Shown here: one piece after another, positions 1-64,000 of the stretch
Position numbering within the stretch: the stretch's first letter is position 1
How the letters are laid out: every line of letters begins with the position of its first letter
From: Phlyctochytrium arcticum
Taxonomy: Eukaryota; Chytridiomycota; Chytridiomycetes; Chytridiales; Chytridiaceae
Assembly (NCBI GenBank): GCA_025602905.1
Contig: JAHLKI010000013.1
Span: forward strand, 558,001 to 622,000
Length of the DNA: 64,000 nucleotides
Reading direction: 5' to 3'
Notes under the pieces: model-generated
What the model was told of the DNA's origin: nothing
Seen by the model: the letters and a program-made list of their open reading frames with translations, nothing else
The model's database searches: none
Made by a program: the position numbers and the translations under genes

Positions 1-700
1 CATTACATCCAGGTTTGACATTTGAGTAAGCCTGAAGAACGGGAATTTTGAGATGTGCCAAACTTCTTTGCAAAGGAGAAACACATTTCGGTATATACAT
101 TGAAACATACTGATGGGGAGCGAAAAGCGGGCGGGAACAGCTTTTCGCTCCCCATCGTACAAGTAAAGCAAACATAAAGCAAGTCAAGGTCACTCCTAGT
201 AACAGACCCCCGGAACCGACATCAGGTGAAAGGTCTCCAACACGAACTTGGTCCTCTCTGGTCCATGAAGCGCCGCATAAGCCAAAACAGCCCTGAGCAT
301 CACTGTCATATTTGACATCAAGGTCTCTCGCACCAGTACACTCAATTTCGGCAGAGTCTTTGGGCACCTTCCAAGATTGCTCCCCCAGAGCCTCGATGAT
401 CTTTGGCGCGATGCGTAACCAGTCTCCGAAGAACACATAGTTCAACCAATAAAATTCCGGTTCTGGGAGTACCGTCCAATCTTCGTCACAAATACAACGG
501 TGCGTATCGGGCGAAGCAGAACCATCGATGTAATCGTACCCGCCCTCACCAATGTATAGTTTCTCCACAAAGTGGACCCTGCAACTATTCTTCATGAGAC
601 TGTGTCCTTGTAAGAACTGTGTGATGAGGGGATAGACGGGTTGATGGAAATAGCGCTCATAGTTTTTGGCCCAGTTGTAGTCGATATGCAACGATATATT
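1..700 (-). CDS. Unidentified protein, partial (runs off left edge)
   Basis: One minus-strand frame stays open from about 700 to the left edge, more than 220 codons, and contains ordered-looking segments rich in Trp, Tyr, Cys and acidic residues (for example WAKNYERYF and RCICDEDW). A hydrophobic stretch SGGLLLGVTLTCFMFALLV at about 150-205 could be a C-terminal membrane segment. A competing frame stops at 196, so the true 3' end is unclear. A strong hairpin at 112-156 lies under the end of this frame and would fit a 3' untranslated region. Upstream exons probably lie between 700 and 1430 on the same strand, where frames contain an acidic stretch around 710-770, but I could not join them confidently. 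The family is not recognised. Confidence 0.4.
112..156. repeat. Perfect 17-bp inverted repeat (hairpin)
   Basis: The arms 112-128 (GATGGGGAGCGAAAAGC) and 140-156 are exact reverse complements separated by 11 bases. The position, near the 3' end of the minus-strand partial gene, suggests an RNA hairpin in its untranslated region. No function is shown. Confidence 0.7.
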
Positions 701-1618
701 ACTAGTCAACAACCATAGTTAGCAGCCAAGTCATCATCAACATCAGAATCATCAAAATCATCAAGTGATTCATCTCCAGGATGATAGCACCAGGTAAACA
801 TAGACGGGATGCTGCAAGACGATGCTGAAGCAGGGGCGTTGAAGCTATTGAAGTTGTTCTCGGATCCCACGGCGACGTTGGAAAGTCTCTGTCGTTGGAG
901 ATTAGGCAGTTGAAGATGGGGTCTGAGCCAGCGTCTGAGGGGGGGTGTCCGGACGCTCCGGACAGATGAGAGTGTGCCAAAGTGGCTGAAGAAACAGAAC
1001 ACCTTTTTGTCCAGGTTTTTTGACCGGCGGCAGTGTCAGTTCGGCGGTGTCGACACGGCCAATACACTTGACGGTAACTCGAGTATGGATCTTACTACGG
1101 CGGCCGGCCAGTGTGTTGTCGGCATTTCGCTGGCATTCCGGCCATGTCCTGCGTTGAACGCTTGTAAGATCACTTTGAAGCGCACAGTTTCGCGTCCATC
1201 TGGAATAACGCGACAAGGCCTGAATACGTGCATCCCAGAGGCCCCAACGATAAAACATGGCTGCAGGATATATGCATCCAATGCCGGAATGTGTAAACGC
1301 ATAGCCGGGTAAAGAAAGATAGTGATATGGGAGGTTGAGCACGGGCGGAGTTGGGTGGGCAGTGCTATTTTTCGGAAAAAGAAGGTGTTGCTAGAATAAA
1401 TGCTGCTGCTGGTGCTGTGCGCTCCGCTCAACAACGCCGCCGCCCACTCCCCGCCTTCAAAAGCAGATTCTTCCCTCCGTCGCCCCTGGGATTTCTCCTC
1501 TAGATTCAGGCTTCCTTCCTACAGTAGTTCCATTCTTGCCTGGACAAAAGCATCGCTGCTGTAACAGCACAACTCACCCTCCTAATCACGAATCGTTCGT
1601 CGTTCATCACCACTGGGA
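701..1618. other. Probable 5' exons of the left-edge gene plus divergent promoter
   Basis: Several overlapping minus-strand frames lie between 702 and 1434. The one covering 1036-1434 and the one covering 902-1342 both have protein-like stretches (for example RVTVKCIGRVDTAEL near 1060-1100), which suggests spliced exons of the gene running off the left edge. From about 1440 to 1618 the sequence is C/T-rich on the plus strand and precedes the tyrosinase ATG, so it is likely that gene's promoter and 5' leader. Confidence 0.3.
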
Positions 1619-3500
1619 ATGTCTGTCATGTCCAAACCCTGGGCATCCGCCGTCTCGCCACTGTCGATGCTGCTGCTTCTAGCCCTCTTTTCAATATGTG
1701 CTTTGATCGTTCCAGCCGCCGCCGACGCTGCCATGCAGGTAGCCCCGCAAAAACGCATGGACAGCTCCCCTTTCTTTCGCCGCCAAATCGCATCACCCAA
1801 ACAGCCTCACTCGGTTCCCAGCGGCGGTCAGGCCCCCAAAGGTGCCCCGCAGGATGCCCCGCAACAACCCAAGCAGAGTACTCCTGAGCCCGCGAATACT
1901 CCTCAACCAAAGCAAACTCCAAAGCAAACTCCATCAGGTACCGGATGCACCAATCCCCGGCAACGCCGCGAGTTTCGAGAATTGAGCGAAACCGAGCGTC
2001 AAGCATTCATTACTGCAACGCTCTGCATGCGTGATCGTCGTCGGGCCCCTCCACGACTGGGTGCTCGAGGCAGCACCACCCTGTACGATGACTACGTCTA
2101 TGCTCATGCTCAAGCACGATCAGTCGCTCATGGCCAGGTTAGTAGAATCCCACTTCATTGATGCCTCTTGTGTCAATTCATGGCGCTAACATCCCTTTAA
2201 CCTCTGCCAGCCCGCCTTCCTCCCATGGCACCGGCGCTTCCTCGCCTCCTATGAGCGAGATCTCCAGAATGTCTGCGGGTATACCGGTACCCTCCCCTAC
2301 TGGGACTGGGCCTACGACTCCCAAGCCCCAGAAACATCAGAAATCTTGACCGACAAGTACTTTGGCGGTGACGGCGTCGACTCCAACCGCAACTGTCTTT
2401 CTGGTGGGCCCTTCCGCAACTGGACCGTCACCCTTCCCCGCGCCGATGGATGCTTGCGCCGCAACTACCGCAACAATGGTCGCATCGCGGCCTGGTTGGC
2501 CGATGTCGAGCTCGAAGCCATGTTTTCCGCACGCCCCGCCGTCTACGACACGTTCCGTGAAGCCGTTGAACGGCCCCACGGTGATGTCCATGTCGGCATT
2601 GGCGGCCACATGAGTGGAGTCGATACTTCTGCCAACGATCCCCTGTTCTACTTGCACCATGCCAACATTGACCGACTTTGGGACCGATGGCAGCGCGAAA
2701 ACCCGGCGGCTGGCCGTACCTATGGCGGCAGCGACAGGACTCGCAGTGGGGTGCGATCCGCCAGCCTTTCCGACCAGATGGACATGTTTGGCATCTACAG
2801 TAATGCACCCGTCCGCGACATGCTGTCCACCACGTCGGGCGGAATCATGTGCTACACCTACAGTAACTCGATTCTTCCCCGCTCAACTCTGGGTGGTGGT
2901 GTCGGTGACGACGAAGACGACAATGACCGCCGTCGCAGCCTGGCTCTCCGCCGCCGCAACTTGGCCGCCGACTTTAACAAATTCGTCGAATCCCAAGAAG
3001 CATCTGCCGACACCCCCCTAACCCGCCGTGCCCCCACCGGCGGCTACCAAGGAAGCCCTGAAAACCCCATCACCCCCGGCCCCTACGACCGCGACGACCA
3101 ATACAATCTCCGCTACCACGAACCCATCCCCGACTCGTACCTCCGCGACCAAATGCACTACACAGACGAGCGCATCGCCAAATTCCGCAAAATGGAAGAC
3201 TACTACTCCCGCTTTGTCGACTATGTCAACGCCGCCGCCGGATTCGTATCCACCCAGACCCTGAAATACATTACTGACGGCAAGGGATACAAATCTTGCA
3301 CGGATGAAGAACTCGCCCGGGTGCGCAGCCTGCGCAAAATGGTCGTCGAGGCTTGTAACGCTGCCATTGGATACTTTGACTTTTCGTATGAGGACGTAGT
3401 GGTGGCCGTCGATTCGGCCAAGGATGCTGTGGAAGCTGCCAAGCAATGGTGGGAACAGCGGTCTGCTGGTGCTCGACCTGTCGCGTACTCTTGGTATTAG
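1619..3500 (+). CDS. Secreted tyrosinase (type-3 copper oxidase)
   Basis: Two exons, 1619-2137 and 2211-3500, give a protein of 602 residues. The 73-base intron has GT and AG ends and joins in phase 0 exactly inside the CuA motif: HGQ from exon 1 meets PAFLPWHRRF from exon 2. CuA histidines are seen in YAHA, AHGQ and PWHRRF. The CuB site has HVGIGGHMSG followed by FYLHHANIDRLW. A hydrophobic segment near residues 15-37 ending in AAADA fits a signal peptide, followed by a low-complexity Pro/Gln linker. Members of this family oxidise mono- and diphenols to quinones for melanin or cuticle-type crosslinking. The tail of about 200 residues after CuB, with a dibasic RRRSLALRRR stretch, may be a C-terminal shielding domain removed by proteolysis, as in other fungal tyrosinases. 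Substrate is unknown. Confidence 0.93.
2138..2210 (+). other. Intron of the tyrosinase gene
   Basis: It begins GTTAGT and ends CTCTGCCAG. Removing it restores the canonical HxxPxFLPWHRxF motif, which fixes both splice sites. Confidence 0.95.
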
Positions 3501-3883
3501 ATTTACATACTTTTTCCCCTGTAACTTGTGTCTCGAGTTGTTTATACCAAATCATTTCTTTCTTGTGGTTTATATCTTAGAGTGAGATTTAGGCATTAGC
3601 CAATACATGTCAATTCGGAAAACCTGCCAAATATACCCCTTCATCTGGGTATCAATACCAAATTCATTTGCAACCCCGCTTTGTGTCTGATGTATGAGGC
3701 TGCTGCATTCAAGGAGAACTTACTCCACATCTATCAAGTCTACAACAAATAACAAGGTACAAACCGGGGCACGTCCAATGTATATAGCAAGGCAATAGTG
3801 ACAGGGGGTATCTATAAGCGAGTCCGGGTTCTACGTACAGCCTACTATTGCCTTTACTTTGCCGACGGAGGATCAGATCTGGA
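3501..3883. other. Convergent intergenic region
   Basis: This lies between the tyrosinase stop and the stop of the minus-strand TMEM184 gene, so it should hold the 3' untranslated regions of both. Nothing else was seen. Confidence 0.6.
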
Positions 3884-6088
3884 TCATGATGATGACAGGA
3901 CGGGACTTGACACTAGGGGGACCGAATCTGTATCCCCATCGCCGGGCAAATCATCCACTACGGACTCATCAGCAGCAGCATCCTGTGACCGAGCCTGTGT
4001 ACCGGGCGACGATGGTGGAGATGATTCCTCTTCCGGCGGCGGCGGCGGAAACATGACATCCTCTTCATCGACTTCCAAACGTGGGGTATCACCCGCCACA
4101 AAAATGGCCATGGACCCCTCGCCCTGATCCCCAATCGCATATCCACCGGGTAAACCACCCACAACCCCATGCCGCTTCTCTTCTACCCGTCTCAAATAAT
4201 CCCGCTCACGGCGAATCAAATCTTGCCGCAGCGACGGTGGATGTATAAATCGGTCGTCTTCATGCAACACGGGGTAATTGTAGTCTCCGTACGGCATGGT
4301 CCGGGATTGCTCGTACAACTGCTCAAGGTCGGCGTCAAAACCGGGCGGTGTAAACGATAATGCTGTGCCTAATGACGAGGCTTCAGATGGGGTACGCCGA
4401 ATCGGAGATCGGGATGTACTGATTCGGGAGTAGTCTGATGCGGAATCGTGGTCAGAATGGTTTCCTCCTGACATGACGTTATCTTCAGCAGTCCAACGTT
4501 GTGCGGAACCAGATTCCAGCCCTTGCCTGCCCCTCCCATCAGCCGCATCATTACCGTCCAGCGTCCCGTACCCACCACTCATCTTTCCCCTTGTTCTGAC
4601 TTTGACCCTCCTCCTTCTTGACCTATTGCGCTGGCGCCGCCGTCCATCCCGAATCTGAATGGGCTGGTACTCCGCTACCGTCCCCCACCACGGCCTGGTA
4701 TAGTGTCGATGTATATCACGAAATGTCGTGCCCTTGAATGTATGATACGCGTCTTGAATAATGTCCTTGATACCGATGGCGTCTCGAACGGCGTACGGGA
4801 ACAGAACGCGAGATGACAGCCGCGAATCGTTATAATCCGTCCACGGAAAGGCAAATTGGTGGAGTAAGGCTAGCAGGGGCATTTCAAGACAGATGAGAAG
4901 GTCTTGGATAACTGCTGCTCGACTGGGTCCCTCCCCCGAATCAGTTTCTAAAGTTCTTTTTTAATATCTTTGGCCAAGATGAAATACGGTATATCAAAAC
5001 AAATCATTACCTTTAATTACCCCTGCCCAAACGAGAAACGCCAGCCCAAGACCTTGATACCAAGTCAAAAACACCACTGATTTCACACATATGAATTTCG
5101 GCATCGGTCTAAACAAAGCATTCAATTGCCGTCCAACAAAAAGCATTAGCATAAAACCTTACCTGTACGGCCTCAGATCAATCTCGCACTGCACATAAAA
5201 GAGCACGAGACAATATAAACTCCAACACACGCTCAAATTGTAAATGGCCGAGACCCAGAGGTACGCTCCGGAAAACGTCAGTTGTCCCTCATGGTAATAT
5301 CCAGCGAATTTGAGTACCATAGTAACGAGGGCAATAAGCGGTTTGAGAACAACGAATTGGAGGACACCACGTCGGACAAAGAGAAATGTGTCTGGATCGC
5401 TCATCTGATTGGATGGGAGGTGTTAGTGATGGAGGTGACCCCGGGAATTGAAACAAAAGGCTGACTGACATCCATTGGTGCAAAGCATAGATTGAATGGC
5501 CAAAGGTGATGCGTCCGCATGCGTTCCTCCAAAGTTGACAACAAGGCCCTTTCTCCTCCAAGGTAGTTGACGCACAGCATAAAGAATGAGTAAATTACAA
5601 ACGCCTTTATTCAACAATTGTGAGAAAATTGTCATTTGCAGTTCAAGCAGGGACAACCATTACCTCGTAAATATCGCGTATGGTATCCACAAAATCTGCT
5701 ATTGATGTGGACGACAAACTAATAAATGACGCTACTGCATAGACTGGAACCCTGCCATACAAAACCCGGTCAGGAAAGGAACACGGCTCATGCGGGCAAC
5801 GAAGTACTCACATCCATAAAATCCTAATCGTCAATCTCTGCAAATAAAAACAAAAGACAGTAAATTGTTAGAGCAGTGTCCTCTATTCAAACAATTGCAA
5901 AAACAAGACACATCAGCTCACAAAAACAATACCTGAACTTGCGGTCTCCGATAGTTTTTAAGATGGAGAAACATTGAATAGATGGATATGCTCACGGAGA
6001 TGATGGTAGATAGGAGGGCACTATACCACCAGAAAGGAGCAACGCCCGCACCCGGTGGGGTGACTGGCAGAGGACTGATAAGCATCAT
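3884..6088 (-). CDS. TMEM184 / OST-alpha (DUF300) membrane protein
   Basis: Seven exons join in frame (6088-5933, 5837-5812, 5751-5664, 5604-5470, 5404-5163, 5108-5011, 4947-3884) to give 602 residues. The family signature is clear: VPVYAVASFISL followed by DTIRDIYEAFVIYSFF, then FVLKPLIALV-type segments, and the PMPKFICVKSVVFLTWYQG motif in exon 6. Seven membrane segments are expected. The long cytoplasmic tail from about residue 330 is basic (RRRQRNRSRRRRVKVR), then Ser/Pro/acid rich. Family members are seven-pass proteins implicated in organic solute or steroid transport and in vacuole or endosome function; the role here is inferred only from that. The first ATG of a double Met (MMLISP) is taken as start because the frame further upstream has no ATG. 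The 26-base second exon is unusually small. Confidence 0.9.
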
Positions 6089-6565
6089 GAAGGTATCGTA
6101 TGTATTTGTTGTGATGGATATTGTGATGGATAGAGAGGTCTTTGGTCGATTAGTGTTGGTGGCAAGAGTTTTCTTGATACCCCGTCCCGCTAACGAGTAG
6201 TGTATAATACCCGGTCCCTCACAGTGATATCTTTGAGTAGCTTTCCCTGCGATATGCTGATTCAAAGGCTGTGCACGGATGATCGGTCAAAGTCAGGATT
6301 GCGCCGTTGATGCCTGGAACCAACTCTGGAATGCAGTTTGGAATACTCCAAAGTGCGAAGGATCCGGGATTGGGAGATTGAGTTTAAGGTGACTTTTTTT
6401 ATCTCGGCATAGTGTGAGTTTGCTCACAACAAGCAGCTTTACTGCTCACGTCACAGCCAGTTATGACCAGCAGTCACCAGCTTTTTAGGAATAGCAATTT
6501 CCACGTGTAAGTACTGTATTTACAAACAAGAATACTTTACGACGCTTTAGAGAAAAAATAAACTC
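6089..6565. other. Intergenic region between TMEM184 and PRP4 kinase
   Basis: It holds the promoter and leader of the TMEM184 gene and the 3' end of the PRP4 gene. An AT-rich stretch lies just before the PRP4 stop. No ORF or RNA gene was recognised. Confidence 0.5.
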
Positions 6566-9620
<3,055 letters not shown>

Positions 9621-11624
9621 ATTCAGTTTGCAGATAAATCAGTGAATAAAGTAACGCAGTTTAGGGACGCAAAGAAGTTTTACACGTCCGGGTGGAAGGC
9701 GCTGATCCAAGTGTCTGCCAGAAGGTGCCTTGTGGCTGTCAAGGAGAAAAACAGCAGTGCAGACTATATATAATGGGGTAGCAGTCTGCGAGGTTTGTGT
9801 GCGTATTCCAATAGTGGAAAACTAAAGGTTTCTGATTCTGAGAATGGCTCGGCTGAATTTCAACCAGAAAATATGCGCAGCACTAAAACATCGAGCATTT
9901 GGATTTGCATCAAGCGTTCTTCTCATATATATCCCACATCTGCAAATATTTCATATTTCACAGAGCTTTCATTTAAATTTGCATCACGCCTCTTTGAGAC
10001 CGCACTAACTATAGTACATGCCATTTCAGTATTGATGTTATGTCCTTGCATGAAGCGGTTGTGATGATGTTCATAACCAAGGTGTGGTCTGGGTGCAGCC
10101 ATTTGCCAGTTTAAACGTCTTGATTTTGAACAAAAAGCTCCTGCTCAAAGACAAAGAGACACAAGAAATGTCCGGTTTAAAAGTTCTGGACCAATTCATG
10201 TGCTCGACCCTGCCAAAATCAACCAGATGACATAGAGATGTCTTGGTATGCCATCATTTTGGTGCATGCAATCCCTGTCCATAGCTTCAAACACTCCCTG
10301 TAGAGCTGTAGAGTTGAGCGAGCATTAGCGAGCACTGGGATCTCCATCATACAAATTGGTATCTCCTTCAGGATAGGCAATTTGAACAGTGATAGCCACG
10401 CTATGCCAGCTTAAAGAGCCAAGGCGTCGAATTTACCGTCAAACCCAGCCAGCCCATATTGGTATCGATATGTAGGGAGCTTCGGATGTTATGATGCAAT
10501 GTGCGCTGCTGATTTCAACCGAACGAAATCTATACATTGATGCATGCGATCGAAAAAGGCACTTGGCAGAATCCCCCATATATTGTCGACAGCGGAGGAC
10601 ATCCGGCCTATATACTGAGAGGGATAGAGTCACAAAATGTACTTGGCAATGTTCTCCAGTAGATCAAGGAAGACAGTCTTGCTTTGACTCTCTGGTCCGT
10701 CAAGTTCGGCGCCAAACGTTGGCATGGCGCTCAAACTTCAAAGCCACCTGGGCCGGCCGCCGCGCCACTCCAAACTCCGCTAACGGCCCAGTAGGGCACC
10801 AGGTTCATACTCACTATAGGATTGACTACCCACCCAGCAAGAGACTCCTGTCGGCATGAATCAACGGTAGCTCCATCAACTCAATACTCGTTGTCTTTTC
10901 GTTACCGCGGGTTAAGGCTTTCTGATTCGGACTGTACTTGAATCGAGAACCCCAACATTCCGCAAGGTATGGCGACACTGAACGGCCATCTTTCAGAGTA
11001 GAAACAAAGCCAGTGATGCTGTGTATATGAATAGCGACTAACATCTCTCCCGCCCTCCCACTTATGTTCTCTTTTACTCAGTTTGTTCTTTGGCGTTCCA
11101 CTTCTAGTGCGCATCTCGTTATCACTTCCTTATTGTTGTCGAGGCGGTTAATCACGATTAAATACAAATACCTCGCACCCTCAGTGCTAACCTTAGGACA
11201 ACGCGGAGCTCCCCTCAAAAAACTTCAGGGTTTCATCCTAAATATATTTATTTGATCCTTGGCGAGTCAGCATCGACCCTTGGAAGACCCTTACTGCTTC
11301 GCGGATTTCGCCCAAACAACGTTTACATTCCGCCACATTCCCAGTAATAGATCCATCTCACGCTGCTAACGGGCAGCGCTGAGCAAGCACGTCCTCTCCG
11401 AAGCGCAAAGCATATCTGAAATCAATTCTACAAGCAAAAATCCGCAAGTCTTCGGTCAAACGTTAGCAGCATCGGTCATAGTTTTTCGCTCTCTTCAGCA
11501 TACGGCCCATACAGTCTGATCCTTCAAGTTTGACGATATAAGCAACCCCCACGCGTTCTCGATCTGAGCGGGGGATTGTGGCAAGCAACTCGCTACAGGT
11601 CCATATCAGAGTGCCAGGTTCACG
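9621..11624. other. Two-kilobase divergent intergenic region
   Basis: This separates the starts of PRP4 kinase (minus) and the STK32-like kinase (plus). A TATA-like ACTATATATAATGG lies near 9762-9775. No reading frame longer than about 120 codons has protein-like content and no tRNA or snRNA was recognised. It is unusually long for this window and could hold an unrecognised noncoding transcript. Confidence 0.4.
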
Positions 11625-13530
11625 ATGGGCATCGCGTGTTGTAAAGAAGAGGAGATAGACTTCACTCAAGAAGGTGCGATCCAATGAGCTGTTTTTCAGC
11701 TCCTTCTCATGTGAGCTAATATTCTGTTGGTAGTGGAGTTGAATCATTTTCATCTTCTGAGGTCTGTCGGGAAGGGAGCATTCGGAAAGGTTTGTAATAT
11801 TTCGACTATTTCATCCGAAGTCTAGTCTGTGATGTCAAAACTGACATCATATCCTTTTCGATAGGTCCGAGTCGTCCAGCATAAAGATACCCAACAAGTC
11901 TATGCTCTGAAATACATCAATAAAGCAAAATGCATAAAAATGCGTGCCGTAGAAAATATCATACAAGAGCGACGATTACTGGAAGAGGTTGAGTGTCCTT
12001 TCATATGGTAGGAATTATGAAATTTTCATGTGGCATGGTAGAGGCCTTAATTTGTTTTCTTGAAGTAATCTGCGGTTCGCATTCCAAGACGATGAAAATC
12101 TCTTTATGGTTTTGGACCTTATGTTGGGTGGTGACCTTCGATTCCACCTCGATCGGATGCGCATGTTGAAGGAGGACATGGTCCGATTCTACACAGCAGA
12201 GGTGGCGTGCGGTTTGGCATATCTTCACAGCCGGAAGATTGTGCATCGAGATCTAAAACCTGACAATGGTATGTTTGGACCGACAATGAGGGAAATTCTC
12301 GTTTACTAAAAAATGGTCCTTTTCCAGTGCTTCTGGATGAAAAAGGTCATGCGCATTTGACAGACTTCAACATTGCGGTTCATTACCGAGAAGAGAAAGC
12401 TCTGACTGCAGTAGCTGGTAGTATGGCGTACATGGGTAAGACAAGAACCGCAGCCCCTTCTGACTTGTTTCTGATCTTCATGAATTATGTAGCCCCCGAG
12501 ATTTTGACAAAGAAGGGATACTTTTCATCGGTTGACTGGTGGAGTCTAGGAGTCATGTCTTACGAACTTGCTTTTGGAAAGGTACGGTGACTACACAAAC
12601 TGAGTTAGGCAACGGCTCCTGACGATATTTTCCAGCGTCCATTCCGGGCAAAGTCCAATGAGGCACTCCAACAAGCCATTATTCACGATGAACTGGAGTG
12701 GCCTGCAAATGCGTCCGACATAATTTCGGCGGCCGGTCTCGACTGTCTTAAAAAGGTGGATTGCGAGTGTTCTTCTTTGACTTTACCGTATGCTAACCCC
12801 ACAGAAATTTAGCTTCTCACGCGAGACATTACGCAGAGACTGGGTACCAAGGAATCTGGCGGATTTGAGCGCTTGCAAGCCCACCCGTGGTTCACGAATT
12901 TCAAGTGGGATATCATTGGCAAGAAAGAGGGCGATCCACCCTTTGTGCCTGATGTGCGTAGCATTTTTTTTGGTGTAATTTTCATTTCTCTCCCTGAGGC
13001 TGACCCCCTACTTGCTTCAGGCTAAGCGTGCCAACTTTGACGCTACACATGAACTGGAAGAGCTTCTTTTGGAAGACAACCCCCTCAAGGCCAAGCCTCG
13101 CAAGAAGAAGAAGGAGGGCGAGGAAGACAAACGTTCGTTGCTATTTACTGCCTGTGTTGACAGAGTTTGGCTGACAATTTTTTTTGCAGCTCGGGAAGGA
13201 GAAGACCCAGCCATCAGCAAGGACATGAGAACTATGGAAGATAAATTCACTGTCTATGATTTCACAAAGACGCGGAAAGGCACATCTAGTGGAACGACCG
13301 GCTCACCAACAAGCCCCTCAACCAATACTGTGGGCACGACCGGCAACCAGCCATTAATGTCAACAGTCCCCGGTGGTGGACACCTGACAAATCACAACTC
13401 AAATAGCATTGGAATGGACAGCTCAATTCACCGAGATGTTATGGAAGGACGGGATGCAGAGGTCAACATGACTGGTGCTACGATGGACGAGAGTACGCCA
13501 GGAACTGGTATCGAAACCACTGACAAGTAG
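11625..13530 (+). CDS. AGC-family kinase of the STK32 (YANK) type
   Basis: Ten exons were placed: 11625-11673, 11734-11789, 11865-12007, 12066-12268, 12328-12435, 12493-12581, 12636-12755, 12813-12953, 13021-13132 and 13190-13530. They total 1362 bases and give 453 residues. The protein starts MGIACCKEE, so Gly2 and paired cysteines look like a myristoylation plus palmitoylation signal. The kinase shows VGKGAFGKVRVVQHK, the YALKYINK lysine, VHRDLKPDN, LTDFNIAV (DFN instead of DFG, typical of YANK kinases), MAPEIL and VDWWSLGVMSYELAFGKRPF. Downstream, NFDATHELEELLLEDNPLKAK matches the C-terminal extension of STK32. The remaining tail is Thr/Ser/Gly rich. It is likely membrane-anchored; substrates are unknown. 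Confidence 0.9.
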
Positions 13531-13949
13531 ACGTAAAATTTTGGATATCCTCAGCGTTTCACCTTGTCCTCAGGAGAAGTCAAACTGCTACACAATTTTG
13601 AAGGTTTTGGTCATGAGGAGAGCCCGCTGTCAAAGCAAAAAGATGTCTATGTAGGCTTATATGGAAATAGAAGAGGACCATAGATCAGCTTGTGACAGGT
13701 GGCGAGAGAAACCCCCGTGCCTAGATTCCACAACACGCCCTCATTTACTTTCCTGTTCATTTGCCGCTCGTTCACCCACTGTCAGACACGTCTCATCACT
13801 AAATTCGCAAAACCTTGTAATGTCTTTTTTTGGAGGTCACCTAATATTCAATATTGCTTCATTCCAACAAATGAGTTTGCCTTGACTTATATACAAATCT
13901 AGCGTGAAATGAAACGAATCAAGTGATATTCTAGCCTGGCAAATTATGC
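13531..13949. other. Convergent intergenic region
   Basis: Both flanking genes end here, so it should contain two 3' untranslated regions. Nothing else was seen. Confidence 0.5.
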
Positions 13950-16797
13950 TCATGTCCGAACAGTCTCAACGTCCAATTCTGAACTTGCGTCGGAAGTTGG
14001 GTCATCGTCATCTGTTTCCAACCCGCTGTCTGTCCAGGACGGGCCGGTATCAGTCTCGTCCGCTTCATGACCAAGCGCCAGCCTATCCCTTTGAAAGCGA
14101 TGCATGCGGGGCGGTCCCGCTATTGTCCGGAACAAAGCTGCCCGCTTGGTTTTCCGTGTTTTGATATCTTGGACCCCGCTTTTCTTTAGCATTTTGGTTT
14201 TACAGAGATGTGAGATTGTAACAGTGCAGGGTCCCTTCTGCCTCCAAGGTTCTCCGTCCACTTGCATAGCTACCTGCGAAGATCCAATATGAACTTCAAT
14301 CTTTTTTGCTTGGCCAATGACGGCAGGGCTAGCCAATCCAACTACGCTAGCTCCAAGATGCAGCGGCGATGCAACAGCAAGGACTTCTAGCTGTCCATCA
14401 CTAAACCGACAAGGCGGTTGCCCTTCCGCTTCAGCTTGTGCATATATTTTCCCACCTCCTCCGTAGGATGGGATATTCAAAACGATAAGGGCGCCAAGAT
14501 CCGATAGGTCAACGTCTTCGGAATGGCCATCGAGTCGTAAACTTGACGAAGCTAAAGGTTCGTGTGCACCTGGAGACGGCGATTCTGCTATCCGGGTATC
14601 TACAGTCTCTACTTTTGGGGTTGACGATACATCCACATTTGCGTTGTTGGGCACTGATGAATTTGAAGTTTTGTCTGCTTCCTTTGCTTCCCCTTGACTA
14701 TGAGCAGGTGATGACGTTGTCACTAAAGTTGGCCCACTTTGCAACCCCACAAAGGATAGAGCATTCAAAAACTGATGTTTTCCACCCAAGAAGGCGTACC
14801 AAATCTTGTTAATCAATCTAGTAGTTCCACTTTAGCATTTTTGGGAGCGCACTGTGATTGCTTCTGAGCACGTACCTGCTCCGGAACAGCTGCGGTTGCT
14901 TCAGTCGCGTTTCATGGAATTCTAACACAATATCAGTCACAAGTTACATGTCGAAATACAGCAGAAGTATACCTAACGCTATCGTAATAATCGGTATGGT
15001 TTAGTTGATAGAGTGACAGTGAATTACCAACTCTCCCTTACATACCTACTGATGCATCCGTTCCCGCACTGAAATAATTGTTCATGACCATGGTTTTTTG
15101 TTGTTTTTTGGATGTTAGATAAAGCGCACGGCTCACTTTGGCTGTCGATGTCAGTGGAACCTCCTCCTCCGCAATAACCACGGACCAGCGATCAAAAAGC
15201 ACTTCCTCAGCGTTGTCAATGTCACGCACAATGTCTTTCACATCCTCACCAGTCCAGCCACCACCCCAGCCCAATACACGAGCTAGATCATTGCCAGTCC
15301 CCAACGGCTAGGAAGTGCGTCAGTGACATCGACGCGGATTGAAGTTTGACGTCACGTACCAGAATGCCTACTGGAGGTTTCCTCTGATCGGAGGTCACCA
15401 CCTTGTCAAGCAACGACTGTACCCACTGAATGGTACCGTCTCCTCCACATGCTAGTACACGACATCGTTCAATCACAGGCTCAAATGCCCGAATAATTGA
15501 TTCTGGGTTCTCTTGCGAAGTGTCTACAATCTGGATACGGTATCAGTTTCTAAATTTGGAGCTTGCAATTGCGACTGGAGGCAAAAACGTACCTGCACTG
15601 GGTTCAGTAAACCAAAAAGACCAGCTAGTAGCGCCGCAGAGTTTTGCGCACCGGAAGCCGGATTGACTACACAAATTATCGGGTGACTGCCTTCCGGTAA
15701 ATTATCAATGATAAATCGCGGCGAACTGTTCTTTTTCGATGAGCCTCGTGTTGCCTTTGACACCCGCGTCACAGATTGCGGTGGGACCACCAAATCAGGA
15801 AAAACACCTAAGGGGCACTTTGTTCGATACTGCGAAAAACACTGGGTGTGAACAGCTACATCGCACCAGATGCACCGCAAATCCTTCAGAGTAGGTTCGC
15901 CCCCTGCTGACGCGTAACACACTGGGCATCTCGCATTTAATGAAAGATTTCCTTCCGCCCACTGATGATCATAATCCAGTGATTCACTCTCAGTCACGCT
16001 CTTTCGCGGCATTTCGTCTGCTGATGATGCTACTGAGAGTACAGACTCTTTGCTCTGCTGTCGGGTCACGGTGGACGTCCGAGAGGGTCGACGCGTCGCA
16101 GGTGGAATTGGTGGAGTGTTTGAGGACACCCGCGGCGAACGTCGGATAGGTATAGAGGTCTTGTCCATGGTAGAAGACACTGGGATAGATTCGTCTGATA
16201 TTGGTGGCAACAACTCTTCTTTACTTTTTTGGCGCACAACTCCAAGAATGCTGGGATAATCTGTAAAATTGTACATTCGCTTGCATGGCTGCTCGTTATA
16301 AGTATGATGAGAGTCAGTCCATACGACAAAGTGCACGAACCATATCTTCGACCAAATGATGGTGCTCTTGATGTGCACATCGCCGGCATACCAGGCATGT
16401 GATGCCTTGTAGAACAAGGCTGCTGCAAGCCTACATGAAAACATTTAGGAACGAGACTCTTTGATCCATATCACAGCTTACCGACATTGCAATACATGGG
16501 CCCCTGGTCGTGATCAAAGAGAAGCATGTCACCCGTCACCCAGATATGCTCGAAATTGCGTCGTTTTTTAGAAGCGGTCCAGCCACCAGTTACAGGTGTG
16601 AAACTTGATATTTTCGGAGAGAAGGCATATACAAAGCCATAGACGCCTGAAGCAACCAGGAGAGATACTGCACATACTGCCCCAGTATATCCAAATTGAG
16701 ACTGGAGGGTAGAGAAGAGACTGGCTCCCCAGGAACGGACGGTTGACAGAGTTGTCCACCAAACCGACAAAAGGTCGGAGAGAAAGTAGAAAAGCAT
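13950..16797 (-). CDS. Diacylglycerol kinase with N-terminal membrane segment
   Basis: The catalytic motif CGGDGTIQWV and the downstream PLGTGNDLARVLGWGGGW loop identify a eukaryotic diacylglycerol kinase, which phosphorylates diacylglycerol to phosphatidate at membranes. The first exon (16797 to about 16482) begins MLFYFLSDLLSVWW and carries a second hydrophobic stretch, as in DGK-epsilon. A clear C1 zinc finger follows near 15840-15975 (RCPVCYASAGG, LRCIWCDVAVHTQC). An earlier C1 appears to start at HDQGPMYCNV and continue as CLVCRRCAHQEH near 16380, but that part lies in a different frame from its neighbours, so splicing at 16.29-16.48 kb is unresolved. The accessory domain holds a Ser-rich insert and a region ending in TVTISHLCKTKML. 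The C-terminus is acidic. The ATG at 16797 is the first in frame. Confidence 0.88.
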
Positions 16798-17992
16798 TGG
16801 CGTAGGCGGCCAGCACACGGCCTTGTAGAGTGTGAGTGTGGGTGGCGGCAGATCCGGTAGAAAAGGAAGTTGAGTCCTATATGAGATGTCGGTTTTCCAT
16901 TCGATAGTTGAAATCCCTTTCGGAAGCGACCGGAGCGCGGTCGAGTTATGTCACTTCTCCTGCCGATCTTCCTCATTTATTCTCGAGATTCTCGAGATGG
17001 CCAAGATGGTAGCGAACCGGAGAAGCAACATATTGGACAAGTCCGGGTGGATATCCAGAATACGGATTGTGTTATGATATGTCTTTTTGCTCTGCGGGAC
17101 GGGCCCAGGTGTGGGCTCCTGAACAACGGAACACCTCACAATCTTCCATCCAGGTCAAACCTAGCAAACCTATGTGTATCGAGCGCATGCACCAATGTAT
17201 GCCAATGTCGGAGGGCCTGAGATATGCGGCGGTGGTCAGATGCGAGGAGGACAACTCCTAACTACAAGAGAGAGCTGCGTCTCGGCGACCACTTATCATT
17301 TCCTGTACCAAAGGTCCTCGAGTATTCATTTGCAAGCATTCAAACAGAAGAACAGAGGGTTGCGCTTTCCGACTCCTTAAGAATCTCTAGGTGGGGTCGC
17401 ATTCTCGTGCTTTTTACCCAATATCGTTCATTACGAGTTCATTCGGGACATGACACTTGCACTGTACGAGGTAAGACGAACATGCCATTCCGTTTACCTT
17501 GCAAGGGTAGCCAGCCCATTTTGCCCTCCTATGACAATGCTTGGAATCCAGTAAAGGTATCACACCACAGTCCTGTCCGTCCAGTTTCGCGCGACTGCTT
17601 TTGCTTGTGATGGAGGAAGGGACGCGGGGATCCGTACAAGGCACAAACATTCTCTTCGACTTCCCTCCACCTCCGTCTGATAGGAATTAAAATACTTGAA
17701 GTTAAACAAACTCAATTTATGGAACTGGGTTCTTTGAGGGATCGGAAATGTAAAATCCCCGAGAGTCCTGAGAAAGCAGAGAATCAATTAAACGGCGCAT
17801 CACGTAAGCACCGCCGAGCCACATACCGGAATCATCGGAATGTCAACAAGGCCAACGCTCGAAACTGGCCAACTTCCGCCTGTCCTTTAAACAACATTCA
17901 CCATAAGGATCTAAAATATTGGCGCCAGGAGAAGTCTCCGGAGGGTCGGCCGGATTCTGGTTTTTGGGTAGCATTTCTGGACTTTTCTCGAG
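16798..17992. other. Divergent intergenic region upstream of DGK and ADA2
   Basis: About 1.2 kb separates the two start codons. A small inverted TTCTCGAGATTCTCGAGAT pattern occurs near 16980-16998. Reading frames here are short and not protein-like. No RNA gene was recognised. Confidence 0.4.
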
Positions 17993-20114
17993 ATGAGGAC
18001 CAAAACGGAAGAGGAGAAGCTACTGCCCCCTCCAAATCGTAAACGAAAGTTGGACGACGATGAACTCGTGGCACAAGGTAGGCCAATGCATTGAACAGGA
18101 CCGCACGGAATTTTTACTGATTATCGGACCACTTCATTTTATGTGTTTTCAATGGATTGACTTGAATAGTGGAGAAGGAATTCGGCCAACAGTTTCATTG
18201 TGATTCTTGCGCTAAAGATATCTCAAATCTTGTACGCATATGCTGTGCCGAGTGCCCCGATTTCGATCTTTGTGTAGGCTGCTTCAGTTCGGGGTCCGAG
18301 CCGGCCAATTCGACCCACAAATGCTACCATGCATACCGTGTGACAGAAATGCTGGATTATGCGATTTTCGAAGCAGATTGGGGGGCCGATGAGGAGCTTA
18401 AACTGGTTACTGCCATAGAACAATACGGATTGGGAAACTGGGAGCAAATCGCAGAGCAAGTTGGGAGCAAAAACCGACGAGAATGCGCGTCCCACTACGA
18501 CCGTGTTTACCTCAAGAGTGAGCAATTTCCCATCCCAGTAAGAAGATTTGTGAGATTTCCGCTTACATTTTTGGAATGATTCCTCAAAATTCTAAGCAGA
18601 TAATGGATCGTGATTTTGATCGATCAAGACGTCTCTTACATACGCGCGGGCCGCCGAAAAAGATACCTAAAATCGAACGTCCACCTTCTAGTGTCCCAGG
18701 CAACCATGACATTCACGGCTACATGCCCGGACGAAGAGAGTTTGAAACCGAGTGCGAGAATGATGCAGAGCATATGATTAAGGATCTCGAGTTTACAGAT
18801 GCGGATACGGAGGAGGACATTGGTGGGTTGCATCTGTGTTGACTGGCAAAGACGAATGACAATACTCACCCTATTGTGTCTAGCATTGAAAATGGCAATG
18901 TTTAGCATGTACAATGCTGCATTAAATAGACGGGCGGAGCGAAAAAAGTTTGTATTTGCAAGAGATCTCACAGATTTTCGGAAGGTAAACTATTTGCGAT
19001 TCCACATCCACATCTCAAAAGAGTGACCAACATTTTTTTTGTACTTGTCAAGATACAAAAAATTGAGAAGCAAAGGTCAAAAGAAGAGAAGGATCTCTAT
19101 CAGCGGATGCGGGTATTTGCCAAGATGCAGACAAAAGAGGACTTTTCAGATCTGATGAGCGGGCTTCTCGGTATGATATTCGGTTGCTTTTGGTTGAGGA
19201 GAAGGGGACAGAATAATCCTGACTCGAGATGTGTGTAGTCGAGGCAAAACTGCGTGAAGAAATCGCCCGTCTCCAGGAATTCCGGAGAATGGGTTTGACC
19301 ACCCTTCGGGACGCGGAAGTGTACGAGCGCGATAAACGGGAACGGGATCTTACAAGAACTCCTCGCGTTCTTGGTCGTGCAAGCTCACTGCGGCCAGAAG
19401 AGGTAAGGTCTTTTCGGGCCTCGAAACGTTGGCATTTTCGCTGACTCTGTTTTTTGCATGTAGCTTCATTCATCAGGGTCCCGCCTGTTCAAAACCCCTG
19501 CCCCACCACATTACGCAACGCCTACTTTACATCAATCCATGTCTTTACCCACAACACCCACAACAGCACACGCAAGTCTCAACCATCAAGCCCTCCATTC
19601 AGCAAATACACCTTCCGCAGCATGTACTCAACATTCCACGCCGCATGCACCACATACCATACCCTCCCTATCCAGCAATCCCTTTTCCAATAATAATCAT
19701 CAATTTAACGCCATCCACCATCCCGCCGCCAGCGCGGCAGCAGCTCATAACGCCGCTGCGGCCTCGGGCGCCCGCAAACCTGCCGCACCCCTCGACATAT
19801 CGGCCACCGAAGGTGTCGAGCTTCTGACACCCAACGAGCAACAGCTCTGCGCCAATTTACGGCTTTTCCCGAAATCCTATTTGATTATCAAAGAAACCAT
19901 TTTGAAAGAATATGCAAAGTTGGGGAGTTTGCGTCGACGGCAATGTCGGGAACTCATCAAAATCGATGTCAACAAGACAAGTCGGATCTTTGATTTTTTT
20001 GTTGAGATGGGCTGGATACGCAACATTCGGGGACCAGGCGCCGGCGGCAATATTGGGTTGGGTTTGACCGGTGCAGCAGCTGGCGCTGTTGCTGCTGCCA
20101 CGGGACGGAAGTGA
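17993..20114 (+). CDS. ADA2: SAGA/ADA complex adaptor Ada2
   Basis: Start ATG 17993; exons begin 17993-18077, 18170-18537 and 18600 onward, with further introns near 18822-18884, 18988-19053, 19171-19234 and around 19401-19463. Domains in order: a ZZ zinc finger (FHCDSCAKDI, RICCAECPDFDLCVGCF), a SANT/Myb domain (ADEELKLVTAIEQYGLGNWEQIAEQVG, seen in part as YGLGNWEQIA), a central segment with MFSMYNAALNRRAERKKF typical of Ada2, a Ser/Thr/Pro/His/Ala-rich linker, and a C-terminal SWIRM domain (LTPNEQQLCANLRLFPKSY, then WIRNIRG). Ada2 binds and stimulates Gcn5 acetyltransferase in the nucleus. The short Gly/Ala tail after SWIRM is unusual. Confidence 0.95.
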
Positions 20115-20652
20115 ATACCCCTGGGATACGGAGGCTGCTCTTCTCTGCAGTTTTTGTAGTGTCTTTTAATACAATTAGGGCATTGTTATCGGCACCCCCT
20201 AAAAAGTGGTTATGGGCACTCTCCAGCCGGGTAACCATAGAACAACTGCATCTATCATAGCGACACAAATGTCATCTGTCCGTGGGAAAAGTTGGTTGTC
20301 TCTGTACTCATTTGCTTGGAACCATGTGTGCTGTTGTTGCCATCGGTCTCCCCATTCGTTGCTGGTTGTATTATCACAACAGTTTCCTGTTTGTATCATT
20401 GGGGCGTTCCAATGCCAAGCTCGGGTCCCTCCGCTCGCCAGGCTTTGGCCCCCACGTAGTAATGAGAGCAGCATAGAGTTTGGCCCCCTTTTTCATATGA
20501 ATTCATTTTTGGTTCTTGCCCCACTCGATCTTCCTAAAATGAAAGTCTATATATTGAGAGAAAAAGTTTTTTAAATATGCGTTCTATGACTATATGTATA
20601 AGAAAAAATCTAAAATGGCAAGTGCTCATATTGAGCGTAAAAGATATATGTT
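20115..20652. other. Convergent intergenic region
   Basis: Both flanking genes end towards this stretch. It becomes AT-rich from about 20540. No gene or RNA was recognised. Confidence 0.5.
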
Positions 20653-22200
20653 TTAGTAAGGGGCTGAACTTGAAGCTGAAGATTGCATGCTGTAAGATAG
20701 CATCTGGTTGTTGGAGCTAGTGCTACTGTCAAGACTCTCGTAGGGGTCATCCAAATAGGTATGCGTTGGCGCGTCAATCACCGGCCTCATAACGATACTT
20801 AGACGACGAGCTTTGACCGCAGACGATGATTCCTTGTCTCCCAGATAACCATGGGAGTTGCTAGACCGGGTGCTATTGTAAGAGGCTACCGAGTCACACG
20901 AGGAGCGGGAAGACACGCTTCTTGTGAATGACGGAGACCGCCCTTTGGTTGTTGCGTGACCTGGAGCCAACGGTGGTTTATGGTTATGGTGAACCTTGAT
21001 GGCCATTGGCTTGTAGTCCGAGTCGATTGACATGGAAGAAGAGCGCTTCCGTAAGGCTCCTGGCGTGCGACCAAGAGAGCCAGAGTCGTCCACGCCCCGA
21101 CGCGATTCCGGTTCGTCATCATCCAAAATGCTGGAGGGAACGCGATACTGTGTCGATTTCAACCCGTCTTCAATCATCTGCTGGACTTTTGCGCAAACAC
21201 GAGCAAAAGCAATCTCATCGGCGTCATCATCGCCCTCCTCTTCATGCGTAGAGCTCCACGCAAGTGGCGGGTATTCCGGTGGCGCTTGTCGTTGATGGCG
21301 AGTGACAGATTCTGGACTTAAAGCCGAGTTTTGCCGAAGGCGTTCCAGCTCTTCACGCAAGTCCTCCAACTCTTGTGCCTGCTGGCGCATCGTGTTCTCC
21401 AGGGAAGAATTCACTGCGAGCAACGAGGTATTGGAAATTTCCAGATCCATAATTTTGCGATGGGCCTTATCATTCGCCTGCAATTCCATGGCAATGGGAT
21501 CCATGGAAAGGCCGCGACAGTTGGAGCATTTAGCATGCGCGGAAGGTCCAGCAGCAGGGGCTATATGGGCTTTAGCGGGAGTAACAGCCGCTTTACTGGG
21601 TAGTTTTACCTAAAAGCACATAACGCGTAAGTAAGATTGGTCAAACTTCCAACAAGATATGCCAGCACTCACTTTGATGGGATTGGTAGACTTTCCCGTC
21701 ACAGTTGTACGCTTTGGGGGTATGCGGGGAGCCTGGACAGGCGGCGCCACTACGGCACGGAGAAGGCGTGGTGAGCTAGATTCACTGCTCCCCGACTCTT
21801 CCCCAACATCAGTTCCAGACGACGACGAAGATCCAGATAATGGTGTGGGAGAGCGTTTCAAGACAGGCGAAGTGATGCGGCGCACGGGAGGAGATGTACG
21901 CGTCAGGGGGCTAATAGGTCTAGCAGCAGGGGTTCTAGGCGACGGTTTGACAGGCGGATTTGTTGTGCGGGTACTTGTAATGGGTTTGCTAGAAGGTTTA
22001 GACGTGAGATTACTACTGTTAATTGATGTTGAACTTGTCGTGCGAGCGCCTGAAGTCGGTCGGCTTAATGAAAGAGGCGACTGTCCAGGAGAAGTAATGC
22101 GCTTTTTGGTTGCGGTGGAGGCAGAGACGGGCGAAGGGCGTCTGTCCGCGGGAGGGTTTGCACGAGAAATGGAAAGCCTATTCGGGCCCTTATCAAACAT
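20653..22200 (-). CDS. Ser/Pro-rich protein with short coiled coil
   Basis: Two exons, 22200-21673 and 21609-20653, join at a GTGAGT donor and TTTTAG acceptor to give 494 residues. The first 175 residues are basic and Ser/Thr/Pro rich (many SP and TP sites, for example ITSPGQSPLSLSRP). After a CSNC motif, a heptad-like stretch of about 55 residues (LEISNTSLLAVNSSLEN to LEDLREELERLRQNS) should form a coiled coil. The rest is Ser-rich with a dense SRSSCDSVASYNSTRSSNS region. No enzyme domain is seen. It could be a cytoskeletal or polarity scaffold with many phosphorylation sites, but that is only composition-based inference. Confidence 0.75.
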
Positions 22201-23297
22201 GGATCTGTTTATAGGAGGTAAAAGTGGATATAGAAGGTCTTTCGAAATGAGTGCGGACTGCTGAGATCAGCGGGTCGACACGAAGAAACCGAAAGTGATG
22301 GGTTGTTGAAGCGAACAAAGAGACTACTTTTGATGTAGAGAGGTCTTTGTCAAGTCGCAAAGGGTTTGGTATGAATTTGTGATCCAGAAATTTAAAGAGA
22401 GTGATTTGTAACGAGACGGAAAATTGTAGGTGTTCCCAATGAGGCTTGAATGAAGGAGATATTACGAAAGTTTGCGATCCACAATATTTACGGATCGGAC
22501 CCGCAGAGCAGATGGTTTCGACAATTCTTGTGATGGGTGGTACTTGCTGGATTGCCTCAAGAGAGAAGGTATATTGCACGGGAAGACCTATGAGGCGAAG
22601 AAAAACGGACTATGTAGTGATGGGAGGGAGAAGAGATTCAGGGAGGTGGCGGGATGGAAGATGCGGTAAAGAATGGGATGTGGCTAGCAGCCGTGAAGGA
22701 GCATTGCGGTTACGCCCATGACGAACAGGTCAAGGACGGAGCTAATCCCAGAGAGAAGGGCAGAAGCGTTAGATGCTCCAGCCGGCCGCTAGGACGTAAG
22801 TCAGGTGTTGTAGTAGGCACGGAAAGGTGCGCAAGCAGAGGGTCGTCCCAGGGAAGATCAAAGTCGTTCCTGGAGGGAGAACCGAGCGACCAAAGTGAGG
22901 TCTAAAGAAGCGGCAAGCGGTTGCCGATATATAGCGATGATGTTGAAGATTTCGTCGGGGGACTGGAGGTGGAAAGTTGAGATCGCCAATTCGCAATGTG
23001 CGGCCTGCTGCCAAGCCACGCCAAGCCGCAGACGGCGCAGCCACGGCCCCCATCCCGAATTCTTCAATTCCCAAATTCTAAGAATGTCATTTTCCCACCA
23101 AAGTTGTGTTGAAAAATTCTGGAGGAAGTTGCAAGGTTTGCAAGCAGACTTGAAGAACAAAGGGGAAGAAAGCATGTAGGGGGAATGAGAGATCTATTAT
23201 TTGTAAAAACGAAAAAAGTCGTCCCCTATAGAAGAAAGCACTAACTACTCAACCTATTAATATGGTAAAACAGAAAAAACTAAACTAATAGAAGTAT
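22201..23297. other. Intergenic region
   Basis: It contains the promoter of the coiled-coil protein gene and the 3' region of the vWA surface protein gene. Frames on both strands up to about 130 codons overlap one another and look random. No gene or RNA was recognised. Confidence 0.4.
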
Positions 23298-25881
23298 CTA
23301 CGCATCCACTCCTCCTTCGGTGAAGTCGGCATGCACGTCCATACGAGGCTGGTATAATGGGTTCTCGAACATGGTGTTTGGCGACGCGTAAAGTGGGTTG
23401 GCTTGCGCGTTGGTGAAGGCGCCGGGGCCGGTGGCCGCCCGAGAAACAGCGCTGGAGAAGGTGCCGGACTTGTAGAAGAAGGCGGCAGCACCGGCGGCAC
23501 CGAGAGCGGCAACACCACCAACAGCGGCGGCAATGACGGTCGTAGTGTTACCGCCGGTAGGACCTGGTGTGGGAGTCGCCGTGGCAGTCTCGGTGGCAGT
23601 CTCAGTTGCTTGAGTGGTTTCCGAGGCGGTTGAGGTGGGTTCAGCAGCTGGGGCAGTGGTGGGCTCAACAAGGTCGGCAACAGTTGTAGTGGTTGGCTCA
23701 GCTGTGGTGGTGGTCTCCTCAGCGGTGGTGGTCTCTTCAACGGTCGTGGTGGGCTCAACGGTGGTGGTGGTCTCCTCTACTGTGGTGGTGGTCGCTTCAG
23801 CGGTGGTGGTGGTCTCATCAACGGTGGTGGTCTCTTCAACAGTTGTGGTGGTCGCTTCAGCGGTGGTGGTGGTCTCTTCAACGGTTGTGGTGGGCTCAAC
23901 AGTGGTGGTGGTCTCCTCCGCGGTAGTGGTTGGCTCAACAGTGGTGGTGGTCTCTTCCGCGACAGTGGTGGTTGGCTCAGCAGTGGTGGTAGTCTCTTCA
24001 ACGGTTGTGGTGGGCTCAACAGTGGTGGTGGTCTCCTCCGCGGTAGTGGTTGGCTCAACAGTGGTGGTGGTCTCTTCCGCGACAGTGGTGGTTGGCTCAG
24101 CAGTGGTGGTAGTCTCTTCAGCGGTGGTCGTTGGCTCAACAGTGGTGGTAGTCTCCTCAACTGTGGTGGTGGTGGCCTCAGCAGTAGTGGTAGTCTCCTC
24201 AGCCGTGGTGGTTGGCTCAACAGTGGTGGTAGTCTCCTCAGCCGTGGTGGTTGGCTCAACAGTGGTGGTAGTCTCCTCCGCAACGGTGGTGGTGGTCGCC
24301 TCAGCAGTGGTGGTTTCTTCAACGGTAGTGGTGGTCTCCTCAACGGTGGTGGTGGTCGCCTCAGCGGTAGTAGTGGTCTCCTCGACTGTGGTGGTGGTGG
24401 GCTCAACCGTGGTGGTGGTCTCCTCAGCGGTGGTAGTTGGCTCGACCGTGGTGGTGGCCTCAGCGGTGGTGGTGGTCTCTTCAACGGTGGTGGTGGTCGC
24501 CTCAGCGGTGGTGGTTGGCTCAACAGTAGTGGTGGTTTCTTCGGCAACGGTGGTGGTGGTCTCCTCTGCGGTGGTGGTTGGCTCAACAGTAGTGGTGGTC
24601 TCTTCGGCAACGGTGGTGGTAGTCTCCTCTGCGGTGGTGGTTGGCTCAACTGTAGTGGTGGTCTCTTCGGTAACGGTAGTGGTAGTCTCTTCCGCGGTAG
24701 TGGTTGGCTCAATAGTAGTGGTGGTCTCTTCGGCAACGGTGGTAGTAGTCTCCTCCGCGGTGGTGGTTGGCTCAACAGTGGTGGTAGTCTCCTCCGCAAC
24801 GGTAGTGGTGGTCTCTTCGGCGGTGGTGGTTGGCTCAACGGTGGTGGTAGTCTCTTCAACAGTGGTGGTTGGCTCGACTGTGGTGGTGGTCTCTTCAGCA
24901 ACTGTGGTGGTGGTCTCCTCAGCGGTGGTAGTTGGCTCAACTGTGGTGGTGGTCTCCTCAACTGTGGTAGTGGTTGCCTCAGCAGTGGTGGTAGTCTCCT
25001 CCGCGGTGGTAGTGGTTGCCTCAGCAGTGGTGGTTTCCTCAACAGCGACAGTAGTGGTGGTCTCCTCAGCGACGGTAGTGGTGGTTTCCTCAACAAGCGC
25101 AGCAGTGGTGGTCTCATCATACTCGGTGGTGGTGGTCTCCTCAGCCGTAGTGGTGGTCGCTTCGGGCGCAGCAGTTGTGGTGGTCTCCTCAGCCGTAGTA
25201 GTGGTCGCCTCAGCTGTGGTGGTGGGCTCAACCGTGGTGGTGGTAGACTCCTCCTCGCATTCGGTGGTTGTGGTTTCCTCAACAGTTGTGGTGGTGGTTG
25301 CCTCAGCCGTGGTGGTAGTCTCCTCCTCGCACTCCTCCGTAGTAGTCTCCGGCTCCGGGGTAGTAGTAGTTGTCGTGGTCGTGGTAGTCGTGGTCGTGGT
25401 GGTCGTGGTGGTCGTAGTGGTGGTAGTAGTGGTGGTGGTGGGAACCGTGGTGGTCGTGGTGGTCGTTGTGGTGGTGGGAACCGTTGTGGTCGTTGTGGTG
25501 GTGGTGGTGGTGGTAGGAATGGTTGTGGTTGTGGTTGTGGTGGTTGTGGTGGTAGGAACCGTGGTAGTTGTCGTTGTGGTAGTGGTGGTGGTAGTGGTGG
25601 TGGTGGGCTTGGTAGTGGTGGTGGTGGTGGTGGTGGTGGGAACAGTCGTGGTGGTCGTGGTAGTGGGCTTGGTAGTAGTAGTGGTGGTAGTAGTGGTGGT
25701 AGTGGTAGTGGTAGGAACAGTCGTGGTGGTCGTGGTAGTGGTGGTCGTGGGCTTGGTGGTAGTAGTGGTGGTAGTGGTAGTGGTAGGAACAGTCGTGGTG
25801 GTCGTGGTAGTGGTGGTGGTGGGCTTGGTAGTAGTGGTGGTGGTAGTAGTGGTGGTCGTGGTAGTGGTGGTGGTGGGCTTG

Positions 25882-25912
<31 letters not shown>

Positions 25913-27122
25913 TCGTGGTGGTTGTCGTGGGACGGGGCTTGGTCGTTGTTGTTGAGGGAATGGTCGTGATAATAACTGGGCAGTATTCAACCATGTCGAC
26001 TGTAGCCTTGAAGAACGAGTCCGTAACGGAATCACCCTTGCTGGTGTCAATAACATCTTCGAGCTTGTACAGACGCATCATTCCGTTGCCACCCAAGATC
26101 TGAGCTTGCAGGGTATTGCGCAGACCGCTGCCGACGAGACTGTTGTAGGTGCCCTGGGAATCAAAGTTACTGAAGTTGGCGCTTTGTACGTTCAAGCCGG
26201 GGTGACCGAATTGGACAATGGAGGTGTGAATGTTGAGGGGGTCGGCATCCTTCTTGTTGTTGGCAACGTACCACTTGTTGACCTTGTTGTAACTAGAGAC
26301 GGGACCGACATTGTCGTTGGCATTCGCGTCCGACTTGACCAGAACGTTCAATTGGACTTGCTGAGAGAGGACGAGGGCAGCCGTCACATCAATTTCCTGC
26401 TGGAAAGTCGCGTCGAGGGTGATGCGGTTGGCACTGGTACGGAAGTATTGGTTGTACGATGTGACCAGAGTCTTCTCGTTAAAGTCGGGTTCGATGAACG
26501 AGGAGGTGCAGTACCACTGGGTGTTCTTGCCCCAAGTGTAAGACTGGTAGTTGGTTGCGCAGAGAGCATTCGACGTAGATTGACCGGGCATGCGGTAGGC
26601 GGATTGAGTGGGCAAATCAGAGTCCTCGTCCGTGGCCAGAATGATTGACTTCGCAACACCGGATCGCCATTTCAAGGTACAGTCACCCTTGCAACCGCTC
26701 GCAACGTCCATATCGCCACCATTGTTACTAGCAAGAGACATACGAATGGCCTCGAGGGCACTCTCCTGTCCACCCATGGAACAACCAATTGAGGCGAGAA
26801 CGGTCTTGGTAGCGGGGCCGTTGTTGGAAAACCCTTGGAAAATAGCAGGCTTTCCACCAAATCCAACGACAGCGAAGCGGGCATCAGTAACGTTCTTGGC
26901 AGCCAGAGCAGATACGAAGTTGGACATGCGAGAGGTAATCTGGCTGATGTAGGGACACATGGAACCGGACGCGTCGATCAAGAATAAAAAGTCGGTCTGA
27001 CCATAGCGAGGAACTTCACGAGTCGTGCATCCAGCTCCAGTATTAGCCGAGGCAGTGGTGACGGAGTTGAGAGCAACGAGAGCGGTCATAGCCGCTCCCA
27101 GGATGGTATTCTTGGTGAACAT
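23298..27122 (-). CDS. vWA-domain, threonine-repeat transmembrane surface protein with NPLY tail motifs
   Basis: A single exon of 1274 codons. Residues 1-26 form a signal peptide ending in TASA. A von Willebrand A domain follows with the metal site DASGSM (about residues 50-55) and ILATDEDSD. Residues about 380-1180 are a mucin-like region: first nearly pure Thr broken by Pro and Lys, then dozens of imperfect ETTTTVEPTTTAE units. These would be heavily O-glycosylated and hold the vWA head away from the wall. A single membrane helix lies at about 1195-1217 (IAAAVGGVAALGAAGAAAFF). The cytoplasmic tail of about 56 residues carries two NPLY motifs, at about 1242-1245 and 1254-1257. This order resembles metazoan integrin beta tails and Dictyostelium Sib adhesion proteins, so an adhesin linked to the cytoskeleton is a reasonable inference. 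Repeat length is likely to vary between strains. Confidence 0.85.
23640..25970. repeat. Coding minisatellite (ACC/GTG-type codon repeats)
   Basis: On the minus strand the sequence is a run of ACC/ACT codons with regular GAG-GAG and GTT-GAG-CCA interruptions. Blocks such as 23893-23990 and 24013-24110 are near-identical copies, evidence of recent unequal exchange. Because the repeat lacks stop-forming trinucleotides on the opposite strand, the plus strand also stays open for more than 800 codons, but that frame is only Val/Ser and is not a gene. Confidence 0.9.
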
Positions 27123-28417
27123 GATTTGGTATAAAGAAACTGAGTCGAGTTGGTATTAAGTTGTTGAGAAGTTGAACGAACGCTAGGTGAGACCAAGACT
27201 TGATTGCACCTGGTATCAGGGGTATGGTGCAATGTAGCTTGATGCCACTCTATACTCTAAAAGATGCCCTCGAGTTGATGAACGACAACCTCGAGGTCTG
27301 CAGCGGTAGGCGAATGCTGCACCGAAAGTTGATGATATCAGTTATGCAGTTGAAGCGACGGGTGGTATATGATGGACGAAGAGAACCGAGGGGGCAACCG
27401 GCGGGGAGCTCGGTATATATAGGTATGTGCATGCCAGACGGGGTGGTTTTGTTTTGATACTCGGCAAACCGGGGAACAGACTCAGGAAGGCGGAAGAGTG
27501 CGATAAATAAACATGGGATGACCAAAAATAACTGAGATCCGCCGTGTTTGGCCCAAACAAGATGAAAGGCAAGGCAATCCGCCCGGACAAAGTCGCAAAA
27601 GGCCGTAATTAACGACATGGACCCGGGTGAAATTGTATGTGAGCTGTTTTTGGCGACATCCAGCAGCAAGCGCGTCCTCAACGCGTCCGACGCGTTCAGC
27701 TATTTGGGCGAAAACAGCGCACGGCCAGCCCCAAAATCCCAAAATAGCTTTCCTCGAACAACCCCAGGAATATGCAGTTCTCTTAATACAAACTGAGTTT
27801 CTTCTGTTGGACGAACCCAGGACGATAGCAAACCACTTTTTGTTTGCATTTACCGGGGTCAAGGTGACACGACTTTGCACTGGGCCAAAAATGCGCTAGT
27901 TCAAGGTTAAGGTAAGATAGCGGCATCAAAGCGACTGGCCCAGGCTAGCATTTGCTGGTATACTGATTGCCCAAATTACAAATGGTATCTTGTTTTGAGT
28001 CTGATCTTCTACTCGGAACAATGTTTTCTAGGCGCATTATCACGGGACTTGATCTGCCTTTTCCCTTCAATTTCCCTCTTCATATATGTTTATCCTCTAA
28101 TGTTTTTACCTCCCACGAGGTGATCCATGGAGCTGAAAAATCATTGCCACTAAATTCGGTGGTGTTTTGTTATTGCGAGATGGGTCCGTGGAGCGATGTG
28201 CAGCTTTCCAGGCTTTAGTCGAAGAGAGTCTTGGGAGGTGTCTTTGTGTGTAGTCAACATGCTTTCCAACGCACCCGTTTCCAAGATTTGAAAGTGCCGA
28301 AATCAATAAATTAATGCAAAAAGAACAAGATTATCTAAATACAAGTGAGGAAAATTTACAAACAAAATAATTTAGCAAGATGGAGGAGAGGTAACAAGTG
28401 GGTAACAGAATCACGGA
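27123..28417. other. Intergenic region with promoter of the vWA protein gene
   Basis: TATATATA at 27414-27421, about 290 bases upstream of the minus-strand ATG, is a candidate TATA element. The remainder up to the RPO41 stop at 28418 shows no convincing frame or RNA gene. Confidence 0.4.
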
Positions 28418-31400
28418 TTAGTGGAAGAAGTACTGTGATTCCCTAACGCGGCCAATATCAAAATTTCCCCGAGCTGGCAACTCTGCAATCTCCAAGTCGC
28501 TCCAAGCTTGAATCTTGCGCTTGACGCGCTTGGTTGTCAAGCGTCCCTTCTTTTGCAGATACGCCTTCCATTCAGGCAGCTTGTCGGTCGGGATAGTCAC
28601 CTCGACTGATAACTTGTGGCCTTCGTAGCGCTCGATAAACTCATTACGGAGCGTTTCCATCAAATTGCCAGAATGGAGTGTAACAAACTCGTTGCGCAAA
28701 ACGTGATTCATTCGGTCGACATCAGCTGCATGCGTCCAGTACGAATCATGTACGGATGCAAACGCGAGGCCGGCTTGTTGGCATTTGATGGCGGATAGCA
28801 TCATATGGGCTGCGTCCAAAGAGTGAATAAAGTTGGGTGGGAAGGCGGTGGATTGTTTCATGGGGTTAACCGGAGCAGAATCAGTGGTATCAAGAATGGT
28901 AACGGTTTGGAGAAGAGTCTGAACTGCTCGGGTTTTCTGATTGCGGTAGGGCTGAACGATGGGTAGGCCCAGCGGGTTGGTCCAGATGACAGATGTGACT
29001 GGAGCGGGTTTCTTGGAGCTGGTCGAGGAAGGCTTTTGAGCCGCGGCAGCAGCATCGGCTGCAAAAATGGAGTCACCAAGCGAGTCTACGCCTGGCAAAG
29101 TATCTGCTGATTGCAATTCTGCATTCCATGATTCCAAGTCCTCCATAGCCATGTCAAGTAAAGTGTCGGTTTTGCTTGGTGCTTGTATCTCGGCTTCGAG
29201 GATTTCTTGGCTTTGTAATTTTTTGGATGAAGGTAGCAAACCCATCCGCCGTAACTGTTCCGAGTCTTCTAGTTCTTCTGCTCGTATGTCGGATTTATTG
29301 ATACTTTTAGCAATCAATTTTGCAGTAACATTTAGCCATACTTGAATAGCTCGGGCACCCTCAAAGATTTGGCCCATAGATTGGAAGATTTGGCGTGTGA
29401 TGTACAGAGAACACTTCTCCAGCTGTTCGTCAGACAAAACTTGGTCTTTGGGGCAATCCTTTCCATGCTCTTCAAAATAAGCAGTTCGAGCTTCTCGTAA
29501 CCGATTTCGGACCTGCTGACGCGCGCCAATAAACGTGACACCGTATGTGTTTGTCATGACGGTCTGCTTCACCAGTTTCCGGTTGATCCGTTTCTGCATC
29601 AAAATAGCTTCCTCCAGACCTTGCCCAACATCCTCGTCTACAAGTTTCTGAACTCGGGCCGCAACGCCGGAGTATACATCGGCGGGCTTGTCTCCGGGAA
29701 GCAAGTTGACCTGTTGGGCACCCATCTCGTCCCCACCCAGCGCAGCATAGTGCTGCAATCCATTGCAAGTCCCATCCTGGTGAACGGGAAGTTTGGAACT
29801 ATACTTGGTTGGATCAGGTGAAGTCATTGCTTTGTGTAGTTCGATACAGGCCGCTAACAGTTGCCAGGGGCTTTCTGCCTTGAGCCACCATCGTTTGCCT
29901 CCAATCGGGTTGGTTGCCGAATCCGTGATTTGATCCATGTGTTGTTCAGCAAACAGCTCACGGTCTGCAAATGACGCCTTGTCGTGTCCGGCAAGAGCTG
30001 CCACATGAATCTTTAGCCAACGCAACCCTGCAACACCAAGCGGCTTGCCCTCGTCGAAGAGTAAAAGTCCACGACACAAATCGTTACCAATGTGATTGAG
30101 GTGAGCGGGCATGGGATAGGCACGGCCCCGGAAATCCACGTTGTGAGGAAAGTACATGGTTTCTCCTACAAACTATTGGACATATGATAAGCACTCAATC
30201 TTGATAAACAGTAGTACTAGAGAAAATAAAACTTACTGCTTTGGCAATTTCAAGCTTGTAGTTTGCATCTGCACGTAGCGAAAAGTTTTCTCGCAAAGCC
30301 ATTTCTCGTTTCCGCTCCAAAAAGTAGTACCGACGCCTCGCCTCTGGGTTTGTCTCCATATCCGATGGCTTTTCGATTTCTGGCAATGTGGTCTGAGCAG
30401 GCAATGACGGGGCTTGTTCATTTTTGTTCCACATTTGAGCCGCAACTGAATAGACTTCCTCATTCACGCGCCAAGGTATCGAGCCCAGAACATCGAGTGC
30501 ACGGGTGACACCCCCCAAAAGATGTGCCTTGTCTGCAGCTTTCAGGTACGCAATGGCCTCATGTGAGTGCGTCCGAACCATTTTTGAGCGATGTTGGAGA
30601 TAGCCTCCTGCCCGCCATGTGATCCAAGGGCGAGGAGGTAGAAGCATAGGCAAGAGCCATGGATCAACACTCACTCGAACCTTTGCGAGGAGCTCGTATA
30701 GCGCAGGGTGGTATCGGATGACCCCAAAGCGGGTCAACTTGGTGTTCTTGATGACGTGTTCGAAAGCTCGCTGTTCGGAAATCGTGAATTCTATCGGATT
30801 CTCGGGATCGGGACAGTGAACGCGGAGACGGGCAATTTTGAGCATGAGCTGAATCAAAACCGTTCCGACCTTGACACGGGTAGCATCCGGCCATTGTGGC
30901 ACCCACTCGGACTCCACATACAAATGTTTTGCAGCCAACTCGTGGATGGCCCGACGAACTGTTCGGTGAAATAGCTTGCCCTCCGTGTGTAAATGGTGTA
31001 TCGTTCGCTTGAGCACGGACTTTTGTTTACTTGCGTACTTTTTTACTTGCTGGGCGGTATGCTCAATCTCAATGGCGTGCGCGATGCCGGTAGCTAGTGC
31101 TATAACATTTGCCTCGCCAATCACACCTTTCTCCCCGCGGATCGTTTGAGGTGGGCGCAAAAACTCTGTAATAACAATGCGAGATAACTGTTCGGGACTC
31201 AAAAGCTTGAGAATTGGGCCATAATCGTGTTGATCCGCGTCTTCAGTGACCTGGTCAATGACTGCAATCTCGCGTTCGATTAATGGAACGAGGGCTTTAT
31301 CCCAGGTGACCACCAAGTCACTTGGAATCTGAGAAATGAGACGAACAGAGTCGGGTAAACGTTTACGAGCTTCTTCGAATCCTTCCATAGCGGCAAGATA

Positions 31401-32750
31401 TGTCCGCTCTTCAAGCCACTGTTGCGCATCGTACTTGTCATGGCGATCTTTAACCGACTGCATGTCATCCAACGCTTTGGATAACACTTGGATACCCATA
31501 GAATGAGTGGATTTGATGCCGACTGGTACTGGGGGCTTGGTGGGTTGTATCTTCTCTTCTCCCATGGTCATATCCTTCAACAAGGATGATGTACTCGTTC
31601 CTGACGGTGCCTCTGAAAAAGTACCAGTAGCACCCCGCTCCCCCACCTCTTCCAACGCGGCCAAAAATAAACGGTCCGCGGATGCAGACGAATCCACGTC
31701 CCTGCCCATTTCGCGAAGTAGCGCTTCGATCGGAGCCCGCTGGTCCTTGTCAGACAGTCGATCATGGGTAAGAACATCGTCGCTAGTGATTCCAGCCGCC
31801 TCCATATCGCCAACGATTGCCTTGGCCTGTTCCACCTGACCCGCTTGAAGAAAGTACTGCATCATGATGACAAATGTTCCTGCATTGCGGCGTATCTTGA
31901 GAGTATCAAACTTGTGGTACCAATCCATAGCTCGATCCAGGTTCACTCCGTTAGGATTTGATAAATGAGATTGTATAAATGAATTCAGTATGGGCGCTTC
32001 CACGAGTTCCTGCATGTCAGCAGTGTTGGTCCTCCATGTGCGCTCAAATGTAATTTCGGCACGACTAATGTCTCCAGATTGAATTGATGCATACATCAAC
32101 ACAAGTTTTTCTTGAACGACACTGCGAGCCAGTGCTCGATGGTGAGTGAGGGATTGGGGATTAGGGGCTGAAGGTTGTTTGACGCGTGGCAGAAGAAGTC
32201 TGCTGGTATTTGGGAACAATTCCGAAAGATCCATATCGTCGTCGGGGTGTTCTGGATTTGACGTTGAGGATGAGTGTGTTGACGACTGTGCGGGTTTTCG
32301 TGATGGGGATGGGATTGACGAAGCAGAAGATGATGAGCCGGGCGAGGATCTGGATGTAGGCAATCGGCGAGATGAGGGCCCGGGAAAACGGGCATCAGTA
32401 CTTTCTACTGGTTCATTACCCCCTTGACGTATTATAGTCCACCCTTCCCCACTCTTGACGCCCCCAGTTCTTGATCCAGAAGCATGTTTTGCCACCTTGC
32501 TTTTTGATGAACTCCCTCCATTCTGGTCATACGCCGGTCTATCCAATTGTAGTGCGGCTTGCGAGTTGCTGTTGGACGTCGAATGAACATGACGCTGCCG
32601 AGTCTGGCAGGCCGATCGAGACCAGTCAACTATTGGTAATTTGCTACTCAGTCGTCGTCGCCGGTCTCTTGACCAACAAGACGAGGTGGCCTCCGAAACA
32701 GTGGCTAGACATCTACTCCTCCCGCCGGCTTGAGCAGCCCATCGCAACAT
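28418..32750 (-). CDS. RPO41: Mitochondrial DNA-directed RNA polymerase
   Basis: Two exons, 32750-30237 and 30172-28418, join in phase 0 to give 1422 residues. The catalytic half is unmistakable: FPHNVDFRGRAYPMPAHLNH, then PVHQDGTCNGLQHYAALGGD holding the first catalytic aspartate, RKLVKQTVMTNTYGVTFIGA for the O helix, and SVHDSYWTHAADV with the second catalytic aspartate. The first in-frame ATG (32750) gives an N-terminus rich in Arg, Ser and Ala without acids (MLRWAAQAGGRSRCLATV), a good mitochondrial import signal. Residues about 180-420 contain pentatricopeptide-like helical repeats (DWYHKFDTLKIRRNAGTFV region), as in other Rpo41 proteins. The enzyme transcribes mitochondrial DNA. A glutamine- and serine-rich insert interrupts the palm-fingers region near 29000-29300. 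Confidence 0.96.
30173..30236 (-). other. Intron of RPO41
   Basis: Donor GTAAGT and acceptor CCAATAG flank 64 bases just upstream of the conserved FPHNVDFRGRAYP block; removal joins KLEIAKA to FVGETMYFPHN, as expected for the family. Confidence 0.9.
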
Positions 32751-33266
32751 ACCAAACAACTTGTCCGCTGGCCAGTCTTTTGAGACTAAACGGTTGCCCC
32801 CAAAGCTTTTGCCAACATTCGACAACGACAAACACTTTTTCCAACCCTAGCCTCCCGTCAAAATGCACGATCCCCGCACCAGAAATGAAAAAAGTGTCAG
32901 TATCCGGCGCCTCCCCAAGAAGTCTTGTCGTTCGTAAGTGGTATTGTTTTGTTCTATGCAATTTGTCCTGTCTGGTCTCGAAGTAAGCAAGATTCGAAAA
33001 GTTGGTTGACAATTTGCAAAATTTTATTTTTTTTGGAACTGCTTGCTGGTCGGAGAAATGACTCAGCATATTGACCGATGATAATAAAGCTTAAAGGGGC
33101 TCAACCGATTTTGACACATCGCAAAAAATGTGAACGAGGAGAAAGATGCAGCATATGTGTATAGCACTCTCAGCAATAAATTAAATTCATAAAGTAGATG
33201 TACAAGGTATCAACAACACTAGTATACAACCCCAAAATTGCCCAAAACCTAGGGAATGCGAAGACA
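32751..33266. other. Intergenic region
   Basis: It holds the RPO41 promoter and the 3' region of the MFS transporter gene. Nothing else was recognised. Confidence 0.4.
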
Positions 33267-34980
33267 CTATGCGCTTTCCGTCATAGTCTTGATCTCTTCG
33301 ACTTCTGGCGCGGTGGCCGGGTCAAGCTTGACATTCTCGGCATCTGTTGATGGTGGTCGGTGGACGCGAACAAACAAGATGCAAACAATAAGCGCAAATC
33401 CGAGGATTCCGCAGCCGGTCCAAAGCGCAGCGTGGTAACCCTTCATGAGCTGTTCCTCTGAAGCGATTTTACCCGTGGGGTCGACAGGGTTGACGGCGGT
33501 AGCGACGGTGGTGGTGATGGCCAAGACGAGACCGGTGCCGATCTGGAACGCAGTGTTGAGAACCCCACCAATGATGCCGGCCTGGTGCGCGGGAGCAGAA
33601 CTGAATGCAGTAATGGTGACAGAGCAGTACACTGAGGCAAGACCAGGAATGCTGACGACGGCACTGGGGAAAAAGAGGGACCAGTATTGGTCTTCGTGCT
33701 TGTAAAAGCCGAGGATGACGGTGCCAATAACGCCCAAAAGTAATCCGCCGGTCAGGGCCAGCTTGATGTTGAAGTGGTGGATCAGCTTTTCAGCAAAGAT
33801 GGCCGTCGCAAAGCACAGAATTCCAGTGGGAAGGAAGCGAACGGCACATTCCAGGGCATCATACTTCCACAACTCTTGGAAAATCATGGTAAGGTAGTAC
33901 AAGTAACTGGCAAAGAAGCCGGCGATGCACAGGGCAATGACAAAGGATGGTGCAAAATTGGGGAGCCGCCAGATGGATGGTGGCATGAGCGGTTCCTTGA
34001 TCTTGAACTCGGCAACGACGAACAATCCAAGGAGAACAAGGGAAACGACCAGCAGAGAGATAATCAAAGGATCGGACCAGCCGCGAGCATTGCCCTCTGT
34101 CAGAACAAATACAAGCATGAGAATAGACGCTGTTGATAATATAGCTCCGAGAATGTCAATCTTGGGCTTGGATGCCTTGACGGGCGTGGTGGTAACAGGG
34201 ACTTGGTCTTTGATCGTTTCGTCAGCGACGGCATCAGATGTTGGTGGTTCGACGTATGGTTCGGGGGTTTTCCAGGGAAGGCAAATGACGGCGACAATAG
34301 CCATCAAACCGGCAACAATTCCAGATAGGTGAAAGTTTCCTCGCCAGCCCCAAGAACTTTGAGTGATGACTCCGCCCAAAATCAGACCGACGACAAATCC
34401 TAGGGCACCTGTGGATGCAAAGAAGGACATGGCGCGATTACGGGATCGACCGATGGGGTAGCATTGTAGAATGAGTGCTACGGCGTTGGGAATAGTGGCA
34501 GCGGCACCAATTCCTTGAAGACCTCGAGCTACAATCAGCATGGTTGTTGATGTTGCTTCTCCCGAGACCACGGCAAAGATGGCAAACCTGTGGAAGCAAC
34601 ATGTCAGTATCCTGCCTAAAGATGATGTGCGAATGGCTTGCTTACCAAGTGAGACCCAATGTGAAGCAAAGAGAATGACCGTAAATGTCGCCGAGGCGAC
34701 CAGTCAGCAGCAAGAATCCTCCAAAAGTAAGACCATAGGCAGAAATGACCCATTGCAGATTTGACACTGTAAATCCTAGCTCTCGCTGAATTTGGGGCAA
34801 CGCGACGTTGGCCCCAGAGATGTTCATGGCATCAAGGAGTTGGGCCAGACAAAAGAGGGGGAGAAGGTAACTCTTGACGTTGTAGCGTAATCGCTCAAGC
34901 CGGCTCATCTTGGATGTGGGTGAAGGTTCGGTGTCGGTGAGTTCCACCGCCGGCGGCGAGAGTGTGATATCGGATGTCAT
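33267..34980 (-). CDS. Major facilitator superfamily drug:H+ antiporter (DHA2 type, 14 TM)
   Basis: Exons 34980-34646 and 34587-33267 join in frame (LTW to FAIFAVVSG) to give about 551 residues. Motif A-like GRLGDIYGHSLCF lies between helices 2 and 3 and GLQGIGAAATIPNAVALI is the helix 4 region; GALGFVVGLILGGVI is the antiporter motif C. About 14 hydrophobic segments are seen, with a short Thr/Pro-rich loop between helices 6 and 7 (YVEPPTSDAVADE). Fungal relatives export drugs, amino acids or siderophores by proton exchange at the plasma or vacuolar membrane; the substrate cannot be told here. The chosen ATG (34980) is the second in frame. The upstream one at 35073 would add a Pro-rich leader that looks untranslated. 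Confidence 0.9.
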
Positions 34981-36227
34981 ATGTGATGTTGAATGTGGGG
35001 GTAAAGGATGAAGAAAGGGAAGGTTTCGGAAGGAAGATGGGGTTTGTCTGGGGAATGGAAGCAGAACGCTCACTTTTTAAAGAAAGACATCGCGCGTCTG
35101 TGGGGCAGCAGGAAAAAAAAAAATCTCGCTGGCATTTCAAATCCAGGCTCCCAAAACCCAACAATTATTTAGTGGCACGCCTGGAACACGTAAAAACCTT
35201 TAGGGCAATTAGCAAAAGCGCCGTGAAACGGTGGATTAGCGCCATTTAAATCGGTGATGTTTCAGCTTTCTGCCAATTGTCAGCAGCATCAGTAGGATTC
35301 CTGAGCATTTCTAAGGCCAAACCTCTCTGATTCACGTAAAACATCTCACTGAATTTGAAAGCTCTCGTTCGAACATTTCCAAAACCTCGACGCGTCCAAC
35401 GCCCTTTCTGCGCTGCTGGCAAAAAGCGTGTTCTTGCAATAGAATCTGACAAACCTTCTGGTCGAAGAAATGATAAATCCATCGCACAATCCTGTCAATC
35501 CTGGAGTTGGACTGTGACTGTACTGTATGTAAACTTGGACTGTGAGGTTGGAGAAAAAATGCATGTGCATGCATGCATGCCCGGCTTTATTCATCTTCCT
35601 TGTTATCGCGAAATCTCAACCTTGGGTTTCGTCAAACACTGGTGCACGGTGAATAAGCACAACCTAAAATTGGGAAGCGCGGATTCCAAATTTTCCCTCC
35701 ACAGATGCCAACGTCCATGGCCAGCATCGCATTTGACGCACAAAGATGTATCATAGCATTCCACCTGCAATGTCTTCTTTTGTATATTCTAATCAAATGT
35801 GTTGGCGAACGCAAAGTCAAATCACAGAGCATCGAGCGAGACAACAATTGGACAATTCGTAATTTCGTACAGACAACTTTCAACATTATCAACAAAAGTG
35901 ATGCAACTGATGGGACTTGAAGCTATACTCATCAGAAATCAGAATGTAGTATTACACATGTTTCCACAAACCCCTTCTCAAAACTCGACAATAGCTAATG
36001 GTACAAAGCGCTTTAATGAGAAGCATCATTGACTGAAAGAGAGAGGAACAACTGTTCTCGAATCGCCAACACCCGACCGCTGTTTACTCCTCATGGCTGA
36101 ACGCTGCAGCTGTGGAGTAAACAGAAAACAGATGTGGGATTTGTGAGATTGAACGAGTTTTTTTGTTCAACTTCTCCCGATGGATTCGAAACCCAACCTA
36201 CTCCGCCTTCAGCTTGGGTGGTGCGTC
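34981..36227. other. Intergenic region
   Basis: It includes the MFS promoter. A GCATGCATGCATGC run lies at about 35567-35580. Frames here overlap on both strands and none looks coding. No RNA gene was recognised. Confidence 0.4.
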
Positions 36228-36916
36228 TCAACACATCACTAACAGCATATTAGAAAAAAAGAGCTCGAGTGACATCAAAAGTACGAAAGGAGATCTCACC
36301 TGGTACGCGGGGTTTGTAAGGCCTATAAACGCGGCGAACTCGTCCAGCTTGGTGGGAAAGTCATCGCCAGAAACGATACCAAAAGTATCGTTGTAAAACA
36401 TGGCCAGAGAGGCCAAGTTTGCCAGAGTGGGCGCGCGTAGCTCTCTGGTGGTGGGGGGAAAGTTGGACGGAATATCATACTACCCACAACGGCGACAGCA
36501 GGATCGAGCTGGGGATCTAGAGACTCTCGCGGAGCCCAGGCGGGACGCCTCCTCAGGCGGGCCTTCTCCTTGACAAGCCGCATCAGGTGATATACTCCTC
36601 GTGCACGATATGCACTTCCCCGAGCGTTGAACACCATCGCCCGGTTGTTGTGCTTCGCGGCAGCGATGCTAGCAAATTGAGCGTCGATCCTGCCGAAACT
36701 GCTGACCATGGCCTGCATTTGAATTCTTGTGGCGGAGAAGCTGGCCAACAGAGGTACAGCCCAAGCCGGGGGTTCAGCCGGCTTGGCACTCACCCAGGCG
36801 CGCACCTTGGAGATGCGAGCTGACCCTTCTTCCTCCTCAACTCGCGTAATATAGGCATCCCCAGTACCGCTGCGCAGGCGCTTTACGGCACGGAGGTGGT
36901 CAGCCTCCTGCGCCAT
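36228..36916 (-). pseudogene. Multicopy unknown family, copy A (frameshifted)
   Basis: One frame reads from MAQEADHLRAVKRLRSGTGD to a conserved VAVVG motif, then the protein-like sequence continues one base out of frame as FPPTTRELRAPTLANLASLA and FYNDTFGIVSGDD. The same order of motifs occurs in copy B at 38.1-38.7 kb, so the frame change in copy A is damage or an unrecognised intron. Family layout: a Glu/Val/Lys-rich N-terminal helix, a central helix of repeated MxAIRxDxASI-type units, and a C-terminal globular module with FYND and a TNP motif. No known domain is recognised. The noncoding DNA upstream (36.98-37.42 kb) also matches the flank of copy C. Confidence 0.55.
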
Positions 36917-36979
36917 ATCTTCGGTGTTAATTGGGCTTGGCGCAGTCGGGAACGAGATACGGAATACCGTTATTCTCGG

Positions 36980-37420
36980 GGTAAGCCATCTGAAGGCAAG
37001 TTGTCAGCAACGGTACAAACATCCCCGATGTAAAACTTACTTTGTCAAGAGTCGAAAGATTTGAAGAGCACAAGAAGTGTAGCGATTCAGATGCTGTAAA
37101 GGCTGGTGGTGGGTACGCAAATCCAGGAAATCAATGTGTAACTTCAAACCTCTCCTCACCCTGAACTCACTCACTAACGAGATGCAGAAAGTGGTGCGCA
37201 AAGGAAGATTGACAGGAGCGGATCTGATGAGGGAAAAGTTAGAAAACTGCGCCGCCGGAGCGGAGTTTGGTTGTTTGACGGAAGTGGAGTCGATGACTTT
37301 CCTCCATTGAGCCAGGAGTGAAAGAGCGAGCTCTCACCATCATGCTCACATGATAGGAGACAGAAAGGTCTGAGACGTGCTTGGGAAAGGTTTGCAAAAT
37401 CTGTTGACAAACCGCATCTG
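36980..37420. repeat. 5' flank shared by copies A and C
   Basis: ATGACTTTCCTCCATTGA (37291-37310 region) and CCAGGAAATCAATG-like blocks recur in the same order at 39.74-40.14 kb, with many substitutions and gaps. The duplicated unit therefore included the promoter as well as the gene. Confidence 0.65.
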
Positions 37421-38067
37421 GAGGAGAGGGCAATAAGGCGCTATCCACATATGATCTGTTGATTCGATAACCAAGTTAACCAAGTTTGCGCTTCATTTGG
37501 CGACTCGATGTAAGCAAAGATCGTTGGCAGTCTCTTGCTCTTGACATCTTCGACCTCCGATGAGATCAAAGGCTTGTTTGTTTCAGTGATAAAATGGGAT
37601 TCTTAACACGTAAAAGAGACAAGTTATCCTTCTAACCGGCGGTTGCTCTCTCTTACAATAAGAAACCTCAATACGCAAAGTTTTCCAGTACAGAGAGCTT
37701 CCGATTTACTACTTACAGCCGATTTATGGCAATTGGCAAGTCGACTGACGCGCTTTTTGACAGCTCAAAGATTGCCATCGCAGAGTCTCACCGAGCAGAT
37801 GCTTCCTACAACTTTATGAGGTCTTCATTAGCAAGGCAGAAAGGTCACTGCCACCCCTTAGTCGTCTCGTCCACCACTCTCTGCACCTCTGGTAGGTTGA
37901 TCTTTGATAAGGGGTTTCGGTTTTTGCGTCCTCACCTCAACGTTTACAGCATCCATCTACACTCAGTACCCTCAACACTTTTGTTCTAATCAAACCCCTT
38001 CGATCTTCCCAACGTAAGTTTATTATGGCAATACTCGTCTCTTACCATCGCTGACCCCTGCTTTCAG

Positions 38068-38748
38068 ATGGCTGACAATAACAACATCCCTGCGCTCAAA
38101 TACCACGAAAATTTATCCGAATATTTGACCGCCTCTACCACCCATCGCTGCCGCCGCCGATCTCAACTTCCAAGACGTCGTGCAGGAGGTGGAGCACCTC
38201 AAGTCTGTAAAGCGCCTTTGCACCGGTACGGGGGACAGCTATGTCACGCTGCTGGCGGAGGAGGAGGTCGAGGTCCGCCTCTTGAAGGTCCGCAGCAAGG
38301 TGGCTGGCGCGGGATCCGCCCCGCCATGAGCTATCCCTTTTTTGGCCCACGGGGCTGATATGGCCGCCATCCGGTCCGATGTAGCCTCCATTCGGGCCGC
38401 CCAACGCAACACCCGGGCGTTAGTTTGGGAACGCCCAGGCAGGTGCCTTACAGGCATTTCCCCCGTCGGCGCTGGCGAAGGAGCTGGAGGGCCTAGGGGA
38501 CCGTCCCACCTGGGCGGGGCTCGCACAGGTAATGCACCCCAATCCTGCGCTTGCTGTCGTGGGCAGTTTTCCGCCCAACTTTCCGGCCACTGGGAGAGCC
38601 CTTGCTGAGATGAATGCGGGGGAACTGACCTCTATGGCCATGTTTTATAATGACGAGTTCAGGATAGTTGCGGGCAATGACCTTCCACCACCAAAAGAGC
38701 AAAGTTTGCGGCATTCATTGGCTGCACAAACCCGGCAAATGAGGTAAG
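38068..38748 (+). pseudogene. Multicopy unknown family, copy B (frames broken)
   Basis: ATG 38068 follows a likely intron in the leader (donor near 38012, acceptor TTTCAG at 38062-38067). The start MADNNNIPALKYHENLSEYL is soon out of frame with QDVVQEVEHLKSVKRL, which is followed by TGTGDSYVTLLAEEEVEV and a stop at about 38330. Two further frames continue the match: AAIRSDVASIRAAQRNTRAL, then NPALAVVGSFPPNFPATGR with MAMFYNDEFRIVAG. The best reading is a decayed copy; undetected introns could rescue part of it. The 3' end continues towards an acceptor-like site at 38801. Confidence 0.5.
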
Positions 38749-39419
38749 ATTTGCTATTATTTTCGATATCACTTAAGTAGGTTTTCTAATAAGCTGTTAG
38801 TGCGGAAGACGCGGAGGGAGAGGCAGCAGTGGCAGTGGAGCTGAAGATGATCCCCAAAGAGACTTGTCTGAGAGATTCGATGTAAGTATAAAAATTGCCA
38901 TAAATTGCCAATTAACTCTGCTGCTCCTTCTGCTCTTCCTTTTCCCCCACTGTTCACCAAATGGCGATCATGCTACAAGTCCTCACCGACCTCAAAATCA
39001 TCAAGCAGCATCTTCTGAGCACCCAGTACACCCCTCACCACGCTACATCCGCTACTCCCGCTATCCTCCTACACCCAAACCCCACCTAGTGCTGATCCCC
39101 ATTGTGATGTATCTCAACCCCTTGTCAATATATTGATATTGCCATTTACTCTACGAACGGAATATTTTCAATATGTTTTGTGCTCACGCAGCTCTGGATA
39201 TCTCTTGGTTGAGCTGGTATTGGTACCAGAACGATGCATTGTCAGCGAGTTTTGCTACTGTGTTTGAGTTCTTGGACGTGAACACACCAGATGCCATGTT
39301 TGCCCCAGCCACGACGCCAACATTTTGGATCATGTTCGAGCCCTTGAGATCATCCTCTTGACCATTTTCTCTTGTAGCTAGCTTATCACCGTCTCACGTC
39401 CTGCTCCCGCGTACCTTTA

Positions 39420-39700
39420 TTCTTCTGGAAAAAGCCGCTCCCACAACCCCAGCCCCCCTCAAGCTCCTTTGCGAGCGGCGACAGGGGGAATGCCTGGCCT
39501 GCACTGCACCTGCCCAGGCGTTCCAAACCAACGCCCGGGTGTTGCGTTGGGCGGCTCAGATGGAGGCTACATCGGCCCGGATGGCGGCTTCATCGGCCCG
39601 GATGGAGGCTAAGTCGGCTCGGATGGCGGCTAACAGAGCCACAGCCCAATCCGGAGTTGGCCATATGAAAGCAGGGGTCAGCCATGTTACGAGACAACAC
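39420..39700 (-). pseudogene. Multicopy unknown family, copy C (fragment)
   Basis: On the minus strand this repeats units such as AAIRADLASIRADEAAIRA that match the central helix of copy B, and the DNA around 39515-39580 is a near-exact reverse complement of 38360-38440. An in-frame TGA replaces an Arg codon of copy B, and no C-terminal module was found, so it is a fragment. Confidence 0.55.
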
Positions 39701-39739
39701 TGCCCGTATAAACTTACTATGTTGAGATTGGGGTAAGGT

Positions 39740-40145
39740 GGTGAAAACAGCCAGCGCAGAGAAGGTCAAGTATGTGATTAAGACGCGGTAAAGGTTGAAG
39801 TTAGTATCCAGCTCCAGAAAATCAATGAAGGACCTCAAACATCAACTTACCAGAAGTGCAGAAAAGTGGCGGTTGAGGAGAAGGGGAATTTGACAGGTGC
39901 GACTTTTATAACGGATGGTAAGGAAACTACGCCGCCGTTTGGGTTTGCGAGCGGAGTTTGGCGTTGCTGAAACCGCACCAGTGCACCGCAAAGGCATTTG
40001 CGGTAGAGTCTTCTCGAGAGGGTATGACTTTCCTCCATTGAACCCACAGTAATCGAGCCAGCGATCGATGTCGCCTTTCTACTCCAATGACAGATGTCAG
40101 GACGGTTGGCAACTGGGAAAGGGCTTGCAAAATTTGTTTACAACT
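39740..40145. repeat. 5' flank of copy C, matching the flank of copy A
   Basis: The blocks CCAGAAAATCAATG, CGGAGTTTGG, ATGACTTTCCTCCATTGA and GCAAAATTTGTTTACAA occur in the same order as at 36.98-37.42 kb. Confidence 0.65.
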
Positions 40146-40490
40146 TGACGCTCAGATGTATGCTGCCAATGAGATGTAGTGCGTCCAGGACAATCATTTT
40201 TTTTCCGAGCCAATCTTCGCAGAGGACGTATGTCTAATTTGGTAAACTTGGCATTGTTGCATATGAAATCCCCCATCTTCTCCACAAGTTGTCTCAAGCA
40301 CTCAACTTCCACAAAAAGTTCAGCATACACAACAACTATCTCCATTAAAAAGTTTCATAAGTACACCAATTAAAAAACTATGTCGAAAAAGAAAAACGTG
40401 CGTGCAAAAGAGTCAGAGAGTGAGAATCAGAATTAGGAACAAAGAGTGTACATGGAAAAAGTATTGGTGTAGAGGTGAGGGTACGTGATT

Positions 40491-41646
40491 TTAGGTCAAC
40501 GGGTGTAGCTGGGAGTAGTCGGTAGGGATATCGAGATGTTGTTGTTGTTGGTGGTGATGTGAGTGATTGAGGGTAATGTTCTCGTTGGGAGTGGTCGGTG
40601 CCGGATTCAGAGGGTAAGCGTACGGTTCCGATCCAGTCTGATTTGGTCTACTCGAATTATGGTGTTGTTGTTGTGTCAGTGGTGAAGGAGTGGCAGGCGG
40701 CGGATACATGAAGATATCCGGTGTACTCATACTCCGACGGCGCCACGGCTGTTGTCGATGGTTTCGTCGTTGGAGAGTTGTGAGCTGGTGGACGGGTAAG
40801 GGTTGTTGGAATTGGTTCGGGTAGTAATTTTGAGTGGTGGGGTTGAAGGGGAGGGAGTAGTGGGGTGGGTTGGGAACCGGTGAGACGGGGAAGGATGGAT
40901 CGAAATGTTGTAATGGCATACGCTGTTGCTGTTGCTGCTGTTGATGTTGATGTTGATGTTGATGTTGGATCTGTTGCTGCTCTACCAAACCCGTTTGCGA
41001 CGGTTGCTGATGCCCATTCAGTGGCAGACTCTCAGACCCCGTCGTCCCACTCATACCGCCAAATTGGTACCCCGGATCCAACTGCCCAAGTTGCGGCTGT
41101 GATTGCGGCTGTTGCTGCATATACTGCTCGCCCAAATGCAAAAGTTCAAATTCGTGAGTGGTGCTTTGTAACAATTCGGGATCAAGCGGGAGGTCTGATG
41201 CCGTGTTGTGAGTTGCCGTAGCCCCATCTGGACCAGGGTATCCATGCGTCAAATCATCAGATGTTAACGTCATATCCGGGTTGGTCGCCTCCCATGCCGT
41301 ATACGGCTGCTGCTGAAATGCATCCATTTGGTCCTGCTGAATACCGCCAAAACCCAGATGGGTCGCTGGCTTTTGGTCACTGGGCATATCTGCTGGATTG
41401 AATGACATGTCTACATGGGTGCTCAAGTCTTGGTGGTAGTGTCCCTGTTGTGGAGGCGGCGGCGGTTGCTGCAGCTGGTCGGGTATTACTGATGGGGGTC
41501 GGATGGGCAAATCGCTGTCACTGATAACGGTAGCGCTGGACGAAAAGCTGGCCCGATGCGTCCGTCCGGTAGTGGATAGCGTCTCGAAATGCGGTTGAGT
41601 GCCTTGTTGTTGTTGTTGTGGATGCGAATGGTGATCGTCCTGTTGA

Positions 41647-41678
<32 letters not shown>

Positions 41679-44111
41679 ATAGTCCAAATCCACATGTTGT
41701 AGCGGAAACTGTCCCGAAGCCTGGACAGAAGGTCCCGCCGAAAAAGTGTCATCTTGTTCTACAGCCACATCCGGAATCCCCGACAAGTGCGAGTTTTGCG
41801 ACAAATACGGTCGTCCCGACCATCCCGGTAATGAAGTCGGTGGCTCAAAAAGCGAGTGTCGGCGACTGACCATCCGATTCGGAAAGTATGGATGATGCTG
41901 GTGGGGTTTGAGCAGTGGGGTGTTGTTGGTCGTCCCGGTACGTGCATTTATACCGTTGGTGGCAGTGCTATTGGCGCCATTGACAAAGTAGGGCTGGGAA
42001 TGAAGTGCTGCTGGGTGGGCGTTTGAAGAGCGCAAGAGACTGGGCCGACGCGCAGAGGCAAATGACGGGGATGGCGGGTTGGACCTGGCCGGGCTGACGG
42101 GGACCGAGACCCCCTGTAACTCTGCCAGACATTCACTGCAGTTGCTAAGGTTGTGCCGACAGAGGTACTGGGAGAGGGAGACGTGGGATGCGGCCGGTGA
42201 CGGGTAACTGGGCGACGGTAAATGGGGGGATAGTTGCTGGTGATTATTGCAATCCGCCGGAGCCGATCCCGGCTGTTGCTGCGGCTGGTGAATATCGGGT
42301 AGGGAATGGTGTCGGGCCGAAGCTGAACCACCCAAGTAGGGATGTTGATCTGCGCTGTTCGTGCGGGCTAGGTGGGCAAATACGTTCAGATTATCACTTG
42401 AGCGAATGCGAGTCACCAATGGTTTGAGTCCCTTGGCGGCAGAAGCCAGAGAAGGTCGTCGCCGGACCGGTCCACTCATGGCAGGTTTGTTGCTCAGAAT
42501 AGTGTTGCTTTGGTTGTTGTAAACTTGAGTGTGTGGTGGCAAGCGTTGATGGCCCAACGTGACTTGATGAGGAGGCTGCTGTGGTTCCTCGGGTATGGTG
42601 TCTGTAGCCGCAATCGAGTAGTGACGATTTGGTGATGCTTCTGGCGTGATGATTGAAATATTAGATGGCGCTACGCTGTGCATGGTATCCTTTGATCCCA
42701 ATAGGTGTTGCGAGGCACTGTCATTCGACGACATCACAAAGGGAGGTGTACTGCCATCGGCACCGTTGGATGTCGCAACATCTACAGCCTGGTCGTCATT
42801 CTCATCCCTGAACGCCTGGAGCCGTTCCCTCAACATCGCGCCTTGTTCTGCGCTCAGCGTCCTTGACCGTCGCAGACCCTCATTGGCATCGATAAACGCG
42901 GACCGTTCCAATAGCCCGCCGACTGATCCCCTCTTTTGGTCCAACTTGAGTTTTGCCCGTTTATTCTGAAACCAGACTTGGACGGACCGACTCGTCATGC
43001 CCAATCGTTCGGCCACACTGGCCCGAACCGCCGCGCTCGGCATCGGATCGGCCATGAAAGCTTGTTGGAGGATGGCGAGCTGCGTTGCTGTTGTTCGTAC
43101 GCGCTTCTTTTTGGGTGTCGTTTCCTCACGGATGATTTGCTCCTTGACTGACTCTACTGTCGCATTGATGAAATGCATGTTGTCTGTCTCGTCCACAAAG
43201 ATGGTGGCACCCGGGGGCGGAGAGGGCGACGAGCCGTCATGCTCGGAAGGTTCTGCTGCACTGGCGGTACCCAGGATATCAAGCCCACCAACATCTTGCT
43301 CCACTTCAATATCGTTCTCCTCCGAATGGGAATTGCTGGCGCCTCCCGACACTCCTGGTTCGTTCTTGACGACTGAAATCACCGAGCCCCGCCTTGGGTC
43401 TGGGCCTGAGCCTGAGCCTGCGTGCCCAAACGACTGTGAGGAAGATTGTTCTGTTTTGAAGGTATAAACTTGCGGATGATCGAGCTGGGAGGATGATGAG
43501 ATGGAGTCCAGGTCAGACAAGGGTTGAGTTGGATGTTGGGGTTGATGCTGTTCATGTGGATGCTGCTGCTGCTCGTGTGATGGCTGCTGATGCGGGTACT
43601 GCTGTTGCTGGTGAAATGCTGGTGGTTGATGCCGATGCTGATGCTGATGATGATGCTGTTGTTGCTGCTGTTGCGAGTGCTGCTGGTGATGATGTGGGGT
43701 GCCTGGATCCTGGTACAAGTGGTGATGCTGTTTCTGAAATTGGGGCAAGTCGGGAAAGAATGGATTGTGGCCGGCGGATGCATCAGGGATGATAGAGGCC
43801 GAGATGGGAGAATACAGATTTGCTGCACCACCCCCACCCCCACCACCGGGTGGGGACAGGGGCAAGAGCTGCATGTGGTGCTGCATGGCCGAGTAAGCCA
43901 CGGGCGGAGCACTCATCGGTCCCAGATTACTACGAGTAGAGTCTTGCATGGCCAGCGGCCGCTGGTGCTGATGTTGCCCCTGTTGATCGGAAAACACTGA
44001 TGCATCCTGGGTGTGGGTGTGGTGGTGGTGGTGTTGCTCGAGGGTCTGGTTGGGCAGGGCGAGCGTCATGCGGGGCATGCCTGGCTGGCGACGCTCATGC
44101 AGGTATGCCAT
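40491..44111 (-). CDS. Large Q/H-rich homeodomain transcription factor
   Basis: One exon of 1206 codons. The homeodomain sits at about residues 334-393: KKKRVRTTATQLAILQQAF, then RLGMTSRSVQVWFQNKRAKL, with the WFQNKRAK recognition helix intact. Basic residues just before it should form a nuclear signal. The rest is low complexity: long Gln and His tracts (repeated CAG/CAC codons), Pro-rich and Ser-rich parts, usual for fungal activators or prion-like regions. A Cys/His cluster (YLCRHNLSNCSECL, near 42120-42170) could bind metal. The frame stays open without ATG for some 40 codons upstream to a possible acceptor (TTTAG) at about 44211, so an upstream exon may add residues. The target genes are unknown. 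Confidence 0.88.
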
Positions 44112-45813
44112 GGCACCTTGACTGACAGGTACCGGCGGTACGTTTGCTGACTGTGGGGTTCTTGCTGCCCCCTGGAAATTGAATGTAGCGTTACCGCGGG
44201 ATTTGCCGGATGCTAAACGAATGCAAAAAGTTGATGAGCGGGGGATGCAGGTTACAAAGTGCTGTCAAAACGTACCAGTACACTCGGGCCCTCCCCAAAC
44301 TGAGATTGACGACGGACAGGCCGACACCCAGGTTGAACGAATGATGTTCCCGCCCAAGGTGAGTAAGAAAAAGCTGCCTTGTGCTGCCGGTCCAACAGAC
44401 GTTGATTTTGTTGTTGTTTAGTTATGTGTCTTTTGCCGAGGCATACACCACACCGTCGCTTGTATTGAAAAAGTGTTGACCGGTTGCTCCTATTATGATA
44501 TTCCTCCTACTGTTCCTAACTCAGTACTTCCTGGTAGTCCTCCGTCGGCTTCGATATAGAGTGCTCCTAGTGTTCAACCTCAACCAAAGTCGGTTGTTAA
44601 GTGGGCCCCGCTACAATATAGTCCTATTATATCTGCTCAAAACCCCGCCAGCGACGACGACCGACGCGGTTATGCCCAACTTCCAGCCTCTTCCAGCCTC
44701 GTACACGTGAACATCGGAACCTCGACCTTTTTTACACGGTGGGCGTACCATTTCCTTATACCCGATTGCTTGCCTCCTATTGCAAGATCTGGGCGGATTC
44801 CCTTGGATTTCTTGACGGCAAGCCGCTGCCAGGCTGTGGCATCAATACTCGAGTATCATATTGATCAAACCCACGACGACAACCGAACGGCGACCTTGTT
44901 GGTCCGGCGGATGTTTTGCCGGAGCCTGATTAACGTTTGCATCAAGCTTATACGATTTAAAGCTCCTCAGAGTGGAAAGTACTGTAACTTAAACGGGTCC
45001 GCCCAAAAGGGCTTATATGGGATGTACCAGGGAGATGGCCGGGTCCGCCGGAGCGGTGGAAAAAGCAGAGCCAAAATGTGTCGTCCTGGTTGACCATCCT
45101 GACCAGAGCGGTACAACTTGGTGTAATATCGCTGATGCATGATGAGCGCTTATATATCATACTCGAGTATATGGGCTTTCCGATTTCCGGCTGGAACTTG
45201 GAAAGTATCGATTTTTTTGTTTTTGTTTTGCAAACGGATGTTTTATAGTGGAGATTTGTCCACTACTTTTTTTGATTTCAAAGATTCTGAAAAAAAATAA
45301 AATGCTGGAGCTCCCATTACCCACAATTGCGCTTCAACAAGAACCTTTCACATAGGCCATTGCCCCCTCACAATACGATCTTACTTCGATCAATGGCATC
45401 TAAGCTTGGCATGTCGAGTGATAGAGTCCGGGTATGTGGTTGTCATCAAAGATGGCTGACCCATCAATGCCATAGCACGCTCCGTACGCAGATGGAACAA
45501 AAAAAAAGGTGGAACAGACCCGGGCATCGTTTTTGTCTAAACCAGCCAAAGCAACGCCCAACCAACGCCGCCAAAATGTGTGTCTCTGTGTTATAAATGG
45601 GCACGTATGCACAACACAATTCATTAATGTGAGAGGTAGAAAAAGATTGGGTCTACTGTTCAAAAGTCATCCCAGATGGCCCGAGATGGAATTGTTCTGC
45701 TATCATATTATTTAGTCGCGGGGCTTGGCAAGTGGTCCCCCAACAGCGGCGGTGCGGCGAAGTTGAAAGTTCACGAACACGCCTCAATGAGTTCATGAAC
45801 AGCGATCAATGCG
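44112..45813. other. Long intergenic region
   Basis: It contains the homeobox gene promoter or upstream exon (about 44112-44400) and then 1.4 kb without a convincing frame. The palindrome ATACTCGAGTAT occurs twice (near 44848 and 45160). No RNA gene was recognised. Confidence 0.4.
45806..45813 (+). repeat. Left target site duplication TCAATGCG
   Basis: It is identical to 46728-46735 on the far side of the inverted-repeat element. Confidence 0.9.
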
Positions 45814-46727
45814 TGGGCGCGAGTATTCCGTACCATGAAAATTAGTATTCCGTACAACGTTTCTGTGAAATGTTCTCATTTGCCTTTTATGGGCCGTAAT
45901 ATAACTCTTCCAAGCTTAAATTGTCGGAGTTTCCGTGAAGACGGTGAAGAGTCCTGAAGTTGCGTGAACTTGCGTCCGCGGCCGCCAGAACGTCAGTTGC
46001 CTTGCGTATATTTGAGCGTTACGATTGCCCTTGTTCCTTACAATCAGCCCTTACCTTGTCTGAGGTACCCTGTGACGTTACTCCCAATAGTGCGCATAGC
46101 AACGAAGTACGTACGGACGATCCATCTGCTCTTGACCCGCGGCAATCTGACCTGCAGTGACAATGCGCTGCCGCACGCTGCCGGGTCAAGTGAAGCGGCG
46201 TCTATAAGGCTATAGGGAATCCTGCTCCCGGCGCACTCTCCAATCTTGGGATCGAGGAGCCGCAGTGTCCAGATCAGCAATTGCGTTATTCTGACCCACC
46301 AAATTGTGCTTTGCAGTAGGCTTACCCCTACCCCTGCCAATTCGAAAAACCTGCCTATCCATAGACTCTACATGCTACAGCAGTAAGAGTACTGCAATCC
46401 CATCAATCATCGCCCGAATGAAGATTCTGAACCGTAGGTGAGCCTACGATGCATTTGATACATCCGCATCATGGCATTCAATAATGATATCATTTCTACC
46501 GTGGAGTAGAGTAGATCATGTACAAGAGTAGGAGTGTAGTTGGCGCGGTGAAGGCCGGTCTGAACACTGGTCAGAAGCAGGGTCAGAAGGACAACAAAGG
46601 GCTTCAAGGCAACTCCGACAATTTAAGCTTGGAAGAGCTATATTACGGCCCATAAAAGGCAAATGAGACATTTCACAGAAACGTTGTACGGAATACTAAC
46701 TTTCATGGTACGGAATAAAAGCGCCCA
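45814..46727. mobile_element. Nonautonomous TIR DNA transposon, 914 bp, with 8-bp target duplication
   Basis: The first about 117 bases (45814-45930) and the last about 116 (46612-46727, inverted) match with only a few differences. Both ends start TGGGCGC and share TATTCCGTACCATGAAA. The element is flanked on both sides by TCAATGCG (45806-45813 and 46728-46735), a perfect 8-bp target site duplication. The interior has no transposase; a 66-codon minus-strand frame at 46407-46607 begins with a signal-peptide-like run but is probably chance. An 8-bp duplication fits hAT, P or MULE-like families; the long inverted repeats favour a MULE-like element. Confidence 0.9.
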
Positions 46728-46735
46728 TCAATGCG
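46728..46735 (+). repeat. Right target site duplication TCAATGCG
   Basis: It is identical to 45806-45813. Confidence 0.9.
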
Positions 46736-47619
46736 TATGATAGTTCCTTTGCCGGCACAAAATCAAACATCTGAGATATGATATTGTGTCAGACAGAGAA
46801 AGCGCCCCACCATGTTTTAATACTCTAAGCTTGATCTATATATCGAACGATCTTGAGATCATCTGTTCATGGGGTTTCCAGTGAGTTTTATTCATGTGGG
46901 GGAAGGTTCGCCGCCCGTCGCCCGAGTTTTCCATTGATGGGAAATATATGGTCGTGCCGACTCAGTGGGTTTCAATCAAATGATGAATGTCACAGATGAA
47001 TCGATAAAATGGGTTCTGGTTCAGCAAAAAGCCAACCCGCTGGGTCCATATGCTACTTATAACTGATGAACATGGACTCTGGCACATTTACTTGCTATAT
47101 AACTTTGACTTGGGGGCATCACTAACTATCATCTGTCAAAGTTCAAACGGCAACTGGTCTGGGAACAGTCATTCACCCGCGGATAAAGAGGGCTCCGCCC
47201 TGTATCACAATGACATTCCGCCGGTGTTTGCCAACGCTGGCAAAAAGGATGAGAGGAGGAGGATCTTGTTTTGGATTTTGTACATGTTATTTACAAAGGT
47301 TTTGATAAGCAGCCGTTTCGCAGCAGTCCGAACTGGGGCGATGTTCAGCGATGCTCATGTCTCATTAACAGAAACCCTCAATTTAATTAATCATACTGTC
47401 CAGGGTAATGTGCGTCGTGGAATAGCATGTACAGAAGGACTAGGATTAGGATTAGTGTAAATATACCTAGAAGAACAGAGGCGTCCTGTGCCGCATAATA
47501 GGTGAGAGGTCTGCAAGACAAATAATGAAGTAAGGTTTTGCCAAGTGACGTGAGCTACGACGAGCGACGACAAGGGCGGGGATACGAGGGCAGCATGGAT
47601 GCAGAATCTGGCCAAATGA
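46736..47619. other. Intergenic region
   Basis: A 136-codon plus-strand frame (47050-47460) is the longest here but shows no family features. No RNA gene was recognised. Confidence 0.35.
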
Positions 47620-48288
47620 TCAAGAACCGCGACACTTCTTCTCGTGTGTCTTGGTGTTCGATGAGCTTGACATCGTTCGACCGCATTTGGTGCAAGGCCT
47701 GTTGTTGACGTGTACGTTCAGGTAGTGCCTCCGTGCCTGAGCCGCGGTGGGATACGTGAGGGTACAAGTGGTTTCCTCGCAAGGGTGTGTGGGCGCGGCC
47801 GCTCCCACTGCCGGGTGAGCACTGGCCGGGTGCTCGACCATCGACCTTTCTCCGCGCACGAATATGGGCACCTGTTGCACAGAAAGGTGCGCCGTTGCCA
47901 GCTCACATCTTTTGGCACTCGTTACCATGACCGACGCTGTAGGTCTCAGGGGATCTCGCTCCACAGAATCCCCAGGTTGCGTACTCGAACGACCGGCACC
48001 CTTGTCTAGACCCTTATGGCAGTACTGGACGTGTGTGTCCGGGATCTGCTTGCTAGGAAAGGATGCAACGCATCCAGGCATCCCACACTTGAATGGCTGT
48101 GGTTTGTCACAGTGCGCAGCATTCTTGACAAGAATGCTGCGCACTGTGACAACCATGAGAGGAGGTCGGCGAGAGTGAGGGGAGTGTCCTCGTCGAAGCC
48201 CTCCGGCGGGCCCGTGGCGCGCGAGGAAAGCGAGGAAGTCATGGGTAGCTGATCGCTGACAGGCACTGAGGGTGAGCAGAAGTTCCAT
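47620..48288 (-). CDS. C2H2 zinc-finger protein
   Basis: From the first ATG in frame (48288) this is 222 codons. Zinc-finger patterns are FKCGMPGCVASFPSK with THVQYCH, HPCEETTCTLTYPTA with RRHYLNVH, and RPCTKCGRTM with THEKKC, the last ending the protein. The linkers between finger 1 and finger 2 are long, so it is not a tandem array. Upstream of finger 1 the frame crosses a 49-bp hairpin (48104-48152). It could be a DNA-binding regulator or a relic of a transposon-encoded protein; it may also be 5' incomplete. Confidence 0.55.
   Translation of the reverse strand: MELLLTLSACQRSATHDFLAFLARHGPAGGLRRGHSPHSRRPPLMVVTVRSILVKNAAHCDKPQPFKCGMPGCVASFPSKQIPDTHVQYCHKGLDKGAGRSSTQPGDSVERDPLRPTASVMVTSAKRCELATAHLSVQQVPIFVRGERSMVEHPASAHPAVGAAAPTHPCEETTCTLTYPTAAQARRHYLNVHVNNRPCTKCGRTMSSSSNTKTHEKKCRGS
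48104..48152. repeat. Near-perfect palindrome, 24-bp arms
   Basis: TTGTCACAGTGCGCAGC-type arms 48104-48127 and 48129-48152 are exact reverse complements around a single central base. It lies inside the zinc-finger ORF. The outer 15 bases resemble those of the palindrome at 49553-49612, with four transition differences. Confidence 0.85.
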
Positions 48289-48801
48289 AAATGCAGCAGC
48301 CGTCGTTTTCGTTGTTGGTCGTTGATCTTTTCCCTTGAACGTCAAATCTTTAGCCAAAAAGTTAGACTCGGAGTCGGAGTCTGTTAGAGACAGTCATCAC
48401 GGAAGTGGCGCAGTTTGGGCCATCAACTATTTCGCGTCACGCTCGCAAGACTCGCAAACTGGGATTTCACGAAGGATCTTGACCAAGATGGCTCTCAGTG
48501 ATACAAGAGGTGAGGTGGTCGTTTCTGGAGGCAAGTGCAAGCATCAATTCGTCTTGCGGCAACGTCCTGGTGTTCCGCGCGGATTTTGAGCCTTTGAATG
48601 CGCCCGTTAGGGAGTGTTCAGGGGCAAGATGCTTGCTAGTGCGAAAACGGCAACTCTCCGTCTGGCGATGACATCCCGACAGTCACGCGCGGAGATTGAC
48701 TTACTTGGTGTGGCCGTTGGGGCGGATCTGTGAGGAGCTGCCTGACGCCCGCCCCTCTTAGCCTGTGATTTACGACCTTCTTATTTTGCTAACCGCTCCA
48801 T

Positions 48802-49567
48802 TTGAAAGATCCTCTTTGCACTGCTCTGATCACATTCCGCGATACAGTTAGCCCGTCTGAATGGCGGATTGTGAACACGGTAGACTTTTTCATCCAGAAA
48901 AAGGTCGAGTATCAGTCACCCGAAAAGGTTCAAGACTTTCTGTCGACGGTGTTCAATACCAAAGAGGAACCATTACTTTCCGCCCCCAAGAAAAATAAGG
49001 TGAAAGCCGCTTCATTTCGAAAAGCTACAGGAATTCGCCTGAACGCGGAAGTACTTGATGAGGAGATGACTCGCTGGAAAAATCACGTTAGTATACTTCG
49101 TATTCATCTCCAGAAAGCTTCCCTAATGACCCCCTCATCACCTTCAGGATACTTGCACCAAACTCAAGAAGTCTAACGAAGCAGCAGCCAAGATATTGGA
49201 GGAACAATTAGAAGCTACCGAACTTCAAGCCTCATTACAACTTTTAAACGAAAACAACAATTTCGAGTCGTACGGACCGACCAAATTAATGGTAAAACTT
49301 ATTTTAAAACCTTTTGTTTGTTTGCCATATACTAAGTAACCGGACCGGCTGAAGGTGAAGAATCGGCAGATGAGATCGGACTCAAATGCATCAGCTCCGA
49401 AAAGTACATCTCCAGTATCAACTGAAAAGTGCCCGCGTGCATCCGAACTCCCAGCTTGCACCTTTGATCCGTTCGTGGACGAGGACGAACACATTGTGCT
49501 GACTAAGAGACGGAAATTGAACTTCCCTAACCTCGCGACTCCAGAAAAACCTTGTCATAGTGCATAA
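48802..49567 (+). CDS. Unidentified intron-containing gene (5' end not found)
   Basis: Three exons join in frame: about 48811-49086, 49149-49290 and 49355-49567. The introns are GTTAGT...TTCAG and GTAAAA...GAAG. The product has a helical N-terminal half (SPSEWRIVNTVDFFIQKKVEY), a Glu/Leu/Asn-rich segment likely to be coiled coil (AAAKILEEQLEATELQASL) and a Lys/Ser/Pro tail. An acceptor-like TTTGAAAG precedes 48811, so a first exon with the ATG lies upstream but was not identified. The stop codon at 49565-49567 falls inside the 60-bp palindrome. The function is unknown. Confidence 0.5.
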
Positions 49568-49612
49568 CAAATCCCATAGTATATACTATGGGATTTGTTA
49601 TGCACTATGACA
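49553..49612. repeat. Perfect 60-bp palindrome
   Basis: Positions 49553-49582 are the exact reverse complement of 49583-49612, with no spacer (centre CATAGTATATACTATG). It contains the stop codon of the preceding gene and marks the point where the DNA becomes AT-rich, so it may be the boundary of the virus-like element or a fused pair of inverted terminal repeats. Confidence 0.95.
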
Positions 49613-50130
49613 GTGGCTATATGCCAGCTATGTGCCAGCTATGTGCCAGCTATGTTCCAGCTATATGCCAGCTATTTGACCAGCTATATGCCAGCTATTT
49701 GACCAGCTATTTGACCAGCTATCCATCTCAGGTCGCTCCATCGAATATCGAGTCATCTTACAAATCACGAGTCATCTCCCTCCATTACTCATCGAGCCGA
49801 GCCGCCCCTCTCACGGGACTTCCTCACTACACCATATCCATCTCAAGTCGCTCCATCGAGCATCGAGTCAATCTTACAATTTTGTGTCATTCCTCTCCAT
49901 CAATCATCGAGTTGTTTCGCATTCCCTACGGGACTTCCGCTTACGTAAGCATCCTCTCTCATCTCCTCACATTCTATCCAAAAAAGCAACGACCCCCGGG
50001 GAGAATCGTTGCCCTCCTTCACAGAGGTACCAAGTTTCTCTTTTAGTGACCTTGGTTAAGACACTGTCTCGAATTTGAATCCAATCACTCCATTTCTAAT
50101 CGAGTTAGACTTTTTGAGGGTCGCCTTCCT
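49613..50130. repeat. Short tandem and dispersed repeats
   Basis: 49615-49720 is an array of CCAGCTAT units spaced 11-15 bases apart. From 49735 to about 50145 the blocks ATCGAG and CGGGACTTCC recur (the latter near 49816, 49929 and 50131). A frame through this region encodes only the repeat and is not a gene. Confidence 0.7.
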
Positions 50131-50734
50131 ACGGGACTTCCAATCCTTTTATAAACATTTTCTATTATCGATAAAAATCAATTCTCTTTTATCGATAAAA
50201 CTACACTTCGCAAACTTGCATTCTATAGAATCTCACCATTCAACTACTTCTCACTAATTGAAATGTTCCATTTTACCACTTTTCGTGCTAAAATTACTCT
50301 TTTCTTGTCAAAATCTTCCTAAATACACCCTTTTCACACTTTTTACCCTTTACTTTCTCATTTTTGGGTCACCACTTTTCGAAATTCTTTTTGTTTTTTA
50401 CAGTCCTCCCCCTTTTTTTTCACTTTCAAATACTGTTTTTTTTTTCCAATACCTCTTTTTAAATTCCGTCTAAAGTCGCTAACCCACTGACCCAATTTTT
50501 CTATCGAGTCAAATTTGAATACATATTCAAAATATTTACGTCTTCAATATATCTAGTACCAAAATGTTTTATACAAGCAAACATCGAGCGCACATTCTAT
50601 ACTCATTTTGGGTCAACACCTTTTTGCCACTTTCACTAACTAAAATGTTCCATTTATACCCGTTTTGTGAGTTTTTTAACCACACCAGTATAACCCGCAA
50701 AACTCGTCTCATCTCAACTCTATCCCTACAAAGT

Positions 50735-51450
50735 ATCGAGCTGACATTGTTCGCTTCTCTCCATTTTTTCCCCTCCATACATAGATGTACAGATGCAGTT
50801 TTGGCTGCCGGGAAAAAAAACACTTTTTAAATTTGTACAAGCTCTGTGAACTTTTTTTTTTTGGTTTTTTTTATTTTGACCCTAAATCTATCTGTACATC
50901 TGTACATCTGTACATTTTATATTATCTCTTCATAAAATACTCTTCATATAATATTCAATATTTTATTCTTTACTACATAATCACTCCATGTACAGATAAA
51001 AGTACAGATGAAGTACAGATACAAAACACTCTACATATATCCTTCTCTCACTCAACTCTATCTGTACGCCTACATCGCTTATCGAGCCGATATTGTTCGC
51101 TTCTCTCCATTTTTTTCCCTCCATACATAGATGTACAGATGTACAGATGTACAGATGCAGTTTTGGCTGCCGGGAAAAAAAACACTTTTTAAATTTGTAC
51201 AAGCTCTGTGAACTTTTTTTTTTTGGTTTTTTTTTATTTTGACCCTAAATCTATCTGTACATCTGTACATCTGTACATTTTATATTATCTCTTCATAAAA
51301 TACTCTTCATACAATATTCAATATATTATTCTTTACTACATAATCACTCCATGTACAGATAAAAGTACAGATGAAGTACAGATACAAAACACTCTACATA
51401 TATCCTTCTCTCACTCAACTCTATCTGTACGCCTACATCGCTTATCGAGC
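50735..51450. repeat. Direct duplication of about 350 bp with TGTACAGAT arrays
   Basis: 50735-51087 and about 51081-51450 are nearly identical. Each copy contains GTACAGAT units near its start and the inverted form ATCTGTAC (three units) about 110 bases later, then single units in direct orientation. The copies differ mostly by the number of 8-base units. They lie immediately downstream of the stop of the TV-Pol/helicase gene. Confidence 0.9.
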
Positions 51451-51463
51451 TCATACAATATTC

Positions 51464-53947
51464 TTACTCACCATCTATCGGTCGAGCGACGGTGATACTA
51501 ATTGGTGTCCCATTGTTACGATGTTTGCTTTTATAACTAATTTGGACAAACTTACGAATTGTCCTTGAGAATCCAATCTTTGACAATTCCCCACTGGCTT
51601 TTCTCCCAGCAAAACCCGAATCCACAAACTCTCGATACACCCTGAACAATACATCTACTGAAGTATCATATGTTTCCCCAACTTCAAAGTACAAGTCTGG
51701 TAATGGAGCGCCCTTACATTGTTCATCTGGGTGTTCCAATTTGGCATTTTTCCGGTATGCAATATTGCCTTCCAATAGCTCGTCTGCAAATAACTCGAGG
51801 GGGGTTTTCGCCCATATTTTCATATCATGTTTCTCTTCAGTTTCAGGAATGTTTCGTACATTAAAGGACGATAAATCTTTTTTCATGAGATAGGTGTAGA
51901 AATGGTCGGCGGTTTCATCTGTTAAGGTGGCAGCAAGTTCATTAAAGTATGAATGATTATTACGATGTACGCTGGATGTTCTCTTAACATAATATCGACG
52001 GTCCGTGTCTTCGATACGCATGCAATCATCATGGTTGGAAAGGAAACAAAGGTTCATGTAGTCATCAATCATGATAGGGTCGACACCTTTTTTCTCCATT
52101 TTTTGCCAGGCTTGGGTAACTTTGGATTTAATGATACTATTGGTGCGATAACCTCCAGAAAATGAAATTTCATCACCAAGGACAAAGATTTTGGCAGTGG
52201 AAAGCGAGGTGAATTGTCCCGTTAAGTCATCCAAATTGTTCAAATACAAATAATGGTCTCTTCCAATGATTTTTTCACCAAAAAATTCATACGGCATATT
52301 CTTACCAGTGCCTTGTTGACCATATGATATAAGCGCTGTTCTGTTCTTATCTGCGGGATGTTGTACAATTGAGGCTAACCAATTGATGTTATAATCAAAA
52401 TGTTCTTCCACCCCTCCATTTAATACAAATTTAAAATGATTCAGCAAGGGAAGAATCATTTCCTCGTCATATTCTACGAGTTGTTTCGCCTTAAATCCAC
52501 GGAAAAGGTTGAGTTCATGTCGAGGGATGTCCCCTACATAGGACGGGTTCATAACAATATTCTTAAATGTGAGTATATTTTCACTTGAATTCCAAAAGTC
52601 GAAAATTGGTTCAAGTTTTATACCCGGCCTTTTTCCATTTTTTCCCTTACTTTTCACCTCTATGTGAAAATGACTCAATGCATCTCTGGTGGGGAATTTT
52701 CCCCGAAGCAACCATGGTACTGATGGCGAATCTCTCCAGCAATAGAATACAGTGGATTCGTGTGTCACTTTTGCAAGAAAGTTATTGAGGTATGTGATTG
52801 CAAGGTATTTGCGTTTTTTGCCAACTGCATATATCTTGTTCAATTTTTTGACATTAAATGTGTCATTCTTTCCAATAGGATAAATCAATTTTTGAGCATT
52901 GTTTTCCTCATCCTCTTCATCGTCACTATCCTCTTCATCGTCACTATCCTCTTGTTCCTGTTCATTGAGATGAAGTTTTGTATAGAATTCCTCAGAAACC
53001 TTCATAGGTTTGATTGCGAGTTTTATTTGTAGATATGTATCCTGTTCAACAAACTGTGAACACTTTGATAACAATTCATCGCTAATCGGTTTGAGTGGGT
53101 TCTTCCGCACTTGCAATCCATCAAATGTAAGCACATCACTTGACAAGTTTTCATTAGTGAAGAATTCCCGCATTTTTTGAAGAGATTGATTTTCACATGT
53201 TTGCATAACCAGACTTAAGAAACTCCCTTCAAGATTTCCTTTGATAACTTTCTGTCGAGAAATGTTTAAATGTTTCCATAATTCGCTCCAAAATGTGGAG
53301 TTGCCTTCTTGAAGACTGGGGACTAACTCCCGATATAATGCAGAATGAATCTTTTTGAATCTGACACTTTTTGGTTTGCTATTGGCATTCAAAAGCATTG
53401 CTAAAACACCTTTTTTCGACTGTTTCTCTTCTTGTAAAATTTTCTCACGATATAGTATATATTCTTCCAACTCTGGGACGTCTATATTCGCTTGTTTTAG
53501 AATTTGATACATAATCGTAGGCATGCTATTCACTTGGTCAATATCATCGTAAAACTCTCCGCACAAATATGCTCTAACATCTCTCGGAAAAGATTGAAGT
53601 CCGATTCCATTCCGACAAAACATTCTACCGCTCTCATTGATGGAATATTTTGAATATGTATATTCTACTCGGAATTGATTCTTGCCAACGTGACAGTCTT
53701 TGTAATAACGTTTCAATTTTTGACGCACTTTGCTGTCTACATATTTGTTCCTCATAAGAATGTGAAGTCTATCTTCGTTGCACCACTCAATCAATGTTAC
53801 AATTGTCGGCATTTGCGCATTGTCAACAGGAAATAAACTATCGTCGTGTTTTATCTCTGTGGCATCAACATGTTTTTCAAGTGGAACAGGTTGTTCATCA
53901 TTGTCATCGTCGCTGTCTAGTTGCAATTGAAACATTTTTTCTGTCAT
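51464..53947 (-). CDS. TV-Pol-like polymerase fused to SF3 helicase
   Basis: One exon of 827 codons with AT-rich codon use. N-terminal half: FYDDIDQVNSMPTIMYQIL (about residue 133) is a polymerase motif A of the type seen in transposon-virus polymerases related to family A; KKGVLAMLLN fits motif B and DVLTFDGLQV (about 272) motif C. A repeated acidic linker (DSDDEEDSDDEEDEE) separates the halves. C-terminal half: Walker A GQQGTGKN (about 543-550), Walker B KIFVLGDEIS (about 592), and sensor motif LCFLSNHDD followed by DTDRRYYV, the layout of a superfamily 3 helicase of the DUF5906 kind. Such fusions are the replication proteins of transpovirons, some polinton-like viruses and related elements. 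The Walker Lys is followed by Asn rather than Ser/Thr, which also occurs in this branch. Polymerase activity is inference. Confidence 0.85.
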   Translation of the reverse strand: MTEKMFQLQLDSDDDNDEQPVPLEKHVDATEIKHDDSLFPVDNAQMPTIVTLIEWCNEDRLHILMRNKYVDSKVRQKLKRYYKDCHVGKNQFRVEYTYSKYSINESGRMFCRNGIGLQSFPRDVRAYLCGEFYDDIDQVNSMPTIMYQILKQANIDVPELEEYILYREKILQEEKQSKKGVLAMLLNANSKPKSVRFKKIHSALYRELVPSLQEGNSTFWSELWKHLNISRQKVIKGNLEGSFLSLVMQTCENQSLQKMREFFTNENLSSDVLTFDGLQVRKNPLKPISDELLSKCSQFVEQDTYLQIKLAIKPMKVSEEFYTKLHLNEQEQEDSDDEEDSDDEEDEENNAQKLIYPIGKNDTFNVKKLNKIYAVGKKRKYLAITYLNNFLAKVTHESTVFYCWRDSPSVPWLLRGKFPTRDALSHFHIEVKSKGKNGKRPGIKLEPIFDFWNSSENILTFKNIVMNPSYVGDIPRHELNLFRGFKAKQLVEYDEEMILPLLNHFKFVLNGGVEEHFDYNINWLASIVQHPADKNRTALISYGQQGTGKNMPYEFFGEKIIGRDHYLYLNNLDDLTGQFTSLSTAKIFVLGDEISFSGGYRTNSIIKSKVTQAWQKMEKKGVDPIMIDDYMNLCFLSNHDDCMRIEDTDRRYYVKRTSSVHRNNHSYFNELAATLTDETADHFYTYLMKKDLSSFNVRNIPETEEKHDMKIWAKTPLELFADELLEGNIAYRKNAKLEHPDEQCKGAPLPDLYFEVGETYDTSVDVLFRVYREFVDSGFAGRKASGELSKIGFSRTIRKFVQISYKSKHRNNGTPISITVARPIDGE

Positions 53948-54146
53948 TCTGAAATGTTGAACAACTTTCCTACTTATACAACAAGAGTTTTATTTCCTTA
54001 AATAACAATTAAACGCAACATCGACGTTTTGCTCATATTCAGTCATAACCTCGGAAGATGATTCTTCCAAACGCAAACAAATGTCACACTCAATTCATAT
54101 TTAAAAAGATACTAAAATAGTATAGCATTATTTTAATATTCTTGTA

Positions 54147-54332
54147 ATGGCCGGATCGAAAACCATCTACACAGCAGTTGTTACTTTTCTGGGACAAGAG
54201 ATAACTGTGGAAGCACGGAGCATTCGCCAATTGGCATTGAAACTCGGTGTGTCCCATCCAACAATCCATAAAATGCTGAAAAATCCCCAAACAACTAGAA
54301 TGAAGGCACGTATCAGCGAACGGCCTAAATGA
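54147..54332 (+). CDS. Small helix-turn-helix protein
   Basis: 61 codons. A helix-turn-helix is suggested by SIRQLALKLGVSHPTIHKML near residues 27-46. It is basic and the right size for a DNA-binding regulator. The stop overlaps the next start by 4 bases (ATGA at 54329-54332), a packing typical of viruses and not of the host genes. It is divergent from the helicase gene, so it may regulate the shared promoter at 53948-54146. This is inference. Confidence 0.6.
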   Translation: MAGSKTIYTAVVTFLGQEITVEARSIRQLALKLGVSHPTIHKMLKNPQTTRMKARISERPK

Positions 54333-54724
54333 TTAGAGTATATCCGCAAGCAATTCGTTCAAAACATAGAAAAAAAAAGAAGGCCCAATGTCAAATGGCT
54401 GATTTTTGTAAGAAACATGGCATTCTTGTCCAAACCGTTTCTGGAAAGGATGATTCTGGAAAGGATGATTTTTATGAGAAACGTGATATGTGTGTCGAAG
54501 AAGTTTATCCGGAATCGCTAAAAAGAGAGATTATGGATGAAATACTTGATAAATTTGATGAAGGAACGTTGACACACAGAGGGACACCGGTAACAAATCC
54601 CAAACAGGCGTATGCAATGGCACGTGCGATTGCCAAAAAGAAATGGCGGGAACGATTTATGTTACTAGTATTGAGAAACCCCGGTACAGCATTTTCTATT
54701 TATGGTGAATCATCATCTCGTTGA
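54329..54724 (+). CDS. Small basic protein with DUF6496-like motif
   Basis: 131 codons overlapping the previous ORF by 4 bases. The N-terminus is strongly basic (RSKHRKKKKAQ). The C-terminal part has DEGTLTHRGTPVTNPKQAYA followed by MARAIAKKKW, resembling the short G-T-L...V-T-x-x-K-Q-A-x-A-I-A motif of small proteins in phages, virophages and large DNA viruses. The role of these proteins is not established; they are often structural or DNA-associated. The assignment is from motif memory only. Confidence 0.55.
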   Translation: MIRVYPQAIRSKHRKKKKAQCQMADFCKKHGILVQTVSGKDDSGKDDFYEKRDMCVEEVYPESLKREIMDEILDKFDEGTLTHRGTPVTNPKQAYAMARAIAKKKWRERFMLLVLRNPGTAFSIYGESSSR

Positions 54725-54924
54725 ATTTTGAATGTTCCAAGTTTTAAATCTTTATATCTCATATGACATGGAAAGCACCGAACACGATTTTTTTTGTAAA
54801 GATTGTAAATTGTACAATCTGGATTGTCCCTTGAGAAATCTTTACAAACACGACATCCTTCTGGGACAATGGGAGTGCCATCTGTGTTAAACTTGACTTG
54901 ATATGGCGTTGAATAGATAGGCAT
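54700..54924 (-). CDS. Small zinc-ribbon-like protein
   Basis: 74 codons with CRVCKDFSRDNPDC and, after a short spacer, CFPCH, a C-x2-C...C-x2-C arrangement suited to one zinc ion. It overlaps the 3' end of the convergent small basic protein gene by 25 bases. The function is unknown. Confidence 0.5.
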   Translation of the reverse strand: MPIYSTPYQVKFNTDGTPIVPEGCRVCKDFSRDNPDCTIYNLYKKNRVRCFPCHMRYKDLKLGTFKIQRDDDSP

Positions 54925-55399
54925 TTCCTGTATAATATGGTATACTTAAAATAGTACAAAAGAGTTTAAATATAGCATGCACATCGGACATTATTGATCG
55001 TATGGTTTAAGGATACCAATAATAAACTTTTCCCTTTTTGAGGGTCAAGTCGTCCCATGTTGCGCCTCATTTCTCCATGTTGCGCCTCGTTTGAATGTTA
55101 TAAGGGAGGGTCTCCGGGCATCCCCCCCGGTATTTGAAGACCTTCCAGCACAGCCACATATTCTAACCCGCGCAGCTTTTTTCCCCATCAATGATCAACC
55201 TCAATTTTTTGAAGCTTTATTAGTCTAGAATCAGTTGTAGTGATTATTTAGGCTAGGCTAGAAGTCGTTTTTCAATATATCATTTCTCATCATTCTCACA
55301 TCATTCTTGCATCATATTATATCAATAAACGTTTAATCGATAAAATTTTTATTGTTATAAAAGGTATAGTATACTATACCGAACAAAATAGCTGGCAAC
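54925..55399. other. AT-rich spacer within the virus-like element
   Basis: It contains the direct repeat CCATGTTGCGCCTC at 55055-55068 and 55075-55088, and TAATCGATAAAA near 55335, a motif also present at about 50165 and 50192. A TATA-like GGTATAGTATACTATACC palindrome (about 55362-55379) lies just upstream of the recombinase ATG. Confidence 0.5.
55362..55379. promoter_or_regulatory. Palindrome upstream of recombinase, possible promoter or operator
   Basis: GGTATAGTATACTATACC is a perfect 18-bp palindrome ending 20 bases before the recombinase start codon. Either a TATA function or binding of a dimeric regulator would fit. Confidence 0.45.
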
Positions 55400-56404
55400 A
55401 TGTCTCTCATACAATTCCTAAACAATCAGGCAAAGTCTTTCAAAGCTGATAATAAAAAGGTCTTAGAGTACGAAAAACGAGGAATATTCAACAAAGATGT
55501 GTTTTTCGATATTGATGTAGTCAAAAGTCGCATCCAAGAAGTACACGGTGGAAATCTAGCAAAGAAATCTCTCGCTGATTATCTCGGCCTAGTTCGGCGT
55601 ATATTGAATAAAGCCGGTTATCAACACTGGGACTTACCGGAGGAAGAATTAAAAAATCTTGTCAAACGATACGATGTTTCCATTCACGAACTTCGCAACT
55701 CGACTCCGCGATATAATGGTCTTCCGCAACCCACGGACACCATAAATTATGAAGAGGTTGTAAAGAAGATGTTGGAAAAGTACGAATCGGTCGAATACAT
55801 TTATGATAAGCACGAACCAAGCCTTGAACAAATCGACGAATTACAAAATGTGATAATTGGTTTAGTGCCAGTTTTATTTTTCAATGTTCGAGCCAATTAT
55901 ATGACTTGGAAAAACTTTTATCACGAGAATGTTTCACGGTCAGCAGATAACATACTCATAGCGGACAATTGCGGAAATGTTACTCTTCTTTGGAATGAAC
56001 GGAAGCAGGATAGAATAAATGCTACTAAAAGAAAACGAGACGAATCGGTAGTCGATGATGAAGTTGTTGACACAAAATCATTCATTCAAGCGATGAGCAA
56101 ACTCCCGTATGATTCAATCAAAGGAGTAAACCCTGTCAAAATGGCGAGAATCTTGTCAAAGTTCTTTTGGCGATTTCGAAAGGATTCTGAATATATTTTT
56201 GTTGATAAAGAGGGTTTACCCTTCAACAAAAATACTTTCCGGAAACGGATAATTGAAGCAACCGGACACGGAATCGCTGAGTTAAGACGGGCACAGATTA
56301 CCTATATCAGAAAAGAACATCTCAGCAACGATGCGCGTCAATGGCTGGCTCTTCAATGTCATCATTCAAAAAGCGAAAACGACCTCTACAACAGAGATGC
56401 GTAG
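55400..56404 (+). CDS. Tyrosine recombinase (integrase)
   Basis: 334 codons without introns. The catalytic fold is indicated by an Arg in VLFFNVRANYM (about residue 163), a box II segment AELRRAQITYI (about 291-301) with the Arg-Arg pair, and CHHSKSENDLYNR at the C-terminus giving the second His and the nucleophile Tyr (about 330). The N-terminal part resembles the SAM-like core-binding domain (YLGLVRRILNKAGY). The usual first His of H-x-x-R is replaced by Glu, as happens in divergent recombinases. Such enzymes integrate virophages, polinton-like viruses and Crypton-type elements. The gene stops 16 bases before the convergent chromodomain gene. Confidence 0.8.
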   Translation: MSLIQFLNNQAKSFKADNKKVLEYEKRGIFNKDVFFDIDVVKSRIQEVHGGNLAKKSLADYLGLVRRILNKAGYQHWDLPEEELKNLVKRYDVSIHELRNSTPRYNGLPQPTDTINYEEVVKKMLEKYESVEYIYDKHEPSLEQIDELQNVIIGLVPVLFFNVRANYMTWKNFYHENVSRSADNILIADNCGNVTLLWNERKQDRINATKRKRDESVVDDEVVDTKSFIQAMSKLPYDSIKGVNPVKMARILSKFFWRFRKDSEYIFVDKEGLPFNKNTFRKRIIEATGHGIAELRRAQITYIRKEHLSNDARQWLALQCHHSKSENDLYNRDA

Positions 56405-56419
56405 ATAGAAAATAATATA

Positions 56420-56935
56420 TCATCTTGCTCCATCCTCGTATTCTTTTACCAAATCCATAACTTCTGTAAGATTGGAAAGCGTTTCCCATGTATCGTCTTT
56501 TGCAGTGTAACCTACCCACCGTACTTTGTAGTATTTTTTCCTTTTCACAATCTTTTTATCAACAATAAAGTCAACTTCATAGAATCCAGGCCTATTAACG
56601 CGCATAGATTCTCTTGTCGCTCTAGGTAGAGATTGTCGAGTTGGTTGAGGCTCCTCCTCTTCTTCTGCTGCTTCTTCTGGTGGTGTTATTAAATCATTTG
56701 GTACGGTTTCTTCTTCATCCTCAACATTGTCCTCATCATCTTCTTCAGCGTCACTCGATAATATGGGAGGAATTGGCAACAGGGAAGTCCTTGGAAATCT
56801 CCCATAAACAATTCCATTGTCCCCGGATATGCGATAAGACGGTACAAAATTCGGATATGTAGAATTAATTCTTTGAGATATTGTATAAATTTGTTTGTCC
56901 CAGAAACCGAGAAGACCAGGTTTTCGCACCACCAT
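56420..56935 (-). CDS. Chromodomain protein resembling a truncated retrovirus-like integrase C-terminus
   Basis: 171 codons from an ATG at 56935, with an in-frame TGA a few codons upstream. Residues 1-55 (VRKPGLLGFWDKQIYTISQR, then SYRISGDNGIVYGRF and RTSLLPIP) resemble the SH3-like DNA-binding domain at the end of Maverick/Polinton or Ginger-type DDE integrases. An acidic Glu-rich linker follows, then a chromodomain (FYEVDFIVDKK, KRKKYYKVRWVGYTAKDDTW). No catalytic DDE core is present, so either this is a stand-alone targeting protein or the 5' part was lost at the junction with the fibre-like ORF. Chromodomains in integrases steer insertion to methylated histone H3. Confidence 0.6.
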   Translation of the reverse strand: MVVRKPGLLGFWDKQIYTISQRINSTYPNFVPSYRISGDNGIVYGRFPRTSLLPIPPILSSDAEEDDEDNVEDEEETVPNDLITPPEEAAEEEEEPQPTRQSLPRATRESMRVNRPGFYEVDFIVDKKIVKRKKYYKVRWVGYTAKDDTWETLSNLTEVMDLVKEYEDGAR

Positions 56936-58194
56936 TCGAGTTCAACAGTTTTAACTCACATAGATTGTCCATCAAATACGACAGTGATACTTTAGAGATT
57001 GATGGGGGACAATTGAAAGTTAAGGAAAAAACTTTTGAGTTCCCAATGTATCGAGATGACGATACGGTAGGTATTGCTATAAAAACACCGCTATACATCT
57101 CCGAGCAAGGAATTTGTCTAAATGCAATACCACCTTTCACTACAAATGAAGAAGGTGCGCTAAAACTAAACATTGATGAAGACACGCTTGAAGTCAAAGA
57201 TGATAAACTTTTTGCGAAAGCACAAGATGCGACAAAACTTTTGAAAGGTGCTGGAGCAGTTTCTGTTTATACGGACCCGCTCGAAAGTCTTGAAGGGGCG
57301 ATTGTAAAATTAAACGTGGATGATGAAAATTTCCAACAGAGTGGGGGAAAACTTGCTTTTCGCTCCACGGGATTAGGAGAAATTCCATACGACTCAGGGC
57401 TCTCTTCATTAAGACGGAGCGATGCATTTGTTTATAATGAGACATTTCAACGATTAGAAGTTCCGCATGTATTTCTATCGCAGAATTTCTCACCAGATAG
57501 TGATGAAGCAGTGACAAGTTCATATGTTGAACAATTATACCAAGCGGGGTCTGGAGTTGATATATCAGCAAAGATAAATTCGAGTCGCGATATTTCTATA
57601 CGAACTGACGCAAGTTTGGCTATTGATGTTAATCAAAATTTGAGTGTGAATCCTAGTGCTTTTGTGAATAATCAAAGTATTCGAGTCAATAGTGAAGGAA
57701 AACTCACCAGTGGATTGCTTTTCCAGTCAATAAACAGCTTAGGCATTCGAAATGGTAATGAAGTATTCCTTGACTTACACACTGCAGGGAATCTTGAATT
57801 TGATGGCGAAGTTCTAACGGACACTCGAACATTCGGAAACGGCTTGCACGAGAATAGCAGCCACGAAGACAACTACACACTCGACCTCCCAAGTGCCATC
57901 CGCGCGCATCCGACCTTTCACGTCAGTAAACTGAAACCCTACATCGACCCCCAAGAGAACTTCCCCGATCGACGTGTTGACCCACGACCAGAACCACAAC
58001 TTCTCAACGACGAAGCTTACTACGAAGTTGAACGCATCGAAGCCCACCGCAAGTTCAGAAACCAACTCAAGTTTCTAGTCAAATGGAAAGGGTATCCATC
58101 CGAAGAAAACACGTACGAACCAACACAGAACTTCAAAGGACCTGCAGCCATTCAGATCCTTCGCGACTACAAGACCAAGAACAACATACGCTGA
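56881..58194 (+). CDS. Fibre-shaft-repeat protein fused to a Ty3/gypsy integrase tail
   Basis: A 437-codon frame that has no ATG at its 5' end (it opens after TAA at 56866 and the nominal start is TTG). Residues about 20-320 contain repeats of the adenovirus fibre-shaft type: DTLEIDGGQLKVKEKTFEF, ALKLNIDEDTLEVKDDKLFA, AIVKLNVDDENFQQSGGKL. From about 57840 the composition shifts abruptly and the frame continues as YTLDLPSAIRAHPTFHVSKL, then EVERIEAHRKFRNQLKFLV and WKGYPSEENTYEP, the C-terminus plus chromodomain of a chromovirus integrase. I read it as a 5'-truncated attachment protein joined by recombination to a retrotransposon end. Whether it is expressed is unknown. Confidence 0.7.
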   Translation: MYKFVCPRNREDQVFAPPFEFNSFNSHRLSIKYDSDTLEIDGGQLKVKEKTFEFPMYRDDDTVGIAIKTPLYISEQGICLNAIPPFTTNEEGALKLNIDEDTLEVKDDKLFAKAQDATKLLKGAGAVSVYTDPLESLEGAIVKLNVDDENFQQSGGKLAFRSTGLGEIPYDSGLSSLRRSDAFVYNETFQRLEVPHVFLSQNFSPDSDEAVTSSYVEQLYQAGSGVDISAKINSSRDISIRTDASLAIDVNQNLSVNPSAFVNNQSIRVNSEGKLTSGLLFQSINSLGIRNGNEVFLDLHTAGNLEFDGEVLTDTRTFGNGLHENSSHEDNYTLDLPSAIRAHPTFHVSKLKPYIDPQENFPDRRVDPRPEPQLLNDEAYYEVERIEAHRKFRNQLKFLVKWKGYPSEENTYEPTQNFKGPAAIQILRDYKTKNNIR

Positions 58195-58650
58195 CGCTCG
58201 CTCCTAAGTAGGGGAGTGTAACAAGCTGACTGCGCAATCACTTGTGAGTTTCAAGGCGCGTCGCGCAGCGCGTGCTGCGCAGTGTCTCGTGTCTTTTCTT
58301 TTCTTCACTGCCCAAAGTATATAGCGTACGGTAGTCCCCCTTCCCCCCGTAGCTTGACCGACAACTGCCCACAGAACTCTACTAGCTCATTTGTACATTA
58401 CACTGAACAACGTTATACTTTACCAATGGAACATCGTCCCTGCTAATCCTGTTATACGGTTCCTGGACCAATTACTCTCAACCTGCTAGGAACCTGTCAA
58501 GAAAGACATGTAACATCTTCCTATTAGCCCCTAACAATCCATAACCACCACCCATTAGACTTCTAAACTCTCCTAACCACTAAGTTCCCTAACGCACTCC
58601 CTAACCTTCCAAACTCCAAATCCCCAGAGGTGGCGCGAGTCTGGCGCGCC
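57840..58650 (+). mobile_element. 3' remnant of a Ty3/gypsy chromovirus with LTR
   Basis: Integrase tail and chromodomain (to the stop at 58194) are followed by a polypurine tract AAGTAGGGGAG and then TGTAACAAGC at 58217, the usual start of a chromovirus LTR. The LTR probably ends before the AT-rich sequence returns near 58680, but no clear CA end or target duplication was found. The 5' nine-tenths of the element are absent. Confidence 0.7.
58217..58650 (+). repeat. Putative 3' LTR (right end uncertain)
   Basis: It starts TGTAACA right after the polypurine tract, and contains GC-rich inverted stretches GCGCGTCGCGCAGCGCG (58256-58275) and a 9-bp stem GGTGGCGCG...CGCGCCACC (58627-58651). Confidence 0.5.
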
Positions 58651-58897
58651 ACCTATGCAGCAGTCTGCATTGACGTCGAATATCAATGTTCCATCCGTTC
58701 GATACTTGTCGGATTTCAATGACACGGCGAGTACCGTCATTGCCACGATAGTACCGGACTCATTCCTTCACCAATGATTCAGAATGGTTGCCTTGTCAAG
58801 ATACGATTAACAAGGTCGAGTTTCACCTTATTGACTCACAAACCGGTGAAAGAGCTCGCATTAAACTCACCATTAACAATTAGATCCTTAGTTGCGG

Positions 58898-59420
58898 ATG
58901 ACATTTCGGATGTCCAATAATCAAATCAATTTTTTTTTCTGGGACCATAACGAAAATGAGCTACCAAGTGACACTGTACAGGACACTGTAGAGAAGAGTG
59001 TAGAAGAGACTGTACAGGACGCTGTACAGGAGACATCTACCTCATCTGTACCAATTGTTAATGAGAAGGAAAAGAAACAAAAACCAAGCATAATCGAAGC
59101 ACAACGAGAACGAACTCGTCAATTAATTAATTAAAAAAGATGCAAAAGAAACGCGATGAAGAGCGTCGAATCAAAGAACGCAAACGTATTGAAGATGCTT
59201 ACAAACTCGTGAATGATATGGAAGATAGGAGCCTCAAGAAAAGCAAGAGAAGAAAGAAGAGCGTGCATGTAAGAAAGCCGAACGTGAAGCAACAACGAAT
59301 ACCAAAAAGAAGCGTGTAGTTGCTCCAAAGAAATCAGTTGCTCGAGATCCGGTCAGATCCGGTCAAAGTCCTATCGATTGGACCAACCCCGGTCATAGGA
59401 ACCCGGTCAGTGTCACAGTG
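58898..59420 (+). pseudogene. Broken gene for a charged coiled-coil protein
   Basis: ATG 58898 opens a frame with Gln/Val/Glu repeats (DTVQDTVEKSVEETVQDAVQ) ending at a TAA in the AATTAATTAATTAA run (59121-59134). The same character continues in other frames: MQKKRDEERRIKERKRIED from 59140, then KKKRVVAPKKSVARDPV to about 59360. Two or three frameshifts are needed to join them. AT content matches the virus-like element, so this is probably its right-hand gene, cut off by the retrotransposon remnant. Confidence 0.45.
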
Positions 59421-60010
59421 AGGGGACCGTAAGTCTGATTGAATGTAGATAGACAATAATAGTATAGCCAAAGTTTGGAAGAAAATGATCTGGTATGAAA
59501 CAGTGATAAACATGGCCGGGGGCGTGTAATGCTCCTAAACTGACTAGAAAGATCCAGGGACATGCCAACGCCATTGGTGTGATCCAGCAGCTTGTGCAGG
59601 CAATTTCCTGCGTGCTCATGTGCCAGCCCTCTATTGTGGGAGTGACGGTGTTAGAGTCCGTGTCAAGGAAAAACAACATGAAGAAATCTTACCATGAGAT
59701 CCGGATAATAGGTCGCATCTGAAATACAGGCAGCAGTGCGCACTCCCAAGACATACCGAGTGGACATGAGAGGAGTCCGACAACCGATTGGACACAAACA
59801 CCGCTGGCAAAACGTGTTTTTAGTGTAGGACCCACTAAATCGAATCTCCAAACTGCTCCCTATGTTACTTGAGTATGTTTTCCGAGCCGTCGTAGCAAAG
59901 GAAGCAAAGGAAGAAAACTCCCCTGACCAATCGTAGCCCCCTGGATAAGCTGGAATGAAGACCCGCAGCACTGATGACCCTGTATGGCATTTCAACCAAA
60001 GCAGGGGGCA
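59413..60010 (-). CDS. Weakly supported spliced ORF, Cys-containing
   Basis: Two minus-strand frames can be joined through an intron with GTAAGA donor (about 59694) and ATAG acceptor (about 59632). The joined product has Cys-rich stretches (TFCQRCLCPIGC, IACTSCWITPMALACPW) but no start codon I trust and no known domain. It may equally be noncoding. Confidence 0.25.
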
Positions 60011-60360
60011 AGGCACGGCCATCTTCATCCAAACCACGAGCAAGCGGGGAGGTTGACGAAGCAAGCTCGAATCTGTTGGGAAAACAGACTCTTACGTTGC
60101 TTCGTTCGGTTGGCCGCAGGTCATGGGTTACCCAGAGGCGGCGACTGGAGCGAGAAGACCAGAACTGATGACCCTGAATGGCAATTCAACCAGAGCAGGG
60201 GGTAAGTCTGAGCACGACTCGTCCAAACCACGAGGATACGGGGAGGTCAACGAAACAACTTTGAGCCTGCCGGAGAGCAGACTCTCATTGCTCGTAGGTT
60301 GGCCGCAGATCGCAGGTCGCCGAGAATGGACAAGGGAAGGTGGGCAGAAGCAGCAGAACG
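59971..60360. repeat. Tandem duplication, about 194-bp units
   Basis: Unit 1 begins CTGATGACCCTGTATGGCAT at 59971 and unit 2 begins CTGATGACCCTGAATGGCAA at 60165. The units share further blocks such as AGCAGGGGG, CCAAACCACGAG, GGGGAGGT and GGTTGGCCGCAG in order. They have diverged by perhaps one base in five. Confidence 0.75.
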
Positions 60361-60701
60361 CGAAAGCGTGTCTATGTATCGCCCGTCGCGTCGCCAGGGC
60401 AGCGAGATAATGGCACAGTCATCCGAACATCCGCGCCACATTGGCATGGCGCAGCCATGTAATGTCATTTTCCCCCGTCTGAAGGTCTGAAGCGCGTCGC
60501 GCGACGCGTACCGTCAAAGCTCAGTGCATCTGGTCTACCATCTTCACTTTCCACCAATCGCATTTTCAACTCCATCTCATTAATCGATCATCGCCGTCAT
60601 CCCACCTCCTTGTTGTCGTCAATCCACCCTCCCGTTCTCCATCGTGACACTACTTTGTTCTCGGTCCCCATATTCCATCGTCACACTGGTTTGTCCTCAA
60701 G
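60065..60701. other. Upstream region of the 60702 gene
   Basis: It contains the second unit of the tandem duplication and the GC palindrome, then a C/T-rich stretch (60540-60690) typical of fungal promoters and leaders in this window. Confidence 0.4.
60493..60508. repeat. 16-bp GC palindrome
   Basis: CGCGTCGCGCGACGCG is a perfect palindrome; a closely similar GCGCGTCGCGCAGCGCG lies in the LTR at about 58256. It is upstream of the gene starting at 60702. Confidence 0.5.
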
Positions 60702-62582
60702 ATGAATGTCGTTATCAACGAATACTTCTGCGCTCATGACTACCTTGAGTGGACGATTCGCGGATGCCTGGAACAGATCGTAACGAAGCAGCCGCCAGGC
60801 GACGCCGCAAAGGCAATCCATGCGATGCAAGCGTATATCTCTTCCTCAATTATCAACAATAAGTCGCTGAAGAAATATGCCGCGAACAAAGGACAAACTC
60901 TCCACAAGTGTCTCTGCACCGAGGATATGCTTGCGTCATTCCAGACGCTGCTCCGAGCCATTGACGCCAATGAAGAGAAGCGCTTGTTGGACCTGGCCAC
61001 TGCAGCCGAAGCCGCTTGCAACAACGCTGGCTTCCAGCTGGTAGCAGAGCAAGGGATTCGACAGGCCTTGGGCTCCAGGACCGCCCACGCAGCAAACATC
61101 GTTACGGTAAGATCTTCGTCTCATTTATTGCTGGCTGCTAAAAATAACGTATCCCTATCTTCAGGGACCCCGTGTCGAGAGCGAGACGGAAGAGGTCCTT
61201 CTGGAAGTCCCACCAGAACCGAAGGACGGGTGTGGCCTGGCGAAGGCGGTGCAAGCCATCGAACAGGCACATGCCGGTATGGACGCCAGATTCAGCCTTT
61301 TCTGGAATGTGCTGGATCTGAGAGACGAGCAGGTCGAACCGCTCAAGGGAAATCCTCGAGCCGACCAGTTTGTCGACGGCGCGGCCGACGAAAAGCAGCT
61401 TGATGGAGTACGGGAAAGGATCTTGATGCTCATGCGGCAGGGCAAGGGGATGGTTTCTAAGTCGGTAAACGCGTATCTCACCACCATATCGTCCTTGATT
61501 TTGGACGCCGAGTTCCCGCTCACAATCGCTTGCCTTGCCGCCCGGGTCAAGATGGGGGGAGTAATTGCAGTGATTAAATTGCTGCGGGAGGAGATTGAAA
61601 AACTGGACGATGCCGAACATCGAGCGGAGCTACTGCAGCTTGCCCAAGAGATTGACCCGAGGGACGAGGACACCCAATGGGTGAATCTCCGGTGGGTTGA
61701 TTTATGTGACGCGGTCCAGCTCAACACCAGATTCTGCTCCGAGAAGACTGTCGATTCATATTATTTGGAGGGGTTTCTGAAGAAGCGTCCCACCACAACT
61801 CTTTTCGGAGAATTGGCGTCGTTGGCAGAGAAACAGGACAAGACCGGCCGTGGGGACGACCCGGGCCGAGCCAAAAAATGTGACTACGTGGTGGTCATGC
61901 AGAAGGAAACTCACCGCAAGACCTTCATTTACGACGAGTTGAGTGCGGGGGAGAATGCAGGGCGGGTGGGACTTAGTGCTCCCCATTCCGAAGAAAACTT
62001 TCTGGATGGCATGAAGGTGGCTCGCGCCCAGTACCGGACCATCCTAGCCGATGTCAACACCAAGTTGACAGAAGGGAAAGCCGCGAAGATGCTGCTGAAC
62101 AAACTCGGCATCGTTTACCTCCAGGTGATTGACCTGACAGTGATCTTTCGCGTGCTGGTGGGCGTGCGAAAGGAACTGTTCGCCATAGCAGATGTCGGTA
62201 CGGCGAATATGCCAGAAACCATCGAAGACGTGGACAAGGCCATAAAGACGATGGAAAGCTTCCTGGTGTATCACGTAAGTCGAAACCGCACTCGGGAAGC
62301 GTGTCTTCGTACTCACTTTGTGAATCGTAGAACCTGACTAGGTCTACCCGCTCGACCTGGCAAGAAGCTCGGCGAGTGGCAACTTTGCGGGGCAGAACCC
62401 CCCCTCCTCCCAAAAAGCGTCTGTCTCTTGCATCTGCCATGTCCTTGGACCGTCCGAGTGTACATCCCGCCAAGCGCACCCGCATCGTCAGTTCGCACGG
62501 TGACGCGGCTCAGGATGCCGCTGGCCCTTCCTTGCCGCTCCCCCCCCATACCCCAGCCGTGAAGGATGCCAGGAGACGTTAA
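60702..62582 (+). CDS. Unknown protein with possible RIIa/Dpy-30-like N-terminus
   Basis: Three exons, 60702-61106, 61165-62274 and 62331-62582, joined by GTAAGA...CTTCAG and GTAAGT...CGTAG, give 588 residues. Residues about 5-40 (INEYFCAHDYLEWTIRGCLE, then QIVTKQPPGDAAKAI) resemble the helix-turn-helix docking and dimerisation domain of PKA RII and Dpy-30 proteins. The body is helical and charged, with QVEPLKGNPRADQFV, YYLEGFLKKRPTTTLFGEL and IAVIKLLREEIEKLDDAEHR. The C-terminus has PPPPKKRLSLASAMSLDRPS and AKRTRIV, likely a nuclear signal. No enzyme motif is seen. It might be a lineage-specific accessory gene; copies elsewhere in the genome would be expected if it is mobile. Confidence 0.7.
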
Positions 62583-63443
62583 TTCGCAGCGCATCGGACG
62601 GTTCCTTCCCCCTTGTGCATATCTCGTCTCTGGGATTGTTTCTTTTGTATTTATTCTTTGTCGCATCTCGGTTTCAATATTCACTTTCGTTTCTTGTCTT
62701 TCAACTTAAGAAAAGCATTATTTTTTCTCAGCAATGCATGTCAGGTTCATGCAAATTATACAAATCGAGCACGGCAAGGCTCGCCCGCGTGATGCCGAAA
62801 GATGGCCCAAGGGAGGGCGAACTTATGGGTGAAAACTTGAAACAGTACGGCGAAGAGAATTCTGTTTTGTTTCCTTCCTGTAAGATATTCTTGATGGAAT
62901 CCAGCGGATTCAGTGGTGTTGCTCTGGGACAAGTGGGACATTCAACCAGTGCGTGGTGCACACCCCGCGGCGTTCAACTTTCGACGGCGGGCCTGGTGGT
63001 TTCTAAATACTTGAACCAAGAAACCTCCCAGACCTACTCAAACTCTCACCAATTTCCACTCACCCCCGCATAACCTCCTTTGCAAATGGAACAACAGCAA
63101 CAGGCACGAGGACCGTCTCGATGTGATGGTACATCTTACGACTTTACCTGTAATGAGCAATTATACATGGAGCAAACTTATTGAAGACAATGAGAGGAAG
63201 GGCCGGGATTCCACATGAGCAGCAATCTTCCGCAATCATAGTTTAATGGCGTTTCGTCCCAATTCTCTACTATCCGATCGACGTCCATCACGGAAACGAA
63301 ATAAATCATGATCGCCACCGTTCTCAAATTCGAGGAATCGCGACGCTAGCCATTTCTTTGCTGCCTTTGCTAGCTTTACGACAGTTATCGAATGTCAAAT
63401 CTGCACTAAAAGCTTTGTTTCAGGTTTCTAAACCAAATGTAAG
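62583..63443. other. Intergenic region
   Basis: A 152-codon plus-strand frame at 62615-63073 has a hydrophobic start but no ATG-context or family support, and lies directly after the stop of the preceding gene, so it is probably 3' untranslated sequence. Nothing else was recognised. Confidence 0.35.
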
Positions 63444-63984
63444 TCACTGATTGAATAACATACTGGCATAAACCGCAGCAGTCGGGGTAAATTCGAAAGC
63501 GACTTCCGCAGCAGGGAACTGGAATTGTACTTGACGCCGAATGTCAAGCATCAGATCAGGCACTGACAGGCAGTTCACCTGGAATTGTACTTGACGTCGA
63601 ATGTCAAGCATCAGATCAGGCAGTTCACGAGGTGTCGACCGGGCTCTGCCGGAACCATCAACTGGTATGACGAATAACACTCTTTTCCGAAAAAGATGCT
63701 CTCATCAATCCGGTGCTCGATCAACTTGTTATGTCCCTGGAAGATCGCCCGGAGTTCCAGTATGGTAATCGGGGTTCGTTGAACGCATCCTTGAATACGC
63801 TCGACGTGGCTGAAGGTATCATCACAGGAGCTTGAAAAACTTCTTCCTCACATGGATATATGTTACCCGCTGGATTGGATGAGAAACTATCGATGAAGTG
63901 CCCGATTCCACCGGTTGCGAGGAAGTATTTGTTAGTTAACCTCAAGCTGCGCACAAATGTTGCAGTTGTTAATGATCTGCACAT
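63444..63984 (-). CDS. Possible exons of an unidentified minus-strand gene
   Basis: Two minus-strand frames, 63721-63984 and 63444-63680, have protein-like content (KYFLATGGIGHFIDSFSSNP; PDLMLDIRRQVQFQ repeated twice; AEVAFEFTPTAAVYASMLF) and could be exons of one gene that continues past the right edge. I could not find a clean splice join. No family recognised. Confidence 0.3.
63521..63640. repeat. 60-bp tandem duplication
   Basis: GGAATTGTACTTGACG at 63521 recurs at 63581, exactly 60 bases later, with about 50 bases of near-identity. In the minus-strand frame it gives a 20-residue repeat and keeps the frame. Confidence 0.85.
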
Positions 63985-64000
63985 TCGATCGACGTGAAAC

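Follow-up and report, generated by a model that had tools for sequence, protein, structure and literature searches.

The 64-kb window of the Phlyctochytrium arcticum genome analysed here very probably carries, at positions 49553-59420, the left part of an integrated and decayed polinton-like virus (PLV) that, by sequence comparison, belongs to a chytrid group with a replicase of the family-A polymerase/SF3 helicase (PolA-SF3) class. The whole element spans 19.1 kb, from 49553 to C13:626669 on the same contig, beyond the window. The original prediction had placed a viral block at 49553-59420; its start was correct, and its end lies further out. The predicted presence of an integrated PLV in a chytrid-type fungus was supported by genome-wide stretches matching the polymerase (42), the predicted major capsid protein (MCP, 47) and the packaging ATPase (49), and by MCP kin in chytrids.

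Terminal inverted repeats (TIRs) delimit the element. The left TIR (49553..51790, plus strand, 2,238 bp) overlaps the polymerase gene in its final ~108 codons, and its partner lies at C13:624413-626669, beyond the window. The two repeats are 99.8% identical over 1,826 bp (2 mismatches, 2 gap openings) and 98% identical in the first 1,148; this identity may stem from gene conversion, so it gives no firm date for the insertion. The termini are TG...CA, and both are directly flanked by AACCT, a 5-bp target duplication that, taken alone, would arise by chance in roughly one case in 1,024. The flanks on both sides are non-viral and lie inside an 855-kb contig. Among the PLV features tested, the 2.24-kb TIRs, the short target duplication and the replication module of PolA fused to an SF3 helicase (PolA-S3H) were present in the element, and an A32 ATPase and a complete rve integrase were found in relatives only. 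The TIR also contains an imperfect tandem duplication of ~362 bp (50783..51455, plus strand; repeat families D1, D4 and D6). Scans of the 64-kb window for tRNAs (with the bacterial code) and Rfam families each returned 0 matches.

The 827-aa replicase gene (51464..53947, minus strand) encodes a predicted fusion of a family-A DNA polymerase and an SF3 helicase. In the modelled protein the PolA fold occupies residues of about 49-318 and the SF3 fold residues 378-819, and the protein matched Pfam DUF5906, in agreement with the TV-Pol-like polymerase and SF3 helicase first proposed; we take this domain layout to be the one named "TV-Pol". The gene is open and conserved (dN/dS 0.083 in one comparison, with dS saturated). 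In IMG/VR the polymerase query retrieved 1 remote locus at 23% identity (19 pattern stretches). A Pfam scan of 7 window proteins and 10 proteins of a fuller relative on contig C4 contained no PolB family, and a Polinton/Maverick or adintovirus identity, which calls for a protein-primed PolB, does not fit the PolA-SF3 replicase.

The interior of the element is broken and mixed. The integrase-like chromodomain protein noted originally is a truncated rve integrase that retains its C-terminal part and chromodomain but lacks the catalytic core (56420..56935, minus strand). At a junction at 56926..56932 this gene is fused to a fibre gene, and the MCP, ATPase and adjoining genes are absent; neither MCP nor ATPase had a match anywhere in the window, as the first reading of this DNA had already reported for capsid and packaging ATPase genes. 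The predicted fibre-shaft protein is fibre-like, although not intact, since the gene piece (56926..57868, plus strand) lacks its N-terminal part. Next to it lies the 3' piece of an LTR retrotransposon present in many copies (57863..58456, plus strand; Tf2-1 SH3-type domain and chromodomain), 88-92% identical to 16 other places among the matches listed. At 58628..59342 (plus strand) pieces of a minor-capsid-like gene and of a basic-protein gene are what remains of a second PLV, from a different subgroup; its basic protein matched L073 (51.5% over 33 residues, E 9e-7) and did not match the L062 protein. Host-like DNA, richer in GC, follows between the two TIRs (59343..64000, plus strand) and runs past the window, which shows an abrupt change in GC content. 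The host-like stretch is single-copy as tested to 63900. Apparent exons of a gene were seen at ~60702-62337. The TIRs thus enclose no less than 4.5 kb of single-copy DNA that looks non-viral; a simple deletion fails to explain it, and this counts against the main reading.

A non-autonomous derivative, mobilised after its decay by the integrase of fuller copies, is conceivable, and we would put its chances at somewhat under even. The near identity of the TIRs despite the broken, mixed interior favours such late movement, as do shorter spans between matching palindromes at C7:648173-652802, C22:135890-140343 and C32:295777-304336. However, gene conversion can keep inverted repeats alike, and searches with the stretches 57800-59420 and 59330-63900 turned up no further copy sharing this interior.

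The left terminus is a perfect 60-bp palindrome (49553..49612, no strand) with the outer motif TGTCATAGTGC/GCACTATGACA and a TG...CA end. Genome-wide, a degenerate end pattern gave 129/130 matches, compared with 0/1 in the control. We read 11 pattern-found sites in full, a few of the ~129; their interiors differed, yet 194 of 198 interior arm positions were complementary. Two sites chosen by palindrome search (L015 and L019) were left out of this figure, and their addition gives 246/250 for 13 sites. The sites read are near-perfect palindromes of 47-87 bp, with insertions mirrored in both arms (60 versus 62 bp forms, 47 versus 67 bp forms). Their outer 11 bp, TGTNAYAGTGC, were fixed by the search pattern, yet were found independently of it at 49553. 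On contigs C1-C2, 3 of the 12 places with letters examined were one-strand matches, two of them asymmetric. A listed palindrome lay within 25 kb of 5/7 integrase relatives of at least 45% identity; for palindromes of the outer motif the corresponding counts were 4/9 for more distant integrases and just 1/8 for MCPs of the 41-47% group. A separate proximity test counted genes of one element as independent, which overstates its strength. A 47-bp palindrome of a different family lies outside the element (48105..48151, no strand), with a 98% copy on the far side at C13:628095-628141; apart from this palindrome the outer arm (C13, window positions 47900-49552) is single-copy, hence it has no inverted copy in the opposite arm.

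In IMG/VR the TGTC-type pattern retrieved 6 stretches, all short of true palindromes with 6-20 mismatched positions in the arms of each, and the TGTG-type pattern retrieved 0 stretches, so free viruses gave no example of these ends; here they are known from integrated copies only. Terminal hairpins have been reported in giant viruses (PMC12747079, available portion). The open-access texts of PMC7805220, PMC12220804, PMC11071308, PMC7031253, PMC6723459 and PMC10120064 do not mention hairpins or palindromes as PLV or virophage ends, and the strings 'hairpin' and 'palindrom' are absent from the main text of PMC7805220. Perfect palindromic ends of PLVs are apparently unreported in the literature searched.

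Complementary arms despite differing interiors would fit hairpin-ended or self-primed replication. We tentatively suggest that the terminal palindromes are hairpin ends for finishing a linear genome, with arms kept complementary by fold-back copying. With more confidence, we hold that linear viral DNA was probably inserted by an rve integrase, encoded by the element itself until it decayed or provided in trans by fuller relatives; the window copy can encode at most the replicase and small proteins, and integrase and capsid would have to be borrowed. On the tentative hairpin model, each palindromic end would fold into a hairpin and so close or prime the genome end, allowing a polymerase without a protein primer to complete the linear genome, and fold-back copying would preserve the complementarity of the arms while the interior sequence drifts. 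For chytrid PolA-SF3 PLVs as a whole the same model, held just as provisionally, is one of hairpin-forming ends in which the outer 11 bp would be used by the rve integrase, and fold-back copying would maintain an interior that drifts freely but stays self-complementary.

Alternatively, the palindromes may never form hairpins and be merely paired integrase-binding sites, two inverted copies set back to back for rve insertion. The outer 11 bp do finish in TG/CA at the insertion point, and rve integrases are encoded by both close and more distant copies. Paired binding sites need conserved sequence, however, whereas the interiors vary between families and stay self-complementary, mirrored insertions included, and we consider this explanation unlikely. 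Poxviruses have hairpin telomeres and parvoviruses have terminal palindromes. The chytrid ends resemble both in being terminal self-complementary sequences able to form a hairpin; they differ in being seen in integrated copies only, and no nickase or telomere resolvase was identified.

A 334-aa putative tyrosine-recombinase-like protein (55400..56404, plus strand; 14 matching stretches in the genome) might resolve palindromic junctions. Its frame is open, with dN/dS of 0.15-0.21 in four comparisons. The assignment as a tyrosine recombinase, made originally, was confirmed by no profile: the protein had no match in Pfam, PDB-sequence or HHalign comparisons, was not among the matches of a PF00589 scan of the genome, and its family scored a probability of 0.1% in HHalign against four same-genome frames found by PF00589. 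A structure model was unusable (pLDDT 38), and IMG/VR gave 0/6. The 131-aa protein (54329..54724, plus strand), called HTH in the original prediction, had no Pfam match and a weak match to PHROG 50 (E 0.0024); its DNA is 92% identical over the gene at C3 and C6 (L042 and L044). The 74-aa Cys-containing protein (54700..54924, minus strand) is zinc-ribbon-like by eye and matched no significant family, and the DNA of its gene is conserved in several copies.

Fuller relatives occur in the same genome. The relative at C4:902501-917500 has an rve integrase (PF00665, E 2e-13) with a chromodomain, an A32-type packaging ATPase (PF04665, E 5.8e-10, above cutoff), and MCP-family, minor-capsid-like and fibre genes. 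Its MCP frame is itself split in two pieces; of the 9 other loci examined, 6 have MCP frames of 412-417 aa, and some genome copies have full-length capsid-family, ATPase and integrase frames. The relative's MCP matched Pfam Capsid_N at E 0.014, under the cutoff, and the MCP profile found no relative in the PDB (best E 0.39). No maturation protease family was present among ten scanned proteins of the C4 relative, and IMG/VR gave 0/7 for the ATPase and 0/31 for the MCP alignment.

Capsid-type, ATPase and integrase genes persist in relatives within this genome, and the break in the window copy falls within its integrase gene. On its gene content the window copy is therefore a decayed copy and not a capsidless lineage; of the two options first offered, decayed or capsidless, the former holds. 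An autonomous, transpoviron-like lineage that never had capsid genes is very improbable. It would account for a window without MCP or ATPase matches and for a replicase and 334-aa protein that are open and apparently constrained, but not for a truncated integrase joined to a fibre gene without a start, and relatives that share the 334-aa protein, integrase and fibre also have capsid-type genes. Transpovirons fuse a PolB palm to an SF1 helicase (PMC11071308, available portion) and have TIRs of 380-520 nt (PMC7031253, available portion). The window copy shares with them TIRs and the lack of capsid genes; its replicase is instead PolA-SF3, its capsid block has been lost and its integrase is truncated, and we rejected the transpoviron identity that had been entertained. 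Sputnik-type virophages and PolA-S3H PLVs, as described in the accessible part of PMC11071308, resemble the element in the fusion of a PolA-like domain to an SF3 helicase.

The element adds a member to an already known group and is not a new lineage, because kin are recorded in Spizellomyces (Bellas and Sommaruga 2021) and Powellomyces ("chytrid MELD virus"); the earlier description as new or barely described is apt in its second term only. The available text of PMC7805220 (Bellas and Sommaruga 2021) describes a PLV group in Spizellomyces punctatus and notes PLV genes in Allomyces, and NCBI taxa 2707315-2707320 are 'Powellomyces chytrid fungus MELD virus 1-6'. Shared with the S. punctatus group are a chytrid host, integration and an MCP 68% identical to SPPG_02195, assumed to be the published element's protein; one element is reported there (PMC7805220, available text), whereas P. 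arcticum has tens of matching stretches. The likeness to the Powellomyces viruses was assessed by MCP alone (66% to 'hexon [Powellomyces chytrid fungus MELD virus 5]'). Our literature search found no paper on polintons in Phlyctochytrium, capsid viruses in Gaertneriomyces or chytrid 'MELD virus'. An assembly artefact or a contaminant joined to the fungal contig, which the abrupt GC change and the proneness of viral repeats to misassembly might suggest, is scarcely credible given the TIR pair with its 5-bp duplication, the non-viral flanks on both sides and the tens of matching stretches over many contigs.

Very little is known about DNA viruses of fungi. According to the available portion of PMC10640383, fungi had no known dsDNA viruses. 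Here a single fungal genome holds tens of PLV gene copies, and the window copy shows how a virus turns into a capsidless element through loss, as opposed to having ancestors that lacked a capsid. If the hairpin model is true, it would represent a protein-free solution to end replication for primer-dependent PolA-SF3 viruses, similar to that of poxviruses and parvoviruses and unlike that of PolB polintons. The genome-wide set of palindromes offers a direct test of linear-end replication in polymerase-A PLVs and their virophage kin.

The left edge of the original prediction, which had placed an integrated element at window positions 49553 to 59420, was retained, but about half of the element, a decayed polinton-like virus (PLV), lies beyond its right edge. 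Part of the left terminal inverted repeat (TIR), 49553-50700, pairs in inverted orientation with C13:625502-626669 at 98% identity, and AACCT is found immediately beyond each outer end. Because the TIR partner and AACCT place the right end at C13:626669, the element is 19,117 bp in a host genome of 31.5 Mb in 91 contigs, of which the window covers C13:558001-622000. The TIR extends to 51790, ending within the polymerase gene; the left and right repeats differ by two mismatches and two gap openings in 1,826 bp, with 363 bp of the right repeat outside this comparison. GC content is 0.33-0.39 across window 50-57 kb and at least 0.45 beyond 58 kb. Insertion of the integrase (rve) type would account for the TG...CA ends, the 5-bp duplication and the integrase genes, all of which support it. 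Rejoining the flanks gives a frame that stays open for about 100 codons across the insertion site, weakly suggesting that the PLV entered a coding stretch.

A fuller relative in the same genome (C4:902501-917500) encodes a replicase, the 334-aa protein also present in the window, an rve integrase (446 aa, with a chromodomain), an HNH protein, a major capsid protein (MCP) family gene, one basic and one minor-capsid-like protein, an A32-type ATPase and a fibre. Its MCP frame is split into two pieces; frames of 412-417 aa occur at six of nine other loci examined (L064-L067, L070 and L073; none at L068, L069 or L072). An HNH/AP2 homing-endonuclease-like gene adjoins the relative's MCP gene (L061:6171-6710, numbered within the extracted locus). 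The window copy is collinear with this relative as far as 56926, within the integrase, and homology restarts within the fibre; MCP and ATPase queries had no match within the window. Because window 53935-54978 is 92% identical to copies on C6 and C3 (its first 0.4 kb 96% to C2 and C25), while the polymerase stretches of these copies are only ~40% alike to that of the window, the replicase looks to have been exchanged as a module.

Between the TIRs, window 57863-58456 is the end of a multicopy LTR retrotransposon. Minor-capsid-like and basic-protein pieces at 58628-59342 share 71% DNA identity with C19:521251-521940 and, as proteins, match L073 better than the C4 relative; they belong with another PLV subgroup. 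The DNA at ~59.3-63.9 kb is single-copy except for two weak partial matches, with a gene structure that is intron-like by eye, and from C13:622910 as far as the right TIR the sequence is non-viral-like (GC 0.43-0.57). Both TIRs of one insertion enclose GC-rich, intron-like DNA from window 59343-64000 to about C13:624400, single-copy where tested. It may be host DNA, captured or secondarily inserted.

The 334-aa protein (window 55400..56404) had been labelled a tyrosine recombinase, and no profile backs this label. The protein is conserved: its dN/dS was 0.15-0.21 in four comparisons, and R, K, R, H and Y are held at motif-like places in relatives down to 34% identity.

The first 60 bp of the element form a perfect palindrome, found at both ends, with a predicted single-strand fold of -30.6 kcal/mol (z -14.5). 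Head-to-tail repeats of 11-12 bp (CCAGCTATNTG-like) lie directly interior to it at 49613-49722. We searched the genome with AGTGCN{20,50}GCACTRTNACA, which matched 129 times on the forward and 130 on the reverse strand (0 and 1 for the reversed pattern as control). Among 100 matches listed, 94 represent 47 two-strand sites and six were one-strand; of three one-strand places whose letters were examined, the matched span is asymmetric at C2:210361 and C2:1044842; at C2:6665 a shorter palindrome can be made out by eye. Past the outer 11 bp, which the pattern fixes, arm positions were complementary at 194 of 198 over 11 sites (nine listed two-strand sites on C1-C2 plus window 49553 and 48105), and these interiors fall into about six dissimilar families. 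Two more perfect palindromes, in L015 (87 bp) and L019 (sequence identical to C1:1550947), are a biased sample, having been picked by palindrome search. Six stretches from IMG/VR that share the outer motif served as an outside control and had 6-20 arm positions mismatched each. Candidate non-autonomous elements, with 4-9 kb between matching palindromes, are found at C7:648173-652802, C22:135890-140343 and C32:295777-304336.

On C1-C11, a listed palindrome lies within 25 kb of 13 of 18 polymerase, 10 of 22 MCP and 11 of 20 ATPase genes. Random means were 2.0-2.2, and values as high arose in 0 of 5,000 draws. The draws took minimum lengths for six contigs and treated genes of the same element as independent, which they are not. 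Proximity differed by MCP subgroup (3/5, 1/8 and 5/7, two fragments excluded), so at least one MCP group is mostly without this end type; by integrase, it was 5/7 for close and 4/9 for distant relatives. A 47-bp palindrome of a second family flanks the element at window 48105-48151 (1.45 kb away) and C13:628095-628141 (1.47 kb); the left arm DNA beside it is single-copy, and the pair may mark an outer element that the PLV entered. This family also brackets C6:97321-133912, where the arms measure 6,162 and 6,163 bp.

Genome-wide, matching stretches numbered at least 42 for the polymerase, 14 for the 334-aa protein, 47 for the MCP, 49 for the ATPase and 111 for the rve integrase; the integrase figure also counts fragments and cross-matches to LTR retrotransposons. 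Stretches do not equal elements, as split genes occur and a long repeat can hold one gene twice (polymerase at C24:306760/323277, integrase at C9:368752/377924). Because four loci (C26:372241, C17:454417, C41:120798 and C18:179868) share open 417-aa MCP frames and an identical MCP-to-ATPase spacing of 1,961 bp, another PLV subgroup may have spread recently.

Because interior sequence varies but symmetry does not, the palindromes require an explanation other than rve insertion. Fold-back copying, of the kind seen with hairpin telomeres or self-primed replication, would keep the arms symmetric as interiors vary, and a PolA-SF3 replicase without a terminal protein would require some device of this kind. 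The main rival to this proposal is that the symmetry is that of an integrase site. The MCP family is already on record from chytrids. Palindromic PLV ends were not found in the texts searched (PMC7805220, PMC10120064, PMC11071308, PMC12220804, PMC7031253 and PMC6723459); PMC12747079 reports terminal hairpins for giant viruses. The element joins a known group as a new member, and its palindromic ends set it apart as a variant absent from the texts searched.
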